Assembly: GCA_902605445.1 (NCBI GenBank)
Contig: CACLCL010000006.1
Location: 1-55,326 of the forward strand
Direction of reading: 5' to 3'
DNA length: 55,326 bases
DNA from: an uncultured Bacteroidota bacterium
Lineage (GTDB): Bacteria; Bacteroidota; Bacteroidia; Flavobacteriales; Flavobacteriaceae
How positions within the stretch are numbered: position 1 is the stretch's first letter; every line of letters begins with the position of its first letter. Below are positions 1 through 55,326 of the stretch, piece after piece. The position numbers and the translations under genes are program-made. The notes beneath the pieces were generated by a model. It saw only the letters and a list, made by a program, of their open reading frames with translations, was not told the DNA's origin and did no database searches.

Positions 1-517
1 GCCAGTCATAACTAACCAAAATGAAGTTTGATAAAAAACCAGCTAAAATTGCTCCTATTGGATAACCAGCTAAGATAAAACTGATCCAAAACTCTTTTGA
101 TTTAGATGGGGTGTATTCTGAAACCATTGAAACGGTTGTTGCGAGCATTGACCCAATTCCAAGACCTGAAAGAAATCTTAATATTACAACCTCATATAAA
201 GAACTGGATAGTGCGGTTATAATTACACTTAATGAAATTATAATTATCGAGATTAGAATTATTTTTCTTCTACCAATCTTATCCGCTAAAGGGGCTAAAA
301 TTAAAGCTCCTATGGCCATTCCTAAAACACCAGAGCTAAAAACTATTCCTAGTTCTTGGGATGAAAAGTTTATTGATGATGAAATAATCGGCGCAGTGTA
401 TGAAATTATCAACACATCCATACCATCAATTATATTCAGAAAAAAACAAATTAATATTATTTGATACTGATAATATCCTAGTGGAGAGTTTTCGATAATG
501 TTCTTTATGTTGTTCAC
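1..517 (-). CDS. MFS transporter, AAHS-like, N-terminal part (runs off window start)
   Basis: Partial gene; about 172 N-terminal residues are visible and the rest lies before base 1. It reads as a major facilitator superfamily transporter of the inner membrane. Several hydrophobic segments are separated by the loop LADKIGRRK, the MFS signature between helices 2 and 3, and the segment DGMDVLIISY in helix 1 resembles the aromatic-acid:H+ symporter group. The substrate cannot be told. I choose GTG at 517 because the matching frame has no ATG before the first helix; the start VNNIKNIIENSPLGYYQYQ suits a cytoplasmic N-terminus. It begins just after the terminator of tRNA-His, so it probably has its own promoter or depends on read-through. 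The opposite-strand frame at 111-464 is only its shadow. Confidence 0.8.
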   Translation of the reverse strand, partial: MNNIKNIIENSPLGYYQYQIILICFFLNIIDGMDVLIISYTAPIISSSINFSSQELGIVFSSGVLGMAIGALILAPLADKIGRRKIILISIIIISLSVIITALSSSLYEVVILRFLSGLGIGSMLATTVSMVSEYTPSKSKEFWISFILAGYPIGAILAGFLSNFILVSYDW

Positions 518-520
518 AAG

Positions 521-550
521 AAAAAAATAAACCCCCAAAAAATTGGGGGT
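521..550 (-). terminator. Rho-independent terminator of tRNA-His
   Basis: Bases 531-550 form a perfect 8-bp stem (acccccaa / ttgggggt) with a four-base loop. On the minus strand it is followed by a T-rich tract (530-521). It lies 9 bases after the tRNA-His 3' end. Confidence 0.85.
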
Positions 551-558
551 GATTATTG

Positions 559-633
559 GGTGGAAGACCGGATTCGAACCGGCGACTTTCTGAACCACAA
601 TCAGACGCTCTAACCAACTGAGCTACAACCACC
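559..633 (-). tRNA. tRNA-His (GTG anticodon)
   Basis: The minus strand folds into a cloverleaf: D stem GCTC/GAGC, anticodon stem TCTGA/TCAGA with loop TTGTGGT (anticodon GTG), and T arm GCCGG-TTCGAAT-CCGGT. An extra 5' G (base 633) opposite C73 is the G-1 identity element of tRNA-His. The CCA tail is not fully encoded. The acceptor stem shows U5 opposite U68 and U6 opposite U67, an unpaired tandem in an otherwise normal stem. A protein frame read across this region (426-635) is an artefact of the tRNA. Confidence 0.96.
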
Positions 634-645
634 ATTATTGGTATG

Positions 646-676
646 CAAATGTAATTTTTTTGAATTTTTCAACAAA
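646..676 (-). promoter_or_regulatory. Bacteroidota sigma-A promoter of tRNA-His
   Basis: On the minus strand TTTG (676-673), a 19-base spacer and TACATTTG (653-646) match the Bacteroidota -33/-7 consensus exactly. The -7 box ends 12 bases before the tRNA 5' end. Confidence 0.75.
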
Positions 677-688
677 AAAAGTAGATAA

Positions 689-1414
689 TTAATTTAATTC
701 TGAAATACTTTCTGTAATCGGAAGTCTATTCGCTATAAAACCCTCGGCATAATCCACTCCAGTCAGTCTTCCTAAGTCCTTTGCTCTGTACTCTACACTT
801 TCTAGGAAGTTTTTTGTTGAAATTGGAGTATTGTCTTGATTTTTTTTATCTGAATCGTATAATTGAGACTTGTATGATTTCACAGCATTCAATTTAATAT
901 TGATAAAATCTGAAATATCAACAACAAAATCTGGCTTTAGATTATTCCATTGTATGTAATGATAAATATTTTTTGGTCTCCAGGGATGCTGTTCTTCATT
1001 ATCCACCCAAGTTGAAACTTTTTTCAGACCACTCAGAAAGCACGAATCAATAACTAGTTGAGCACCTTTAGGATGATCTATATGTCTGTCAGATGGAGCA
1101 TTACACAAAATAATTCCAGGTCTATATTTTCTTATCCTTTTTATTAATTCAATCTGATGCTCCTCATCATTCTTAAAAAAACCATCCCTAAAATGCATAT
1201 TTTCTCTAAAAGAAACATTTAGAATTTTAGAGGCTTTAGTAGACTCCTTAAACCTTATTTCTTTATTACCTCTTGTTCCGAGTTCACCCTGAGTTAAATC
1301 GATAATTCCAACAGACTTATTCATTGAAATTTCCTTTGCAATTGTACCTCCACAACCCAACTCGACATCATCTGGGTGAGAACCAATGGCCAATATATCA
1401 ATGTTATTTGTCAT
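689..1414 (-). CDS. bshB1: Bacillithiol biosynthesis deacetylase BshB1
   Basis: Zinc-dependent N-deacetylase of the LmbE/PIG-L fold. In bacillithiol synthesis it removes the acetyl group from N-acetylglucosaminyl-malate before cysteine is added. The 241-residue protein has the family length and both metal motifs: SHPDD at residues 12-16 and DRHIDHP at 109-115. This places the organism among bacillithiol rather than glutathione users, which matters for the peroxidase at 14180. Its ATG overlaps the stop of the upstream PLP enzyme by one base, so the two are co-transcribed and probably translationally coupled. Pairing with a sulfur amino-acid enzyme fits a shared link to cysteine supply (inference). 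Confidence 0.93.
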   Translation of the reverse strand: MTNNIDILAIGSHPDDVELGCGGTIAKEISMNKSVGIIDLTQGELGTRGNKEIRFKESTKASKILNVSFRENMHFRDGFFKNDEEHQIELIKRIRKYRPGIILCNAPSDRHIDHPKGAQLVIDSCFLSGLKKVSTWVDNEEQHPWRPKNIYHYIQWNNLKPDFVVDISDFINIKLNAVKSYKSQLYDSDKKNQDNTPISTKNFLESVEYRAKDLGRLTGVDYAEGFIANRLPITESISELN

Positions 1415-2571
1415 TATTTACAATTATTAAATGCCTGTTCAATATCATAGTTAATATCTTCAATATCTTCGATACCAACAGAAAATCTTATTAAATTGTC
1501 AACTATACCCTGATTAATTCTATCTTCTTTTCTTAATAAGTAATGTGATGTTTTAGAAGGAGAAAGCATTGTACTTTCAACACCGGCAAAGCTCATCGTA
1601 GGGCTAATCATTTTCAAAGATTTTAAAAATAATTTAGGATTAAATTTTTTATTTAACTCAAATGAAATGACAGCGCCAAAACCATCCATTTGTTTTTTTG
1701 CTATATCGTGGTTTTCATGTCCAGTTAAGCCAGGATAGTAAACTCTGTCAATATTTTTATTTTCTTGTAAAACCTGTGAAAGTTTCATTGCATTTTTTTG
1801 CTGCGTAAAAAATCTAACTGAGAGTGTTTTCATACTTCTTTCAAGTAACCAAGTTGTATAGTCACTTAAACTACCACCCATATTTTTTGAAAGACTCCAA
1901 ATCTTATTAATATGCTCGGTACTTGCAGCGACAGCACCGGCACAAATATCACTATGACCCCCAAAGTACTTTGTAGCACTATGCATAACAACATCTATTC
2001 CTAAATTGTGGGGTCTTTGTATTAAGGGAGTAGCAAAAGTATTATCAATAAAAGAGATTAGCCCGTGACTTTTTGAAAGCTCAGCAATTTTTTTAATATC
2101 CACAATTTTTAGTAATGGATTTGATGGTGTTTCAATAAAAATTGCTTTAGTATTTGATTTAATCTCTTTTTCAAACTCTTCTATTCCAATACCTTTTGTA
2201 AAAGAATATTCAATTTTGTATCTGGTAAACTGTTTTTCTATAAGATTCCTTGTTCCACCATAAATATCATTTTGAACAACAATGTGATCACCCGATCCTA
2301 AAAAAGAAAGTAAGGATGTACTTATCGCAGCCATGCCAGAACCTAAAATAATTGCATGCTCAGTTTGTTCTAGTGCAGAAATCTTTTTTGACAAAAATTC
2401 TTGATTTGGAGTTGAACTATATCTTGGGTATCTGTCAATTTCTTTGTCAATATATTCGTAAGAAGTACCTGGAAATATTGGTGATACTGAACTACCAAAT
2501 TGTTCATCTTTAACTTGTCCTACGTGAGTGCAAATTGTATTAACCCCTTTAAATTTTTTGGTATCAGACAT
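1414..2571 (-). CDS. Cystathionine gamma-synthase/gamma-lyase family PLP enzyme
   Basis: A 385-residue fold-type I PLP enzyme of the Cys/Met metabolism family. The PLP lysine is K201 in SATKYFGGH, and D176 in FIDNTFATP is the expected pyridine-ring aspartate. The N-terminal YPRYSSTPN loop carries the tyrosine and arginine that contact the phosphate from the neighbouring subunit. Members make cystathionine (MetB) or split it or related thioethers (MGL/CTH); sequence reading alone does not separate these, so no symbol is given. It is upstream of bshB1 with a one-base overlap, and 11 bases downstream of ccsBA. Confidence 0.9.
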   Translation of the reverse strand: MSDTKKFKGVNTICTHVGQVKDEQFGSSVSPIFPGTSYEYIDKEIDRYPRYSSTPNQEFLSKKISALEQTEHAIILGSGMAAISTSLLSFLGSGDHIVVQNDIYGGTRNLIEKQFTRYKIEYSFTKGIGIEEFEKEIKSNTKAIFIETPSNPLLKIVDIKKIAELSKSHGLISFIDNTFATPLIQRPHNLGIDVVMHSATKYFGGHSDICAGAVAASTEHINKIWSLSKNMGGSLSDYTTWLLERSMKTLSVRFFTQQKNAMKLSQVLQENKNIDRVYYPGLTGHENHDIAKKQMDGFGAVISFELNKKFNPKLFLKSLKMISPTMSFAGVESTMLSPSKTSHYLLRKEDRINQGIVDNLIRFSVGIEDIEDINYDIEQAFNNCK

Positions 2572-2582
2572 TACAGTCTAAT

Positions 2583-5500
2583 TTAACGATTATTTTTTAG
2601 AAATTTATTGTATTTAGGATACGCTAATAAAGATAAAATTAAAATTATTGCAAGAGCTGAGCCTATGAATACTAGGCTTATTTCTTGATCGTCTTTAGCA
2701 TAAGAGTGTAATCCAGCAAGATAAAAATTGACTCCAAAGTACGTCATAATAATCGATCCAAATGATAATATTGAAGCTACTGTAAAAGTAAAATTACTTT
2801 TTAGTCCGGGAATTAATCTCATATGAATAACAAATGCATAAATAATAATACTTATTAAAGCCCAAGTTTCTTTCGGGTCCCATCCCCAGTACCTGCCCCA
2901 ACTTTCATTTGCCCACATACCACCAAGGAAATTACCTATTGTTAGCATAACTAAACCAATTGTCATAGACATTTCATTAATTAGCACCAATTCTTTAATA
3001 TTAATATTTAAAAGAGCCTCATTCTTTTTATTAACAAGTATCATGAGTATTAATGATACTAAACCGAGTATCATGCTAATTGTAAAAGGGCCATAACTAC
3101 CCACAATTACAGCCACGTGAATCATAAGCCAATAACTGTCAAGAACCGGAACAAGGTTTGCAATTGCAGGATCCATCCAGCTCCAGTGAGCAATCATCAA
3201 AATCATAGATGTCACAAAAGTTGTCGATGCAAGTGTTAGTTCACTCTTTTTTCCAAAATATATACCAAATAACATAGTTGCCCATGCAACATAAATCATT
3301 GACTCATAACCATCACTCCAGGGGGCATGACCTGAAATATACCATCTAGATATTAATCCCAACGCATGGATTGAAAAAAGAATATAGATAGAGTACTTTG
3401 ATAGTTTAATTATTGTGTCAACAAACTTATTTCGATTGAATATTTGAAAAATTAAAGCAATAAATAATAATGTACTTGCATATAAATACCAGCTAAAAAG
3501 ACTTTTAAAAATATCATATTTATTATAAAGAATTTCAGCATTTACCTTGTTTTCTGATAACATAACATTTGTACCATATTTTTTCTGAAATCCTGTAATT
3601 ACCCCAAGAAGGTCATCAGCAATTTTATAATCACCACTTTTTTTACCCATATTCAGATGGTATATGTACGCCTTAAGTCCATTTTTTATAAAATCTGAAT
3701 AGATTGAATCAGATATCATAAATGCATTAACTTTATGTTCATGGGTTGTTATCCATTTATCATTTTCATCATCAGGAATTGGGAAAATCTTTAATGTAAA
3801 GCCTTCAATAGCGTTGTATAATAAGTTTACACGCTGATCTGTCTCTCTAAATTCTTTTTGAAATGCATTTGGTATAGCAGCCCTGTAAGCCTCCTCAAGA
3901 AATGGAGCTAATTTGTATTCACCAGTCTCAGTAAAAAACTTTTTTAGTGGTACATGTTTTGCTTTGTCTGAAACACCAATTATACTTCTAATTGAATCAG
4001 CTTTTTTACTTTTTAAGAAGACTATTGGCATCTCAAGCCATATTCTGGGGTCTTCTTGCATTGATAAATAAACCTGATTTGCATTAAATTCATTGTAGTG
4101 ATCTTTTTTGCTGACTTTTCTCAGTAGTTCAGATGAATAAGTGTTGATAGGCATCATTCTTCCGCCCAAGTCCTGTATAACCAGTTTACCAAACTTATCT
4201 GCCTGTTCTTTAGAGGGAATGTTTTTGGATAAAATAGAGTCAAAATATTTAATATTTGATAAACCATTTGAGTGTGTAAAACTGTCTTGTGAAAAAGAGT
4301 TAATTGAAAATAAAAAAATTAAAAAAGTTAAAATTCTTGATTTATTAACTCGAGCTATTTCAAGCTGTTTTTTTAGTGAATCAAATCTTGTGAATCTTGC
4401 AAATAGAATAACAATGAGTCCAATGTAAAGTAATATATAACCGATGTAAGTTAGTAAGGTTCCCCAAAAATCATAATTTACTGATAAAATTGTTCCTTTT
4501 TCATCTGGATCAAAAGAGGCTTGAAAAAATCTATATCCTTGATAGTTAAGGATATTGTTCATATAAATTCTATAATCAAAATTTTCTTTATCTAAGACAG
4601 TTACTTCACTTGCAAATGAGGCATAGCTTTTTTCTGTTCCAGGATATTTTTCAGCAATAAAATCATTCAACTTTATACTGAATGGTAAATCATAAATTTT
4701 TGATCCATATCTAATAGTAAAATCCTGACTACCTACCCTGAAGGTTTTGTAGGGATTATTGACTCCTTTACCTCCAATAACACTAACTATCTTTGTTTCA
4801 TTTGGGGTTGTAATCTGTAATCTTACTCCATCCTGATCAGATTTTAATAATTCTGATTTTTTTACAATATCAAAGTTTCCTTTTATAACTGGATTTGGAA
4901 AAACCAATTGCATGTTGTTAATGATATATCTTGCTCTTAAGTTCAATGGGACATTTGTTCCTTTTTCTAGGAATCCTTGACTCATGGATGCCATAACTAA
5001 ATATTCAGCATCAAAAGGAGAGTTTATGTATAAATTGAAATCTTCATCATATGAAATGTTGACTGCACCATCTATAAAATTGTTGAGTGTGTACAAAACA
5101 CCATGAATATTTTCGGCTGAACCATCTTTTAAAAAATGGTTATGAGGCATACCTCCAGAGGACTCAACAATCTTTAAATAGTATTCACCATTTTCATCAA
5201 AAACAATGTTTTCCTCTGCACCATTGATGAACTCAGTTAACTTTATAGAAATAGGAGCTCCACCATATTCGGTGCTCAAATAAAATTTATTATTCATTCT
5301 TGGTGAAAAATCCACTACCAAATCATTGTACGCCTTCCTCATTGTCTGACCATCAATTTGAAAATCACCATCAATGTAAATATCTAAATAGGTTTTTTCA
5401 GAAAGAAAAGCACTTTCAGTTTCACCCTCACGAATGCTCATGACACCTTCATAACTAATATATCTGGTTATAAACGCACCAATAAGAATAAAAATCCAAG

Positions 5501-5759
5501 ATAAATGAAGCATTAATACAGGCCATTTTCTTTTTGAAAGCAAGTTGTATTTAAATATATTACCAATAAAATTTATCACAAACAATAACATTATCAATTC
5601 AAACCACCAGGCATTGTAAATGACATTTCTTGTTAAAGGGGTTGGTGATGTTTCTTGTCCGGCATCTAAAAAAGTACCGATAGCCATCGCAATTGCAAAT
5701 ACAATAAATAAAATGCCGGTTAGACGGTTAGAAAAAAGTATTTTTTTTATAATATTCAT
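2583..5759 (-). CDS. ccsBA: Cytochrome c biogenesis protein CcsBA (fused ResB-CcsA)
   Basis: System II cytochrome c synthase, a single large inner-membrane protein that exports heme and attaches it to apocytochromes on the periplasmic side. The 1058-residue chain starts with a ResB-like half (four membrane helices and a large periplasmic domain to about residue 700) and ends with a CcsA half. The heme-handling WWD segment WGRYWGWDPKETW lies near residues 955-967, with conserved histidines in MIHVAVIVG, GHAPWSDG and GLHSYA. The frame is open to a GTG at 5798, but I choose ATG 5759 (MNIIKKILFSNRL) because it starts directly before the first helix and a promoter -7 box lies inside the longer version. 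The stop falls 11 bases before the next gene. Confidence 0.93.
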   Translation of the reverse strand: MNIIKKILFSNRLTGILFIVFAIAMAIGTFLDAGQETSPTPLTRNVIYNAWWFELIMLLFVINFIGNIFKYNLLSKRKWPVLMLHLSWIFILIGAFITRYISYEGVMSIREGETESAFLSEKTYLDIYIDGDFQIDGQTMRKAYNDLVVDFSPRMNNKFYLSTEYGGAPISIKLTEFINGAEENIVFDENGEYYLKIVESSGGMPHNHFLKDGSAENIHGVLYTLNNFIDGAVNISYDEDFNLYINSPFDAEYLVMASMSQGFLEKGTNVPLNLRARYIINNMQLVFPNPVIKGNFDIVKKSELLKSDQDGVRLQITTPNETKIVSVIGGKGVNNPYKTFRVGSQDFTIRYGSKIYDLPFSIKLNDFIAEKYPGTEKSYASFASEVTVLDKENFDYRIYMNNILNYQGYRFFQASFDPDEKGTILSVNYDFWGTLLTYIGYILLYIGLIVILFARFTRFDSLKKQLEIARVNKSRILTFLIFLFSINSFSQDSFTHSNGLSNIKYFDSILSKNIPSKEQADKFGKLVIQDLGGRMMPINTYSSELLRKVSKKDHYNEFNANQVYLSMQEDPRIWLEMPIVFLKSKKADSIRSIIGVSDKAKHVPLKKFFTETGEYKLAPFLEEAYRAAIPNAFQKEFRETDQRVNLLYNAIEGFTLKIFPIPDDENDKWITTHEHKVNAFMISDSIYSDFIKNGLKAYIYHLNMGKKSGDYKIADDLLGVITGFQKKYGTNVMLSENKVNAEILYNKYDIFKSLFSWYLYASTLLFIALIFQIFNRNKFVDTIIKLSKYSIYILFSIHALGLISRWYISGHAPWSDGYESMIYVAWATMLFGIYFGKKSELTLASTTFVTSMILMIAHWSWMDPAIANLVPVLDSYWLMIHVAVIVGSYGPFTISMILGLVSLILMILVNKKNEALLNINIKELVLINEMSMTIGLVMLTIGNFLGGMWANESWGRYWGWDPKETWALISIIIYAFVIHMRLIPGLKSNFTFTVASILSFGSIIMTYFGVNFYLAGLHSYAKDDQEISLVFIGSALAIILILSLLAYPKYNKFLKNNR

Positions 5760-5777
5760 TATGAGCAAATGGAAATG

Positions 5778-5785
5778 CAAATTTA
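5778..5785 (-). promoter_or_regulatory. Putative -7 box of ccsBA
   Basis: The minus strand reads TAAATTTG followed by C, matching TAnnTTTG, 18 bases before the chosen ATG at 5759. I see no convincing -33 TTTG at the right distance, so this rests on the -7 match and its position. Confidence 0.4.
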
Positions 5786-5854
5786 ATACCATTTTCACTT
5801 AAATTGTACCTATTTAAATTATTTATTTGTAAATTTTGAATAATGATTTAATCT

Positions 5855-6601
5855 ATGCTAAAAGTTTCGGTAATTGGTTCAGGAAATGTTGGTTTTCATT
5901 TTATAAATTTATTTCATAATTCGGAAAAAATTCAGCTTTGTGAATGGTACTCTCGTAACTTAAAGTTTGACAAACGAGTTACGGTAATAAATGATATAAG
6001 TATTTTAAGTGAATCAGATATATACATTATTTGTGTTAACGATGATTCAATTTCCAAAATTAGCGACAGACTTAAATTTAGAAATAGACTTGTTGTTCAT
6101 ACTTCTGGAAGTAACTCATATAAAAAGATTAATATAAAAAATCGCCGTGGTGTATTTTATCCTTTGCAAACATTTAGTAAAACCAGAAATTTAAATTATT
6201 CTGAAATTCCTTTCTGTATTGAGGCAGAAAAAAATGCGGACAGAAATCTACTCATAAACTTGACCAAAAGAATAGGTTGCAAATGTTATGAAATTGATTT
6301 CAATCAAAGAAAAACATTACATTTAGCTGCTGTAATCACCAACAACTTTACAAACTTTTTATTTATTCTTGCAAAAGAATTTTTGAATAATAAAAATTTA
6401 GATTTTGAAATTTTGAAGCCTTTGATAAAAGAAACGGTTAATAAAATTCATAAATTAGAACCCGAAAAGGCACAAACTGGTCCTGCAAAAAGAAAAGACT
6501 TTAATACAATTAATATGCATCTTAAAATGTTGGATGAGGACAAAACTAGAGAGCTTTACAAAATTATAAGTGAAATGATAACTAGTAAATATGAAAACTA
6601 A
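5855..6601 (+). CDS. DUF2520 / Rossmann-like oxidoreductase family protein
   Basis: A 248-residue protein with an N-terminal dinucleotide-binding fold (GSGNVG at residues 8-13, after a beta strand) and a C-terminal helical DUF2520 domain, distantly like NADP-dependent pyrroline-5-carboxylate or ketopantoate reductases. The substrate is unknown. HTSGS near residue 84 and the helix around HLAAVITNNF are typical of the family. Its stop overlaps the kdsC start by 11 bases. In Flavobacteriia this gene commonly precedes the KdsC phosphatase, which suggests but does not prove an envelope-related role. Confidence 0.85.
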   Translation: MLKVSVIGSGNVGFHFINLFHNSEKIQLCEWYSRNLKFDKRVTVINDISILSESDIYIICVNDDSISKISDRLKFRNRLVVHTSGSNSYKKINIKNRRGVFYPLQTFSKTRNLNYSEIPFCIEAEKNADRNLLINLTKRIGCKCYEIDFNQRKTLHLAAVITNNFTNFLFILAKEFLNNKNLDFEILKPLIKETVNKIHKLEPEKAQTGPAKRKDFNTINMHLKMLDEDKTRELYKIISEMITSKYEN

Positions 6602-7094
6602 TTACAAAGAAAAACTGATTAATATCAAGGCATTTATTTTTGATGTTGACGGAGTATTAACAGACGGAAGCCTTCTTGTAAATGAAAATGGCGAATTATT
6701 AAGAACAATGAATGTCAAAGATGGTTATGCAATGAAACATGCAATCAACAAAGGTTTTATTATTGGTATAATTTCAGGTGGAACAAACCAAGCTGTGAAA
6801 TTAAGATTAAAAAACTTAGGTATTGAAGACGTACATTTAAAATCATATGATAAAATTATTCATTTCAATAATTTTAGGGATAAACACAACCTGAATAACG
6901 AAGACATTTTAGTGATGGGTGATGATCTACCTGATATTCCAATAATCAAAGCAGCTGGTTTAGGATGCTGTCCACAAGATGCCGCACCAGAGGTCAAATC
7001 AATTTGTGATTACGTTTCTCAAGATTTTGGAGGTAAGGGCTGCGTTAGAGATATTATTGAGCAAGTCATGAAAATTCATAATAAATGGACATAA
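6591..7094 (+). CDS. kdsC: 3-deoxy-D-manno-octulosonate 8-phosphate phosphatase (KdsC-type HAD)
   Basis: A small HAD-superfamily phosphatase without a cap domain (167 residues, the usual KdsC length). It releases phosphate from KDO-8-phosphate to give KDO for lipopolysaccharide. The nucleophile motif is FDVDGVLTDG with D18 and D20, and the late motif is GDDLPDIP with aspartates at 111-112. ISGG near residue 62 is motif II. A homologous reaction on related sugar acids (KDN/NeuNAc phosphate) cannot be excluded. It overlaps the DUF2520 gene by 11 bases and its last 10 bases overlap a possible small membrane ORF. Confidence 0.9.
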   Translation: MKTNYKEKLINIKAFIFDVDGVLTDGSLLVNENGELLRTMNVKDGYAMKHAINKGFIIGIISGGTNQAVKLRLKNLGIEDVHLKSYDKIIHFNNFRDKHNLNNEDILVMGDDLPDIPIIKAAGLGCCPQDAAPEVKSICDYVSQDFGGKGCVRDIIEQVMKIHNKWT

Positions 7095-7186
7095 ATAAAA
7101 ATAAGTGGTTAAAAGAATATAGTATCCTGCTTTTTATAAATCTAATATATTTTGTGATTTTTTTATTAATCACAATAAAATACTAA
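7085..7186 (+). CDS. Possible 33-residue single-helix membrane protein
   Basis: A short open frame starting with ATG inside the end of kdsC and stopping one base before the symporter ATG at 7188. The first 12 residues are polar and lysine-rich (MDINKNKWLKEY), followed by a continuous hydrophobic segment of about 19 residues (SILLFINLIYFVIFLLITI), so it would make an N-in, one-pass membrane peptide. The exact packing between two real genes, with an overlap on one side and one base on the other, argues for a real coding sequence. I recognise no family. The inverted repeat at 7152-7175 lies in its second half. Confidence 0.5.
   Translation: MDINKNKWLKEYSILLFINLIYFVIFLLITIKY
7152..7175. repeat. 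Inverted repeat upstream of the symporter start
   Basis: Perfect 8-base arms (ttgtgatt at 7152-7159 and aatcacaa at 7168-7175) flank an 8-base loop, ending 12 bases before the ATG at 7188. There is no T tract, so it is not an obvious terminator. It may be chance in AT-rich DNA or an RNA hairpin near the start codon. Confidence 0.4.
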
Positions 7187-7187
7187 T

Positions 7188-8873
7188 ATGAACAATATTG
7201 ATTGGTTTGTATTAATATTTACACTTTTGGTAATAGTTGTTTATGGAACAATTAAAACAAAAGGTGCCAAAACAGCAAGGGAATATATCAAAGCAGGTAA
7301 TGATGCGAAATGGTGGACAATTGGTTTGTCCGTGATGGCTACTCAAGCAAGTGCAATAACTTTTTTATCAACACCAGGACAAGCATTTAATGATGGTCTT
7401 GGTTTTGTACAATTCTATTTTGGTTTGCCGATTGCTGTTGTTATTGTTTGTTTAATTTTCATACCAATTTATCACAAATTAAAAGTTTACACCGCATATG
7501 AATTTCTAGAAAAAAGGTTTGATTTAAAAACAAGATCGTTAACAGCAATCCTTTTTTTAATTCAAAGATCTCTTTCAGCTGGGATAACAATTTTTGCTCC
7601 CTCAATCATACTATCTACAGTCCTTGGGTGGAACTTAATTTGGACTAATATTATAATTGGATTATTAGTAATAATTTACACAGTTTCTGGTGGCACTAAA
7701 GCGGTTAATTATACTCAAAAATATCAAATGGGTATTATACTTATAGGTCTAATTATTGTTTTTGTTACTGTAATAAATTTATTTCCTGAAAATATAAGTT
7801 TTAAAAAAGCCATTGAAATCGCATCCACTAATTCAAAGATGGAAATTTTAAACTTTTCATTTGATTTTGAAAATAGATATACCGTATGGAGTGGAATTAT
7901 TGGTGGTACATTTTTGATGATGTCATATTTTGGAACTGATCAAAGTCAAGTCCAAAGATATCTTTCAGGAAAATCGCTAAGAGAAATGCAGTTAGGTATG
8001 ATATTTAATGGAATTTTAAAAATACCAATGCAGTTTTTTATACTTTTTATTGGAATAATGGTTTTTGTTTTTTATCAGTTTTCAGCTTCTCCACTAAATT
8101 TCAATCCACAGGCTGAAAAAATTGTTTCTCAATCAAGTTTTAGTGAAAATTATAATTCTTTAAAAATTGATCTAAAAAATAACTTTGATAAAAAAATGTT
8201 TCTTTATAATGAATTTCTGAATTCAAAAAATATAGAGACAAAAAAACAAATTATAAATCTAAATAAGAAAGAAGATGAATTAAGAAAAGAAGGGAAATCA
8301 CTTATTAAAAAAGCAGGAATTGAAAAAAATGTTAGGGTTGAAACAAATGATAAAGATTATATTTTTATAAATTTTATTTTAAACAACTTACCAAATGGAA
8401 TAATTGGTTTGCTTCTAGCAGTTATACTAAGTGCTGCGATGTCCTCAACATCAAGCGAAATTAATGCTTTGGCTACAACAAGTGTTGTTGATATACTCAA
8501 AAGAAATTTTTCATATATCAATGATGACAATATTGTTTATTACACCAAATTAATGACGTTTTTTTGGGGTATTTGTGCAATTACAATTGCATCTTTTGCA
8601 TATTTAGCTGATAATCTTATCCAATTAGTAAATATAATAGGTTCTATTTTTTATGGTAATGTACTTGGCATTTTTATGATAGCCTTTTTCTTTAAAAAAC
8701 TAAAATCTAATTCAGTTTTTTTTGGGGCTATAATTACCCAACTAATTATAATCTATGCTTGGTTTTTTGATTGGATGCCCTTTTTGTGGTTAAATGTATT
8801 TGGCTGTTTTACTGTTATTTTTATTTCAAATTTAATAAACAGATTTAAGCTTTTTGGTCCACTTAGAAATTGA
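7188..8873 (+). CDS. Sodium:solute symporter family protein
   Basis: A 561-residue inner-membrane transporter of the SSS family, driving solute uptake with sodium. At least 12 hydrophobic segments are visible. Characteristic stretches are TQASAITFLSTPGQAF near residue 60 and AVILSAAMSSTSSEINALAT around residue 420, the latter holding the Na+ site serines. Between about residues 300 and 390 a hydrophilic, lysine-rich, probably helical insertion separates two helices, a feature seen in Bacteroidota SSS members. The substrate is not predictable. Its last 42 bases overlap the convergent DUF2911 gene. Confidence 0.88.
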   Translation: MNNIDWFVLIFTLLVIVVYGTIKTKGAKTAREYIKAGNDAKWWTIGLSVMATQASAITFLSTPGQAFNDGLGFVQFYFGLPIAVVIVCLIFIPIYHKLKVYTAYEFLEKRFDLKTRSLTAILFLIQRSLSAGITIFAPSIILSTVLGWNLIWTNIIIGLLVIIYTVSGGTKAVNYTQKYQMGIILIGLIIVFVTVINLFPENISFKKAIEIASTNSKMEILNFSFDFENRYTVWSGIIGGTFLMMSYFGTDQSQVQRYLSGKSLREMQLGMIFNGILKIPMQFFILFIGIMVFVFYQFSASPLNFNPQAEKIVSQSSFSENYNSLKIDLKNNFDKKMFLYNEFLNSKNIETKKQIINLNKKEDELRKEGKSLIKKAGIEKNVRVETNDKDYIFINFILNNLPNGIIGLLLAVILSAAMSSTSSEINALATTSVVDILKRNFSYINDDNIVYYTKLMTFFWGICAITIASFAYLADNLIQLVNIIGSIFYGNVLGIFMIAFFFKKLKSNSVFFGAIITQLIIIYAWFFDWMPFLWLNVFGCFTVIFISNLINRFKLFGPLRN

Positions 8874-9698
8874 TTCCTTATTCATCTTCACATAACTCTC
8901 ATTGTTTGCATCTTTGGCTAATTTAAGGGAGTTATTAGCAGCTTCTATCGCTTCTGTATATTTACCATTTGCAGCCATTATGAGTGATTGTTGTCGATAT
9001 TGCCAGAATCTTGGTGAATCTGACATATCTATGGCCAAGTTAATCCATTCTAATGCTTTATCTAATTTAATGTTTTCTTGCTTATAATAAACCGCAGCAG
9101 CGTAATAATCAGATGATGATGGATTTCCAGACATTACATTTTTAATATCATTTTCAACAAGATCAAGTGTGGGAACCTCAATATTTACAACAACTGATGT
9201 GTTTTCCCACCCAATTTTAATGTCAACATCATTATTTGTAATATTTTCAAATGAGATAAGGAAAGTTTCAATAAAGCTATCTTTTTTTATTTTTTTTACG
9301 TCAACGAAAAACGAATATGAAATTTTATCATCAGACCAGTCTCTGGGAACACCCCATAAGTCAGTTTCTGAGTAAAAAATAATTTGCCATTTATTTTTAT
9401 CTGGAATAGAAAAAATTGAATATTCTCCTGCCTTTATTAATTCATCCCCGATTGAAACATCAGTTGAAAAGTTAATTTTTGTACTGTTGTCTGCCCCAGT
9501 TCTCCATATTTTATTAAATGGTACCAATTCACCAAATATATCTCTATCTCTTGCAGAAGGTCTACTGTATTTAATTTTTATTTCAGTTAGGCCAACCATT
9601 TGAGTGATTTCTGTAGCAGGACTAACCCTGGGTGTTTTGATTTGACTAAAATTAGGTTGACAAATAAAAAATATTATTGAAAAAATAATTGACCTCAT
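8832..9698 (-). CDS. DUF2911 domain-containing secreted protein
   Basis: A 288-residue protein with an N-terminal signal peptide (MRSIIFSIIFFICQPNFSQ) and a DUF2911 domain over roughly residues 25-190; the stretch IKYSRPSARDRDIFG and FNKIWRTGADNST are hallmarks of that domain. The C-terminal third (about 195-285) contains helical pairs typical of TPR-like repeats. The function is unknown; location is probably periplasmic. It converges with the symporter and their coding ends overlap by 42 bases, leaving no room for a separate terminator. Confidence 0.87.
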   Translation of the reverse strand: MRSIIFSIIFFICQPNFSQIKTPRVSPATEITQMVGLTEIKIKYSRPSARDRDIFGELVPFNKIWRTGADNSTKINFSTDVSIGDELIKAGEYSIFSIPDKNKWQIIFYSETDLWGVPRDWSDDKISYSFFVDVKKIKKDSFIETFLISFENITNNDVDIKIGWENTSVVVNIEVPTLDLVENDIKNVMSGNPSSSDYYAAAVYYKQENIKLDKALEWINLAIDMSDSPRFWQYRQQSLIMAANGKYTEAIEAANNSLKLAKDANNESYVKMNKESISKWTKKLKSVY

Positions 9699-9749
9699 AT
9701 TAAATAAATTATATATTGAACTTCAAATATAAAATTAAATGATATAACT

Positions 9750-10397
9750 ATGAATAAATATTTAATCGAATTTATTGGAACATTTTTTTTAGTTTCAATT
9801 ATTGGTTTATCAGGAGATCCGTTAGCGGTTGGACTGGGTTTAGCAGTGTTAGTGTATATGGGTTCACATATTTCTGGAGCACATTATAACCCTGTTGTAA
9901 GTATTGCAATGTTCTTAAATAAAAAAATAAACTCTAAGGAGCTAGGCTTCTATACTTTAAGCCAGTGTATTGCTTCAATTTTTGCTACTATTTTTATTAA
10001 TGAAACTGGTAATTCAAATTTTTCAATAATCTCACAAACTAGCAGTATTCAACAATTTTTTGTCGCTGAAATTATTTTTACATTTTTGTTGGTATTTGTT
10101 ATTTTAAATGTTACCACAAAATCTAACCAGTATTATGGCTTAGCAATTGGATTAACCCTAACGGCTGGAGCATTTTCAGTTGGTGATATTTCTGGAGCTG
10201 TTTTCAATCCTGCTGTAAGTTTTGGACCTTCTTTTTTGAATTTAATTAATCCTGATGTTTTAAATAACAATATTGGTTCAGAAGAATTTTTCGTATACTA
10301 TTTGATTAGTAGTGTTATTGGATCAATTATTGCAACATTCACATTTAAACAACTAAATAATACATGCATCTTAACGAGGAACAAATTGAAGAATTAG
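9750..10397 (+). CDS. MIP-family channel (aquaporin-like)
   Basis: A 215-residue, six-helix major intrinsic protein channel. The two pore half-helices are visible: SGAHYNPVVS (NPV at 47-49, instead of NPA) and SGAVFNPAVSFGP (NPA at 153-155). In AqpZ and GlpF the second motif is followed by the arginine of the selectivity filter; here the residue is V156, so the filter should be less polar and permeability may differ from pure water channels. It overlaps the flavin reductase gene by 34 bases and so probably begins the long transcript that continues to 16474. Hydrogen peroxide or another small neutral solute is a guess from context. Confidence 0.87.
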   Translation: MNKYLIEFIGTFFLVSIIGLSGDPLAVGLGLAVLVYMGSHISGAHYNPVVSIAMFLNKKINSKELGFYTLSQCIASIFATIFINETGNSNFSIISQTSSIQQFFVAEIIFTFLLVFVILNVTTKSNQYYGLAIGLTLTAGAFSVGDISGAVFNPAVSFGPSFLNLINPDVLNNNIGSEEFFVYYLISSVIGSIIATFTFKQLNNTCILTRNKLKN

Positions 10398-10984
10398 AAA
10401 AAATATACAGAATTAACCTTATCAACTCATGTTCTGGCTATAAGTCCGCTAATTTAATAGGTACAGTTTCAAAAAAAGGTGAAGAAAATCTTGCAATATT
10501 TAGCTCAATAACACATTTGGGTTCTAATCCACCTTTGCTAGGTTTTTTTTTAAGGCCAACCGAAATAGTGCCTAGACATACATATTTAAATATTAAGGAA
10601 AAGTTATTTTACACTATAAATTCAGTTCAAAAAAATTTCGCTGAAAAAGCACATCACACATCTGCAAAATATAAACGAAATATTTCCGAGTTTGATATAA
10701 CTAAATTAGAAGCGCAATATATAAATAATTTTATAGCACCGTATGTTAAATTATCCAGTATCAAAATTGGAATGAAGTTTGTAGAAGAGATTAAAATAAA
10801 TTACAATAAATCAAGATTAATTGTTGGTAAAATTGTTGAACTTAACGTTGAAGATGATATTGTTTCCAAAGATGGATTTATTAATCTAAACGTATCTCAA
10901 ATTGCTACAATAAGTGGTTGTGACGGTTATTCATTTCCAATTAAAAATGAAAGAAAAGGATACCAAAAACCCAAAAAGATTTGA
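10364..10984 (+). CDS. Flavin reductase family protein
   Basis: A 206-residue protein of the split-barrel FMN-binding flavin reductase family (DIM6/NTAB type). Typical segments are [16 protein letters not shown] near the start, [24 protein letters not shown], then [16 protein letters not shown] with the conserved threonine and asparagine. It would use NAD(P)H to reduce FMN or FAD, or oxidise a small substrate with bound FMN. It starts within the aquaporin gene (34-base overlap) and its TGA overlaps the TTG start of the DUF2256 gene. Beside two FAD-dependent photolyases it may supply reduced flavin (inference). Confidence 0.88.
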
Positions 10985-11142
10985 AAAAAACCTTCTTACC
11001 ACAAAAAATTTGCCCCGTTTGTAATTTTTCATTTAGTTGGAGAAAAAAATGGAAAAAAGATTGGGAAAATGTGATTTACTGTAGTAAAAAATGCAGTAAA
11101 ATTGGAAGAAGCAAACATAATATTTCCAAATCAACTTTTTGA
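10981..11142 (+). CDS. DUF2256 small zinc-ribbon protein
   Basis: A 53-residue protein. Four cysteines in a CxxC / CxxxC layout (C11, C14, C34, C38) separated by a basic, tryptophan-rich stretch ([16 protein letters not shown]) are the signature of DUF2256, a family commonly found beside photolyase/cryptochrome genes. It very likely binds zinc. It starts with TTG at 10981, sharing TTGA with the stop of the flavin reductase, so translation is coupled. The downstream photolyase frame starts inside it (41-base overlap). Its role is unknown; nucleic-acid binding or photolyase assembly are possible. Confidence 0.88.
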
Positions 11143-12577
11143 AAAAAATCCCCTTTTCAAATTTGATGTTCAGACATATATAATTGAAGAATATTTCTTT
11201 TTTAAACATTATAAATTTCACAAGAAAAAAATATACTTCCACAGGGTTAGTATGCAAAAATATTTGAATTATTGTTCAAAAAAATTAAAGGATATTAAAT
11301 ACATTGATTCTAACGAAAATGAATCAGATATACGAATACTTTTAAAAAAAATAATTAAAAATGGAGTAAAAAAAATTAATCTAATTGACCCCTGTGATAA
11401 TTGGCTTTTTAAAAGAATTGAAAACCTAACTAGTTCTATTGAATTAAATATAATTTCTTCACCATCATTTTTGAATTCAGATGAAGACAATCTATCTTTT
11501 TTCAAAGAAAATAAATCTAAATTTTTTCAAACAAGTTTTTATAAACTTCAAAGAAAGAAGTTTAATATATTAATGATTGGTGATAGTCCAGTGGGTGGTA
11601 AATGGACATTTGATGACGAAAATAGAAAAAAATACCCCAAGGGAAAAGTACCACCCGCTACCACATTTCCAAAAGAGGATAAAAAATATTGCGATGAAGC
11701 AAATAATTATGTAATAAAATATTTTAATGAAAATTATGGCGTGTTAGAAAGTACCTTCAAATATCCAACCTGTTTTTCATCCTCAAAAAAATGGCTTCAA
11801 AAATTTTTAGAGGATAGATTTTTGGAGTTTGGCGACTATGAGGATGCTATAGTTAAAGATGAATCTGTTTTAAACCACAGCTTGTTATCACCTCTAATCA
11901 ATAGTGGATTACTAACACCTAAATTTGTTGTTGAAGAAATTAACAATTATTCCAGTAAAAAGAATATTCCCATTAATTGTTACGAAGGAATTATTAGACA
12001 AATAATTGGTTGGAGAGAATTTATAAGAGGGGTCTATGTTTCGAAAGGCTCTGTTGAAAGAACCACGAACTTTTGGGGGTTTAATAAAAAAATGCCTAAT
12101 GCTTTTTATGATGGAAGTACGGGTATTCAACCAGTTGATGATTGTATTATTAAATCAAAAAATAATGCTTATTTACATCACATTGAAAGACTTATGGTAA
12201 TAGGAAACTTTATGTTTTTATGTGAAATTAACCCAGACGAGGTCTATAAATGGTTTATGGAATTTTTTATTGATTCTTATGACTGGGTAATGGTTCCAAA
12301 TGTATACGGAATGAGTCAATTTGCTGACGGAGGATTAATGTCAACAAAACCCTATATAAGCAGTAGTAATTACATAATGAAAATGAGTGATTACAGTAAG
12401 GGGGAATGGCAAAGTATTTGGGATGGTCTTTATTGGCGTTTCATTTTTAAAAATCAATCTTTTTTTAAGGCAAATCCAAGATTATCAATGATGGTAAATA
12501 CTCTTAACAGAATGAGCAATCACAAATTAAATTTACATCTTAACAATGCTGAAGCATTTTTATCCAAACTCAAATGA
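11102..12577 (+). CDS. FeS-BCP-type cryptochrome/photolyase, lacking three Fe-S cysteines
   Basis: A 491-residue protein of the prokaryotic FeS-BCP / (6-4) photolyase group (DPRP family). N-terminal [13 protein letters not shown] starts the antenna Rossmann domain; [40 protein letters not shown] (H359, H360) and [19 protein letters not shown] mark the FAD and lesion-binding half. In Agrobacterium PhrB the cluster is held by C350, C438, C441 and C454. Here only the first equivalent remains (C374 in FLCEINP); the CGGC site reads SKGE (432-435) and the following loop with the last cysteine is shortened. It uses TTG at 11102, where the sequence becomes family-like, overlapping the DUF2256 gene by 41 bases. 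Confidence 0.9.
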
Positions 12578-12996
12578 TATACAATTCAACATATAAAGAT
12601 GACGAGCTTGATAATGAGTGTGAAAAGATTGTAGGAAAAAAATACAATATAATTGACTCAATCTTGTTAAATGGTATTGGTTCCAAAAGATTAATTGTAA
12701 AAAAATATAGTAAAAATTTTATTGAAATTATTGAAAAAAAAATTGATTTAATTTATTCAAATATTGAGTTGCGAAAAAAGGGTATTATAGTGTATATAGC
12801 TACAGGCCAAAAAAGATACTCATGGGTAATACCTTATTACAAACTTGTATTGTTTAAAACCCCAAACTACACAATTCATTGCGATGAAGATTTTATTACA
12901 TTCAGTAAGGAAATCAACTATAAAGAAAATATTAATTTTTTTAGAAAATTAATTGATCAAAAAATCAAATTTGATCAACATAATAATCCTGTATAA
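12574..12996 (+). CDS. Conserved protein of unknown function in the photolyase cluster
   Basis: A 140-residue soluble, basic protein that I cannot assign to a named family. It starts with ATG overlapping the TGA of the photolyase gene (ATGA), a strong sign of a real, coupled gene. The pattern suggests an alpha/beta fold: an N-terminal helix, then strands GIIVYIATGQ, SWVIPYYKLVLFK and YTIHCDEDFITF, then a C-terminal helix NFFRKLIDQKI. There is no signal peptide, membrane segment or obvious catalytic motif. The position between a photolyase and a DUF2805 gene ties it to the light-damage cluster. Confidence 0.75.
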   Translation: MIYNSTYKDDELDNECEKIVGKKYNIIDSILLNGIGSKRLIVKKYSKNFIEIIEKKIDLIYSNIELRKKGIIVYIATGQKRYSWVIPYYKLVLFKTPNYTIHCDEDFITFSKEINYKENINFFRKLIDQKIKFDQHNNPV

Positions 12997-12997
12997 T

Positions 12998-13297
12998 TTG
13001 AAAGATTTAAATGGCATAGATATTGATAGAATCATTGAGATGGCATGGGAAGATAGAACAACTTTCGATGCAATCTTCAAAGTTTATGGATTAAACGAGA
13101 GTGATGTTATTAGTACTATGAGAAAACATCTTAAACCCTCTAGTTTTAAACTATGGAGAAAAAGGGTTTCAGGAAGAAAAACTAAACATCAGGCAAAAAG
13201 AGATTTTAGTGAAGGAAGATTTAAATGTTCAAGACAAAAACAAATAAGTTTAAATAAAATTAGTAAAAGAAATGGGAGTTATCGAAAAAGCAATTGA
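12998..13297 (+). CDS. DUF2805 / TIGR03643 family protein
   Basis: A 99-residue, very basic protein. IDIDRIIEMAWEDRTTFDAI, then a helix-turn-helix-like stretch, then KPSSFKLWRKRVSGRKTKH are the hallmarks of the family. It resembles a small sigma-like or winged DNA-binding helix bundle, but the function is unproven. I choose TTG at 12998, one base after the previous stop, because family similarity begins there; another TTG at 12953 would add 15 unrelated residues. The arginine/lysine-rich tail (from about residue 60) would suit nucleic-acid binding. It overlaps the following small gene by 26 bases. Confidence 0.85.
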   Translation: MKDLNGIDIDRIIEMAWEDRTTFDAIFKVYGLNESDVISTMRKHLKPSSFKLWRKRVSGRKTKHQAKRDFSEGRFKCSRQKQISLNKISKRNGSYRKSN

Positions 13298-13493
13298 ATT
13301 TGAAAGCAGAAAACACACTTACAAAAGTACTAACGAAAAAATAGTTGCCTCAAGAGAAGTAAAAAATTTAATATTAGACCTCAACGAAATCTATAAGGAA
13401 AACAAAAATGATGAAATTATGGATATGATGAAAAGATTAACTGTTATAAAAAGGAAAGTTGAGAAAAGACTTAAGGGTAGACCACAAGTATAA
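13272..13493 (+). CDS. Small conserved helical protein of unknown function
   Basis: A 73-residue protein, almost entirely charged helix (for example KVEKRLKGRPQV at the end). It starts with ATG inside the DUF2805 gene (26-base overlap) and its stop shares one base with the SDR start, so it fits the operon exactly. I recall similar small proteins at the same place in other flavobacterial photolyase clusters but know no function. There are no cysteines, signal peptide or membrane segment. Coiled-coil formation is likely. Confidence 0.75.
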   Translation: MGVIEKAIEFESRKHTYKSTNEKIVASREVKNLILDLNEIYKENKNDEIMDMMKRLTVIKRKVEKRLKGRPQV

Positions 13494-14176
13494 TGGGTAA
13501 AGTTTTAATCATTGGAGGTACAAAAGGGATTGGCAAGGCTATAGTCTCTGAAGTTATTGAACAACATGAGGTAGTTTGTTTGAGCAGAAATATATCTGAT
13601 TTTACACATAACAATTACAAACATATCAAATTCGATGTATTAAATGATGAATTTCCCGAAATTGAATCTTTGGACACATTAATCTATTGCCCAGGTACAA
13701 TCAATTTAAAACCGATTTCATCTCTTACCTTAGATGATTTTAGGTACGATTTTGAACTAAATGTAATTGGTGCAGTTAAAGCCATAAAAAAGTACCTAAA
13801 TCTTTTGAAGAAATCTGAAAACCCCTCAATTTTAATGTTCAGTACAGTCGCAACTAAACTTGGAATGCCATACCATACGTCGGTTTCAGTTTCAAAATCT
13901 GGTATTGACGGTTTAGTTAAAACGCTTGGGGCAGAATTAGCTCCAAAAATTAGAATTAATGCAATTGCTCCAACAATTACGAATACAGATTTGGCTTCCA
14001 AAATTTTGAGAAATGAAAAAGTAATAGAAAATATGATAGAAAGACACCCATTAAAGAAAATTCTTTCTCCAGACGAAATTGCAAAAATGGCTTCTTACTT
14101 AATTTCAAAAAACTCTTCATCTATTTCTGGACAAATTTTCAATATGGATGCTGGAATTGTATCATTTAAAAGTTAA
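13493..14176 (+). CDS. SDR-family protein lacking the catalytic tyrosine
   Basis: A 227-residue Rossmann protein of the short-chain dehydrogenase/reductase family. The coenzyme motif GGTKGIG is at residues 8-14, the NAG-like motif is replaced by CPGT at 66-69, and the C-terminal INAIAPTITNTDLA follows the usual pattern. Where a classical SDR has YxxxK, this protein reads VSVSK (V131-K135): lysine is kept, tyrosine is not. S117 (FSTVAT) is in the expected serine region. The protein may use another residue or be a non-classical enzyme. It shares one base with the previous stop, and the peroxidase follows after three bases. Confidence 0.88.
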   Translation: MGKVLIIGGTKGIGKAIVSEVIEQHEVVCLSRNISDFTHNNYKHIKFDVLNDEFPEIESLDTLIYCPGTINLKPISSLTLDDFRYDFELNVIGAVKAIKKYLNLLKKSENPSILMFSTVATKLGMPYHTSVSVSKSGIDGLVKTLGAELAPKIRINAIAPTITNTDLASKILRNEKVIENMIERHPLKKILSPDEIAKMASYLISKNSSSISGQIFNMDAGIVSFKS

Positions 14177-14179
14177 AGT

Positions 14180-14740
14180 ATGTTTAAAATTTATCAAATA
14201 TTTTTAATTGTAAGTTTATTTTTCTTTTCAGGTGATAAAATAGAACTAAAAATAAACAAAAAATCAACTATGAATATTTATGATATAGAAATCAATGATA
14301 TCAATGGAAAAAAATTAGAATTAAGTAAATTCAAAGGAAAATACATGCTATTTGTAAATGTTGCTTCTAACTGTGGCTTTACAAATCAATACAAATCTTT
14401 ACAAAAACTTTTTCAAGAAAATGCTGATAAACTTGTGGTTATTGGTGTACCATGCAATCAATTTGGAAGACAAGAACCTGGAAATGAAGAACAAATTTCG
14501 GTTTTTTGCTCTGAAAATTATAATGTTACTTTTCCTATGACCCAAAAAACAAGCGTTAGAGGTCCAGAGCAACACAAACTATATCAGTGGTTAACTCAAA
14601 AAAATCTAAATGGTAGAAAAAACTCAAGTGTTAAGTGGAATTTCCAAAAATACCTAGTTGATGGTAATGGTGAACTTATTGATTATTGGTATTCATTAAC
14701 CAGTCCAACAAGCTCAAAAATCACCAATTACCTTAAATGA
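14180..14740 (+). CDS. Glutathione peroxidase family protein
   Basis: A 186-residue thiol peroxidase of the GPx family with an N-terminal hydrophobic leader (about residues 1-17), so probably exported or membrane-anchored. The active-site cysteine is C65 in VNVASNCGFTNQY; the partner glutamine (GVPCNQFGRQEPG) and tryptophan (VKWNFQKYL) of the tetrad are present. It contains cysteine, not selenocysteine. Because the window encodes a bacillithiol enzyme, the electron donor is more likely thioredoxin than glutathione. An internal ATG at 14270 (MNIYDIEI) would give a cytosolic form. Its stop overlaps the SRPBCC gene (ATGA). Confidence 0.92.
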   Translation: MFKIYQIFLIVSLFFFSGDKIELKINKKSTMNIYDIEINDINGKKLELSKFKGKYMLFVNVASNCGFTNQYKSLQKLFQENADKLVVIGVPCNQFGRQEPGNEEQISVFCSENYNVTFPMTQKTSVRGPEQHKLYQWLTQKNLNGRKNSSVKWNFQKYLVDGNGELIDYWYSLTSPTSSKITNYLK

Positions 14741-15198
14741 AAATTTTCAGATTAAAAAAAAGCCAAAAAATTCCAATAACTACAGAAAAAGCATGGAATT
14801 TTTTCAGTAACCCCTATAATCTAACAAAAATTACCCCACATCACATGAACTTTAAGTTTCTTGAGGGTGTTGAAGATTTTATTTACCCTGGACAAATAAT
14901 TAAATATAATGTAAGACCTGTGTTCAATATAAAAATGTCTTGGGTGACAGAAATTTCGCATGTTGAACAAAATAAGTTTTTTGTGGATGAACAAAGATTT
15001 GGTCCTTATAAGTTTTGGCATCACAAACATATTTTTACAGAGTTGGATAATGGTTGTGAAATAACTGACATCATTGACTATGGACTTCCATTTGGTTTAG
15101 TTGGAGAGTTTTTTCATCCAATTATTATAAAGCCCAAACTAGAGAAAATATTTAACTATAGAAATAAAAGAATAAAAGATTTATTTGGAAGCTTATAA
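14737..15198 (+). CDS. SRPBCC family protein (START/Bet v 1-like fold)
   Basis: A 153-residue protein with the layout of the SRPBCC ligand-binding superfamily: a first strand with SQKIPITTEKAWNFFSNPYN, the proline-rich ITPHHMNFKFL, alternating strands, and a long final helix KPKLEKIFNYRNKRIKDLF. It would bind a hydrophobic ligand, which is unknown; similar proteins sit beside photolyase genes in Flavobacteriia. It starts in an ATGA overlap with the peroxidase, and the photolyase starts within its last 14 bases. Confidence 0.85.
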   Translation: MKIFRLKKSQKIPITTEKAWNFFSNPYNLTKITPHHMNFKFLEGVEDFIYPGQIIKYNVRPVFNIKMSWVTEISHVEQNKFFVDEQRFGPYKFWHHKHIFTELDNGCEITDIIDYGLPFGLVGEFFHPIIIKPKLEKIFNYRNKRIKDLFGSL

Positions 15199-16474
15199 TA
15201 TTTTTTGGTTTAGAAGAGATTTAAGACTTTATGATAATCATGGATTATCTGAGGCTAGTAATAATGATCTAAAAGTAATTCCAGTATTTATATTCGATAC
15301 AAATATAACTGACAATCTTCCCAGTGATGATCGAAGAATAAATTTTATTTATGAAAATATTTCAAGATTAAACCTAGAATTGAAGAAAAAATATAATTCC
15401 TCAATGAATGTTTTTATGGGTAATCCAACTGAAATATTTAAAGAAATTATAGCAAAACATGAAATCATAAATGTTTACACAAACCATGATTATGAGCCCT
15501 ATGCCATTAAAAGAGATTTAGAACTAGCAAAAATTCTAAAACATAATAATATAAATTTTTTATCCTTCAAAGATCAAGTAATATTCGAGAAAAATGAAGT
15601 GGTAAAGGATAATGGTGAACCTTACGTAGTTTACACTCCATATATGAAAAAATGGAAATCAAAGTTGGCGGAAAATCTGAGTGAATTGAATGATAAAAAA
15701 GTATCAAATAATTTTTCTAAAAATTCAATTTCAAAATTATTAGATATGTCTGATTATGGATTCAAAAAAAATCATAATAAAATTGAGGCATTTATCTTGA
15801 ATAAAGATATTGTTAATTTCTACTCTGAGAGAAGAAACTATCCTGCTTTAAATTCAACTTCTAAAATTGGACCTTTTCTTAGGTTTGGAATTGTTAGTAT
15901 ACGTAAAATAGTAACTGGAATAATTGATTTTAAAGACGATACTTTTCTCAAAGAATTAATTTGGAGAGAATTTTTCATGCAAATACTTTATCATTTCCCA
16001 AAAACCGCTTCACAAAGCTTTAAATCTAAATATGATAAAATAGTATGGTTAAATAATAAAAATGATTTTGAGGCATGGAAGGAAGGTCGGACAGGATTTC
16101 CCTTAATTGATGCAGGGATGCGTGAATTAAATGCAACTGGTTTTATGCATAACAGAGTTAGAATGCTAACCGCTAGTTTTTTATGCAAGCAATTATTAAC
16201 CGATTGGAGATTAGGCGAAAGATATTTTGCCCTAAAACTAAATGATTACGAAATGGCTAGTAATATTGGTAACTGGCAATGGGCAAGCGGCTCTGGTGTA
16301 GATGCAGCTCCTTATTTTAGAATTTTTAATCCACACACACAAATAGAGAGATTTGATAAAGATAGAAAGTATATCAGAAAATGGGTTAAATCTGAAGAAA
16401 ATTACCCAAACGAAATTATTGATCATAAAATGGCAAGACAGAGATGTCTTGAAACATATAAAAAGTATGTTTAA
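15185..16474 (+). CDS. Class I deoxyribodipyrimidine photolyase / cryptochrome
   Basis: A 429-residue FAD-dependent light-driven repair enzyme, most like class I CPD photolyases. The antenna domain opens with FWFRRDLRLYDNHGL; the catalytic domain has ELIWREFFMQIL, MHNRVRMLTASFL, NIGNWQWASGSG and DAAPYFRIFNP. The last segment keeps the aspartate and asparagine near the flavin that are typical of CPD repair, and the tryptophans expected for electron transfer are present. The start is TTG at 15185, overlapping the SRPBCC gene by 14 bases. It ends the photolyase cluster and converges on murA. A purely signalling cryptochrome is less likely but not excluded. Confidence 0.92.
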   Translation: MEAYNIFWFRRDLRLYDNHGLSEASNNDLKVIPVFIFDTNITDNLPSDDRRINFIYENISRLNLELKKKYNSSMNVFMGNPTEIFKEIIAKHEIINVYTNHDYEPYAIKRDLELAKILKHNNINFLSFKDQVIFEKNEVVKDNGEPYVVYTPYMKKWKSKLAENLSELNDKKVSNNFSKNSISKLLDMSDYGFKKNHNKIEAFILNKDIVNFYSERRNYPALNSTSKIGPFLRFGIVSIRKIVTGIIDFKDDTFLKELIWREFFMQILYHFPKTASQSFKSKYDKIVWLNNKNDFEAWKEGRTGFPLIDAGMRELNATGFMHNRVRMLTASFLCKQLLTDWRLGERYFALKLNDYEMASNIGNWQWASGSGVDAAPYFRIFNPHTQIERFDKDRKYIRKWVKSEENYPNEIIDHKMARQRCLETYKKYV

Positions 16475-16488
16475 AATAATTTCTGATT

Positions 16489-17796
16489 CTAGACACGTTC
16501 TATTTCAGCTCCTAAAGCTTTGAGCTTTTCATCTATTCTTTCATATCCTCTATCAATTTGCTCAATATTATGAATAATTGATTCCCCATTTGCAGAAAGT
16601 GCGGCTATTAACAGTGAAATACCAGCTCTAATATCGGGAGAGCTCATTATTGTCCCTTTTAAACTAGAATTGAAATTATGACCAATTACGGTTGCTCTAT
16701 GTGGATCACATAAAATAATTTTAGCACCCATATCAATTAATTTATCAACAAAAAATAACCTACTTTCAAACATTTTTTGGTGAATTAATACACTGCCTTT
16801 CGCCTGTGTAGCAACAACTAAAACAATACTTAAAAGGTCTGGGCTAAATCCTGGCCAGGGTGAATCAGAAATTGTAAGAATTGATCCATCAATATAATTT
16901 TTAATTTGATATCCATCTTTATTTTCAGGGACAATAATATCATCTTCATCAATTATTAACTTAATTCCCAATGATTTAAATATATCAGGAATAATACCTA
17001 AATTTTCAAGGGAAACATTCTTGATTCTAATATTACTTTTGGTCATAGCTGCGAGACCAATCCAACTACCAATCTCAATCATATCAGGCAAGACAGTATG
17101 GTTAGAACCTTTTAGTTCATTAACGCCTGTTATTTTCAAAAGATTAGAGCCAAGGCCATCAATTCTTGCCCCCATTGAAATTAGTAACTTACATAATTGC
17201 TGAATATAAGGCTCACATGCAGCATTATAAATGGTTGTTTTACCATCAGCTAAAACTGAAGCCATAATAATATTTGCCGTTCCAGTTACAGATGCTTCAT
17301 CAAGTAAAATAAAAGAACCTCTTAATTTCTTTGCTTCAACTCCGTAAAATTTATCTTCTTTGCTATAACTAAATTTAGCGCCTAGCTTTATTAAACCTTG
17401 AAAGTGAGTATCCAATCTTCTCCTACCGATTTTGTCTCCACCAGGCCTAGGAATAAATGCTTTTCCATATCTAGCTAATAAAGGACCAACAATCATTATC
17501 GAACCTCTTAGGCTTCTTCCATCAATCTTAAATTTATCTGAACTCATATAATCAAGATTGATATTCTCAGCTTTGAAAGAATATTTGTTATTACTTAAAC
17601 AAGTAACCTCAACCCCAATCGACTTTAATAAATTAATTAATTTCTTTACATCAATTATATTTGGAATGTTATCTACTACAACTTCTTCCTTTGTAAGCAA
17701 GGTAGCACAAATTATCTGTAATGCTTCATTTTTGGCGCCCTGAGGGACAATAGTACCTTCTAATTTATTTCCACCTTTAATTTTAAATGCTTGCAT
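16489..17796 (-). CDS. murA: UDP-N-acetylglucosamine 1-carboxyvinyltransferase
   Basis: Cytoplasmic enzyme of the first committed peptidoglycan step, transferring enolpyruvate from PEP to UDP-GlcNAc. The 435-residue chain has K22-N23 (PQGAKNEAL) and the conserved arginine/aspartate segments SSPDIRAG and RGYERIDEKL. The flexible loop carrying Cys115 in E. coli reads PGGDKIGRRRLDTH here, so the residue is D121. An aspartate at this place keeps activity but prevents covalent attack by fosfomycin in MurA enzymes that have it naturally, so low fosfomycin susceptibility of this target is expected. It lies 5 bases downstream of the DUF4290 gene. Confidence 0.96.
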   Translation of the reverse strand: MQAFKIKGGNKLEGTIVPQGAKNEALQIICATLLTKEEVVVDNIPNIIDVKKLINLLKSIGVEVTCLSNNKYSFKAENINLDYMSSDKFKIDGRSLRGSIMIVGPLLARYGKAFIPRPGGDKIGRRRLDTHFQGLIKLGAKFSYSKEDKFYGVEAKKLRGSFILLDEASVTGTANIIMASVLADGKTTIYNAACEPYIQQLCKLLISMGARIDGLGSNLLKITGVNELKGSNHTVLPDMIEIGSWIGLAAMTKSNIRIKNVSLENLGIIPDIFKSLGIKLIIDEDDIIVPENKDGYQIKNYIDGSILTISDSPWPGFSPDLLSIVLVVATQAKGSVLIHQKMFESRLFFVDKLIDMGAKIILCDPHRATVIGHNFNSSLKGTIMSSPDIRAGISLLIAALSANGESIIHNIEQIDRGYERIDEKLKALGAEIERV

Positions 17797-17801
17797 AGGT
17801 A

Positions 17802-18434
17802 CTAATATCTCTTTCTGTTTTTATTATTTTTTTTGGGGTATTTTTTATTAGAAAATTTCTTTTTTGTTCTGATTAAAACTGAAGAGTCTAATAATTCAAT
17901 ATTTGAATTTTTAATATCAATTTTTGAATCTGACAATTCATACAAATGATCAAAAATTACCTGATCTTCTACATTGTCCTTATTCCAATTTAGAAAACAC
18001 TTCTTCATATGATTTGCAATAGTAAAAATTAATGCATCCTTTTTATCACTATTATCCCATTTTACAGCCTCATCAATCATAATCTTTATATTATTGCCAT
18101 AAAACCTATATTTTGGGAAACTTTGAGGGTATTCAAGAGGCAAAGGTTTAGAATCCAAAATATCTTTTGAGGGTTTTTCAAAAGGGGAATCAGCATCTAA
18201 CTTAAAATCTGACATTATAAAGAGTTGATCCCAGAGTTTGTGCTGAAAGTCAGGTACATCTCTTAAATGAGGCTGTAGATTTCCCATAACAGAAATTATA
18301 GCATTAGATAATTTATTTCTTTCATCTTTAGACTTCAGTGAGGAAACATGATCAATCATTTTTTTTATATGCCTACCATATTCAGGGATAATTAAATCCT
18401 CTCTTTCTGTATTATACTCTAAGTTTTTAATCAA
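17802..18434 (-). CDS. DUF4290 domain-containing protein
   Basis: A 210-residue Bacteroidota protein. The opening LEYNTEREDLIIPEYGRHI and the later NLQPHLRDVPDFQHKLWDQL are family hallmarks. It is soluble, with no signal peptide; a lysine-rich tail closes the chain. It starts with TTG at 18434 (an in-frame stop lies two codons upstream). The function is unknown; it is immediately upstream of murA, a linkage I know from many Flavobacteriia, which suggests shared expression rather than a proven cell-wall role. Confidence 0.88.
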   Translation of the reverse strand: MIKNLEYNTEREDLIIPEYGRHIKKMIDHVSSLKSKDERNKLSNAIISVMGNLQPHLRDVPDFQHKLWDQLFIMSDFKLDADSPFEKPSKDILDSKPLPLEYPQSFPKYRFYGNNIKIMIDEAVKWDNSDKKDALIFTIANHMKKCFLNWNKDNVEDQVIFDHLYELSDSKIDIKNSNIELLDSSVLIRTKKKFSNKKYPKKNNKNRKRY

Positions 18435-18487
18435 TTTTTATGTTTTTTTGTTAATGAAAAGCAAATTACAAAAAATTAGTTCAGAAA

Positions 18488-18775
18488 TTATAATAAAATT
18501 ATATTTTCAATACTGTCCGAAACTTTCTTGTAAAAATTTATAATTAAATCGGGTGAATCTGCAATAATTAATACAGAAACTGATGTGTACTTTTTATTTC
18601 TTGATGATTTAAAATTGATATCCTTTATAAAATCATCAAAAATATCGTAAATAATATCAATATTTTTTTTTTCAGTTGGGAATATAAATTTAAAAATGTA
18701 ATCAGATGGCCAGTTTGATGTCTCATTCAAAAGGTTTTTTAAGTTATCGTAAAAATCTTTATTATTTTTGCTCAT
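18488..18775 (-). CDS. DUF493 family protein (YbeD-like)
   Basis: A 95-residue small alpha/beta protein of the DUF493 family (YbeD-like ACT-type fold). WPSDYIFKFIFP at residues 22-33 and KYTSVSVLI later are the recognisable blocks. E. coli YbeD has been linked to lipoate metabolism by gene context only, so the function is unknown. It is separated from the downstream DUF4290 gene by 53 bases and has its own likely promoter. Confidence 0.85.
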   Translation of the reverse strand: MSKNNKDFYDNLKNLLNETSNWPSDYIFKFIFPTEKKNIDIIYDIFDDFIKDINFKSSRNKKYTSVSVLIIADSPDLIINFYKKVSDSIENIILL

Positions 18776-18782
18776 TATAGTT

Positions 18783-18791
18783 GCAAATATA
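18783..18791 (-). promoter_or_regulatory. Putative -7 box of the DUF493 gene
   Basis: The minus strand reads TATATTTGC, a perfect TAnnTTTG, seven bases before the ATG at 18775. No clear -33 TTTG was found. The very short distance would mean a leader of only a few bases. Confidence 0.35.
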
Positions 18792-18831
18792 TGTCTAAAT
18801 TACTTGTAATTTGGTTTAAAAATTTAAGTAA

Positions 18832-19359
18832 ATGAAAATTGTTATAACTGGAGGACCTGGAACGGGAAAAACATCTATTATAAAAGCATTAAAAAAAAGG
18901 GGTTTTCATATTTACCCGGAAGTTTCCAGAGAAATTATAAATGAATTTAGAAAGTTGGGGCATAAACAACTTTTTCTTTCGGATCCGCTCAAGTTTAGTA
19001 AAATTTTGATGGAAAAGAGAATTATCCAATACCAAAATTCTATTGAAAACAAGAACAAATTTTATTTTTTTGACAGAGGAATTCCTGATATTATTGCTTA
19101 CCTAAACTTTAAAAAAGTCAAATTCAATCCATCTTTACTAAAAGAAATAAAAAATTACACTTATGATTTGATTTTTTTATGCGAACCATGGAAACAAATT
19201 TATATAAATGATTCGGAGAGATATGAAAGCTACAGTGAATTACTATTAATTAATGAAGAATTAAAGAAAACATATCAAAAATTGGATTACAAACCAATAA
19301 AACTTCCTGAAAGCCCCGTTAAAGAAAGGGTTAATTACATTCTAAACTCAATTAAATGA
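18832..19359 (+). CDS. AAA family ATPase, NadR/Ttd14-like
   Basis: A 175-residue P-loop protein. The Walker A motif GGPGTGKTS is at residues 7-15; EVSREIINEF and FFDRGIPDIIAYLNF are typical of the AAA_28 group, which contains the ribosylnicotinamide kinase domain of NadR. It may be a small-molecule kinase, but the substrate is unknown. Its stop overlaps the fmt start (ATGA). Confidence 0.85.
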   Translation: MKIVITGGPGTGKTSIIKALKKRGFHIYPEVSREIINEFRKLGHKQLFLSDPLKFSKILMEKRIIQYQNSIENKNKFYFFDRGIPDIIAYLNFKKVKFNPSLLKEIKNYTYDLIFLCEPWKQIYINDSERYESYSELLLINEELKKTYQKLDYKPIKLPESPVKERVNYILNSIK

Positions 19360-20306
19360 AATACAAAAAGATAAAAATAGTATTTATGGGAACTTCTGAG
19401 TTTGGAATTCCAACCCTAAAGCTTTTAAATCAGGAGTTTAATCTAAAAGCTATAATTACTAATGTTGATAAAAGGTCTGGAAGAGGTTTAAACTTTAAAG
19501 AATCAGAGGTTAAAATATTTGCAAAAAAAAATAAAATACATTTTTTACAACCCGACAATTTAAAAGATCCTAATTTTATAGAACAAATACGTTATTTAAA
19601 ACCCGATTTTATAATTGTTATAGCATTCAGGATGATACCAAGGATTATATGGAAAATTCCAAGGTACGGTACAATAAATTTACACGCGTCTCTATTACCT
19701 AATTACCGTGGAGCAGCCCCCATAAACTGGGTTATTATGAATAATGAAAATAAAACTGGACTTACAACTTTTTTTATCGATGAAAATATTGACACTGGAA
19801 AAATTCTTTTGCAAAAACATATTTCAATTGATGAAAAAATAAATGCCGGTGAACTGCATGAAAAACTGAAGTTACTAGGCCCCAATCTAGTATTTGAAAC
19901 CATCATAGGTGTGTACAATGATAAAATTATTCCGTTAAATCAAGACAAAAAATATGATATTAAAAAGGCACCTAAATTTGATAAGAAAAATACAATTATT
20001 CAATGGAATAAAAGTGTGATTCAGGTATATAATACGATTAGAGGGTTAAACCCCTACCCAGGTGCAAGAACTACCATTAATAATAATCTCTACAGCAAGA
20101 GGGTCATAATATATGATTCAGAATATGTTGTTCAAAATCACGATTATAAAGTTGGCAAATTTGTAGTTAATAATAGCAAAATAAAAGTTTACTGTTCAGA
20201 CGGGTTTATAATTATAAAAAGCTTAAAACTAGAAGGAAAAAGAAAAATGGATTGTCAATCTTTTCTTAATGGATTTGATATTGAAAATTATAGTATGTTT
20301 AAATGA
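19356..20306 (+). CDS. fmt: Methionyl-tRNA formyltransferase
   Basis: Cytoplasmic enzyme that formylates initiator Met-tRNA using 10-formyl-tetrahydrofolate. The 316-residue length is standard. The catalytic block NLHASLLPNYRGAAPINW and the downstream IDENIDTGKIL give the N/H/D set of the formyltransferase fold; the C-terminal OB-like domain includes RGLNPYPGA. It overlaps both neighbours by four bases (ATGA), forming a three-gene unit with the ATPase and yqgE. Confidence 0.95.
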   Translation: MKYKKIKIVFMGTSEFGIPTLKLLNQEFNLKAIITNVDKRSGRGLNFKESEVKIFAKKNKIHFLQPDNLKDPNFIEQIRYLKPDFIIVIAFRMIPRIIWKIPRYGTINLHASLLPNYRGAAPINWVIMNNENKTGLTTFFIDENIDTGKILLQKHISIDEKINAGELHEKLKLLGPNLVFETIIGVYNDKIIPLNQDKKYDIKKAPKFDKKNTIIQWNKSVIQVYNTIRGLNPYPGARTTINNNLYSKRVIIYDSEYVVQNHDYKVGKFVVNNSKIKVYCSDGFIIIKSLKLEGKRKMDCQSFLNGFDIENYSMFK

Positions 20307-20854
20307 AAAAAATAAATAAAGGGGACCTATTGGTATCAATGCCCGAGATTTTGGATGATGCTGTTTTTAACAGAACTGTTGTATTTATTACTGAAATTAG
20401 TAATGATAGTGTAACAGGATTTATTGTAAATAAAATTCATCAATTTAATTTAACTGATATTGACAAACGAATTGCTGAAGATAAAATTAAAATCTATGAT
20501 GGTGGGCCATTGAGTAAAGAAAAAATATATTTTATTCACAATAAACCACAATTAATTCCTAATAGTATAAAATTTTATAAAAACATGTTTTTTGGTGGAG
20601 ATTTTGATAGGGTTATTGAATTAATAAATGATGGACTTATAACAAATAATAACATTAGATTATTCTCTGGCTATACAGGTTGGGATTACAAACAATTGAT
20701 TGATGAGATAGAAAATAAATGTTGGTTTATTTCAGATCAAAAAAATATAAAGCTAGAAATGAACGATGAGAATTTATGGAAAAATCTAATGATGGCAAAA
20801 GGTGGTAAATTTCAAATTTGGTCAAATGCTCCATCTGATCCTTTACTAAATTAG
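20303..20854 (+). CDS. YqgE/AlgH family protein
   Basis: A 183-residue protein of the UPF0301 (YqgE/AlgH) family. GDLLVSMPEILDDAVFNRTV at the start, GGPLSKEKIYFIH near residue 71 and LFSGYTGWDYKQL near 120 are family hallmarks. The biochemical function is unknown. It begins in an ATGA overlap with fmt. Its TAG stop is shared with the stop of the convergent START-like gene (4-base overlap). Confidence 0.9.
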   Translation: MKKINKGDLLVSMPEILDDAVFNRTVVFITEISNDSVTGFIVNKIHQFNLTDIDKRIAEDKIKIYDGGPLSKEKIYFIHNKPQLIPNSIKFYKNMFFGGDFDRVIELINDGLITNNNIRLFSGYTGWDYKQLIDEIENKCWFISDQKNIKLEMNDENLWKNLMMAKGGKFQIWSNAPSDPLLN

Positions 20855-21240
20855 GTTGAACCTAGTACTTTTTTTAGATCAAAAATTTGATTTGTCCAAA
20901 GTAATTTTGATTCTTCAACTTCATCTTCATCATCTGCAAAATCTGTAACAATTAGCGATACATCCTTAGTTATTTCATCAAATTGAAGCCTTAACTCAAA
21001 AAAATAGTCTGTATCTTCATCATCGAGCCACTGAAATTGTATTTTTTCATTATTTATTTTTTTGAGTAATTTCGCACTTTCATCAGAACCATCCCAGTAG
21101 AATACAAATATTTCACCTCTAGAATTAACATTATCGGCAAACCACTCAGAAAGACCAGATGGTGTTGAAATATACTGAAAAAGAAGTTTTTGAGAAGCCT
21201 TTATCGGAAATTCCATTTCAAATTTAATTCTTTTACTCAT
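20851..21240 (-). CDS. START-like domain protein
   Basis: A 129-residue protein of the Bacteroidota START-like family (SRPBCC superfamily). KRIKFEMEFPIKASQKLLF and GLSEWFADNV open the fold, and the acidic DFADDEDEVEESK precedes the C-terminal helix. No ligand is known. It converges with yqgE. Confidence 0.87.
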   Translation of the reverse strand: MSKRIKFEMEFPIKASQKLLFQYISTPSGLSEWFADNVNSRGEIFVFYWDGSDESAKLLKKINNEKIQFQWLDDEDTDYFFELRLQFDEITKDVSLIVTDFADDEDEVEESKLLWTNQIFDLKKVLGST

Positions 21241-21317
21241 ATAGCATAATTAACAATGTAATATATACATTTATTTTTTTTAATATAAAATTTATTAAAA
21301 TAATTTATTAAACATAT

Positions 21318-21349
21318 GTTGAATGGCAATGATATAAATTCTATATTTG
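21318..21349 (+). promoter_or_regulatory. Bacteroidota promoter of tRNA-Met
   Basis: GTTG at 21318-21321, a 20-base spacer and TATATTTG at 21342-21349 fit the -33/-7 consensus with one mismatch in the -33 box. The tRNA begins 12 bases after the -7 box. The preceding 21241-21317 is plain AT-rich spacer. Confidence 0.65.
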
Positions 21350-21361
21350 GACGCTCATAAA

Positions 21362-21435
21362 GGCGAGATAGCTCAGTTGGTCAGAGCGTCGGATTCATAA
21401 CCCGGAGGTCCCGAGTTCAAATCTCGGTCTCGCTA
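21362..21435 (+). tRNA. tRNA-Met, elongator type (CAT anticodon)
   Basis: Cloverleaf with D stem GCTC/GAGC, anticodon loop TTCATAA and T arm CCGAG-TTCAAAT-CTCGG. The acceptor GGCGAGA/TCTCGCT has a G1-U72 wobble, and A31 faces C39. It lacks the initiator features (unpaired C1, three G-C pairs in the anticodon stem), so elongator Met is favoured. A lysidine-modified tRNA-Ile2 cannot be excluded by anticodon alone. CCA is not encoded. Confidence 0.93.
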
Positions 21436-21446
21436 CAAAATAAAAG

Positions 21447-21480
21447 CGGTTATGCATTTTGACAGTATGACCGTTTTTTT
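21447..21480. terminator. Bidirectional terminator between tRNA-Met and hisS
   Basis: Stem cggttat (21447-21453) with atgaccg (21467-21473), seven pairs including one G-U, followed by seven T on the plus strand. An A-rich run at 21437-21445 gives a T-rich tract on the minus strand, so it may also end the hisS transcript. Confidence 0.7.
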
Positions 21481-22843
21481 AATTCTTCTTGAGTATTTTC
21501 AACAATTCTTCTCTATTAACAATTTGCTGCTCACCTGTTTTCATGTCTTTTAGTTTCATAGAGCCTTTTGCTTTTTCTTCACTGCCATAAAATAAGACAT
21601 ATGGAACATCATTTTTATTTGCATAATTTAATTGTTTTCTTATCGGAATAGGGTCTGGATAGAATTCTGAATTAATTTTATTAAATCTAAGGAAATTAGT
21701 AATTTCTATTAAATCATAAGAAAAAGAATCACTAAAGTTTAAAATTAGAACCTTAAGTGATTTGTTTAAAAGCTTAGGAAATAAATCTAATTCTTTGACA
21801 ACAAGGAACAAACGATCTAATCCAAAACTAATGCCAATACCACTCATATTTTTTAAACCAAAAATCTCGGTTAAGTTATCATAGCGTCCTCCTGCAGCTA
21901 TCGAACCTAAATTTATTGAATTGGGTGGTAAAACCTCAAAAATTATTCCTGTGTAATAATCAATGCCCCTAGCCAACCCAATATCAAAAACTAAATTTGA
22001 TCTAATCAACTTGTTTTTAGAAAAATAATTAAAAATGTATTCAATATCAGAGATAGCTTCTATTCCAATTTCTGAGGTTTCAAAATATAATTTAAGTTCA
22101 TTTAAATTAGAATAAAAGTTTTTTGACAGTTCTATTGCTTCAAATAAAGAATTAATTATTTTATCCTCAAAACCATTTTCAAATAAATTTTTCTTTACGG
22201 TTGATGAACTTAATTTATCTAATTTATCTAACTCTCTAGTCAAAATTTCAAATTTATCAATACAGTTATTTATCTCACATATAGCAACTAATAGCTTCCG
22301 GCTATTAATTTTTATTTTACAACCCTCAATTTTTAAATCATTAAAAACAGCGTCAAGCAATAAAATAAAGTCAATTTCTTGCATCATTGAATTAGAGCCT
22401 ATAACATCAGCATCACATTGGATAAACTCTCTAAACCTGCCCTTTTGTGGACGATCAGCTCTCCAAACGTTTTGAATTTGATACCTTTTAAATGGAATCG
22501 TAATATTATTTTGGTTTTGAACCACATATCTTGCAAATGGAACAGTTAAATCATAACGCAATGCTTTATCAATAATTTTTGGAGCTAAACTGCTCGAATT
22601 AAGTTCTTTGAAATCAATACCCTTGAGAAAATCTCCTGACTTAAGTATTTTAAAAATTAGTCTTTCCCCGTCTTGCCCATATTTACCCAATAAAGTTTCT
22701 GATCTTTCAAAACTTGGCGTTTCAATTGGGTTAAATCCAAATTTTGAAAAATTTTCTTTAATTGTATTAATTATATAATTTCTCTTATATAAATCGTCAG
22801 AATTAAAATCTCTTGTGCCTTTTGGTAAAATTGGCTTTTGCAT
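21479..22843 (-). CDS. hisS: Histidyl-tRNA synthetase
   Basis: Class II aminoacyl-tRNA synthetase that charges tRNA-His. The chosen 454-residue form starts with ATG 22843 (MQKPILPKGTRDF), the normal HisRS N-terminus; a longer frame to 22885 would run through the terminator of rplI. Class II motif 2 is FIQCDADVIGS with upstream FKRYQIQNVWRADRP, the histidine-specific segment is LARGIDYYTGIIFEV, and motif 3 contains GISFGLDRLF. The C-terminal anticodon-binding domain begins near residue 355. Its partner tRNA-His is also in this window (559-633). Confidence 0.95.
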   Translation of the reverse strand: MQKPILPKGTRDFNSDDLYKRNYIINTIKENFSKFGFNPIETPSFERSETLLGKYGQDGERLIFKILKSGDFLKGIDFKELNSSSLAPKIIDKALRYDLTVPFARYVVQNQNNITIPFKRYQIQNVWRADRPQKGRFREFIQCDADVIGSNSMMQEIDFILLLDAVFNDLKIEGCKIKINSRKLLVAICEINNCIDKFEILTRELDKLDKLSSSTVKKNLFENGFEDKIINSLFEAIELSKNFYSNLNELKLYFETSEIGIEAISDIEYIFNYFSKNKLIRSNLVFDIGLARGIDYYTGIIFEVLPPNSINLGSIAAGGRYDNLTEIFGLKNMSGIGISFGLDRLFLVVKELDLFPKLLNKSLKVLILNFSDSFSYDLIEITNFLRFNKINSEFYPDPIPIRKQLNYANKNDVPYVLFYGSEEKAKGSMKLKDMKTGEQQIVNREELLKILKKN

Positions 22844-22865
22844 TTTAAAAATTATTTTAGTTAAA

Positions 22866-22897
22866 TTAAAAAAAAACACCCACATGAGCAGGTGTTT
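22866..22897 (-). terminator. Terminator after the rpsF-rpsR-rplI operon
   Basis: Stem aaacacc (22874-22880) with ggtgttt (22891-22897) and a 10-base loop, followed on the minus strand by a T run (from 22873 downward). It lies 24 bases after the rplI stop. Confidence 0.75.
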
Positions 22898-22920
22898 CTA
22901 ATCCATAAATTTATTTTAAT

Positions 22921-23373
22921 TTATTTTTTATCAGGAACTACCTCAAATGATAAGTCTACTAAAACTTCTCGGTGCAGTCTAATTTTCGCGTTGTATTTAC
23001 CTAATTGCTTGATGTTATTACCAGCAAGTAAAATTATTTTTTTATCAACCATAACTCCGTTAGATTCGAGTTCTTTTTGAATATTTATATTATTAACAGA
23101 GCCGAATAATTTGCTTCCCTCACCAACTTTGGCTTTTATCTTTAATTCCAAATCGGTAATCTTCTTGGCTAACTTATTTGCATCATCAATTATTTTCTTG
23201 TCCTTGACTGCCTGCTGTTTGATATTTTCAGCAAGAACCTTTTTAGCTGATGATGTAGCTAAAATTGCAGAACCATTCGGAATAAGAAAATTTCTAGCAT
23301 AACCATTTTTAACAGTTACTAGGTCATCTTTAAAACCTACTCCTTCAATATCTTTTTTTAATATTATTTCCAT
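22921..23373 (-). CDS. rplI: 50S ribosomal protein L9
   Basis: Ribosomal protein binding 23S rRNA at the base of the L1 stalk. The 150-residue chain has the standard L9 plan: N-terminal domain with VGFKDDLVTVKNGYARNFLIP, a long connecting helix, and a C-terminal domain ending in LSFEVVPDKK. It is the last gene of the S6-S18-L9 operon, 9 bases after rpsR, and is followed by a terminator. Confidence 0.97.
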   Translation of the reverse strand: MEIILKKDIEGVGFKDDLVTVKNGYARNFLIPNGSAILATSSAKKVLAENIKQQAVKDKKIIDDANKLAKKITDLELKIKAKVGEGSKLFGSVNNINIQKELESNGVMVDKKIILLAGNNIKQLGKYNAKIRLHREVLVDLSFEVVPDKK

Positions 23374-23382
23374 AAAAAATAT

Positions 23383-23679
23383 TTATTTTAATAAATCAGC
23401 CACATAAGGCAATAGTGCTAGATGTCTTGCTCTTTTGACTGCAACTGAAACCTTTCTTTGATATTTCAAAGAGGTGCCCGTAATTCTTCTGGGTAAAAGC
23501 TTGCCTTGTTCATTTACAAATTTTAATAAAAAATTAGAATCCTTGTAATCAATATACTTTATTCCATATTTCTTAAATCTACAATATTTTTTTACTGTAC
23601 TTTGATCAATATCTAATGGAGTTAAATATCTAATTTCTGCACTTTTCTTACCCGATGCTTCTTCTTGGATACTTGCCAT
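23383..23679 (-). CDS. rpsR: 30S ribosomal protein S18
   Basis: A 98-residue S18 that pairs with S6 on the platform of the small subunit. The core block [21 protein letters not shown] is slightly divergent, and the C-terminal [20 protein letters not shown] is typical. It starts two bases after the true S6 stop at 23682, confirming that the S6 frame is meant to continue to there. Confidence 0.96.
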
Positions 23680-23681
23680 AA

Positions 23682-24024
23682 CTAAGATTCTTTTGTATTA
23701 ATTTTACTTCTTCTTTTTTCTGCCCATTCCACTCCGTACTTATCTAATTTTACGGTTAAATATCTCATAAATCTTTCATCTCTTCTAAATTCAAGTTCTA
23801 AATCGGAAATTATTTCAGGATTTACGGTATATTCAAAAAGGTGATAAAAACCACTTTTTTTTATTTTGGATTGGGTATGCTAACTTCTTCAAACCCCAAT
23901 CCTCCTTCGAAATCATTTTAGCACCTTTAGATGTTAAAAATTTTTCATATTTGAGGACTGTTTCCTTTGTCTGCTCTTCAGACAAAACGGGATTTAAAAT
24001 GAAAACAGTTTCATAGTGATTCAT
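23682..24024 (-). CDS. rpsF: 30S ribosomal protein S6, interrupted by a +1 frameshift
   Basis: The first 56 or so residues ([18 protein letters not shown] to LAYPIQNKK) are normal S6, then the frame breaks after a run of eight A (minus strand, 23862-23855) and stops at codon 64. Removing one A lets the other frame continue [20 protein letters not shown], through [21 protein letters not shown], to a TAG at 23682, a standard S6 C-terminus of 113 residues in all. The total length of 343 bases equals 114 codons plus one. S6 is the platform partner of S18, encoded directly downstream. A base-calling or assembly error is the simplest cause; polymerase slippage on A8 could also rescue the protein. 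Confidence 0.93.
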
Positions 24025-24046
24025 AACTTATTTTTATTAATGCGTG

Positions 24047-24054
24047 CAAAAATA
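24047..24054 (-). promoter_or_regulatory. Putative -7 box of the rpsF operon
   Basis: The minus strand reads TATTTTTG followed by C, matching TAnnTTTG, 22 bases before the rpsF ATG. No good -33 box was seen. Confidence 0.4.
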
Positions 24055-24107
24055 TATAATTTAAACATCATTTGATAATTTTTTGTAGCAAAAATTTTAT
24101 CAATTAA

Positions 24108-26549
24108 TCAATTGGGGTCTACATCAACAATTACTTGTACAGCCCTGTAGTCGGGTATTAATTGGAATGTTTGTATATATTTCTTCATTATTAGCTTCAC
24201 CCCAGAGAGAGAGAAGTCATGTGGAATTTTAATCAATATATGTTTTTGATACTTATTTCTAACTCTTGAGATGTATGGGAATTCAGGGCCTAACAAATAT
24301 CCCTTAAAGTGATAGAATAGTTTATCAAATAGCCATTTTGAAGAATTGTTTACAACATTTAAATTTTTATGTTTGACTGTTAATTGAATTAGTTTTGAGA
24401 AGGGAGGGTATTTAAATTTTTCTCTGTCATTTATCTGAATTTGAAAAAATTTTTCGTAGTCACCATTTACAATTTGGTTCACCAATTTTGGGTTTGAATT
24501 ATATGTTTGTATGAAAACCTCTCCCCTTTCAGTTGCTCTTCCTGCTCTTCCTGCAACTTGTTGAACAAGTTGAAAACATCTTTCATTAGATCTAAAATCA
24601 GGAAAATTCATTGAACTTTCAAGATTCATAATGCCTACCAATTGAACATTTTTAAAATCTAAACCTTTAGTAATCATCTGCGTTCCAACCATTATGTCAA
24701 AATCTTTGTTTTCAAAAGAACTGATAATTTTTTTAAAGCTATTCTTTCCCCTTGTGGTATCATGGTCAAGCCGAACAATTCTAATTTTAGGAAATAGATT
24801 TTTAAGTTCAATTTCTATTTGCTCCGTACCTAAGCCTCTTGAAATAATATCACTGCTTCCACATTTAACACAATTGTCTTGAATATTTTCATGATATCCA
24901 CAATAATGGCACCTCAAAGATTTCTTTGAATAGTGGAATGTAAGAGAAACATCACAATTAATACACTTGGGGGTAAAACCACAACTATTACACTCTAATA
25001 CTGGAGAAAAACCTCTTCTATTTTGAAATATTATAACTTGTTTATTGTTTGAAACAACTTCTTTTATTTTAGCTAAGAGTGGTTCAGAAAAAAATCCATA
25101 CATTTTTCCTTCTTTAACCATATGCTTAATATCAATAATATTAATTTTTGGTAAAGGTGATTTTCTATATCTTTCATTTAATTCGACTAAACTAAACTTT
25201 TTAAGAGAAGTAGAGTTATAATAACTCTCAATGGAGGGGGTAGCTGTACCCATTAAAACATTTGATCTATGAAGCTTTGAAAGAACCAATGCAGAATCTC
25301 TTGCGTGATATCTTGGTGAAGGCTCAAATTGTTTGAATGATTGCTCATGTTCTTCGTCAATAATTATTAATTTTAGCCTACTGAAGGGGAGAAAAATTGC
25401 GGATCTTGCTCCTATTACAATTTGGTTGTTTTTGTTTTGGTTTATCTTAAACCACAATTCTGCTCTTTGATTTAAACTTAATGCTGAGTGGTAAACGAGT
25501 AAATTATCAGAAAAAAAATGACTTAATCTATCAACTAATTGTGTGGTTAAAGCAATTTCAGGGACCAGATATAAAATTTGATTTCCAGAATTCAAATATT
25601 GTTTGATCAGTGAAATGTAAATCTCTGTTTTGCCAGATGCGGTAACTCCTTTAAGTAAAACATTTTTATTTAAGTTAAAATTACTCTTTATTTCATTAAG
25701 AGCATATAACTGTTTTTCTGAGAGCTCTATTTTTTTTAATTTCTTTTTTGACTCAACAATATTCCTGCTAATTTCAAGATCATAAAACTCGAATATTTTT
25801 TTTTCAACCATTTTATTTAATATAGAATGATATGATTTATTAAGGTTCTTAAAATCAGAGATTTTAATATTTTTATTGGATTTTAATTTATTTTCTAAGA
25901 AATGATTATAAAATTTAATCTGATTTTTTGCGTTTTTTGGAATTGATAAAATTAAATCTTTATTGAAATTTTTTGATAATCTAACACAACGAATAAATTT
26001 TGGTGAATATTTTCCATAAATTTTTTCGTCTATTAAAATAAAGTTCTTCTCCCTCATTGAATTTATTATTGGAAAAATATTTTTTTTGCCAACTATTTCT
26101 GAAATTTCTTTGACAGATAAATGTTTTTTTATTTTTAGAGCATCTAAAATCAAATATTCAAGATCATCACAATTATTTTCATTTATTATTTGGTTTTGAT
26201 TTAAGCTAACTTCTGTTTCACTCTGAAGGACTAAATTGCTTGGTAAAGATGCTCTCATAATATCTCCAATTGGTGCGAAATAATATCTTGATATCCAGTC
26301 CCAAAAATTTAGCTGGAAATTGTTAACCATTGGCGTATTATCAATTATTTGAACAATAGATTTTAGTCTTATTGTATCATCATTATTTCTGTGTAATTTA
26401 AATGCAATTGAGGTATAAAGTTTTGTTTTACCAAATGGAACAATAATTCTCATTCCAGGCTTAATAAAATTAAATTCTTCCTCGGAAACTGAATATGTAA
26501 ATTTTTGATTTACAGGGATTGGCAAAATAACATCAACACAATGACACAT
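24108..26549 (-). CDS. priA: Primosomal protein N' (replication restart helicase PriA)
   Basis: An 813-residue superfamily 2 DNA helicase that reloads the replisome at stalled forks. The N-terminal DNA-binding domain starts VDVILPIPVNQKFTYSV; Walker A is GVTASGKTEIY near residue 303; the DEEH box is IIIDEEHEQSF; motif III is GTATPS. Eight cysteines in four CxxC pairs (CNSCGF, CINCD, CHYCG, CVKCGSSD) form the two zinc sites, all intact. QQVAGRAGRATERGEV is motif VI. It is preceded by an AT-rich spacer shared with the divergent rlmH. Confidence 0.96.
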   Translation of the reverse strand: MCHCVDVILPIPVNQKFTYSVSEEEFNFIKPGMRIIVPFGKTKLYTSIAFKLHRNNDDTIRLKSIVQIIDNTPMVNNFQLNFWDWISRYYFAPIGDIMRASLPSNLVLQSETEVSLNQNQIINENNCDDLEYLILDALKIKKHLSVKEISEIVGKKNIFPIINSMREKNFILIDEKIYGKYSPKFIRCVRLSKNFNKDLILSIPKNAKNQIKFYNHFLENKLKSNKNIKISDFKNLNKSYHSILNKMVEKKIFEFYDLEISRNIVESKKKLKKIELSEKQLYALNEIKSNFNLNKNVLLKGVTASGKTEIYISLIKQYLNSGNQILYLVPEIALTTQLVDRLSHFFSDNLLVYHSALSLNQRAELWFKINQNKNNQIVIGARSAIFLPFSRLKLIIIDEEHEQSFKQFEPSPRYHARDSALVLSKLHRSNVLMGTATPSIESYYNSTSLKKFSLVELNERYRKSPLPKINIIDIKHMVKEGKMYGFFSEPLLAKIKEVVSNNKQVIIFQNRRGFSPVLECNSCGFTPKCINCDVSLTFHYSKKSLRCHYCGYHENIQDNCVKCGSSDIISRGLGTEQIEIELKNLFPKIRIVRLDHDTTRGKNSFKKIISSFENKDFDIMVGTQMITKGLDFKNVQLVGIMNLESSMNFPDFRSNERCFQLVQQVAGRAGRATERGEVFIQTYNSNPKLVNQIVNGDYEKFFQIQINDREKFKYPPFSKLIQLTVKHKNLNVVNNSSKWLFDKLFYHFKGYLLGPEFPYISRVRNKYQKHILIKIPHDFSLSGVKLIMKKYIQTFQLIPDYRAVQVIVDVDPN

Positions 26550-26617
26550 ATAAAAAATTAATACAATTTTTTAAATTTTAATTAGAATATATAATAAATT
26601 TATCTATAAATAATCTT

Positions 26618-27085
26618 ATGAGGGTTAAACTTATTTACATTGGAAAAAATAGAGATGAAAATTTAGAAAAACTTGTAAAGAAATATAAAGAAAGAATTAA
26701 TTATTACTTAAATTTTGATGTAATTCAGATTAAAAGTAAGATTTTAAATCATGAAAAATCATCAATACAATCACACGAAGCAGAACTACTTTTTAAAAAT
26801 ATTGATGAGGATGAAAATATTGTTTTATTGGACGAAAAGGGAGAAAATTATACAACTAATGACTTTGTAATTTTTTTTAATGAAAGTATCTTAAACAGAA
26901 ATAAAAGTTTAACCTTCGTTATTGCAGGAGCGTATGGATTTTCAGAAAAAATAAAGATGAAATTTAAAAAAAGTATATCACTTTCTAAAATGACATTAAC
27001 ACACGATATGGCTAGATTAGTACTTGTGGAGCAAATATACAGGTCTTTAACTATTATCAAAAATATCCCCTATCATAACAGATGA
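26618..27085 (+). CDS. rlmH: 23S rRNA (pseudouridine1915-N3)-methyltransferase
   Basis: A 155-residue SPOUT-fold methyltransferase acting on pseudouridine 1915 in helix 69 of 23S rRNA. Family blocks are VKLIYIGKN at the start, FVIAGAYGFSEK around residue 106 and the knot region LTHDMARLVLVEQIYRSLTI followed by the invariant tail YHNR. The length is standard. Its stop overlaps the rdgB start by four bases. Confidence 0.96.
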   Translation: MRVKLIYIGKNRDENLEKLVKKYKERINYYLNFDVIQIKSKILNHEKSSIQSHEAELLFKNIDEDENIVLLDEKGENYTTNDFVIFFNESILNRNKSLTFVIAGAYGFSEKIKMKFKKSISLSKMTLTHDMARLVLVEQIYRSLTIIKNIPYHNR

Positions 27086-27669
27086 AAAAATTAATTTTTG
27101 CTACTACTAATGAAAACAAATTATTTGAAGCCAAAAAACTATTAAAAAATTATTATGATGTGGTTGGACTTAAAGAAATTGGATTTGAACATAAAATAAT
27201 TGAAAATAAATCTTCAATTATTGATAATTCAGTACACAAGGCTCTTTTTGTAAAAGAAAAAACAGGATTAAATTGTTTTGCTGATGATACCGGGTTAGAA
27301 GTTGATGTTCTTGATGGAGCTCCAGGTGTTCATTCTAAAAGATATGCTGGTATAGATGCAAGCTCGGAAGATAACATTAATAAACTTTTAAACTCTTTAC
27401 AGGGGGTAAAAAACAGAAAAGCACAATTTAAAACTGTTATATCTTTAAATATTGATGAAAAAATTAAAACTTTTATAGGTATTTGTAAAGGCAAAATTTT
27501 AAACAAAAAAAAAGGTGAATATGGATTTGGATATGATCCAATTTTTGTTCCAGAAAAATCTAAATTATCATTTGCAGAAATGACTGTAGAAGAAAAAAAT
27601 AAGATTGGTCATAGGGGAATTGCAATTCAAAAACTTTTCCTCTATTTAACAAATCTTTATTCTAAATAA
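27082..27669 (+). CDS. rdgB: Non-canonical purine NTP pyrophosphatase (RdgB/HAM1)
   Basis: A 195-residue house-cleaning enzyme that hydrolyses ITP, XTP and their deoxy forms to monophosphates. Typical blocks are FATTNENKLFEAKKLL, CFADDTGLEVDVLDGAPGVHSKRYAG (given here as the core ADDTGLEVD and PGVHSKRYAG), GYGFGYDPIFVP-like EYGFGYDPIF, and GHRGIA near the C-terminus. It overlaps rlmH by four bases (ATGA). Confidence 0.95.
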   Translation: MKKLIFATTNENKLFEAKKLLKNYYDVVGLKEIGFEHKIIENKSSIIDNSVHKALFVKEKTGLNCFADDTGLEVDVLDGAPGVHSKRYAGIDASSEDNINKLLNSLQGVKNRKAQFKTVISLNIDEKIKTFIGICKGKILNKKKGEYGFGYDPIFVPEKSKLSFAEMTVEEKNKIGHRGIAIQKLFLYLTNLYSK

Positions 27670-27706
27670 TTAAAGGTTGGCTTGATTAGTGTATATATTT
27701 ATGGTA

Positions 27707-28480
27707 ATGAAAAAAATAATATTTTTTTTGATATTCTCGTTTGTCAATTTGATTAGTGCTCAAAATGATATAGTTAAAGGCATTATAATCAACTCAAAAA
27801 ATAATCAACCTCTGGAAAATGTAAATATTGTTAACATAAATCAAGTTACAGGAACAGCCTCAAATTCAAGTGGACAGTTTGAAATTCAAGCATACGCCAA
27901 TGACACATTGTATCTTTCTTATATTGGCTTTAAATCTATAAAAGTAAAGGTGACAAACGATTGGATTAATCTTGATATTGAAACTATTATTGAGTTGACT
28001 GAAATGGCTTTGGCTCTAGAAGAGGTTGTTGTTTATGAACTAAAGTTAACAGGTTATTTAGAACTTGATATTAAACAAGTTCCCATTAATAATAATTACA
28101 GATACAGTATTTCTGGACTTCCTAACGTTGGGTATGAATCAAGTTCTCGACCCACGAATGCTTTAACTAAAACTCTAAACGCTATTTTCAATCCTGTAGA
28201 TTTTCTTTATAAAATATTTGGAAGAGAACCAAATCAATTAAGAAAAGTGAAAAAAATGAAAGAAGATGACCGAATTAGAAACGTTCTATCAAATAGGTTT
28301 GACAGAGAAATATTGGTGGAATTGCTTTCTATAGAAAAAAAAGATCTTGAATTTTTAATAGCTCAGTGCAGTTATTCTGAAGATTTTATTAGGAAAGCTA
28401 ATGATTTACAGGTATTAGAGGCAATAAGTGAATGCTATGAGGAATATAAAGTTCTTAATAACAGTATTAAAAATCCTTAA
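27707..28480 (+). CDS. CarboxypepD_reg-like domain protein, exported
   Basis: A 257-residue protein with a signal peptide (MKKIIFFLIFSFVNLISAQ) followed by a carboxypeptidase-regulatory-like beta-sandwich (about residues 22-105: VKGIIINSKNNQPLENVNIV, then SGQFEIQAYANDTLYLSYIGF). This domain is common at the N-terminus of TonB-dependent receptors, but no barrel follows; the remaining 150 residues are helical and polar. I choose ATG 27707; an ATG two codons upstream is equally possible. The role is unknown. It converges with the next gene, overlapping by 14 bases. Confidence 0.82.
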   Translation: MKKIIFFLIFSFVNLISAQNDIVKGIIINSKNNQPLENVNIVNINQVTGTASNSSGQFEIQAYANDTLYLSYIGFKSIKVKVTNDWINLDIETIIELTEMALALEEVVVYELKLTGYLELDIKQVPINNNYRYSISGLPNVGYESSSRPTNALTKTLNAIFNPVDFLYKIFGREPNQLRKVKKMKEDDRIRNVLSNRFDREILVELLSIEKKDLEFLIAQCSYSEDFIRKANDLQVLEAISECYEEYKVLNNSIKNP

Positions 28481-29243
28481 AAATATTCCCTTCTGATTTA
28501 ATACCCAAATAAAAATTAGCATAGTATAAATACACAAAAGGAACGTATAAAATAAAAAAAGGAATTCCGATTAAGATTAAAATAATATTATGCATTAAAA
28601 ATTTTCTTTTGTGACCTCTAATTATTAGCCAACCTTTCTGTATTGCATCCCAAGCATCAATTGAAGTATCTTCAGCCATAATAAAAAATGTAAAAGAAAA
28701 TGGTAATGAAACAATAATAAAAGGCATAATTATCGTCACAAAAAAACTTAGTAATAAATAAACAATGAATAATATAGAATACGAAAAGTACTCACTAATA
28801 CTAATGGATTTAAATGGGGTAAATAGCGCGCTAAATTCTTTATCATTGACAAATGCAGCATAAGATTGTGAAAAAAATATTTCTAAAATTTCTAAAAATA
28901 TCAAAAAATTAAGAGTTGAAAGAATCAAAGACAAAATTAATCCAAAAAAAAGAATAAATGTAAAAATAATTATGGAGGCTAATACCCCGTTACCAAGATT
29001 ATATTTTAGTCCATTAAATACGCTTTCAACATTACCGGTTTTATTTTTTACAAATCTTAAAGAATAAGCATACATTCCTATTGTAATTGGACCAGCAAAT
29101 AATAATAATAACAAAAACGGTATTGGCCAAAAGCATAAAATTACTAATATAAGGTTTACGGCGCCAAGAACACATATTGATTCTAACCATCTCCCTTTTA
29201 GAGACTGAAGTGTTTTAGAAAAAAGGTAATTAAATGAAAGCAA
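28467..29243 (-). CDS. DUF975-like integral membrane protein
   Basis: A 258-residue protein with about six hydrophobic helices (for example WPIPFLLLLLFAGPITIGMY near residue 40 and a triple near 85-125). SIDAWDAIQKGWLIIRGHKRK near residue 195 followed by a final helix pair is reminiscent of the DUF975/YciC-type group. Function unknown. The start is a TTG at 29243, as no ATG is available upstream in frame, so the exact N-terminus is uncertain. Confidence 0.7.
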   Translation of the reverse strand: MLSFNYLFSKTLQSLKGRWLESICVLGAVNLILVILCFWPIPFLLLLLFAGPITIGMYAYSLRFVKNKTGNVESVFNGLKYNLGNGVLASIIIFTFILFFGLILSLILSTLNFLIFLEILEIFFSQSYAAFVNDKEFSALFTPFKSISISEYFSYSILFIVYLLLSFFVTIIMPFIIVSLPFSFTFFIMAEDTSIDAWDAIQKGWLIIRGHKRKFLMHNIILILIGIPFFILYVPFVYLYYANFYLGIKSEGNIFKDF

Positions 29244-29300
29244 TGTTATGTTATTATCATTTGAATCAACAAAAATAATTATTAAATGTAATAATTTATT

Positions 29301-29309
29301 TAACTTTGC
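29301..29309 (+). promoter_or_regulatory. Putative -7 box of purB
   Basis: TAACTTTGC is a perfect TAnnTTTG, 26 bases before the purB ATG. A convincing -33 TTTG at 19-20 bases is not visible. Confidence 0.45.
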
Positions 29310-29334
29310 AAATCTTTAACATATCCTTGAATAT

Positions 29335-30681
29335 ATGAAAGAATTTAATCTGCATGCAATTTCTCCTATAGACGGAAGATACTTTTCAAAAACATCTCAA
29401 TTAAAAGATTTCTTTTCTGAAATGGCACTTATTAAATACAGGGTTTTAGTAGAAATTGAATATTTTATCTCACTATGTGAAATAAAATTACCAGAATTAG
29501 AGAAATTTAATTTCGATAATTTTCAAAATCTGAGAAATATATATTTAAATTTTTCAGAAAAAGATGCTATTGAAATAAAAGAAATTGAAAAAATAACCAA
29601 TCATGATGTCAAAGCAGTTGAGTACTTTATTAAGAAAAAATTCACAGATTTAGACATACACCAATTCTCAGAATTTATTCATTTTGGACTCACCTCACAG
29701 GACATAAATAATACTGCCATCCCATTGAGTATTAAAGATATGTTAGAAACTGTTTACTACAGTGAATTAAACGTTGTAATTGATAAGCTTGAAATGATTT
29801 CAAAAGAATGGATGAATGTAACCATGCTTGCAAGAACACACGGACAACCAGCATCCCCTACAAAACTTGGGAAAGAAATAGATGTTTTTAAGAATCGAAT
29901 TGAAAATCAAATCAAATTACTAAAATCAATCCCTATTTCTGCAAAATTTGGTGGTGCAACGGGAAATTTCAATGCACACAAAATAGCTTACAAACATTTT
30001 GATTGGTTGAGATTTGCTAAAAATTTTATTGAAGATAAATTAGGACTGAACCATTCTTTTCCGACTACCCAAATTGAGCATTATGATAATCTTGCTGCAT
30101 TATTTGATAACTTTAAGAGAATAAACACAATCTTAATTGATTTTAACAGAGATATCTGGCAATATATTTCGCTTGACTATTTCAAGCAAAAAATAAATAA
30201 AAACGAGATTGGAAGCTCTGCAATGCCACATAAAGTAAATCCAATTGACTTTGAAAATAGCGAAGGAAATCTTGCATATGCAAATGGAATTTATGAGTTT
30301 TTGTCCAGAAAACTTCCTGTATCTAGATTACAAAGGGATCTAACCGATAGTACAGTTCTTAGAAACATCGGCGTACCCATAGCCCATACAATCATTGGAT
30401 TGAAATCTGTTCTGAACGGAATTGATAAATTAATTGTTAATAATGAGGCCATTAAATCTGATTTAAGTCAAAACTGGGCTGTTATTGCTGAAGCAATTCA
30501 AACTATATTAAGACGCGAAAGATACCAAAACCCATACGAAGAATTAAAAAAACTAACTAGAACAAATAAAAGACTTAGTGTTAAAAACATTCATGACTTT
30601 ATAGATAAACTGGACATAAAAGACTCGGTCAAATCCGAACTTAAAAAAATAACGCCTGAAAATTATACCGGTATTTTTTAA
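29335..30681 (+). CDS. purB: Adenylosuccinate lyase
   Basis: A 448-residue enzyme of the fumarase/aspartase superfamily, catalysing two fumarate-releasing steps of purine synthesis (SAICAR to AICAR and adenylosuccinate to AMP). The signature loop GSSAMPHKVNP is at 293-303 with the catalytic serine; ARTHGQPASPTKLGKE at 166-181 carries the histidine region; HFGLTSQDINNT at 116-127 is also conserved. The longer variant resembles the E. coli enzyme. An S41 peptidase gene follows after 9 bases. Confidence 0.96.
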   Translation: MKEFNLHAISPIDGRYFSKTSQLKDFFSEMALIKYRVLVEIEYFISLCEIKLPELEKFNFDNFQNLRNIYLNFSEKDAIEIKEIEKITNHDVKAVEYFIKKKFTDLDIHQFSEFIHFGLTSQDINNTAIPLSIKDMLETVYYSELNVVIDKLEMISKEWMNVTMLARTHGQPASPTKLGKEIDVFKNRIENQIKLLKSIPISAKFGGATGNFNAHKIAYKHFDWLRFAKNFIEDKLGLNHSFPTTQIEHYDNLAALFDNFKRINTILIDFNRDIWQYISLDYFKQKINKNEIGSSAMPHKVNPIDFENSEGNLAYANGIYEFLSRKLPVSRLQRDLTDSTVLRNIGVPIAHTIIGLKSVLNGIDKLIVNNEAIKSDLSQNWAVIAEAIQTILRRERYQNPYEELKKLTRTNKRLSVKNIHDFIDKLDIKDSVKSELKKITPENYTGIF

Positions 30682-30690
30682 TTTTAAAAA

Positions 30691-32136
30691 ATGAAAAAAA
30701 AGGCATTTATATATTTCTTTTTAATAACTTCTTTGTTCCTAAGTTGTTTTGAGGATAATGATGATAATCTTGCAAGAACTTCAGATATTAATGATTTTGT
30801 TTGGAGGGGTATGAATGCTGCCTATTTGTACAAAGATGAAATTACAAACCTTGATAATGACAGATTTGGAAATATGGAAGAATATTTTAGCTTTTTAAAT
30901 AATTACGATTCTCCTGAAACTTTATTTGAATCTTTGATATACGAAAGAAATTTGATTGATAAATACAGTCTGATTATTGATGATTATATTGAGTTACAGC
31001 AATACCTAAGCGGTAATATTCTTTCTAATGGTATTGAGTTTGGTTTGAGTTTTATACCTAATTCCAATTATGAAATTTTCGGATATGTTAGATATGTGCA
31101 TAGTGGTTCAGTAGCTGAAGCTAATGGAATTAAAAGGGGAGATATTTTTGTTTCTGTGAATAATACTTTTTTAAATATTGATAATTTTTCAAATTTATTA
31201 TCGCAAAACTCATATGTAATGGGTTTTGCAATTTATTTGGATAACAACACTAATGATATAAGTGATGACAGTATATTATCAAATGGAGTAAACATTAACC
31301 TTTCAAAAGTACCATTGGTTAAAAACCCAGTTTATCATTACTCAATAATCAATGAGGGTGGTAAAAAAATAGGGTATTTAATGTATAATCAATTCTTATC
31401 CAATTATGATTCATATGTTGAATCAATTTTTTCTGAGTTTAAATCAAACTTAATCGATGAAATTATTATAGACCTAAGATATAATCCTGGTGGTAGTGTA
31501 AACTCAGCTTTACTAATTTCTAGTTTGTTAACTGGTCAATTTACAAACGAGATATTTAGTTATGAAGAATGGAACAGCGAAATTCAAAATTATTGGAATA
31601 ATAATAATCCTGAATATTTAGTAAATAGATTTTTAAGTTTGGAGAATAGCCTTAAAATGAATAAGATATATGTTTTAACATCCAGATCTACAGCTTCTGC
31701 AAGTGAACTGTTGATTAATTGTTTATCTCCTTATATTAATGTTGTTCAGATTGGTACATCAACATATGGAAAATATCAGGCCTCAATAACTCTTTATGAT
31801 TCAAATAATTTTTCAAATCAAAACACAAATCCTGCTCATAATTATGCTATTCAACCTCTGGTAATGAAAACTCTAAATGTAAATGGAGTTACTGACTATT
31901 ATAATGGCTTAGAGCCAGATTATATTTTTGAAGAAAGACCTTACAACATGGGGATTATTGGTGAATTGAATGAACCAATGCTTAACTACACAATAAATCT
32001 TATCAACCAGAGATCGGTTAGTTTTGAACAGTCAGAGTTATTTGGTACTATTGGAGATAATTTTAAATTTGAATACCTTAATAAAGAAATGTATATTGAC
32101 AAATCATTTTTAAATATAAATGAAATCTCCTTTTAA
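30691..32136 (+). CDS. S41 family C-terminal processing peptidase, lipoprotein
   Basis: A 481-residue serine protease of the CTP/tail-specific family. The leader with a lipobox-like FLSC (C19) predicts an envelope lipoprotein. A PDZ-like domain occupies roughly residues 115-205 (RYVHSGSVAEANGIKRGDIF), followed by the protease core: DLRYNPGGSVNSALL near 261, the serine in STASASE at 333-339 (S336 most likely) and K361 in TYGKYQ, 25 residues later as in Prc. The target is unknown. It overlaps the DUF6580 gene by 17 bases. Confidence 0.9.
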   Translation: MKKKAFIYFFLITSLFLSCFEDNDDNLARTSDINDFVWRGMNAAYLYKDEITNLDNDRFGNMEEYFSFLNNYDSPETLFESLIYERNLIDKYSLIIDDYIELQQYLSGNILSNGIEFGLSFIPNSNYEIFGYVRYVHSGSVAEANGIKRGDIFVSVNNTFLNIDNFSNLLSQNSYVMGFAIYLDNNTNDISDDSILSNGVNINLSKVPLVKNPVYHYSIINEGGKKIGYLMYNQFLSNYDSYVESIFSEFKSNLIDEIIIDLRYNPGGSVNSALLISSLLTGQFTNEIFSYEEWNSEIQNYWNNNNPEYLVNRFLSLENSLKMNKIYVLTSRSTASASELLINCLSPYINVVQIGTSTYGKYQASITLYDSNNFSNQNTNPAHNYAIQPLVMKTLNVNGVTDYYNGLEPDYIFEERPYNMGIIGELNEPMLNYTINLINQRSVSFEQSELFGTIGDNFKFEYLNKEMYIDKSFLNINEISF

Positions 32137-32617
32137 TAAATCGCAAAAAATTGTTCTTGCAATTATTATTTTTGGAATATTAGCAAGACTTATACCTCAT
32201 CCACCAAACTTTTCTCCTGTAACGGCTATTGCATTATTTAGTGGTCTTAATTTCAAAAATAAAAAATTTGCGTTTCTCATTCCAATTTTAATTTTATTTA
32301 TTTCTGATTTGTTTATCGGTATTTCATTGATAAATTTATTTGTTTATTCTGGATTTCTTTTGATTGTTCAGCTGGGTTCAAAAATCAGCTCAATAAGATT
32401 TTTAAATATTATCCTAGCGAGTCTTATTTTTTTTATCATATCCAATTTTGGTGTATGGATTATTGGTTACCCGAAAACTATAGATGGATTAATTCTTTGC
32501 TATACAATGGCAATTCCTTTTTTTGGATATAGTCTGGCAGGAGATTTATTTTTTGGATACTTATTTAAGTTTTCCTTTGCTAAAATTGAATCATACTACA
32601 TGAATGCTGAAATCTAA
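32120..32617 (+). CDS. DUF6580 family putative membrane transport protein
   Basis: A 165-residue integral membrane protein with five or so helices. The opening ARLIPHPPNFSPVTAIALFSG is the family hallmark and resembles ECF transporter S components. The substrate is unknown. It starts within the S41 gene and converges with rmuC, sharing a stop codon (CTAA, 4-base overlap). Confidence 0.83.
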   Translation: MKSPFNKSQKIVLAIIIFGILARLIPHPPNFSPVTAIALFSGLNFKNKKFAFLIPILILFISDLFIGISLINLFVYSGFLLIVQLGSKISSIRFLNIILASLIFFIISNFGVWIIGYPKTIDGLILCYTMAIPFFGYSLAGDLFFGYLFKFSFAKIESYYMNAEI

Positions 32618-33726
32618 TTATCCTCATTTGGAATATCAATAAGTTTATCTTCAATATTCAAATCTGAATTTCCTGAAATTTTGATAATGTCTTTATCAAT
32701 TTTCTTAAATTCTTTTGTAGTGTCATTAAATCTGTTCACAGCTGCACCAAGGCTATTTCCCAGTCTATCGTGATAAGATTTGTATGCCTTTAGGTGTTTG
32801 TTTAATTTTTCTACATTTTTTATAATATCATTTATAGAATCTTCAACTTTCATATTATGCAGTGCCTTTACAGTAATTTGAAGCATGGGGAAAAGACTCA
32901 TTGGAGATACTATCATAACTTTTTTTTCATAAGCATAGCTTACAAGATCTCTTTGATTTATTTTTAAAGATCCTACTCTACTATTTAGTAAATCTTGATA
33001 AAGTCCATCTGCAGGAATAAACATATACGCGTAATCGGTAGTTTTTTCGTTTGGTCTAATATATTTTGAGGTTTCGTCAATTCGATTTTTGATATCAGCT
33101 TTAAATTTTTTTTCTAACTCTAATAAAAGATCTTTATCATTAGATTCAATCATCTTATTATAATTATCCAACGAAAACTTTGCATCAATTGGGATAATAT
33201 AATCTCCTACTCTAACAATTGCATCAACTGATTCATTGTTTGAAAAAGAAAATTGCATTTGAAAAAGCTCAGGAGGCAATACATTGGCTAATAAATTTTC
33301 TAATTGAATTTCCCCAAGAACTCCTCTTTGCTTTTGATTACCTAAAATCTTTTCTAAAGTCTTCATTTGGTTTGCAAAACTTAGAACCTGCTCATTAGTT
33401 CCTTTTATTTTTTCAAGTTCTGAGGTAACGTCTTTAATTACTTTATTTGATTCTTTAAATTGTTGAGTTATAGAAACGGAAGATGACTTATGATAATCAT
33501 TTATTTGCTTATTAATATTATCTAATTTGTTATCAATTTCACTTCTACTTTGTTTTGAATTACTATCAATTTCTTTTCTTATGTCCTGAATTTGAGTATT
33601 TAAATTATTTGAGAAATTCATTAAATCAGAAGCATTAAGTGAACTTTTAGAAGAATTAGATTTATAGATGAGATAAATTAATGTTGTTGAAACAAATACA
33701 AGTAAAATAATTATAATTAATTCCAT
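32614..33726 (-). CDS. rmuC: DNA recombination protein RmuC
   Basis: A 370-residue protein with an N-terminal membrane anchor (about residues 3-20), a coiled-coil region (to about 120) and the RmuC nuclease-like domain with QKQRGVLGEIQLENLL, YIIPIDAKFSLDNY and YAYMFIPADGLYQDLL. RmuC limits DNA rearrangements at inverted repeats in E. coli and acts in restriction-type defence in some bacteria. The D/K pair in PIDAK fits a PD-(D/E)xK-type site. It lies 22 bases downstream of carB. Confidence 0.92.
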   Translation of the reverse strand: MELIIIILLVFVSTTLIYLIYKSNSSKSSLNASDLMNFSNNLNTQIQDIRKEIDSNSKQSRSEIDNKLDNINKQINDYHKSSSVSITQQFKESNKVIKDVTSELEKIKGTNEQVLSFANQMKTLEKILGNQKQRGVLGEIQLENLLANVLPPELFQMQFSFSNNESVDAIVRVGDYIIPIDAKFSLDNYNKMIESNDKDLLLELEKKFKADIKNRIDETSKYIRPNEKTTDYAYMFIPADGLYQDLLNSRVGSLKINQRDLVSYAYEKKVMIVSPMSLFPMLQITVKALHNMKVEDSINDIIKNVEKLNKHLKAYKSYHDRLGNSLGAAVNRFNDTTKEFKKIDKDIIKISGNSDLNIEDKLIDIPNEDN

Positions 33727-33748
33727 AAAATGATTTAAAAAAACTCTA

Positions 33749-36601
33749 CTATTTGCTCAAATACATTTTTCTTCGTGAATATAAATCGTAAAATTTATCA
33801 TCTTGCAAATTATCTATAAATAATATACTCTCACCCGTACTTTTCATCTCAGGACCAAGTTTTTTATTGACATTTGGGAACTTACTGAATGAGAAAACAG
33901 GTTCTTTGATTGCATATCCATTATATGTAGGTTTAAAATCAAAGTCTTTCACCTTTTTTTCACCTAACATTACCTTAGTAGCATAATTTACATAGGGTTC
34001 GTGGTACGCTTTAGAGATAAATGGAACAGTTCTAGAAGCTCTTGGATTTGCTTCAATTATATATACCTTATCGTTTACTATTGCAAATTGAACATTAATT
34101 AAACCTACAGTGTTTAATGCCAAAGCAATTTTTTTTGTGTGATCTCTTATTTGTTGAATCACCAAATCACCTAGATTAAAAGGCGGTAAACAAGCATTAC
34201 TATCACCTGAGTGTATGCCACAAGGTTCAATGTGCTCCATTATTCCGATAATATATACATCTTTTCCGTCACAAATAGCATCGGCTTCTGCTTCAATAGC
34301 ACCGTCTAAATAATGGTCAAGTAATAACTTGTTGTCGGGAATTCTTCTAAGGAGATTTACAACATGTTCTTCTAGTTCCTCTTTATTAATAACTATTTTC
34401 ATTCCTTGACCTCCAAGAACATAAGAAGGTCTTACGAGAATGGGGAAATCTAATTTTTCAGCAACTGCTAGTGCCTCATCTGCAGTTGAGGCAGTATCAA
34501 ACATTGGATATGGGATATTATTTTTCTTTAATAAAGATGAAAAAGAGCCCCTATCTTCAGCTAAATCAAGAGACTTAAAATTAGTTCCAATAATTTTTAC
34601 TCCATACCTCTCTAGTTTTTCCGCTAGTTTTAAGGCTGTTTGACCTCCAAGTTGAACAATTACACCAATTGGCTTTTCTAACTGGATAATATCATATATG
34701 TGTTCCCAAAAAACAGGCTCAAAATATAATTTATCAGCTATATCAAAATCGGTTGAGACAGTTTCTGGATTGCAATTTATCATAATGGTTTCGTATCCAC
34801 ACTCAGAACTTGCAAGTATACCATGAACACAGCAATAGTCAAACTCAATTCCCTGACCGATTCTATTAGGTCCAGATCCTAAAACAATTACTTTCTTTTT
34901 ATCTGAAACCTTACTTTCATTCTCAGAATACTTAGTGCCATTATTTAGACTGATTTCATTTTCAAAAGTTGAATAATAATAGGGTGTAAAAGCTTTAAAC
35001 TCAGCTGCACATGTATCAACTAACTTGTAAACTCTATTAATATTCATCTCAGCTCTTTTCTTATAAACTTCACTTTCATAACAACCCAAAATGTGTGCAA
35101 TTTGACGATCTCCATAGCCTTTTTGTTTTGCTTCCAAGAGCAATTCACGTGGTAATTTATCTATTGTGTATTTTGAAATCTCAATTTTTAAAAAGTGAAG
35201 TTCCTCATATTGCTTTAAAAACCACATATCAATTTTAGTTAGCTCATAAATTCTGCTAAGAGGTATACCAATTTCAATTGCATCATATATTACAAATACT
35301 CTATCCCATGAGGGAATAGATAATTTTGAAATTATGGTTTCATAATCAGAAATACCCTTGCCATCACAACCTAATCCATTTCTTTTAATTTCTAATGATT
35401 GTGTTGCCTTGTGTAATGCTTCTTGAAAAGATCTTCCAATACCCATAACTTCACCAACAGCTTTCATTTGTAAGCCAAGTCTTCTATCGCTTCCCTCAAA
35501 CTTATCAAAATTCCATCTTGGAATTTTTACTATGACATAATCAAGGGTTGGCTCAAACAAGGCAGAGGTTGATTTGGTGATTTGGTTTTGAAGTTCATCT
35601 AAATTGTAACCAATTGCTAGCTTTGCAGCAATTTTTGCAATTGGATAGCCTGTAGCTTTACTTGCTAGTGCTGAAGACCTTGAAACTCTAGGGTTAATTT
35701 CAATAGCTATTATATCTTCTTTTTCATCTGGGCTAACCGCGAATTGTACATTACAACCACCTGCAAAATCCCCTATACTTCTCATCATTTTAATTGCCAT
35801 ATCACGCATTTTTTGATAGCATGTATCGCTTAAGGTCATTGCTGGGGCGACGGTAATTGAATCTCCTGTATGAATTCCCATAGGATCCATATTTTCAATG
35901 GAGCATATAATTACAACATTGTCATTTGCATCCCTTAGAAGCTCCAACTCATATTCTTTCCAGCCAATTAAGGCTTTGTCAATCATAACTTCATGAATTG
36001 GTGAAGTTTCTAGACCTCTGGTCAATAGCGTATCAAAATCTTTTTCTTCAAAAACAAACGAAGCGCCAGTTCCTCCAAGCGTAAAAGAGGCACGAATTAC
36101 AAGCGGAAAACCAAATTCTTGCGCAATTTCCTTTCCCTTAAGATAAGAAGTCGCAGTTAATTGAGGAGCCATTGGTATTCCAATATCAAGCATTAAATTT
36201 CTAAATTTCTCCCGATCTTCTGTAATATTAATTGCATTAATGTCAACTCCGATGATATTTACATTGTAATCATCCCATATCCCTTTGTCGTCCGCTTCAA
36301 TGCATAAATTTAAAGCTGTTTGACCGCCCATTGTAGGAAGTACAGCATCTATTTGAGGATGTTCTTTTAAAATTTTAATAATAGAAGATGTATTAAGAGG
36401 TAATAAATACACATGATCAGCCATTACTGGATCAGTCATTATAGTCGCTGGGTTAGAATTAATTAAAATTGTTTCAATACCATCCTCGCGCAGAGATCTT
36501 AAAGCTTGTGAGCCTGAATAGTCAAATTCGCATGCCTGACCTATAACAATTGGCCCAGAACCTATAATGAGAAGTGATTTGAGCTTAGGGTCTTTAGGCA
36601 T
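33749..36601 (-). CDS. carB: Carbamoyl-phosphate synthase large subunit, without regulatory domain
   Basis: A 950-residue enzyme that makes carbamoyl phosphate for arginine and pyrimidines from bicarbonate, glutamine-derived ammonia and 2 ATP. Two homologous ATP-grasp halves are visible: IGSGPIVIGQACEFDYSG at the start and LGSGPNRIGQGIEFDYC near residue 575. E. coli CarB is 1073 residues; here the chain ends shortly after KKLGPEMKSTGES, so the MGS-like allosteric domain that binds UMP, IMP and ornithine is absent. This length is usual in Flavobacteriia as far as I recall. Control must lie elsewhere. rmuC follows closely. Confidence 0.95.
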   Translation of the reverse strand: MPKDPKLKSLLIIGSGPIVIGQACEFDYSGSQALRSLREDGIETILINSNPATIMTDPVMADHVYLLPLNTSSIIKILKEHPQIDAVLPTMGGQTALNLCIEADDKGIWDDYNVNIIGVDINAINITEDREKFRNLMLDIGIPMAPQLTATSYLKGKEIAQEFGFPLVIRASFTLGGTGASFVFEEKDFDTLLTRGLETSPIHEVMIDKALIGWKEYELELLRDANDNVVIICSIENMDPMGIHTGDSITVAPAMTLSDTCYQKMRDMAIKMMRSIGDFAGGCNVQFAVSPDEKEDIIAIEINPRVSRSSALASKATGYPIAKIAAKLAIGYNLDELQNQITKSTSALFEPTLDYVIVKIPRWNFDKFEGSDRRLGLQMKAVGEVMGIGRSFQEALHKATQSLEIKRNGLGCDGKGISDYETIISKLSIPSWDRVFVIYDAIEIGIPLSRIYELTKIDMWFLKQYEELHFLKIEISKYTIDKLPRELLLEAKQKGYGDRQIAHILGCYESEVYKKRAEMNINRVYKLVDTCAAEFKAFTPYYYSTFENEISLNNGTKYSENESKVSDKKKVIVLGSGPNRIGQGIEFDYCCVHGILASSECGYETIMINCNPETVSTDFDIADKLYFEPVFWEHIYDIIQLEKPIGVIVQLGGQTALKLAEKLERYGVKIIGTNFKSLDLAEDRGSFSSLLKKNNIPYPMFDTASTADEALAVAEKLDFPILVRPSYVLGGQGMKIVINKEELEEHVVNLLRRIPDNKLLLDHYLDGAIEAEADAICDGKDVYIIGIMEHIEPCGIHSGDSNACLPPFNLGDLVIQQIRDHTKKIALALNTVGLINVQFAIVNDKVYIIEANPRASRTVPFISKAYHEPYVNYATKVMLGEKKVKDFDFKPTYNGYAIKEPVFSFSKFPNVNKKLGPEMKSTGESILFIDNLQDDKFYDLYSRRKMYLSK

Positions 36602-36627
36602 ATTAAAAATTTTTTAAATGTACTAAT

Positions 36628-36666
36628 CAAAAAAATAAAAAAAAAGGTGTTACTTAATGTAACACC
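36628..36666 (-). terminator. Terminator of rpmH
   Basis: Perfect 8-bp stem ggtgttac (36646-36653) with gtaacacc (36659-36666) around a five-base loop; on the minus strand a long T-rich run follows (36645 downward). It ends rpmH before carB. Confidence 0.85.
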
Positions 36667-36695
36667 AGGATTTATATTAACAATTGTTAATCATT

Positions 36696-36854
36696 TTATT
36701 TTGGACTTAATTCAGATGAAACCGAGAGTTTCTTTCTTCCCTTTGCACGCCTTCTTGAGAGCACCTTTCTTCCAGATGGAGTTGACATTCTCTCTCTGAA
36801 GCCGTGCTTATTTTTTCTTTTTCTCTTAGATGGTTGATAAGTTCTTTTACTCAT
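36696..36854 (-). CDS. rpmH: 50S ribosomal protein L34
   Basis: A 52-residue, highly basic L34. The start [19 protein letters not shown] and the following [14 protein letters not shown] and [12 protein letters not shown] are unmistakable. The tail VSSELSPK is a short lineage extension. It has its own promoter and terminator. An opposing frame at 36804-36995 is only a shadow. Confidence 0.97.
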
Positions 36855-36896
36855 CGTGAATTAATTAAATTTTTTCTATACTTTTTAATCTGCGGG

Positions 36897-36927
36897 CAAA
36901 TATACAAAGACTTTTTTCTTAAACAAA
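36897..36927 (-). promoter_or_regulatory. Consensus Bacteroidota promoter of rpmH
   Basis: On the minus strand TTTG (36927-36924), a 19-base spacer and TATATTTG (36904-36897) match the -33/-7 consensus fully. The leader before the ATG at 36854 would be about 35 bases. Confidence 0.75.
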
Positions 36928-36987
36928 TGAAATTATTCAATTATGAAATAAAATTGTTTATTTTTAATTTTTTAAAAAATATTTCTA

Positions 36988-37557
36988 ATGATTAATAAAT
37001 ACTTTAAACTCGCTATTTCCGTATGTTTATTTATATTTTCAATTCAACAATTTTTTGATGGGTCTATTGGAAGCACCGGTAATGGAATTCTTTTATTAAT
37101 AATATCATTGATAATTTTATTTCTTTATTTCAAAAATGAGTTTTTATTACTAGCATTTTTCCAACTTAGGAAACAAAATATGAATTCAGCAAAAAAATGG
37201 CTTGAAAGAGTAAAAAAACCCAAATCAGCTTTAACTAAAAAACAACAAGGATACTACAATTACTTGTTTGGATTGATATATTCTCAAGAGAACATAAATA
37301 TTTCAGAAAAATATTTTAGAAATGCAATTCAATTAGGCTTAAATATGAATCATGATTTAGCTATGGCGAAACTAAATTTAGCTGGCATAATGTTTACCAA
37401 GAGAAGAAAGCTTGAAGCTCAAAAACTACTTAAAGAGGCAAGAGATTTAGACACAAACGGCATGCTTGAAGATCAAATAAAAATGATGAAGAATCAAATG
37501 AAAAAAACAAATATTCCCAATCAGCATTTTGGTGGAAATCGATTTAGAAGAAGATAA
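36988..37557 (+). CDS. Membrane-anchored TPR-like protein
   Basis: A 189-residue protein with two N-terminal hydrophobic helices (about residues 8-24 and 34-58) followed by a soluble helical region of TPR-like repeats (YYNYLFGLIYSQENINISEKY, given as its core FGLIYSQENINISEKYF, and AMAKLNLAGIMFTKRRKLEA). The tail is basic (GGNRFRRR). It may scaffold other proteins at the membrane; no specific role is known. The 36855-36987 gap before it holds only the rpmH promoter and AT-rich spacer. Confidence 0.75.
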   Translation: MINKYFKLAISVCLFIFSIQQFFDGSIGSTGNGILLLIISLIILFLYFKNEFLLLAFFQLRKQNMNSAKKWLERVKKPKSALTKKQQGYYNYLFGLIYSQENINISEKYFRNAIQLGLNMNHDLAMAKLNLAGIMFTKRRKLEAQKLLKEARDLDTNGMLEDQIKMMKNQMKKTNIPNQHFGGNRFRRR

Positions 37558-37561
37558 GTTT

Positions 37562-38233
37562 TTATTGACTTCTCTCTATCAAATCAATTAAATTTTGATT
37601 AAACCATTTTGCTTTCAAAATTATCATTTCATGACCCCCACCCTTTAATGTTATACAGTTTTGTATATTATTGATTGGAAATACGTGATCATTATCGCCG
37701 TGAATATGTATAATATCTTTTCTATAATTTTCCTGCTCCCATGATAAAATATTTTTGACCGACCATTCCAAGTATTGCTGATCTCTTTCGGTAAGATATC
37801 TTTCAGCAAGCTTAATCCTTTTATAAATTTTATCAATATTGAATTTCATTGAAAGTTTTATGAAATTATCAAACATACCAAAAGGAATTGCCTTAATCAA
37901 CTCAAAATCTTTAGCGTATTTAAAAATCTTGGGAAATTCTTTGTGAGATTTTACACTGGAAATAATTACAACTTTTTTTGCATCAATTAATTTGTCTATT
38001 TCTTGAACAATAATCCCCCCAAAAGAAACTCCAAGTAGAACGGGACTTTTATGTTTAATTTTTTTTGAAAATCTTCGACAATAATCCTGTAAAGATTCGT
38101 TCTTTGTCGGATTTACCCAATCTAGTCTGTGTAAACAATAATTGTCATTTTGGATATTTATGTGTTCAAATATTTTTGAGCTTGCTGCTAAGCCTGGCAT
38201 TAGGTATATATTTTCTTTGGGTTGTAGAGACAT
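37562..38233 (-). CDS. Alpha/beta hydrolase fold protein
   Basis: A 223-residue soluble protein with the nucleophile elbow GVSFGG (S70), a late aspartate in HIHGDNDHVFP and the catalytic histidine in KGGGHEMI, so the Ser-Asp-His triad is complete. The substrate is unknown. It converges with the TPR gene after four bases. Confidence 0.85.
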   Translation of the reverse strand: MSLQPKENIYLMPGLAASSKIFEHINIQNDNYCLHRLDWVNPTKNESLQDYCRRFSKKIKHKSPVLLGVSFGGIIVQEIDKLIDAKKVVIISSVKSHKEFPKIFKYAKDFELIKAIPFGMFDNFIKLSMKFNIDKIYKRIKLAERYLTERDQQYLEWSVKNILSWEQENYRKDIIHIHGDNDHVFPINNIQNCITLKGGGHEMIILKAKWFNQNLIDLIERSQ

Positions 38234-38292
38234 AAGATGTAATTAGGATAAATTTATTATTTTTGTATTGTATCTCAAAGAAATAATTTGAA

Positions 38293-38577
38293 ATGGAAAT
38301 AAGTGATAATCAATTTCTTAGACAATTTGAGGCTAAAATTAATGGAAATTTAGCCATAATAGAGTATTCTCTACAGGAGAGAAAAATATTTCTAACAAAA
38401 ATTAAATTTAAGGATATTGATAATAATCTTGATTCTCTAAACATATTTATTGAAAAAGTATTAGATACTCTGCTTGAAAGAAATATTCGTGTGGTCCCTA
38501 CTGCAGCAATTATTACAAAATTCATCAGAAAAAACAGGAGATATAAATCGCTTTTACCGGTTGGAATTAGGATTTAA
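38293..38577 (+). CDS. Small GNAT-like N-acetyltransferase (YjdJ type)
   Basis: A 94-residue mini-GNAT of the type found in YjdJ. It keeps the second half of the fold (IEYSLQERKIFLTKIKF, then a helix and VVPTAAIITKFIRKNRRYKSLL). The acceptor is unknown. It lies alone between divergent neighbours; TATTTTTG at 38258-38265 could be its -7 box, without a clear -33 partner. Confidence 0.82.
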   Translation: MEISDNQFLRQFEAKINGNLAIIEYSLQERKIFLTKIKFKDIDNNLDSLNIFIEKVLDTLLERNIRVVPTAAIITKFIRKNRRYKSLLPVGIRI

Positions 38578-38584
38578 TTTATAA

Positions 38585-39898
38585 TTAGACCTCTAATCTA
38601 ACGTAACCTTCATTATCAATTTTTTGTAATCTACCTTTAACAATTTGATTGGATAACGAAGGATTCCAAGGCATTCTAACTTTAATATAGTTTTCGGTAT
38701 ATCCATTTATATATCCTTGCTTGTTTTCAGATTCAAACAAAATATTCTTCATTTTATTTAACTGAGATTGATAAAAGAATCGTCTTTTTTTTTCAGAAAG
38801 TACTCTTAACATCATACTTCTTTTATTTTTGACTTCTCTTGGGACTTTATTAGGCATCTTTATAGCATGAGTATTATCTCTTTGTGAAAAAGGGAATACA
38901 TGTAAATATGCAATATTCAAATCTAAAAGAAAATTATATGTTTCAAGAAAATCGTCATCAGTTTCACCAGGAAATCCAACAATCACATCAACACCTATGC
39001 AGGCATCTTTTATTTTTTTGTGAATATAATTAACTCTTTCTCGATAAAGCTCTCTATTATACCGCCTTCTCATAAGACCTAAAACTTTATTTGAGCCACT
39101 TTGTAGAGGAATGTGAAAATGAGGTACAAATCTATCACTATTAGCGATGAATTCAATTATTTCATTTTTTAATAGATTTGGTTCAATTGATGAAATTCTG
39201 TATCGATCAATATTGCCATATATTTCTAGCTCATTTAATAACTCGTAAAAAGTGTTTTTATGATTTTTATTACCAAATTCACCTTTGCCATAGTCACCAA
39301 TATTTATCCCAGTTAATACAATTTCTTTAACTTTATTTGACTCAATTTTTGAGATATTTTTTTTTATATTTTTTATAGAATCACTTCTTGATATACCTCG
39401 AGCTAATGGAATAGTACAGTAGGAACATTTATAATCACATCCATCTTGTATTTTTAAAAATGACCTGGTTCGGTTATCAATTGAAAAACTACCAACATAA
39501 TTATTAACTTTTTGAATATCACATGAATGAAATTGAATTTTTTTACCGGAAGTTAAATCTGCTAAAAAGTCAACTATATTAAACTTTTCATTCGCTCCAA
39601 GTACTAAATCAACACCTGGAATATTTGATATTTCTTCAGGTTTTAACTGTGCGTAACAACCAACAACAATTTTAATAGAATTAGGATTTAATTTAATAGC
39701 TCTATTTAGTATATTTCTAAATTTTTTATCAGCTTTTTCTGTTACAGAACAAGTATTAATAACATAAAAATCTGCTTTATTATTAAAGTTAGTTATTTGA
39801 AAACCATTTTTAACAAATGATCTTGCTATTGTTGAGGTCTCAGTAAAATTTAATTTACAACCCAGAGTATGAAATGCTACTTTATTGTTACTAAGCAT
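38585..39898 (-). CDS. mtaB: tRNA t6A37 methylthiotransferase MtaB
   Basis: A 437-residue radical SAM methylthiotransferase that converts t6A to ms2t6A at position 37 of tRNAs reading ANN codons. The auxiliary Fe-S cluster cysteines are C14, C50 and C81; the radical SAM CxxxCxxC is C154, C158, C161 in QDGCDYKCSYCTIP. A C-terminal TRAM-like domain ends the protein. TLGCKLNFTET marks the MtaB subgroup rather than MiaB. It is divergent from the peptide-binding lipoprotein, with a palindrome between. Confidence 0.95.
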   Translation of the reverse strand: MLSNNKVAFHTLGCKLNFTETSTIARSFVKNGFQITNFNNKADFYVINTCSVTEKADKKFRNILNRAIKLNPNSIKIVVGCYAQLKPEEISNIPGVDLVLGANEKFNIVDFLADLTSGKKIQFHSCDIQKVNNYVGSFSIDNRTRSFLKIQDGCDYKCSYCTIPLARGISRSDSIKNIKKNISKIESNKVKEIVLTGINIGDYGKGEFGNKNHKNTFYELLNELEIYGNIDRYRISSIEPNLLKNEIIEFIANSDRFVPHFHIPLQSGSNKVLGLMRRRYNRELYRERVNYIHKKIKDACIGVDVIVGFPGETDDDFLETYNFLLDLNIAYLHVFPFSQRDNTHAIKMPNKVPREVKNKRSMMLRVLSEKKRRFFYQSQLNKMKNILFESENKQGYINGYTENYIKVRMPWNPSLSNQIVKGRLQKIDNEGYVRLEV

Positions 39899-39914
39899 GA
39901 ATATGTACTAAAAG

Positions 39915-39930
39915 GTTGTAAATTTACAAC
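39915..39930. promoter_or_regulatory. Perfect 16-bp palindrome between divergent genes
   Basis: gttgtaaatttacaac reads the same on both strands, 17 bases upstream of mtaB and 35 bases upstream of the peptide-binding lipoprotein gene. It could be an operator or two overlapping -7-like elements (TAAATTTA on each strand). No regulator gene is nearby. Confidence 0.45.
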
Positions 39931-39964
39931 ATAAAATAAACAATAAAACATAATATTATTTAAT

Positions 39965-41548
39965 ATGAAAAAAAAGATTTTCAAATTATTAATATTTACA
40001 ATTATATGTTCAAGTTGTGAAAAATCCTATAAAATTGATACTAACACTGTTTTTCGATACAATGAACACAAAAATATCAACTCATTAGATCCCATTTTTG
40101 CCAAGGATATTGCCAATATCTGGGCGGTAAATCAATTATATAATGGACTTGTTGAAATGGATAAAAATCTTAATGTTATTCCCTCAATCGCAAAAAAATG
40201 GGAAGTCTCTGAAGATGCAAAAACATATACATTTATCATTGACACGACAATAAAATTTCATGCACATAAACTATTAAAACACAGAAATGTTACTGCACAT
40301 GATTTTGAATATAGTTTTAATAGGCTTATTAATCCAGAACTAGCTTCACCAGGGGGATGGGTTTTAGAAAATGTTAAAAAATTTTATGCTCAAAATGATA
40401 CTATTTTTAAAATTGAGCTGGATAATCCATTTAACTCATTTCTTGGAATACTAACCATGAAATATTGCTCAGTAGTTCCAAAAAAAATTGTTGAATTTTA
40501 TGGAAATGACTTTCGCTCAAATCCTGTCGGAACAGGGCCTTTCAAATTCAAACGATGGGAGGAGAATATTAAGCTAGTTTTAAGAAAAAATTTAGATTAT
40601 TTCGAAAAAGACAGCATAGGAAATAAACTTCCATACTTTGAATCTGTTTCTGTTACATTTTTGCCTGAAAAACAGTCTGAATTTTTACAATTGGTTAAGG
40701 GGAATATTGACTTTATATCTGGTCTTGACAACTCATATAAAGATAATATATTAAATAATAGTGGAGGTTTAAATAAAAGTTATCAGGACAGAATTAATAT
40801 GTTAAGAGGTCCCTTTCTAAACACAGAGTACCTTGCATTTTTTAGTGGCTCAAATCAAAAAGAAATAAAATCTCCATTAATTAGAAAGGCCATCAACATA
40901 GGTTTTGATAAAGAAAAAATGGTGAAATACTTGAGAAATGGAATAGGAAAAGCTGGTAATGGGGGTTTTATTCCTAAAGGAATGAGTGGACACAACAGTA
41001 AAAGTTTAAATATTTATAATCCAGAAAATGCAAGAAAATTAGTTGATATTTATAAAAAAACGAACGGAACTCCAAAGATTGAATTAACTACATCGTCAAA
41101 TTATTTGATTCTGTGTGAATTTATTCAAAAAGAACTAGAAAATATTGGAATTCAAATATCAATTAATGTAATTCCAGGATCTTCATTAAAACAAGCAAAG
41201 GCCAATGGAAAACTAGATTTCTTCAGGGCTAGCTGGATTGCAGATTATCCTGACGCAGAAAACTATATGGCTCTTTTTTACAGTAAGAACTTTTCGCCAA
41301 ATGGACCAAACTATACTCATTTTAAAAATGAAAATTTTGATAAACTTTATGAGAAAATGATAAAGGAAACTGACCAAAGTGAAAGAGTGAAAATGTATAA
41401 AAAAATGGACTCAATCGTTATTTCAAAATCAATAATTGTCCCTCTTTACTATGATGAAGTAACAAGATTTGTTTCAAAAAATATAAAAGGGATGGAGATA
41501 ACAGCAACCAACTTATTAGATTTAAGGAGAGTTTATAAAGAAGATTAG
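39965..41548 (+). CDS. ABC transporter substrate-binding lipoprotein, peptide/oligopeptide type
   Basis: A 527-residue extracytoplasmic solute-binding protein of family 5 (OppA/DppA-like). A short leader ends in SSC (C18), a lipoprotein cysteine. Family blocks are SLDPIFAKDIANIWAVNQLYNGLVEMDK (core NQLYNGLVEMDK), NPVGTGPFKFKRWEENIKLVL near residue 195 and the late WIADYPDAENYMALFYS. It would deliver peptides to an ABC permease, which is not encoded beside it. Its stop is shared with the convergent GNAT gene. Confidence 0.9.
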   Translation: MKKKIFKLLIFTIICSSCEKSYKIDTNTVFRYNEHKNINSLDPIFAKDIANIWAVNQLYNGLVEMDKNLNVIPSIAKKWEVSEDAKTYTFIIDTTIKFHAHKLLKHRNVTAHDFEYSFNRLINPELASPGGWVLENVKKFYAQNDTIFKIELDNPFNSFLGILTMKYCSVVPKKIVEFYGNDFRSNPVGTGPFKFKRWEENIKLVLRKNLDYFEKDSIGNKLPYFESVSVTFLPEKQSEFLQLVKGNIDFISGLDNSYKDNILNNSGGLNKSYQDRINMLRGPFLNTEYLAFFSGSNQKEIKSPLIRKAINIGFDKEKMVKYLRNGIGKAGNGGFIPKGMSGHNSKSLNIYNPENARKLVDIYKKTNGTPKIELTTSSNYLILCEFIQKELENIGIQISINVIPGSSLKQAKANGKLDFFRASWIADYPDAENYMALFYSKNFSPNGPNYTHFKNENFDKLYEKMIKETDQSERVKMYKKMDSIVISKSIIVPLYYDEVTRFVSKNIKGMEITATNLLDLRRVYKED

Positions 41549-41973
41549 AGATATCTTTTCATAGAAACACTATTTACCTTAAAACCACTCCTAGAATAAA
41601 AATTTATTAAATTTTCTTTGCAGAAAAGAGTAATTCTGTAACAATTATTTTTTTTACCAATTTCAATCAATTCATTAATTAATTTTACTCCAATCATTTT
41701 TCCTCTAACTTCTGTATCAACAACAATATCCTCTATGTGACCTGCTACTTCTCCCCTAATTTTATTTTCAATAATAATACTTCCATGTGCAATAATTTTA
41801 CTGTCAACAATACCAACAATTGAGTTAGAGCTATTATTTTGAATAAATTGATCCCATGAATTATCCAAATCAAGATCAGAGGTATCAATTTTTTTTAATT
41901 GATTCAACAATGCAAAGACATCATTTAAATCAGATTTTTTTATTTTTCTAAATGACACTTTGGACATAATCAT
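41545..41973 (-). CDS. GNAT family N-acetyltransferase
   Basis: A 142-residue GCN5-related acetyltransferase. VAGHIEDIVVDTEVRGKMIG carries the acetyl-CoA motif A (V-x-x-x-x-R-G-K-x-x-G), and FYSRSGFKVNSVSMKRYL the C-terminal motif B. It is most like glucosamine-phosphate N-acetyltransferases, but the substrate cannot be fixed. Start ATG 41973 or 41967 (two residues apart). Confidence 0.85.
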   Translation of the reverse strand: MIMSKVSFRKIKKSDLNDVFALLNQLKKIDTSDLDLDNSWDQFIQNNSSNSIVGIVDSKIIAHGSIIIENKIRGEVAGHIEDIVVDTEVRGKMIGVKLINELIEIGKKNNCYRITLFCKENLINFYSRSGFKVNSVSMKRYL

Positions 41974-42038
41974 AGAAGCTTAAGTTTAAATTTATGAAAA
42001 ACTTATGTTAAGAATGTAAAAAAAAAAATAAAACTTAA

Positions 42039-42293
42039 TTATTTCTTGCTAAACTTCGCATATTTGGTTTTGAACTTATCAATTCTTCCTGCAGTGTCAA
42101 CAAGTTTAGCTTTTCCTGTATAATAAGGGTGAGATGTTCTCGATATCTCTAATTTAATGAGAGGGTAATCGGTGCCTTCAACAGAAATTGTTTCATTAGA
42201 TTGTGCTGTAGATTTTGCTAAAAATATATCATTGTTGGACATATCCTTAAAAGCGACCAATCTATAATTATCTGGATGAATTCCTTTTTTCAT
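42039..42293 (-). CDS. rpmE2: 50S ribosomal protein L31, type B
   Basis: An 84-residue type B L31, lacking the zinc cysteines of the type A form. MKKGIHPDNYRLVAFKDMS and the segment SRTSHPYYTGKAKLVDTAGR are diagnostic. The ATG at 42293 is preferred over a TTG at 42299 because it gives the normal N-terminus and sits about 10 bases after the predicted transcription start. It is a single-gene unit. Confidence 0.96.
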   Translation of the reverse strand: MKKGIHPDNYRLVAFKDMSNNDIFLAKSTAQSNETISVEGTDYPLIKLEISRTSHPYYTGKAKLVDTAGRIDKFKTKYAKFSKK

Positions 42294-42310
42294 ATTCAAA
42301 AATTGATGTG

Positions 42311-42341
42311 CAAATTTATTGTTTTTTTAATACTTTGCAAT
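42311..42341 (-). promoter_or_regulatory. Promoter of rpmE2
   Basis: On the minus strand ATTG (42341-42338), a 19-base spacer and TAAATTTG (42318-42311): a good -7 box and a near-consensus -33 box, 18 bases before the start codon at 42293. Confidence 0.6.
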
Positions 42342-42398
42342 GAATGTAGCTTATTTTTTTAGAGCAACGTTTTTGTATATTTGAATAAAAACCAATTT

Positions 42399-42914
42399 AT
42401 GGAGAGTGAAATAAAGAAAATTTCAATTGACTATGGAATAAAACTTGGGACTGTACTTTTTATAATTACAGTATTTTCATATCTATTCGATATTAGTTTT
42501 TTTTATACTGGTGTTAAGGGAGTTTTCTTTGCAATTTCAATACTTTCTTTTGGTATAATTTCTATAATAAAAGCTAGAAAGATTCAAAATCAGATCATTT
42601 CCTTCAAATATGTTTTCACTGCATATTTTTTTTGCATCGCAGTAGGATGTTTAATTTCATCCATTGGAGATATTTTTATTTTCAAATTTCTGGACATAGA
42701 TGCAGGAAATTTAATTAACGAAGAGACAATGATTCTTTACAAAGAAATGAGGGAGATGATGAATATTGATGTCGAGAAAATTCAGCAGGAACTCAGAACA
42801 ATGATTGATTATCCGGTTTATTCCTATCTAACAATATTTAATAACTATATTTATTTGCTACTAATGAATTCAATTATTGGATTAATTTTAGCTTTTATTC
42901 TAAAAAAAAATTAA
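42399..42914 (+). CDS. DUF4199 domain-containing membrane protein
   Basis: A 171-residue protein with four hydrophobic helices, matching the Bacteroidota DUF4199 plan: FGIISIIKARKIQ between helices 2 and 3, then ISFKYVFTAYFFCIAVGCLIS, then a soluble helical loop (about residues 105-140) and a final helix. Function unknown. ATG 42399 is preferred over a TTG six codons earlier. The glycosyltransferase follows after seven bases, so the pair is co-transcribed. Confidence 0.82.
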   Translation: MESEIKKISIDYGIKLGTVLFIITVFSYLFDISFFYTGVKGVFFAISILSFGIISIIKARKIQNQIISFKYVFTAYFFCIAVGCLISSIGDIFIFKFLDIDAGNLINEETMILYKEMREMMNIDVEKIQQELRTMIDYPVYSYLTIFNNYIYLLLMNSIIGLILAFILKKN

Positions 42915-42921
42915 ATCTACT

Positions 42922-43869
42922 TTGAAAATTTCAGTTGTTATACCATTACTTAATGAAAGTGAATCTCTTGCTGAATTAGTTGATTCCATTAAAGAAATAA
43001 TGAGTTTACACAGCTTTACATACGAAATTATTTTAATTGACGATGGAAGCGATGACAATTCATGGAATGTAATAGAAAATTTAGCAAAAAATAATAAATC
43101 AATAAAAGGTATAAAATTTGAAAAAAACTATGGAAAATCTCAAGCACTTCATGCTGGATTCAATAAAGCCCAAGGTGAAGTTGTTTTTACAATGGATGCT
43201 GACTTGCAAGATGACCCAAGTGAGATTCCTGAAATGTATAAAATGATTATGATTGATAAATTTGATATGGTTTCAGGCTGGAAAAGAAAGAGATATGACT
43301 CATTAATATTTAAAAATATTCCCTCCAAAATTTTCAATTTTGCAGCTAGGCTAACTTCAGGCATTAGATTAAATGATTTTAATTGTGGTTTAAAAGCTTA
43401 CAAAAAAGAATTAATTAAGTCAATCAATGTTTATGGTGAAATGCATAGATATATTCCTATTCTTGCCAAAAATGAAGGGTTTAATAAAATTGGTGAAAAA
43501 ATTGTTAATCACAGACCAAGGGCCTATGGTTTAACAAAATTTGGACCAAGCAGATTTTTACATGGTTTTTTAGATTTATTGACTATTTGGTTCATATCAA
43601 AATTTGGTAAAAGGCCAATGCATTTATTCGGAAGTTTAGGTCTTTTAATGCTTTTTACAGGGCTAGTATTTGCTGCATATATTGGATATGACAAACTTTA
43701 TCTTAACCCTAAAGGAATTTTAATAACTGACAGGGCTGAATTCTACATCAGTCTCGCAACAATGATTATAGGAAGTCAATTCTTTTCCATGGGATTTATT
43801 GGTGAATTACTATTAAAAAATATAAATAAAAAATCTAATTATGTGATTCGCAAAAAAATAAATTTGTGA
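42922..43869 (+). CDS. Family 2 glycosyltransferase, DPM1/GtrB-like
   Basis: A 315-residue polyprenyl-phosphate sugar transferase. A GT-A domain starts ISVVIPLLNESESL; the DxD-type motif is MDADLQDDPSEIP near residue 90. Two C-terminal membrane helices (about 235-255 and 275-300) anchor it, as in GtrB. The sugar is probably loaded onto undecaprenyl phosphate; which sugar is unknown. The start is TTG at 42922, giving the usual N-terminus. It follows DUF4199, an arrangement frequent in Flavobacteriia. Confidence 0.9.
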   Translation: MKISVVIPLLNESESLAELVDSIKEIMSLHSFTYEIILIDDGSDDNSWNVIENLAKNNKSIKGIKFEKNYGKSQALHAGFNKAQGEVVFTMDADLQDDPSEIPEMYKMIMIDKFDMVSGWKRKRYDSLIFKNIPSKIFNFAARLTSGIRLNDFNCGLKAYKKELIKSINVYGEMHRYIPILAKNEGFNKIGEKIVNHRPRAYGLTKFGPSRFLHGFLDLLTIWFISKFGKRPMHLFGSLGLLMLFTGLVFAAYIGYDKLYLNPKGILITDRAEFYISLATMIIGSQFFSMGFIGELLLKNINKKSNYVIRKKINL

Positions 43870-43935
43870 ATTATTTAACAGCAATCTTTAAGCTGTATTG
43901 TACTTTAAAGATAATTTTATATTCTATTTGCTAAA

Positions 43936-45648
43936 ATGGATAAATTTATTTTAAAAAATATTGAGAAATGGTCAAGCCCCCCCTTTTCAGATGAAATCAT
44001 TGCTGAAATTGATAAGTTGAAAAAAAATAAAAATGAGTTATTTGACTCATTTTATAAAAATCTTGAATTCGGCACAGGTGGAATGAGAGGTTTGATGGGT
44101 GTTGGAACAAATAGACTAAATAAATATACTATTGGAAAAAATGCACAAGGGATTTGCAATTATATTAATGAAAACTTTAACAAAATAAGTAATAAAGTTG
44201 TAATAGCTTATGACTGCAGAAATAATAGTAAGTTTTTTGCAAGTATTGTATCTAACGTATTCTCTGCAAATAGTATTAAAGCATATTTATTTCCCTCAAT
44301 TTGCCCTACCCCAATTCTCTCTTTCGCAGTCAAAAAAATAGGCTGTATATGTGGGATAGTAATAACTGCATCTCATAATCCTCCAGAATATAATGGTTTT
44401 AAAGTTTATTGGAAAAATGGAGGACAAATCGTACCACCAGAAGATAGATTATTATCAAATTATATTAATCGAATTGACTACAGTGAAATTAAATTCGAAA
44501 AAAAATCAGACTTAATTGAGAAAGTCGATGAAGAAGTTAACAATGAATTTATCTCTTTGTGCTTGAAAAATGGATTAAATAAAAAGGTAAATAATAGATC
44601 CAATATTAAAATTATCTTTACGGCTCTACATGGAACAGCAGCTAAAATTGTTCCCAAATTATTGAACAAAGCCGGATATAACAGTGCATTATATGTCAAA
44701 TCACAGATGAATCCAGACGGAAATTTTAGTACTGTAAAGTCACCAAACCCTGAAAATGTTGAGTCTTTAACTTTAGCCATTAAACTTGCAAACAAAGAGG
44801 ATGCAAAAATGGTAATAGGTACGGATCCTGATGCTGATAGACTAGGTGTTGCCGTTAGAGATTTTAATAACAAGATTATATTGTTAAATGGTAATCAGCT
44901 TATGATTTTAGTTTTTAACTACTTGCTGGAACAAAAATCAAATAATCAAAAACTTAATAAAAAAAGTTTTATAGCATCTACAATTGTATCAACCCCAATG
45001 GTTGAGAGGATCGCAGAATACTATAACATTGATTGTAAACTTTCACTAACTGGATTTAAGTGGATTGCAAAAATGATTGATGAAAATCCAAACCAAAAAT
45101 TTATCGCTGGTGGAGAAGAAAGCTACGGATTAATGATTGGAGATTACATTAGAGATAAAGACTCAATTACTGCAAGCCTGGTTGCATATGAAATGATGTG
45201 TTACTATCGTGAAAAAAATTCTTCTATTTTCAATGAGCTAATAAATTTATATTTAAAACACGGCTTCTACAAAGAAAAACTAATATCAATAATAAAAAAG
45301 GGTAAAAGTGGCAAGGAAGAGATTTCTAAGATAATTGAGAAATACAGAAAAAATCATCCGAAAAGTATTGGTGATTCCAATATAAGATTCTTCTCAGATT
45401 ATTTCCATTCACAAAGATTAGACATTGAAAATAAAAAAATAAAAAAAATAAATCTACCTAAATCAAATGTAATCGAATTTGAAACGGTTAACGGATATAA
45501 ATTAATTCTAAGACCAAGTGGAACTGAACCAAAAATTAAGATGTATATTAGTGTAAATGCATTTCTTGAAAGCAAGGATATGTATGATGAAGTAAATGAT
45601 ATACTAGAAAAAAAGATTTCTCAAATTATCGACGAAATAAACATATGA
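43936..45648 (+). CDS. Phospho-sugar mutase (phosphoglucomutase/phosphomannomutase)
   Basis: A 570-residue cytoplasmic alpha-D-phosphohexomutase. The phosphoserine loop TASHNPPEYNGFK gives S146; the metal loop is GTDPDADRLG; the sugar loop is GGEESYG; the phosphate-binding loop is RPSGTEPKIK near the C-terminus. The long form with GTGGMRGLMG at the start is the type common in Bacteroidota. It interconverts 1- and 6-phosphates of glucose or mannose. Its stop overlaps the ABC exporter start by four bases. Confidence 0.94.
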   Translation: MDKFILKNIEKWSSPPFSDEIIAEIDKLKKNKNELFDSFYKNLEFGTGGMRGLMGVGTNRLNKYTIGKNAQGICNYINENFNKISNKVVIAYDCRNNSKFFASIVSNVFSANSIKAYLFPSICPTPILSFAVKKIGCICGIVITASHNPPEYNGFKVYWKNGGQIVPPEDRLLSNYINRIDYSEIKFEKKSDLIEKVDEEVNNEFISLCLKNGLNKKVNNRSNIKIIFTALHGTAAKIVPKLLNKAGYNSALYVKSQMNPDGNFSTVKSPNPENVESLTLAIKLANKEDAKMVIGTDPDADRLGVAVRDFNNKIILLNGNQLMILVFNYLLEQKSNNQKLNKKSFIASTIVSTPMVERIAEYYNIDCKLSLTGFKWIAKMIDENPNQKFIAGGEESYGLMIGDYIRDKDSITASLVAYEMMCYYREKNSSIFNELINLYLKHGFYKEKLISIIKKGKSGKEEISKIIEKYRKNHPKSIGDSNIRFFSDYFHSQRLDIENKKIKKINLPKSNVIEFETVNGYKLILRPSGTEPKIKMYISVNAFLESKDMYDEVNDILEKKISQIIDEINI

Positions 45649-47471
45649 AAACGAACTATTTTAATAGAGTTTTTAATTATGCTTGGAATTTCAAAAAATT
45701 CTTTATCCTGAATGTTATTTCAAATATTCTTTATGCATTTTTTGGGACTTTATCTATGATATCATTATTCCCTATGCTTAAAGTTTTATTCAATCAAACC
45801 CAACAATTGTATAGTCCCCCTAAATGGGAAGGTATGTCTGGAATATCAGCTTATTTTGAGGATTATTTAAATTATTTCATAACCTCCAAAAAAGAAGGCG
45901 GTAATGAAGATGTTTTGATATTTATGGTAGGTATTATAGTTGTAACGTTTCTCTTAAAAAACTTATTTAATTATTTGTCAATGTTTTTTATTACCTATCT
46001 CCGAAATGGTGTAGTTCGCAATATTAGAGACGATATTTTTAAGGTACTTGTAAAGCTTTCACTATCCTTTTATTCAAAAAAGAAAAAAGGTGATATGGTA
46101 GCTAGAATTTCATCTGATGTACAAGAACTTGATCATTCATTTCTTTCAATTTTTGAACTAATTGTCAAGGATCCAGTTATGGTACTATTTACAATAATTT
46201 CTATGTTTATTATTAGTCCCAAATTAAGTGTCTTTGTAATATTGTTTATTCCTATATGCGGTTACGTTATATCTGTTGTTGGAAAATCGTTAAGGAGAAA
46301 GTCATTGAAAGTACAAAAGGAACAAGGTCATATTATTTCATTAGTAGATGAGACATTGAGTGGATTTAAGATTTTAAAAATATTTAATTCTGAAAACATT
46401 TTTCTAAATAAATTCAAACATTCAACAAAAAGATTTTATGATTTTGCTAATAGCGTAAATCATAGAAAGAACTTGGCAAGTCCACTCAGTGAATTTTTAG
46501 GAATAACCGCAATTTCAGCAGTGTTATGGTTTGGTGGTCAAATGGTCCTAAATCAAAATTCGCTTGATGCTAGTGCTTTCATAGTTTACTTAGGATTAGC
46601 TTATAATGTTCTTACTCCAGCAAAATCATTAAGCAGGGCAACATATAAAGTCAAAAAAGCAATTGCCTCCGCAGAACGAATTTTTAACATTATTGATAGT
46701 GAAGAAAAGATTAAAGAAAAGATAGATCCAACAATTATAACCGATTTCAAAAATCAAATTGAAATAAACAATATTTCTTTTTCTTATTCAGATGATGTGG
46801 TAATAAATAAACTTAATTTAAAAATAAAAAAAGGAAAAAAAATAGCTCTAGTGGGTCAATCTGGCAGTGGGAAGTCTACCATCGCAAATCTAATTTGCAG
46901 ATTTTATGATGTTGATAAAGGTAACATTCTGATTGACAATTATGACATTAAAGAACTTAGTAAAAAATCTCTAAGAGGATTAATCGGTCTTGTCTCTCAA
47001 GACTCAATTTTGTTTAATGATTCGATAAAAAACAATTTACTTATTGGAAAACCAGAAGCAACAGATTCTGAAATAATTGAATCTTTAAAAGTTGCAAATG
47101 CGTGGGAATTTGTTGAAAAACTTCCAAAGAAAATTTACTCTAATATTGGTGATTCAGGTAATAAATTATCTGGAGGTCAGAAACAGAGGCTTGGGATTGC
47201 AAGAGCAATACTAAAAAATCCTCCAATATTAATTTTAGATGAAGCCACCTCATCTCTCGATAGCAAAAGTGAAAAGTATGTACAAGCTGCTTTGGAAAAT
47301 GTTATGAAAAATAAAACATCCATAATTATAGCTCATAGACTATCCACTATCAAAAAAGTTGATGAAATTATTGTTTTAAACTGTGGTGAAATCGCAGAAT
47401 CTGGAAGACACAAAGAATTAATGTCAAAAAAAGGTATCTACTATAATTTGGTGAAAATGCAAGAAATTTGA
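45645..47471 (+). CDS. ABC exporter, MsbA-like fused permease/ATPase
   Basis: A 608-residue half-transporter with six membrane helices (to about residue 345) and a C-terminal nucleotide-binding domain: Walker A GQSGSGKS at 404-411, signature LSGGQ at 508-512, Walker B ILILDEATSSLD, and the H-loop IIIAHRLSTI. It probably exports lipids or lipid-linked precursors as a homodimer; the substrate is inferred only from similarity. It is coupled to the phospho-sugar mutase (ATGA). The following 100-base gap to purL shows no clear promoter or hairpin to my eye. Confidence 0.92.
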   Translation: MKTNYFNRVFNYAWNFKKFFILNVISNILYAFFGTLSMISLFPMLKVLFNQTQQLYSPPKWEGMSGISAYFEDYLNYFITSKKEGGNEDVLIFMVGIIVVTFLLKNLFNYLSMFFITYLRNGVVRNIRDDIFKVLVKLSLSFYSKKKKGDMVARISSDVQELDHSFLSIFELIVKDPVMVLFTIISMFIISPKLSVFVILFIPICGYVISVVGKSLRRKSLKVQKEQGHIISLVDETLSGFKILKIFNSENIFLNKFKHSTKRFYDFANSVNHRKNLASPLSEFLGITAISAVLWFGGQMVLNQNSLDASAFIVYLGLAYNVLTPAKSLSRATYKVKKAIASAERIFNIIDSEEKIKEKIDPTIITDFKNQIEINNISFSYSDDVVINKLNLKIKKGKKIALVGQSGSGKSTIANLICRFYDVDKGNILIDNYDIKELSKKSLRGLIGLVSQDSILFNDSIKNNLLIGKPEATDSEIIESLKVANAWEFVEKLPKKIYSNIGDSGNKLSGGQKQRLGIARAILKNPPILILDEATSSLDSKSEKYVQAALENVMKNKTSIIIAHRLSTIKKVDEIIVLNCGEIAESGRHKELMSKKGIYYNLVKMQEI

Positions 47472-47572
47472 AAACAAATTTTTTCTTGTTTAAAAGGGGT
47501 GAATAACTATTTTTATATACGCAGTCATTGTAATTTAATTTACTTTAATTTTAAGAGTCTATGTATTAATAA

Positions 47573-50500
47573 ATGATACACTTCTTTAAATCTTTTGACA
47601 ATAATATTTTTGCAGTTAAATCTAAAAATAATTTATCTAAAAATAATTTAAAAAAATTAGAATGGTTGTTTGGAAATTCCGCGTATGTACCAGCTAAAAA
47701 AATTAATGAGAAATACATTGGCCTAAGAGCCAGCATGATATCACCTTGGAGTACTAATGCTGTTGATATATGCGTAAATATGGGGATTTCAGAAATTGAA
47801 AGAATTGAAGAATATATCTTTTATGAAAATTACAAGATAGATTTTGACCCTATGTTAAATGAAAAATTTGAGTTTCTAGATCAAAATCTTTTTAATGTAA
47901 ATTCAGAAGTAAAATCAATAATTGAAATCGAAAATATTAATGATTACAACATATCTGAGGGTTTATCTCTTAGTGCAGATGAAATAAATTTCCTAGAAAA
48001 TGTTTCAAAAAAAATTAACAGAAACCTTACTGACTCTGAAGTTTTCGGATTTTCACAGGTAAATTCCGAACACTGCAGACATAAAATTTTTAACGGAAAA
48101 TTTATTATCAATGATATTGAAAAAAAATCATCATTATTTTCAATGATTAAAAAAACTTCAAAATTCAATTCAAAATACTTGGTCTCAGCTTATAAGGATA
48201 ATGTTGCATTCATTAATGGACCAAAAATTTTACAATTTTCCCCTAAAAATTCTTCAAAATCAGATTTTTATCATTTAAAAGAAATTGATACCGTAATTTC
48301 TCTTAAAGCTGAGACACATAATTTTCCAACAACTGTTGAGCCATTCAATGGTGCTGCAACTGGTTCGGGTGGTGAAATAAGGGATAGATTGGCAGGTGGT
48401 AAAGGCTCCATACCATTGGCAGGAACCGCCGTTTACATGACTCCTTATTCACGAATTAACAATAAAAAATGGGAAAAAAATATAAAGAAGAGAGATTGGT
48501 TATATCAAAAACCACTTGATATTTTAATCAAAGCATCAAATGGTGCTTCGGATTTTGGAAATAAATTTGGCCAACCCCTAATATGCGGTTCCGTCTTTAC
48601 ATTTGAGAATAATGATAATAATGAAATTCAATCTTATGATAAGGTTATTATGCTTGCAGGTGGTATTGGCTTTGCGAACAAAGAACATGCAATAAAAGAC
48701 AAGCCTAGTAAAGGGGATTTAATTATTGTTATGGGTGGAGATAATTACAGAATCGGAATGGGTGGTGCAGCAGTATCCTCAGCAGATACTGGTGAATTTT
48801 CATCAGGAATTGAACTTAATGCAATTCAAAGATCGAATCCTGAGATGCAGAAAAGAGTAGCAAACGCAATTAGAGGTACAATTGAAAATGCTTCTAATTG
48901 TATTGTTTCAATTCATGACCATGGTGCTGGGGGTCATCTGAACTGCTTGACGGAGCTAGTAGAAGATATTGGTGGAAGTATCAATCTTGATAAACTTCCT
49001 ATTGGTGACTCTACACTATCAAATAGAGAAATTATTGGAAACGAATCACAAGAAAGAATGGGTTTAATAGTCAAACAAGAAAATATTGATGAATTTATTA
49101 AAATTTGCAATAGAGAAAAAGCCCCCGTATATATAGTTGGTAAAGTAACAGGTGATAATAAATTTTCAGTTTTTTCAGAAAAAGAAAATGTGCACTGTGT
49201 AAATTTAGATTTAAATCATTTTTTTGGAAGTTCTCCAAAAACAGTAATTAAAGATTATAATGTAGACAAGACATATTTAGATTTGAATTACTCGAAAGAA
49301 CTAATTTATGAATATGTAAAGGATTTGTTCAGTTTAGAATCTGTTGGTTGCAAAGACTGGTTAACCAATAAAGTTGACAGGTGCGTTGGAGGCAAAGTTG
49401 CAAAACAACAATGTGTAGGGGAATTTCAACTTCCACTTAATAATTGTGGGGTAATGGCATTAGATTACTTATCAAGTTTTGGTGTAGCTACTTCAATTGG
49501 CCATTCACCTATCTCAGGCCTTATTAACTCCAAAGCAGGTAGTATAAATAGTGTTGCAGAGGCACTAACTAATATTATATGGGCACCTCTCAATGATGGT
49601 ATTGAAGGTGTCTCTCTTTCAGCAAATTGGATGTGGCCGTGTAAAAATAAAGGTGAAGACTCAAGACTATTCGACGCAGTTGAGTCTTTATCTAATTTTG
49701 CAATCAGTTTAGGAGTTAATGTTCCCACAGGAAAAGATTCGCTATCGATGAGTCAAAAATATAAGGACAAACAGATTAAAGCACCTGGCACCGTTATTGT
49801 TTCTGCAACAGCTAATTGTGACAACATTTACAATGTAATAGAGCCTGTTTTCAAAATTGATAGTGGTTCAATTTTTTACATAAATATTAGCAAAGACAAT
49901 TTTAAACTTGGTGGTTCAGCTTTTGCACAAATTATTGGAAATATTGGAAAAGAGACTCCTTGTGTAAAAGATGCTAAATATTTTGTTAAAGTTTTTAATC
50001 TGGTTCAGGATTTGATCAAGAAGAATCTAATTGTAGCAGGTCATGACGTTAGTTCAGGAGGAATGATTACTTCACTCATGGAAATGTGCTTTTCATCACA
50101 AAATATTTCTGCTGAAATAGATCTTAGCGCATTAAACGAGAAGGATATAATAAAAGTTTTATTTTCTGAAAATACAGGTATAATTTTCCAAAGTAAAAAT
50201 AATTTGGCTGAAAAAATTCTAATTGAAAATAATATTGAGGTTTTCAAAATTGGAAATGTCAAAACTGGTAGTAAAATTACTATTAAACATAATGAAGAAA
50301 GTTTTTCATTTGATGTTAAAAAATATAGAGATTTTTGGTATAAAACATCTACTCTACTAGATAAAAAACAGACATCAAACAATCTTGCACAGATCAGATA
50401 TAATAATTACAAAAAACAACCTTTGAAATTGAATTTTCCAAAAAACTTTAAAGGAATAATGCCTGACTTAAATTTAAAAAATAGGCCAGTTGCAGCTGTT

Positions 50501-51232
50501 CTTAGAGAAAAAGGAAGCAATAGTGAAAGAGAACTTGCTAATGCACTTTTTCTTGCTGGCTTTAAAGTAAAAGATATTCATATGACAGATTTGATTAATG
50601 GAAATGAAACTCTTGAAGATGTAAGATTCTTAGGTGCTGTTGGAGGGTTTTCAAATTCAGATGTTTTGGGTTCAGCAAAAGGATGGGCAGGTTCTTTTAA
50701 ATTTAACAAAAAGGCAAAATATGCTCTTGATCAATTCTTTAAAAGAAATAATACTTTATCGATAGGAATTTGTAATGGCTGTCAATTATTTATGGAGTTA
50801 GATTTAATTTATCCAAAGCATGAAAAGCATGGGAAAATGACCTTTAACGATTCATTAAAACACGAAAGCAATTTTACATCTGTAAAAATTAATAATAATA
50901 ATTCAGTGATGCTGAGTTCTATGAAAAACCTAACTCTGGGAGTATGGATTAGCCATGGTGAAGGGAAATTTAAGTTACCGTATCCAGCTGACAGATACAA
51001 TATAATTGCAAATTATGCCTATAAAGAATACCCGTCAAACCCCAATGGTTCAGATTATAATGCTGCAATGGTTTGCAGTGACGATGGAAGACATTTAGTT
51101 ACAATGCCTCACATTGAAAGGTCTATTTTTAAGTATAATTGGGCTTATTATCCTGAAAATAGAGACGAAAAATTAAGTCCGTGGTTAATAGCATTTCAAA
51201 ATGCTAGAGAATGGATTTTAAATAATGTTTAA
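47573..51232 (+). CDS. purL: Phosphoribosylformylglycinamidine synthase
   Basis: The large single-chain FGAM synthase (1219 residues) of purine synthesis, using ATP and glutamine. The synthetase half contains SQVNSEHCRHKIF and KAETHNFPTTVEPFNGAATG; the C-terminal class I glutamine amidotransferase domain has the nucleophile C1067 in GICNGCQ and the histidine in MPHIERS. As expected for this form, no purS or purQ is needed. Codons 17-26 lie in a 15-bp tandem repeat that duplicates SKNNL. The M14 gene follows after 32 bases. Confidence 0.97.
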   Translation: MIHFFKSFDNNIFAVKSKNNLSKNNLKKLEWLFGNSAYVPAKKINEKYIGLRASMISPWSTNAVDICVNMGISEIERIEEYIFYENYKIDFDPMLNEKFEFLDQNLFNVNSEVKSIIEIENINDYNISEGLSLSADEINFLENVSKKINRNLTDSEVFGFSQVNSEHCRHKIFNGKFIINDIEKKSSLFSMIKKTSKFNSKYLVSAYKDNVAFINGPKILQFSPKNSSKSDFYHLKEIDTVISLKAETHNFPTTVEPFNGAATGSGGEIRDRLAGGKGSIPLAGTAVYMTPYSRINNKKWEKNIKKRDWLYQKPLDILIKASNGASDFGNKFGQPLICGSVFTFENNDNNEIQSYDKVIMLAGGIGFANKEHAIKDKPSKGDLIIVMGGDNYRIGMGGAAVSSADTGEFSSGIELNAIQRSNPEMQKRVANAIRGTIENASNCIVSIHDHGAGGHLNCLTELVEDIGGSINLDKLPIGDSTLSNREIIGNESQERMGLIVKQENIDEFIKICNREKAPVYIVGKVTGDNKFSVFSEKENVHCVNLDLNHFFGSSPKTVIKDYNVDKTYLDLNYSKELIYEYVKDLFSLESVGCKDWLTNKVDRCVGGKVAKQQCVGEFQLPLNNCGVMALDYLSSFGVATSIGHSPISGLINSKAGSINSVAEALTNIIWAPLNDGIEGVSLSANWMWPCKNKGEDSRLFDAVESLSNFAISLGVNVPTGKDSLSMSQKYKDKQIKAPGTVIVSATANCDNIYNVIEPVFKIDSGSIFYINISKDNFKLGGSAFAQIIGNIGKETPCVKDAKYFVKVFNLVQDLIKKNLIVAGHDVSSGGMITSLMEMCFSSQNISAEIDLSALNEKDIIKVLFSENTGIIFQSKNNLAEKILIENNIEVFKIGNVKTGSKITIKHNEESFSFDVKKYRDFWYKTSTLLDKKQTSNNLAQIRYNNYKKQPLKLNFPKNFKGIMPDLNLKNRPVAAVLREKGSNSERELANALFLAGFKVKDIHMTDLINGNETLEDVRFLGAVGGFSNSDVLGSAKGWAGSFKFNKKAKYALDQFFKRNNTLSIGICNGCQLFMELDLIYPKHEKHGKMTFNDSLKHESNFTSVKINNNNSVMLSSMKNLTLGVWISHGEGKFKLPYPADRYNIIANYAYKEYPSNPNGSDYNAAMVCSDDGRHLVTMPHIERSIFKYNWAYYPENRDEKLSPWLIAFQNAREWILNNV
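47621..47650 (+). repeat. 15-bp perfect tandem duplication inside purL
   Basis: tctaaaaataattta occurs twice in a row, adding SKNNL a second time (SKNNLSKNNL) near the N-terminus of PurL. It keeps the frame. It looks like a recent slippage duplication in a tolerant surface segment. Confidence 0.8.
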
Positions 51233-51264
51233 ATTCGGAATAGTTTTTGTCGTATTTTTATCAT

Positions 51265-53670
51265 ATGAAGAATTACATTGTAATCTTTTCAATTTTTCTA
51301 TTCACTTCAAACATTTTTTCTCAAAGGATTGAAAGGTTTGACAAGGTCAAAATAAATTATAATAATACATCTGACTTAATAACACTTTCAAATTTGGGTG
51401 TCTGTGTAGATCATGGATTGCATAAAAAAAATCATTTTTTAATTTCTGATTTCTCATTGTCTGAAATTGAAAAAATTAAATCATTAGGTTTTGATTTTGA
51501 AATATTGATTGAAGATGTTACAGAATATTACAAGAGTAGAAATCAAAATAATAGTGATTTACAAAAAAATAATTTTTGTGAAAATGGTACTGATTCCTAT
51601 ATTACCCCTGAAAATTATGATTTTAAAGATCCAGATGACTTTGGCGGATTTTACACTTATGATGAAATGTTGGTTGAATTGGATGAAATGTATAATTTAT
51701 ATCCTAATCTTATTACATCAAGAAGTGATATTAAAGACTCTAACAATAACGATAATCCGCATACCCATCAAACTTTTGAAGGTAGATTTTTACAATGGGT
51801 GAAAATTTCGGATAATCCAACGACTTCCGAAGATGAGCCTCAAATATTATACACATCATTACATCATGCCAGAGAACCAGCCTCAATGCAACAGTTAATT
51901 TATTTTATGTGGTATTTACTAGAAAATTATGATACTAATGATGTGATTAAAAGTATAATAAACGAGTCCGAATTATTTTTCATTCCATGTGTAAATCCTG
52001 ATGGCTACGTATTTAATGAAGAAATAGAACCTAATGGAGGTGGTATGTGGAGAAAAAACAAAAGGGATGGACATGGAGTGGATAATAATAGAAATTATTC
52101 ATTTATTGATGAGGACGGTAATGAAGTATGGAATACAAGTGGCACATCAAATAATGTTAATAGTGATACCTATGCAGGTGATGGCCCATTCTCTGAGGCT
52201 GAAAATAGAGCAATTAGATATTTTATTGAATCTAATAATTTTAAGATTGCACTTAATAATCATACATATGGGAATTTATTATTGTACCCATATGGGTATG
52301 ACTACAATCAACCGACCCCAGACAACAATATTTTTGAATTTATTTCAGGTGAAATGGTTGGTGAGAATAACTACAGTAATATCATTAGTTCAGACTTATA
52401 TCCAGCAGCTGGTGACAGCGATGATTTCATGTATGGAATGTTAAGTACAGAGAACAATAGCACAAGAGATAAAATTTTTGCAATGACACCAGAAATTGGA
52501 AATTCATTTTGGCCAGAAGCCTCAAGTATTGAAACAATTTGTAAAAATATGATTTATCATAATATAACAGCTGCAAAAATGATAGGCAATTATGCAAAAA
52601 TTGATGATTTATCAGCAAATTTTGTTACATCAAATATCTTTCAATCTGATTTTAGTTTAAAAAGACTAGGTGTTGTTGAAAATCAACCATTTAATATTTC
52701 TGCTGTACCCATTTCTAATAATATTTCTGAAATCTCCTCTGATATAAATATAGATTTTGATGAAATTGGAGAAACATTTTATGACTATTTTACAATTGAA
52801 ATAGATGAGTCAACAAATCCAGGTGATACAATTAGCTATAAATTTTTAATTAATAATGGGCAATACACTGAAGAATTCACTTTAGAAAAAATTTACGGTA
52901 ATCCATTTACAATTGCTGAAGATGAAAGTGACTACTTTTCACAATATTGGACTGAGAGTTCAGATTGGAACATTACCGAAGAGGAGTATTTTTCACCTTA
53001 CACAAGTATCACCGATTCTCCCTACTCAAATTATTCAAATAATTCACTTGAAATAACAAATTTGATAAGTGAAATTGATTTGAATGGGTTAAGTTATGCT
53101 GAAATAAATTTTGATGCCAAATGGGCTATAGAGTCTGCTTATGACTATGTACAGCTGGAAATTTCAGATGATGGTGGAGATACATGGGTACCACAGTGTG
53201 GAAAATATACAAATATTGGAGTTAATACACATGATTATGCAGAGAACGAACCATTATACGATGGATATCAAAACCAGTGGGTTAATGAAAGTGTCATACT
53301 ATCAGATTACCTAGGATCCGAAATCCAGATAAGATTTAAGCTTTACTCTGACGGAGGTTTAAGACGAGATGGGTTTTACTTTGATAATTTTAGAATTGTT
53401 GGATTGTCAAATAATCTTTCGAATGAGGAATTTGATAATACTCAACAAATAAATTTATATCCTAACCCAACAAAAGATAAGATTTTTATTAATACGGATC
53501 AGTTTATCAATAAAGTTGAAGTATATGATTTAAATGGTAGAATTGTTGAGGAGTTTTTTGATGAAGAAGATATTGAGTTTATCAATTTAAAAAGACTTAG
53601 CAATGGTTTTTATATATTAAAGCTAATATCACAACTTCATATTGAAAATGTTAGAATAATAAAAAATTAA
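51265..53670 (+). CDS. Secreted M14 zinc carboxypeptidase with T9SS sorting domain
   Basis: An 801-residue secreted metallopeptidase. Signal peptide MKNYIVIFSIFLFTSNIFSQ, a pro-region, then an M14 carboxypeptidase domain (about 125-445): HxxE zinc motif H201/E204 in HHAREPA, third zinc ligand H333 in NNHTYG, catalytic E410 in MTPEIGN, and the substrate arginine in NNRNYS. A beta-sandwich of MAM/immune-inhibitor type (about 550-710) precedes a type IX secretion signal (LYPNPTKDKIFI to the end), so the enzyme is exported by T9SS and may stay on the cell surface. Start ATG 51265 begins exactly at the signal peptide. It would trim peptides from extracellular protein. Confidence 0.93.
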   Translation: MKNYIVIFSIFLFTSNIFSQRIERFDKVKINYNNTSDLITLSNLGVCVDHGLHKKNHFLISDFSLSEIEKIKSLGFDFEILIEDVTEYYKSRNQNNSDLQKNNFCENGTDSYITPENYDFKDPDDFGGFYTYDEMLVELDEMYNLYPNLITSRSDIKDSNNNDNPHTHQTFEGRFLQWVKISDNPTTSEDEPQILYTSLHHAREPASMQQLIYFMWYLLENYDTNDVIKSIINESELFFIPCVNPDGYVFNEEIEPNGGGMWRKNKRDGHGVDNNRNYSFIDEDGNEVWNTSGTSNNVNSDTYAGDGPFSEAENRAIRYFIESNNFKIALNNHTYGNLLLYPYGYDYNQPTPDNNIFEFISGEMVGENNYSNIISSDLYPAAGDSDDFMYGMLSTENNSTRDKIFAMTPEIGNSFWPEASSIETICKNMIYHNITAAKMIGNYAKIDDLSANFVTSNIFQSDFSLKRLGVVENQPFNISAVPISNNISEISSDINIDFDEIGETFYDYFTIEIDESTNPGDTISYKFLINNGQYTEEFTLEKIYGNPFTIAEDESDYFSQYWTESSDWNITEEEYFSPYTSITDSPYSNYSNNSLEITNLISEIDLNGLSYAEINFDAKWAIESAYDYVQLEISDDGGDTWVPQCGKYTNIGVNTHDYAENEPLYDGYQNQWVNESVILSDYLGSEIQIRFKLYSDGGLRRDGFYFDNFRIVGLSNNLSNEEFDNTQQINLYPNPTKDKIFINTDQFINKVEVYDLNGRIVEEFFDEEDIEFINLKRLSNGFYILKLISQLHIENVRIIKN

Positions 53671-53672
53671 TA

Positions 53673-54416
53673 TCAAACCTTTGAAAACGATGAATGTTGC
53701 TCAATTGAAAACGCAATTTTATTAATTATTTCATCCGTAGTATCTTTTTCGTAATCAATTCTAATAGGTTTTTTAATTTTCATTTTTTGAATAACATTTT
53801 TTTTCTTGATTCTTAGACCCCTTTTATCAAATGATCGTCTAAATCCATCAATTACAATTGGGACCACGACAGGTTTAAATTGCTTTATCAAAAAAGCTGT
53901 TCCTTTTCTAATTGGTTTGAAGGGTGTTGTTGTTCCCTGAGGGAATGTGATAACCCAACCGTCATCTAATGCTTTTCCAATATTAGATATATCACTAAAT
54001 CTTACTTTTCTCTTTATATTTTTACCTTCACTTCTCCACGTTCTTTCAATACTTACAGATCCTGCATATGCTAGTATTTTTGGAATTAACCCGGAATTCA
54101 TTGTTTCTTTGGCAGCAATAAAATATATATTTAATTTAGGACGCCATATATATCCAATATTTTTAATTGTATTTACCCTTCCATTTAAACTTGCATTAAA
54201 GACATGAAACATTGCAATAACATCAGCAAAATATGTTTGGTGATTTGAAACAAACAGAACGTTAGTTTCGTTTAGGTTACGAATTATATCAGATCCCTCA
54301 ATTTTTAACTCGTTGAAACCTCTATATCTTTGGTGTGTGTAAGCTCCAAGCAATCTAATTAACCACTTTTTTAAAAATAGAATATGGCCAAAGGGATTTT
54401 TTTTGAAGAATAGCAT
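53673..54416 (-). CDS. PlsC-like 1-acyl-glycerol-phosphate acyltransferase family protein
   Basis: A 247-residue membrane-associated acyltransferase. The motif I region is SNHQTYFAD, spaced H-x5-D rather than the usual H-x4-D, and motif III is FPQGTTT rather than FPEGT. IKNIGYIWRPKLN lies where motif II is expected, and VPIVIDGFRRSF is the last conserved strand. The acyl acceptor is therefore uncertain: phosphatidic-acid synthesis or another lipid. It converges with the M14 gene after two bases and lies downstream of trxB. Confidence 0.85.
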   Translation of the reverse strand: MLFFKKNPFGHILFLKKWLIRLLGAYTHQRYRGFNELKIEGSDIIRNLNETNVLFVSNHQTYFADVIAMFHVFNASLNGRVNTIKNIGYIWRPKLNIYFIAAKETMNSGLIPKILAYAGSVSIERTWRSEGKNIKRKVRFSDISNIGKALDDGWVITFPQGTTTPFKPIRKGTAFLIKQFKPVVVPIVIDGFRRSFDKRGLRIKKKNVIQKMKIKKPIRIDYEKDTTDEIINKIAFSIEQHSSFSKV

Positions 54417-54456
54417 CTTTAAATTTAGGACAAAAATAAAAAAAGATTTAAAACAA

Positions 54457-55326
54457 CTATTTTGAGGCTAAATACCTTTCAGCATCCAATGCAGCCATAC
54501 AGCCAGTACCTGCTGCTGTAACAGCCTGTCTATATGTGAAATCAGCAGCATCTCCAGAAACAAAAACACCTTCTATATTTGTTTTAGTACTACCTGCTTT
54601 ATTCACTATATATCCAGATTCATTCATTTCAATAAATGGTTTAAAAATATCTGTATTTGGCTTATGACCTATTGCAACAAAGAATCCAGTAGCAGGTATA
54701 TCGTAGACATTTCCACTGAGGTTGTTTTTTACTGAAATTGAATTTACTACTTGGCCATCACCTTTAATTTCGAGTGTGGTTGTGTTAAACAATACTTCAA
54801 TATTATCAGTCTTCATAACTCTCTCCTGCATTATCTTTGAAGCTCTAAATTTATCTTTTCTAACAAGCATTGTAACTTTATTACATAGTTTTGATAGATA
54901 ATGTGCTTCCTCACACGCAGAGTCACCACCACCAACAATAACAACATCCTGATTTTTATAAAAAAACCCATCACAAACTGCACAAGCAGAAACTCCTCCA
55001 CCGTTTTTTAAATATCTTGACTCAGACTCAAGACCCAAATATTTTGCTGAGGCACCTGTTGAAATAATAACAGAATTACAATCCAATATTTTATCGTCAT
55101 TAACCCACAACCTTAAACCTTCATTAAAATCTACCTTAGTAATCCATCCATTCCTAATCTCAGTACCAAATCTTTTTGCTTGTTTTTCTAACTCAATCAT
55201 CATATCTGGTCCCGAAATACCATCAGGATATCCTGGGAAATTTTCAACATCTGTAGTTGTTGTTAGTTGACCACCAGGTTGGACTCCTTGGTATAGAACT
55301 GGAAACATGTTAGCTCTTGCAGCATA
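54457..55326 (-). CDS. trxB: Thioredoxin-disulfide reductase, N-terminus cut by window end
   Basis: Partial gene; 289 residues are visible and about 25 N-terminal ones, including the first FAD GxGxxG motif, lie beyond base 55326. The frame continues upstream of the ATG at 55308 (YAARAN precedes it, a normal TrxB segment), so that ATG is internal. PGGQLTTTTDVENFPG, the redox disulfide CAVCDGFF, the NADPH motif VGGGDSACEEA and the FAD segment GVFVSGDAAD are intact. It supplies electrons to thioredoxin and, via it, probably to the peroxidase at 14180. Confidence 0.95.
   Translation of the reverse strand, partial: YAARANMFPVLYQGVQPGGQLTTTTDVENFPGYPDGISGPDMMIELEKQAKRFGTEIRNGWITKVDFNEGLRLWVNDDKILDCNSVIISTGASAKYLGLESESRYLKNGGGVSACAVCDGFFYKNQDVVIVGGGDSACEEAHYLSKLCNKVTMLVRKDKFRASKIMQERVMKTDNIEVLFNTTTLEIKGDGQVVNSISVKNNLSGNVYDIPATGFFVAIGHKPNTDIFKPFIEMNESGYIVNKAGSTKTNIEGVFVSGDAADFTYRQAVTAAGTGCMAALDAERYLASK

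Follow-up and report, generated by a model that had tools for sequence, protein, structure and literature searches.

A one-base insertion at an A8 run splits rpsF in a single draft Flavobacteriaceae genome

The gene for ribosomal protein S6 (rpsF) of an uncultured Flavobacteriaceae bacterium is split at a run of eight A by one base more than its congeners carry. None of the 14 congeners with an rpsF carries this extra base, and the sequence past the run is uneroded. Judging by these comparisons, the extra A is probably a technical error private to one draft genome, and the A8 run, as far as its sequence tells, is neither a programmed site nor a conserved feature. An error rather than a mutation of that cell is the most likely reading. 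An ancestral in-frame A7 (AAT AAA AAA AGT) would have become A8 in this one assembly by gaining a single A, most plausibly during genome amplification, homopolymer sequencing or the calling of an assembly consensus from thin coverage, and the cell itself would probably carry an ordinary 113-residue S6. The weights that we give in words to competing readings are matters of judgement, not computed values. As a caution, a homopolymer frame break in one draft needs relatives or reads before being called recoding.

The window, which is the whole analysed stretch of 55,326 nucleotides, has a GC content of ~29% and belongs to a draft genome of 1,023,817 bases in 49 contigs, with completeness estimated at 68%. 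By rpsR, the closest named records among the matches listed are Flavobacteriaceae or Bacteroidetes drafts, including NAT90 and AG-333-D18, each 92% identical over rpsR; these drafts are marine. The nearest congener is 84% identical across the 731-base locus; no other genome from this species turned up.

Reading frame of rpsF

The locus comprises the following features.

23833..24024, minus strand: rpsF as assembled (zero frame), 63 codons and a stop, in the S6 frame through codon 56 (IQNKK)
23855..23862, minus strand: A8 run at which the S6 frame is broken (T8 on the plus strand)
23682..23861, minus strand: rest of the S6 frame, stop-free up to the TAG at 23684-23682 and conserved with relatives
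23383..23679, minus strand: rpsR (S18), open, beginning 2 bases past the S6-frame stop
22921..23373, minus strand: rplI (L9), open, third in the operon

The plus strand at 23855-23862 reads TTTTTTTT, flanked by C and A, and forms the A8 of minus-strand rpsF. The ORF at 23833-24024 begins MNHYETVF, encodes 63 amino acids, with codon 64 a stop. From its entry at 23861, the S6 frame on the minus strand runs without a stop through 23685, ending SKINTKES, and is followed by TAG, then TT, and then the rpsR ATG at 23679. The 56 codons before the shift and the 57 after it give an S6 frame of 113. The preliminary description had followed the S6 frame to IQNKK and a stop at codon 64, had proposed that one A fewer would give a 113-residue S6 ending two bases before rpsR, and had called the neighbouring rpsR intact; its account of the break holds in every detail checked. 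The open frames of rpsR and rplI match the Pfam families S18 and L9, in the S6-S18-L9 operon order given in an excerpt of PMC10931766.

The S6 profile (PF01250) matches rpsF in two pieces lying in two frames, covering profile positions 1-55 (E 5.4e-16) and 50-90 (E 1.5e-7), with both pieces above the family cut-off, also when each is searched alone; as assembled, rpsF gave no full PF01250 match in a single frame. S6 proteins from eight relatives all span the break when aligned, in two frames and at 78-95% identity, and the two-frame pattern is therefore not a chance one.

rpsF in related genomes

The preliminary description had proposed comparing the run with rpsF of close relatives. A 113-codon rpsF is intact in all 14 congeners holding the locus, with A7 in 10, AAAAAG in four and A8 in none, and the frameshift is thus not kept in these related genomes; two members of other genera examined alongside them likewise have an intact gene. 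An exact search for A8 plus its fixed following bases, with zero mismatches, matched only the genome itself among 21 genomes of the genus, a search that misses variants (at least one congener, G019, differs there), so that the A8 count rests on the 14-congener comparison. No viral contig with the rpsF locus and exactly the same flanks was found.

In the S6 tree, built from 14 of the 15 rows (without G006, which contains an N), moderate support (84/99) places the window's gene beside G008, G011 and G019. All three of these neighbours carry A7, and A8 is thus best read as derived and private. The break is confined to one assembly, lies at a homopolymer and affects a gene intact elsewhere, a combination that a real private mutation would also show.

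Six of 20 congeners (G001, G005, G007, G013, G015 and G020) have no S6, and the same six also have no S18, which indicates that the locus is missing from those assemblies. With the gene intact in every congener holding the locus, and S6 and S18 absent together from the rest, lineage-wide S6 loss or recoding is rejected. Among 100 relatives, including the genome itself, an S6 match is present in 90, of which 88 are single and stop-free, one (G092) is split over two contigs and one, our own, is split in place; the 10 relatives with no match are all less than 90% complete. Among relatives with completeness of 90% or more and contamination of 5% or less, S6 was found in all 69.

Sequence past the run

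Over the tail past the run, the mean dN to the 14 congeners is 0.112, within the range of the congeners' own means (0.056-0.127), and third positions account for the majority of the differences in every one of the 14 pairs (17-25 of 26-45). The mean dS of 1.63 is the highest of the 15, dS means being rough. Both sets of means draw on all 15 rows, less codons containing N and pairs for which no value could be computed. The tail evolves like that of a live gene, with no decay seen, and an old pseudogene is rejected since its dN lies within the congeners' range. Such constraint downstream of the indel is also expected for an error or a very recent mutation; in sequence terms, the uneroded tail would fit an error, a very recent mutation or a rescue.

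The second of these would be a recent replication slippage from A7 to A8 in the cell or strain, unrescued, leaving S6 truncated and ribosomes without a working S6, which we consider unlikely while granting it real weight. The DNA is low in GC with plentiful A/T runs, the undecayed tail suits a very recent event, and a rare mutation would account for a single indel in 163 kb no less well than an error would. An rpsF knockout from an E. coli single-gene library is heat-sensitive and reported to show no significant change in growth at 37 °C (PMC3112155, excerpt); the existence of this knockout means that a true rpsF null need not be lethal. Against such a mutation stand the presence of S6 in all 69 near-complete relatives and the absence of transposon insertions from rpsF in E. 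coli, where an excerpt of a TraDIS study gives zero (PMC5821084). A null should also face counter-selection and rarely be sampled. By analogy with E. coli, life without S6 is perhaps feasible; a true null is conceivable and should be rare.

Homopolymer runs across the assembly

A scan for frame breaks took in the window and a further 300 kb of this genome, 355,326 bases in all, and set them against ORFs in stretches of DNA from eight relatives (G002 and G003 for the most part), counting matches of at least 50% identity; 192,568 of these bases had no comparable relative protein. The remaining 162,758 comparable bases hold 352 A/T runs of at least seven (222 of seven, 100 of eight, 25 of nine and five of ten) and a single frame break, the one in rpsF. 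No other break was found at the 351 further runs, 30 of them longer than eight, with a scan that detected 163 of 255 single-base insertions planted over four rounds (about two thirds) and may thus have missed others. The same scan found no break in G003 (173,077 comparable bases) or G002 (145,891). With a single break here and none in G003 or G002, there is no sign of a genome that habitually carries and corrects such breaks.

One break per 162,758 comparable bases does not support an indel-ridden assembly. Homopolymers this clean (one break in 352 runs) make any given run unlikely to be wrong, which leaves room for a true mutation. Homopolymer indel errors occur in draft single-cell or metagenome assemblies. 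The rpsF break resembles them in being private, of a single base, at a homopolymer, in a conserved gene and in an incomplete draft; it differs in that the compared part of this assembly yielded no second break. Indels in single-cell assemblies have been assessed (PMC5519541, excerpt).

Separately, positions 1-7914 of the window matched none of the proteins in the fetched relatives' stretches, which may simply not cover that region.

Possible recoding at the run

The preliminary description had left the choice between an error and slippage or frameshifting. Its first branch, widened to a private indel that is either an error or a fresh mutation, is favoured by the absence of A8 from the 14 congeners and by the one break in 352 runs, whereas nothing was found in support of transcriptional slippage or programmed frameshifting. 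Restoring S6 from the A8 sequence would require one A fewer (or two more) in the transcript, or a +1 or -2 ribosomal shift.

Under the first route, A8 would be a true allele whose frame is partly restored by an RNA polymerase that drops one A. This rescue is possible and disfavoured, and we judge the reading improbable. It draws on the position of the break exactly inside an A8, the low GC of the window, a gene otherwise conserved and a precedent in insect endosymbionts. Tamas and colleagues reportedly described, in 2008, frameshifts at poly-A runs of Buchnera and Blochmannia, accompanied by transcriptional slippage. A review gives 12-50% corrected transcripts at long poly-A runs in frameshifted endosymbiont genes (PMC5009743). 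Per Blochmannia genome, four to eight genes carry such frameshifts, and eight Blochmannia vafer genes may be slippage-corrected (PMC3017870). In Buchnera, more than half of single-base transcription deletions lie in homopolymers, at a rate that rises with run length (PMC5574713, excerpt).

The rpsF break shares with these cases a single indel in an A run, an AT-rich genome and a gene otherwise conserved. In the endosymbionts, however, some frameshifts are found again in other populations or species, each genome has several affected genes and transcript evidence exists (PMC3017870 and PMC5009743, excerpts), whereas the rpsF break is a DNA observation from one gene found in one assembly, with all 14 congeners that have an rpsF lacking it. 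That the scan found no break at the 351 further runs, including the 30 longer ones, also speaks against slippage, as does the direction required. To restore the frame, the transcript must end up one base shorter (or two longer), whereas in E. coli and Buchnera transcripts insertions prevail on A/T runs and deletions are less often homopolymer-linked, homopolymers holding 151 of 157 transcription insertions versus 16 of 57 deletions in Buchnera; the authors saw no frame-restoring transcription error (PMC5574713). Eight A is, moreover, short. In tssM1 of Citrobacter rodentium, an A run likewise precedes an early stop, but that slippery run is A11, works by adding A, and was shown by mass spectrometry, whereas rpsF has A8 and needs the opposite net change (PMC4256274, excerpt).

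The stronger version, in which a streamlined marine flavobacterium would have fixed the A8 rpsF and would depend for its S6 solely on a slipping RNA polymerase or a +1 shift of the ribosome, is in our estimate highly improbable. If true, a core ribosomal protein would be recoded in an organism other than the insect endosymbionts known for this kind of rescue; were reads and other cells to confirm A8, a non-endosymbiont ribosomal protein dependent on polymerase slippage would be unusual. Within a limited paper collection, no literature linking rpsF, frameshifting and a homopolymer was found.

A AAA AAG is a slippery heptamer (X XXY YYZ), and the zero-frame codons AAA AAA AAG at the rpsF run hold it in the -1 slippery phase, which would be the basis for programmed ribosomal frameshifting at A_AAA_AAG. 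A -1 shift here leads into a stop after 10 codons and not into the S6 extension, which needs +1 or -2, and in the 14 congeners no shift is called for. Programmed -1 frameshifting is rejected on the first of these grounds; programmed recoding of rpsF is not supported, and we give ribosomal frameshifting at this heptamer almost no credence. An Rfam search of 23300-24400, with E up to 1, returned no match, and an S6:S18-binding leader was not seen there.

The A8 run itself is ordinary for this DNA: ORFs of at least 90 codons in the window contain 50 A/T runs of eight or more, the longest of 10. Elsewhere in the window, an A11 run lies at 42018-42028, within the gap (41973-42381) between open frames.
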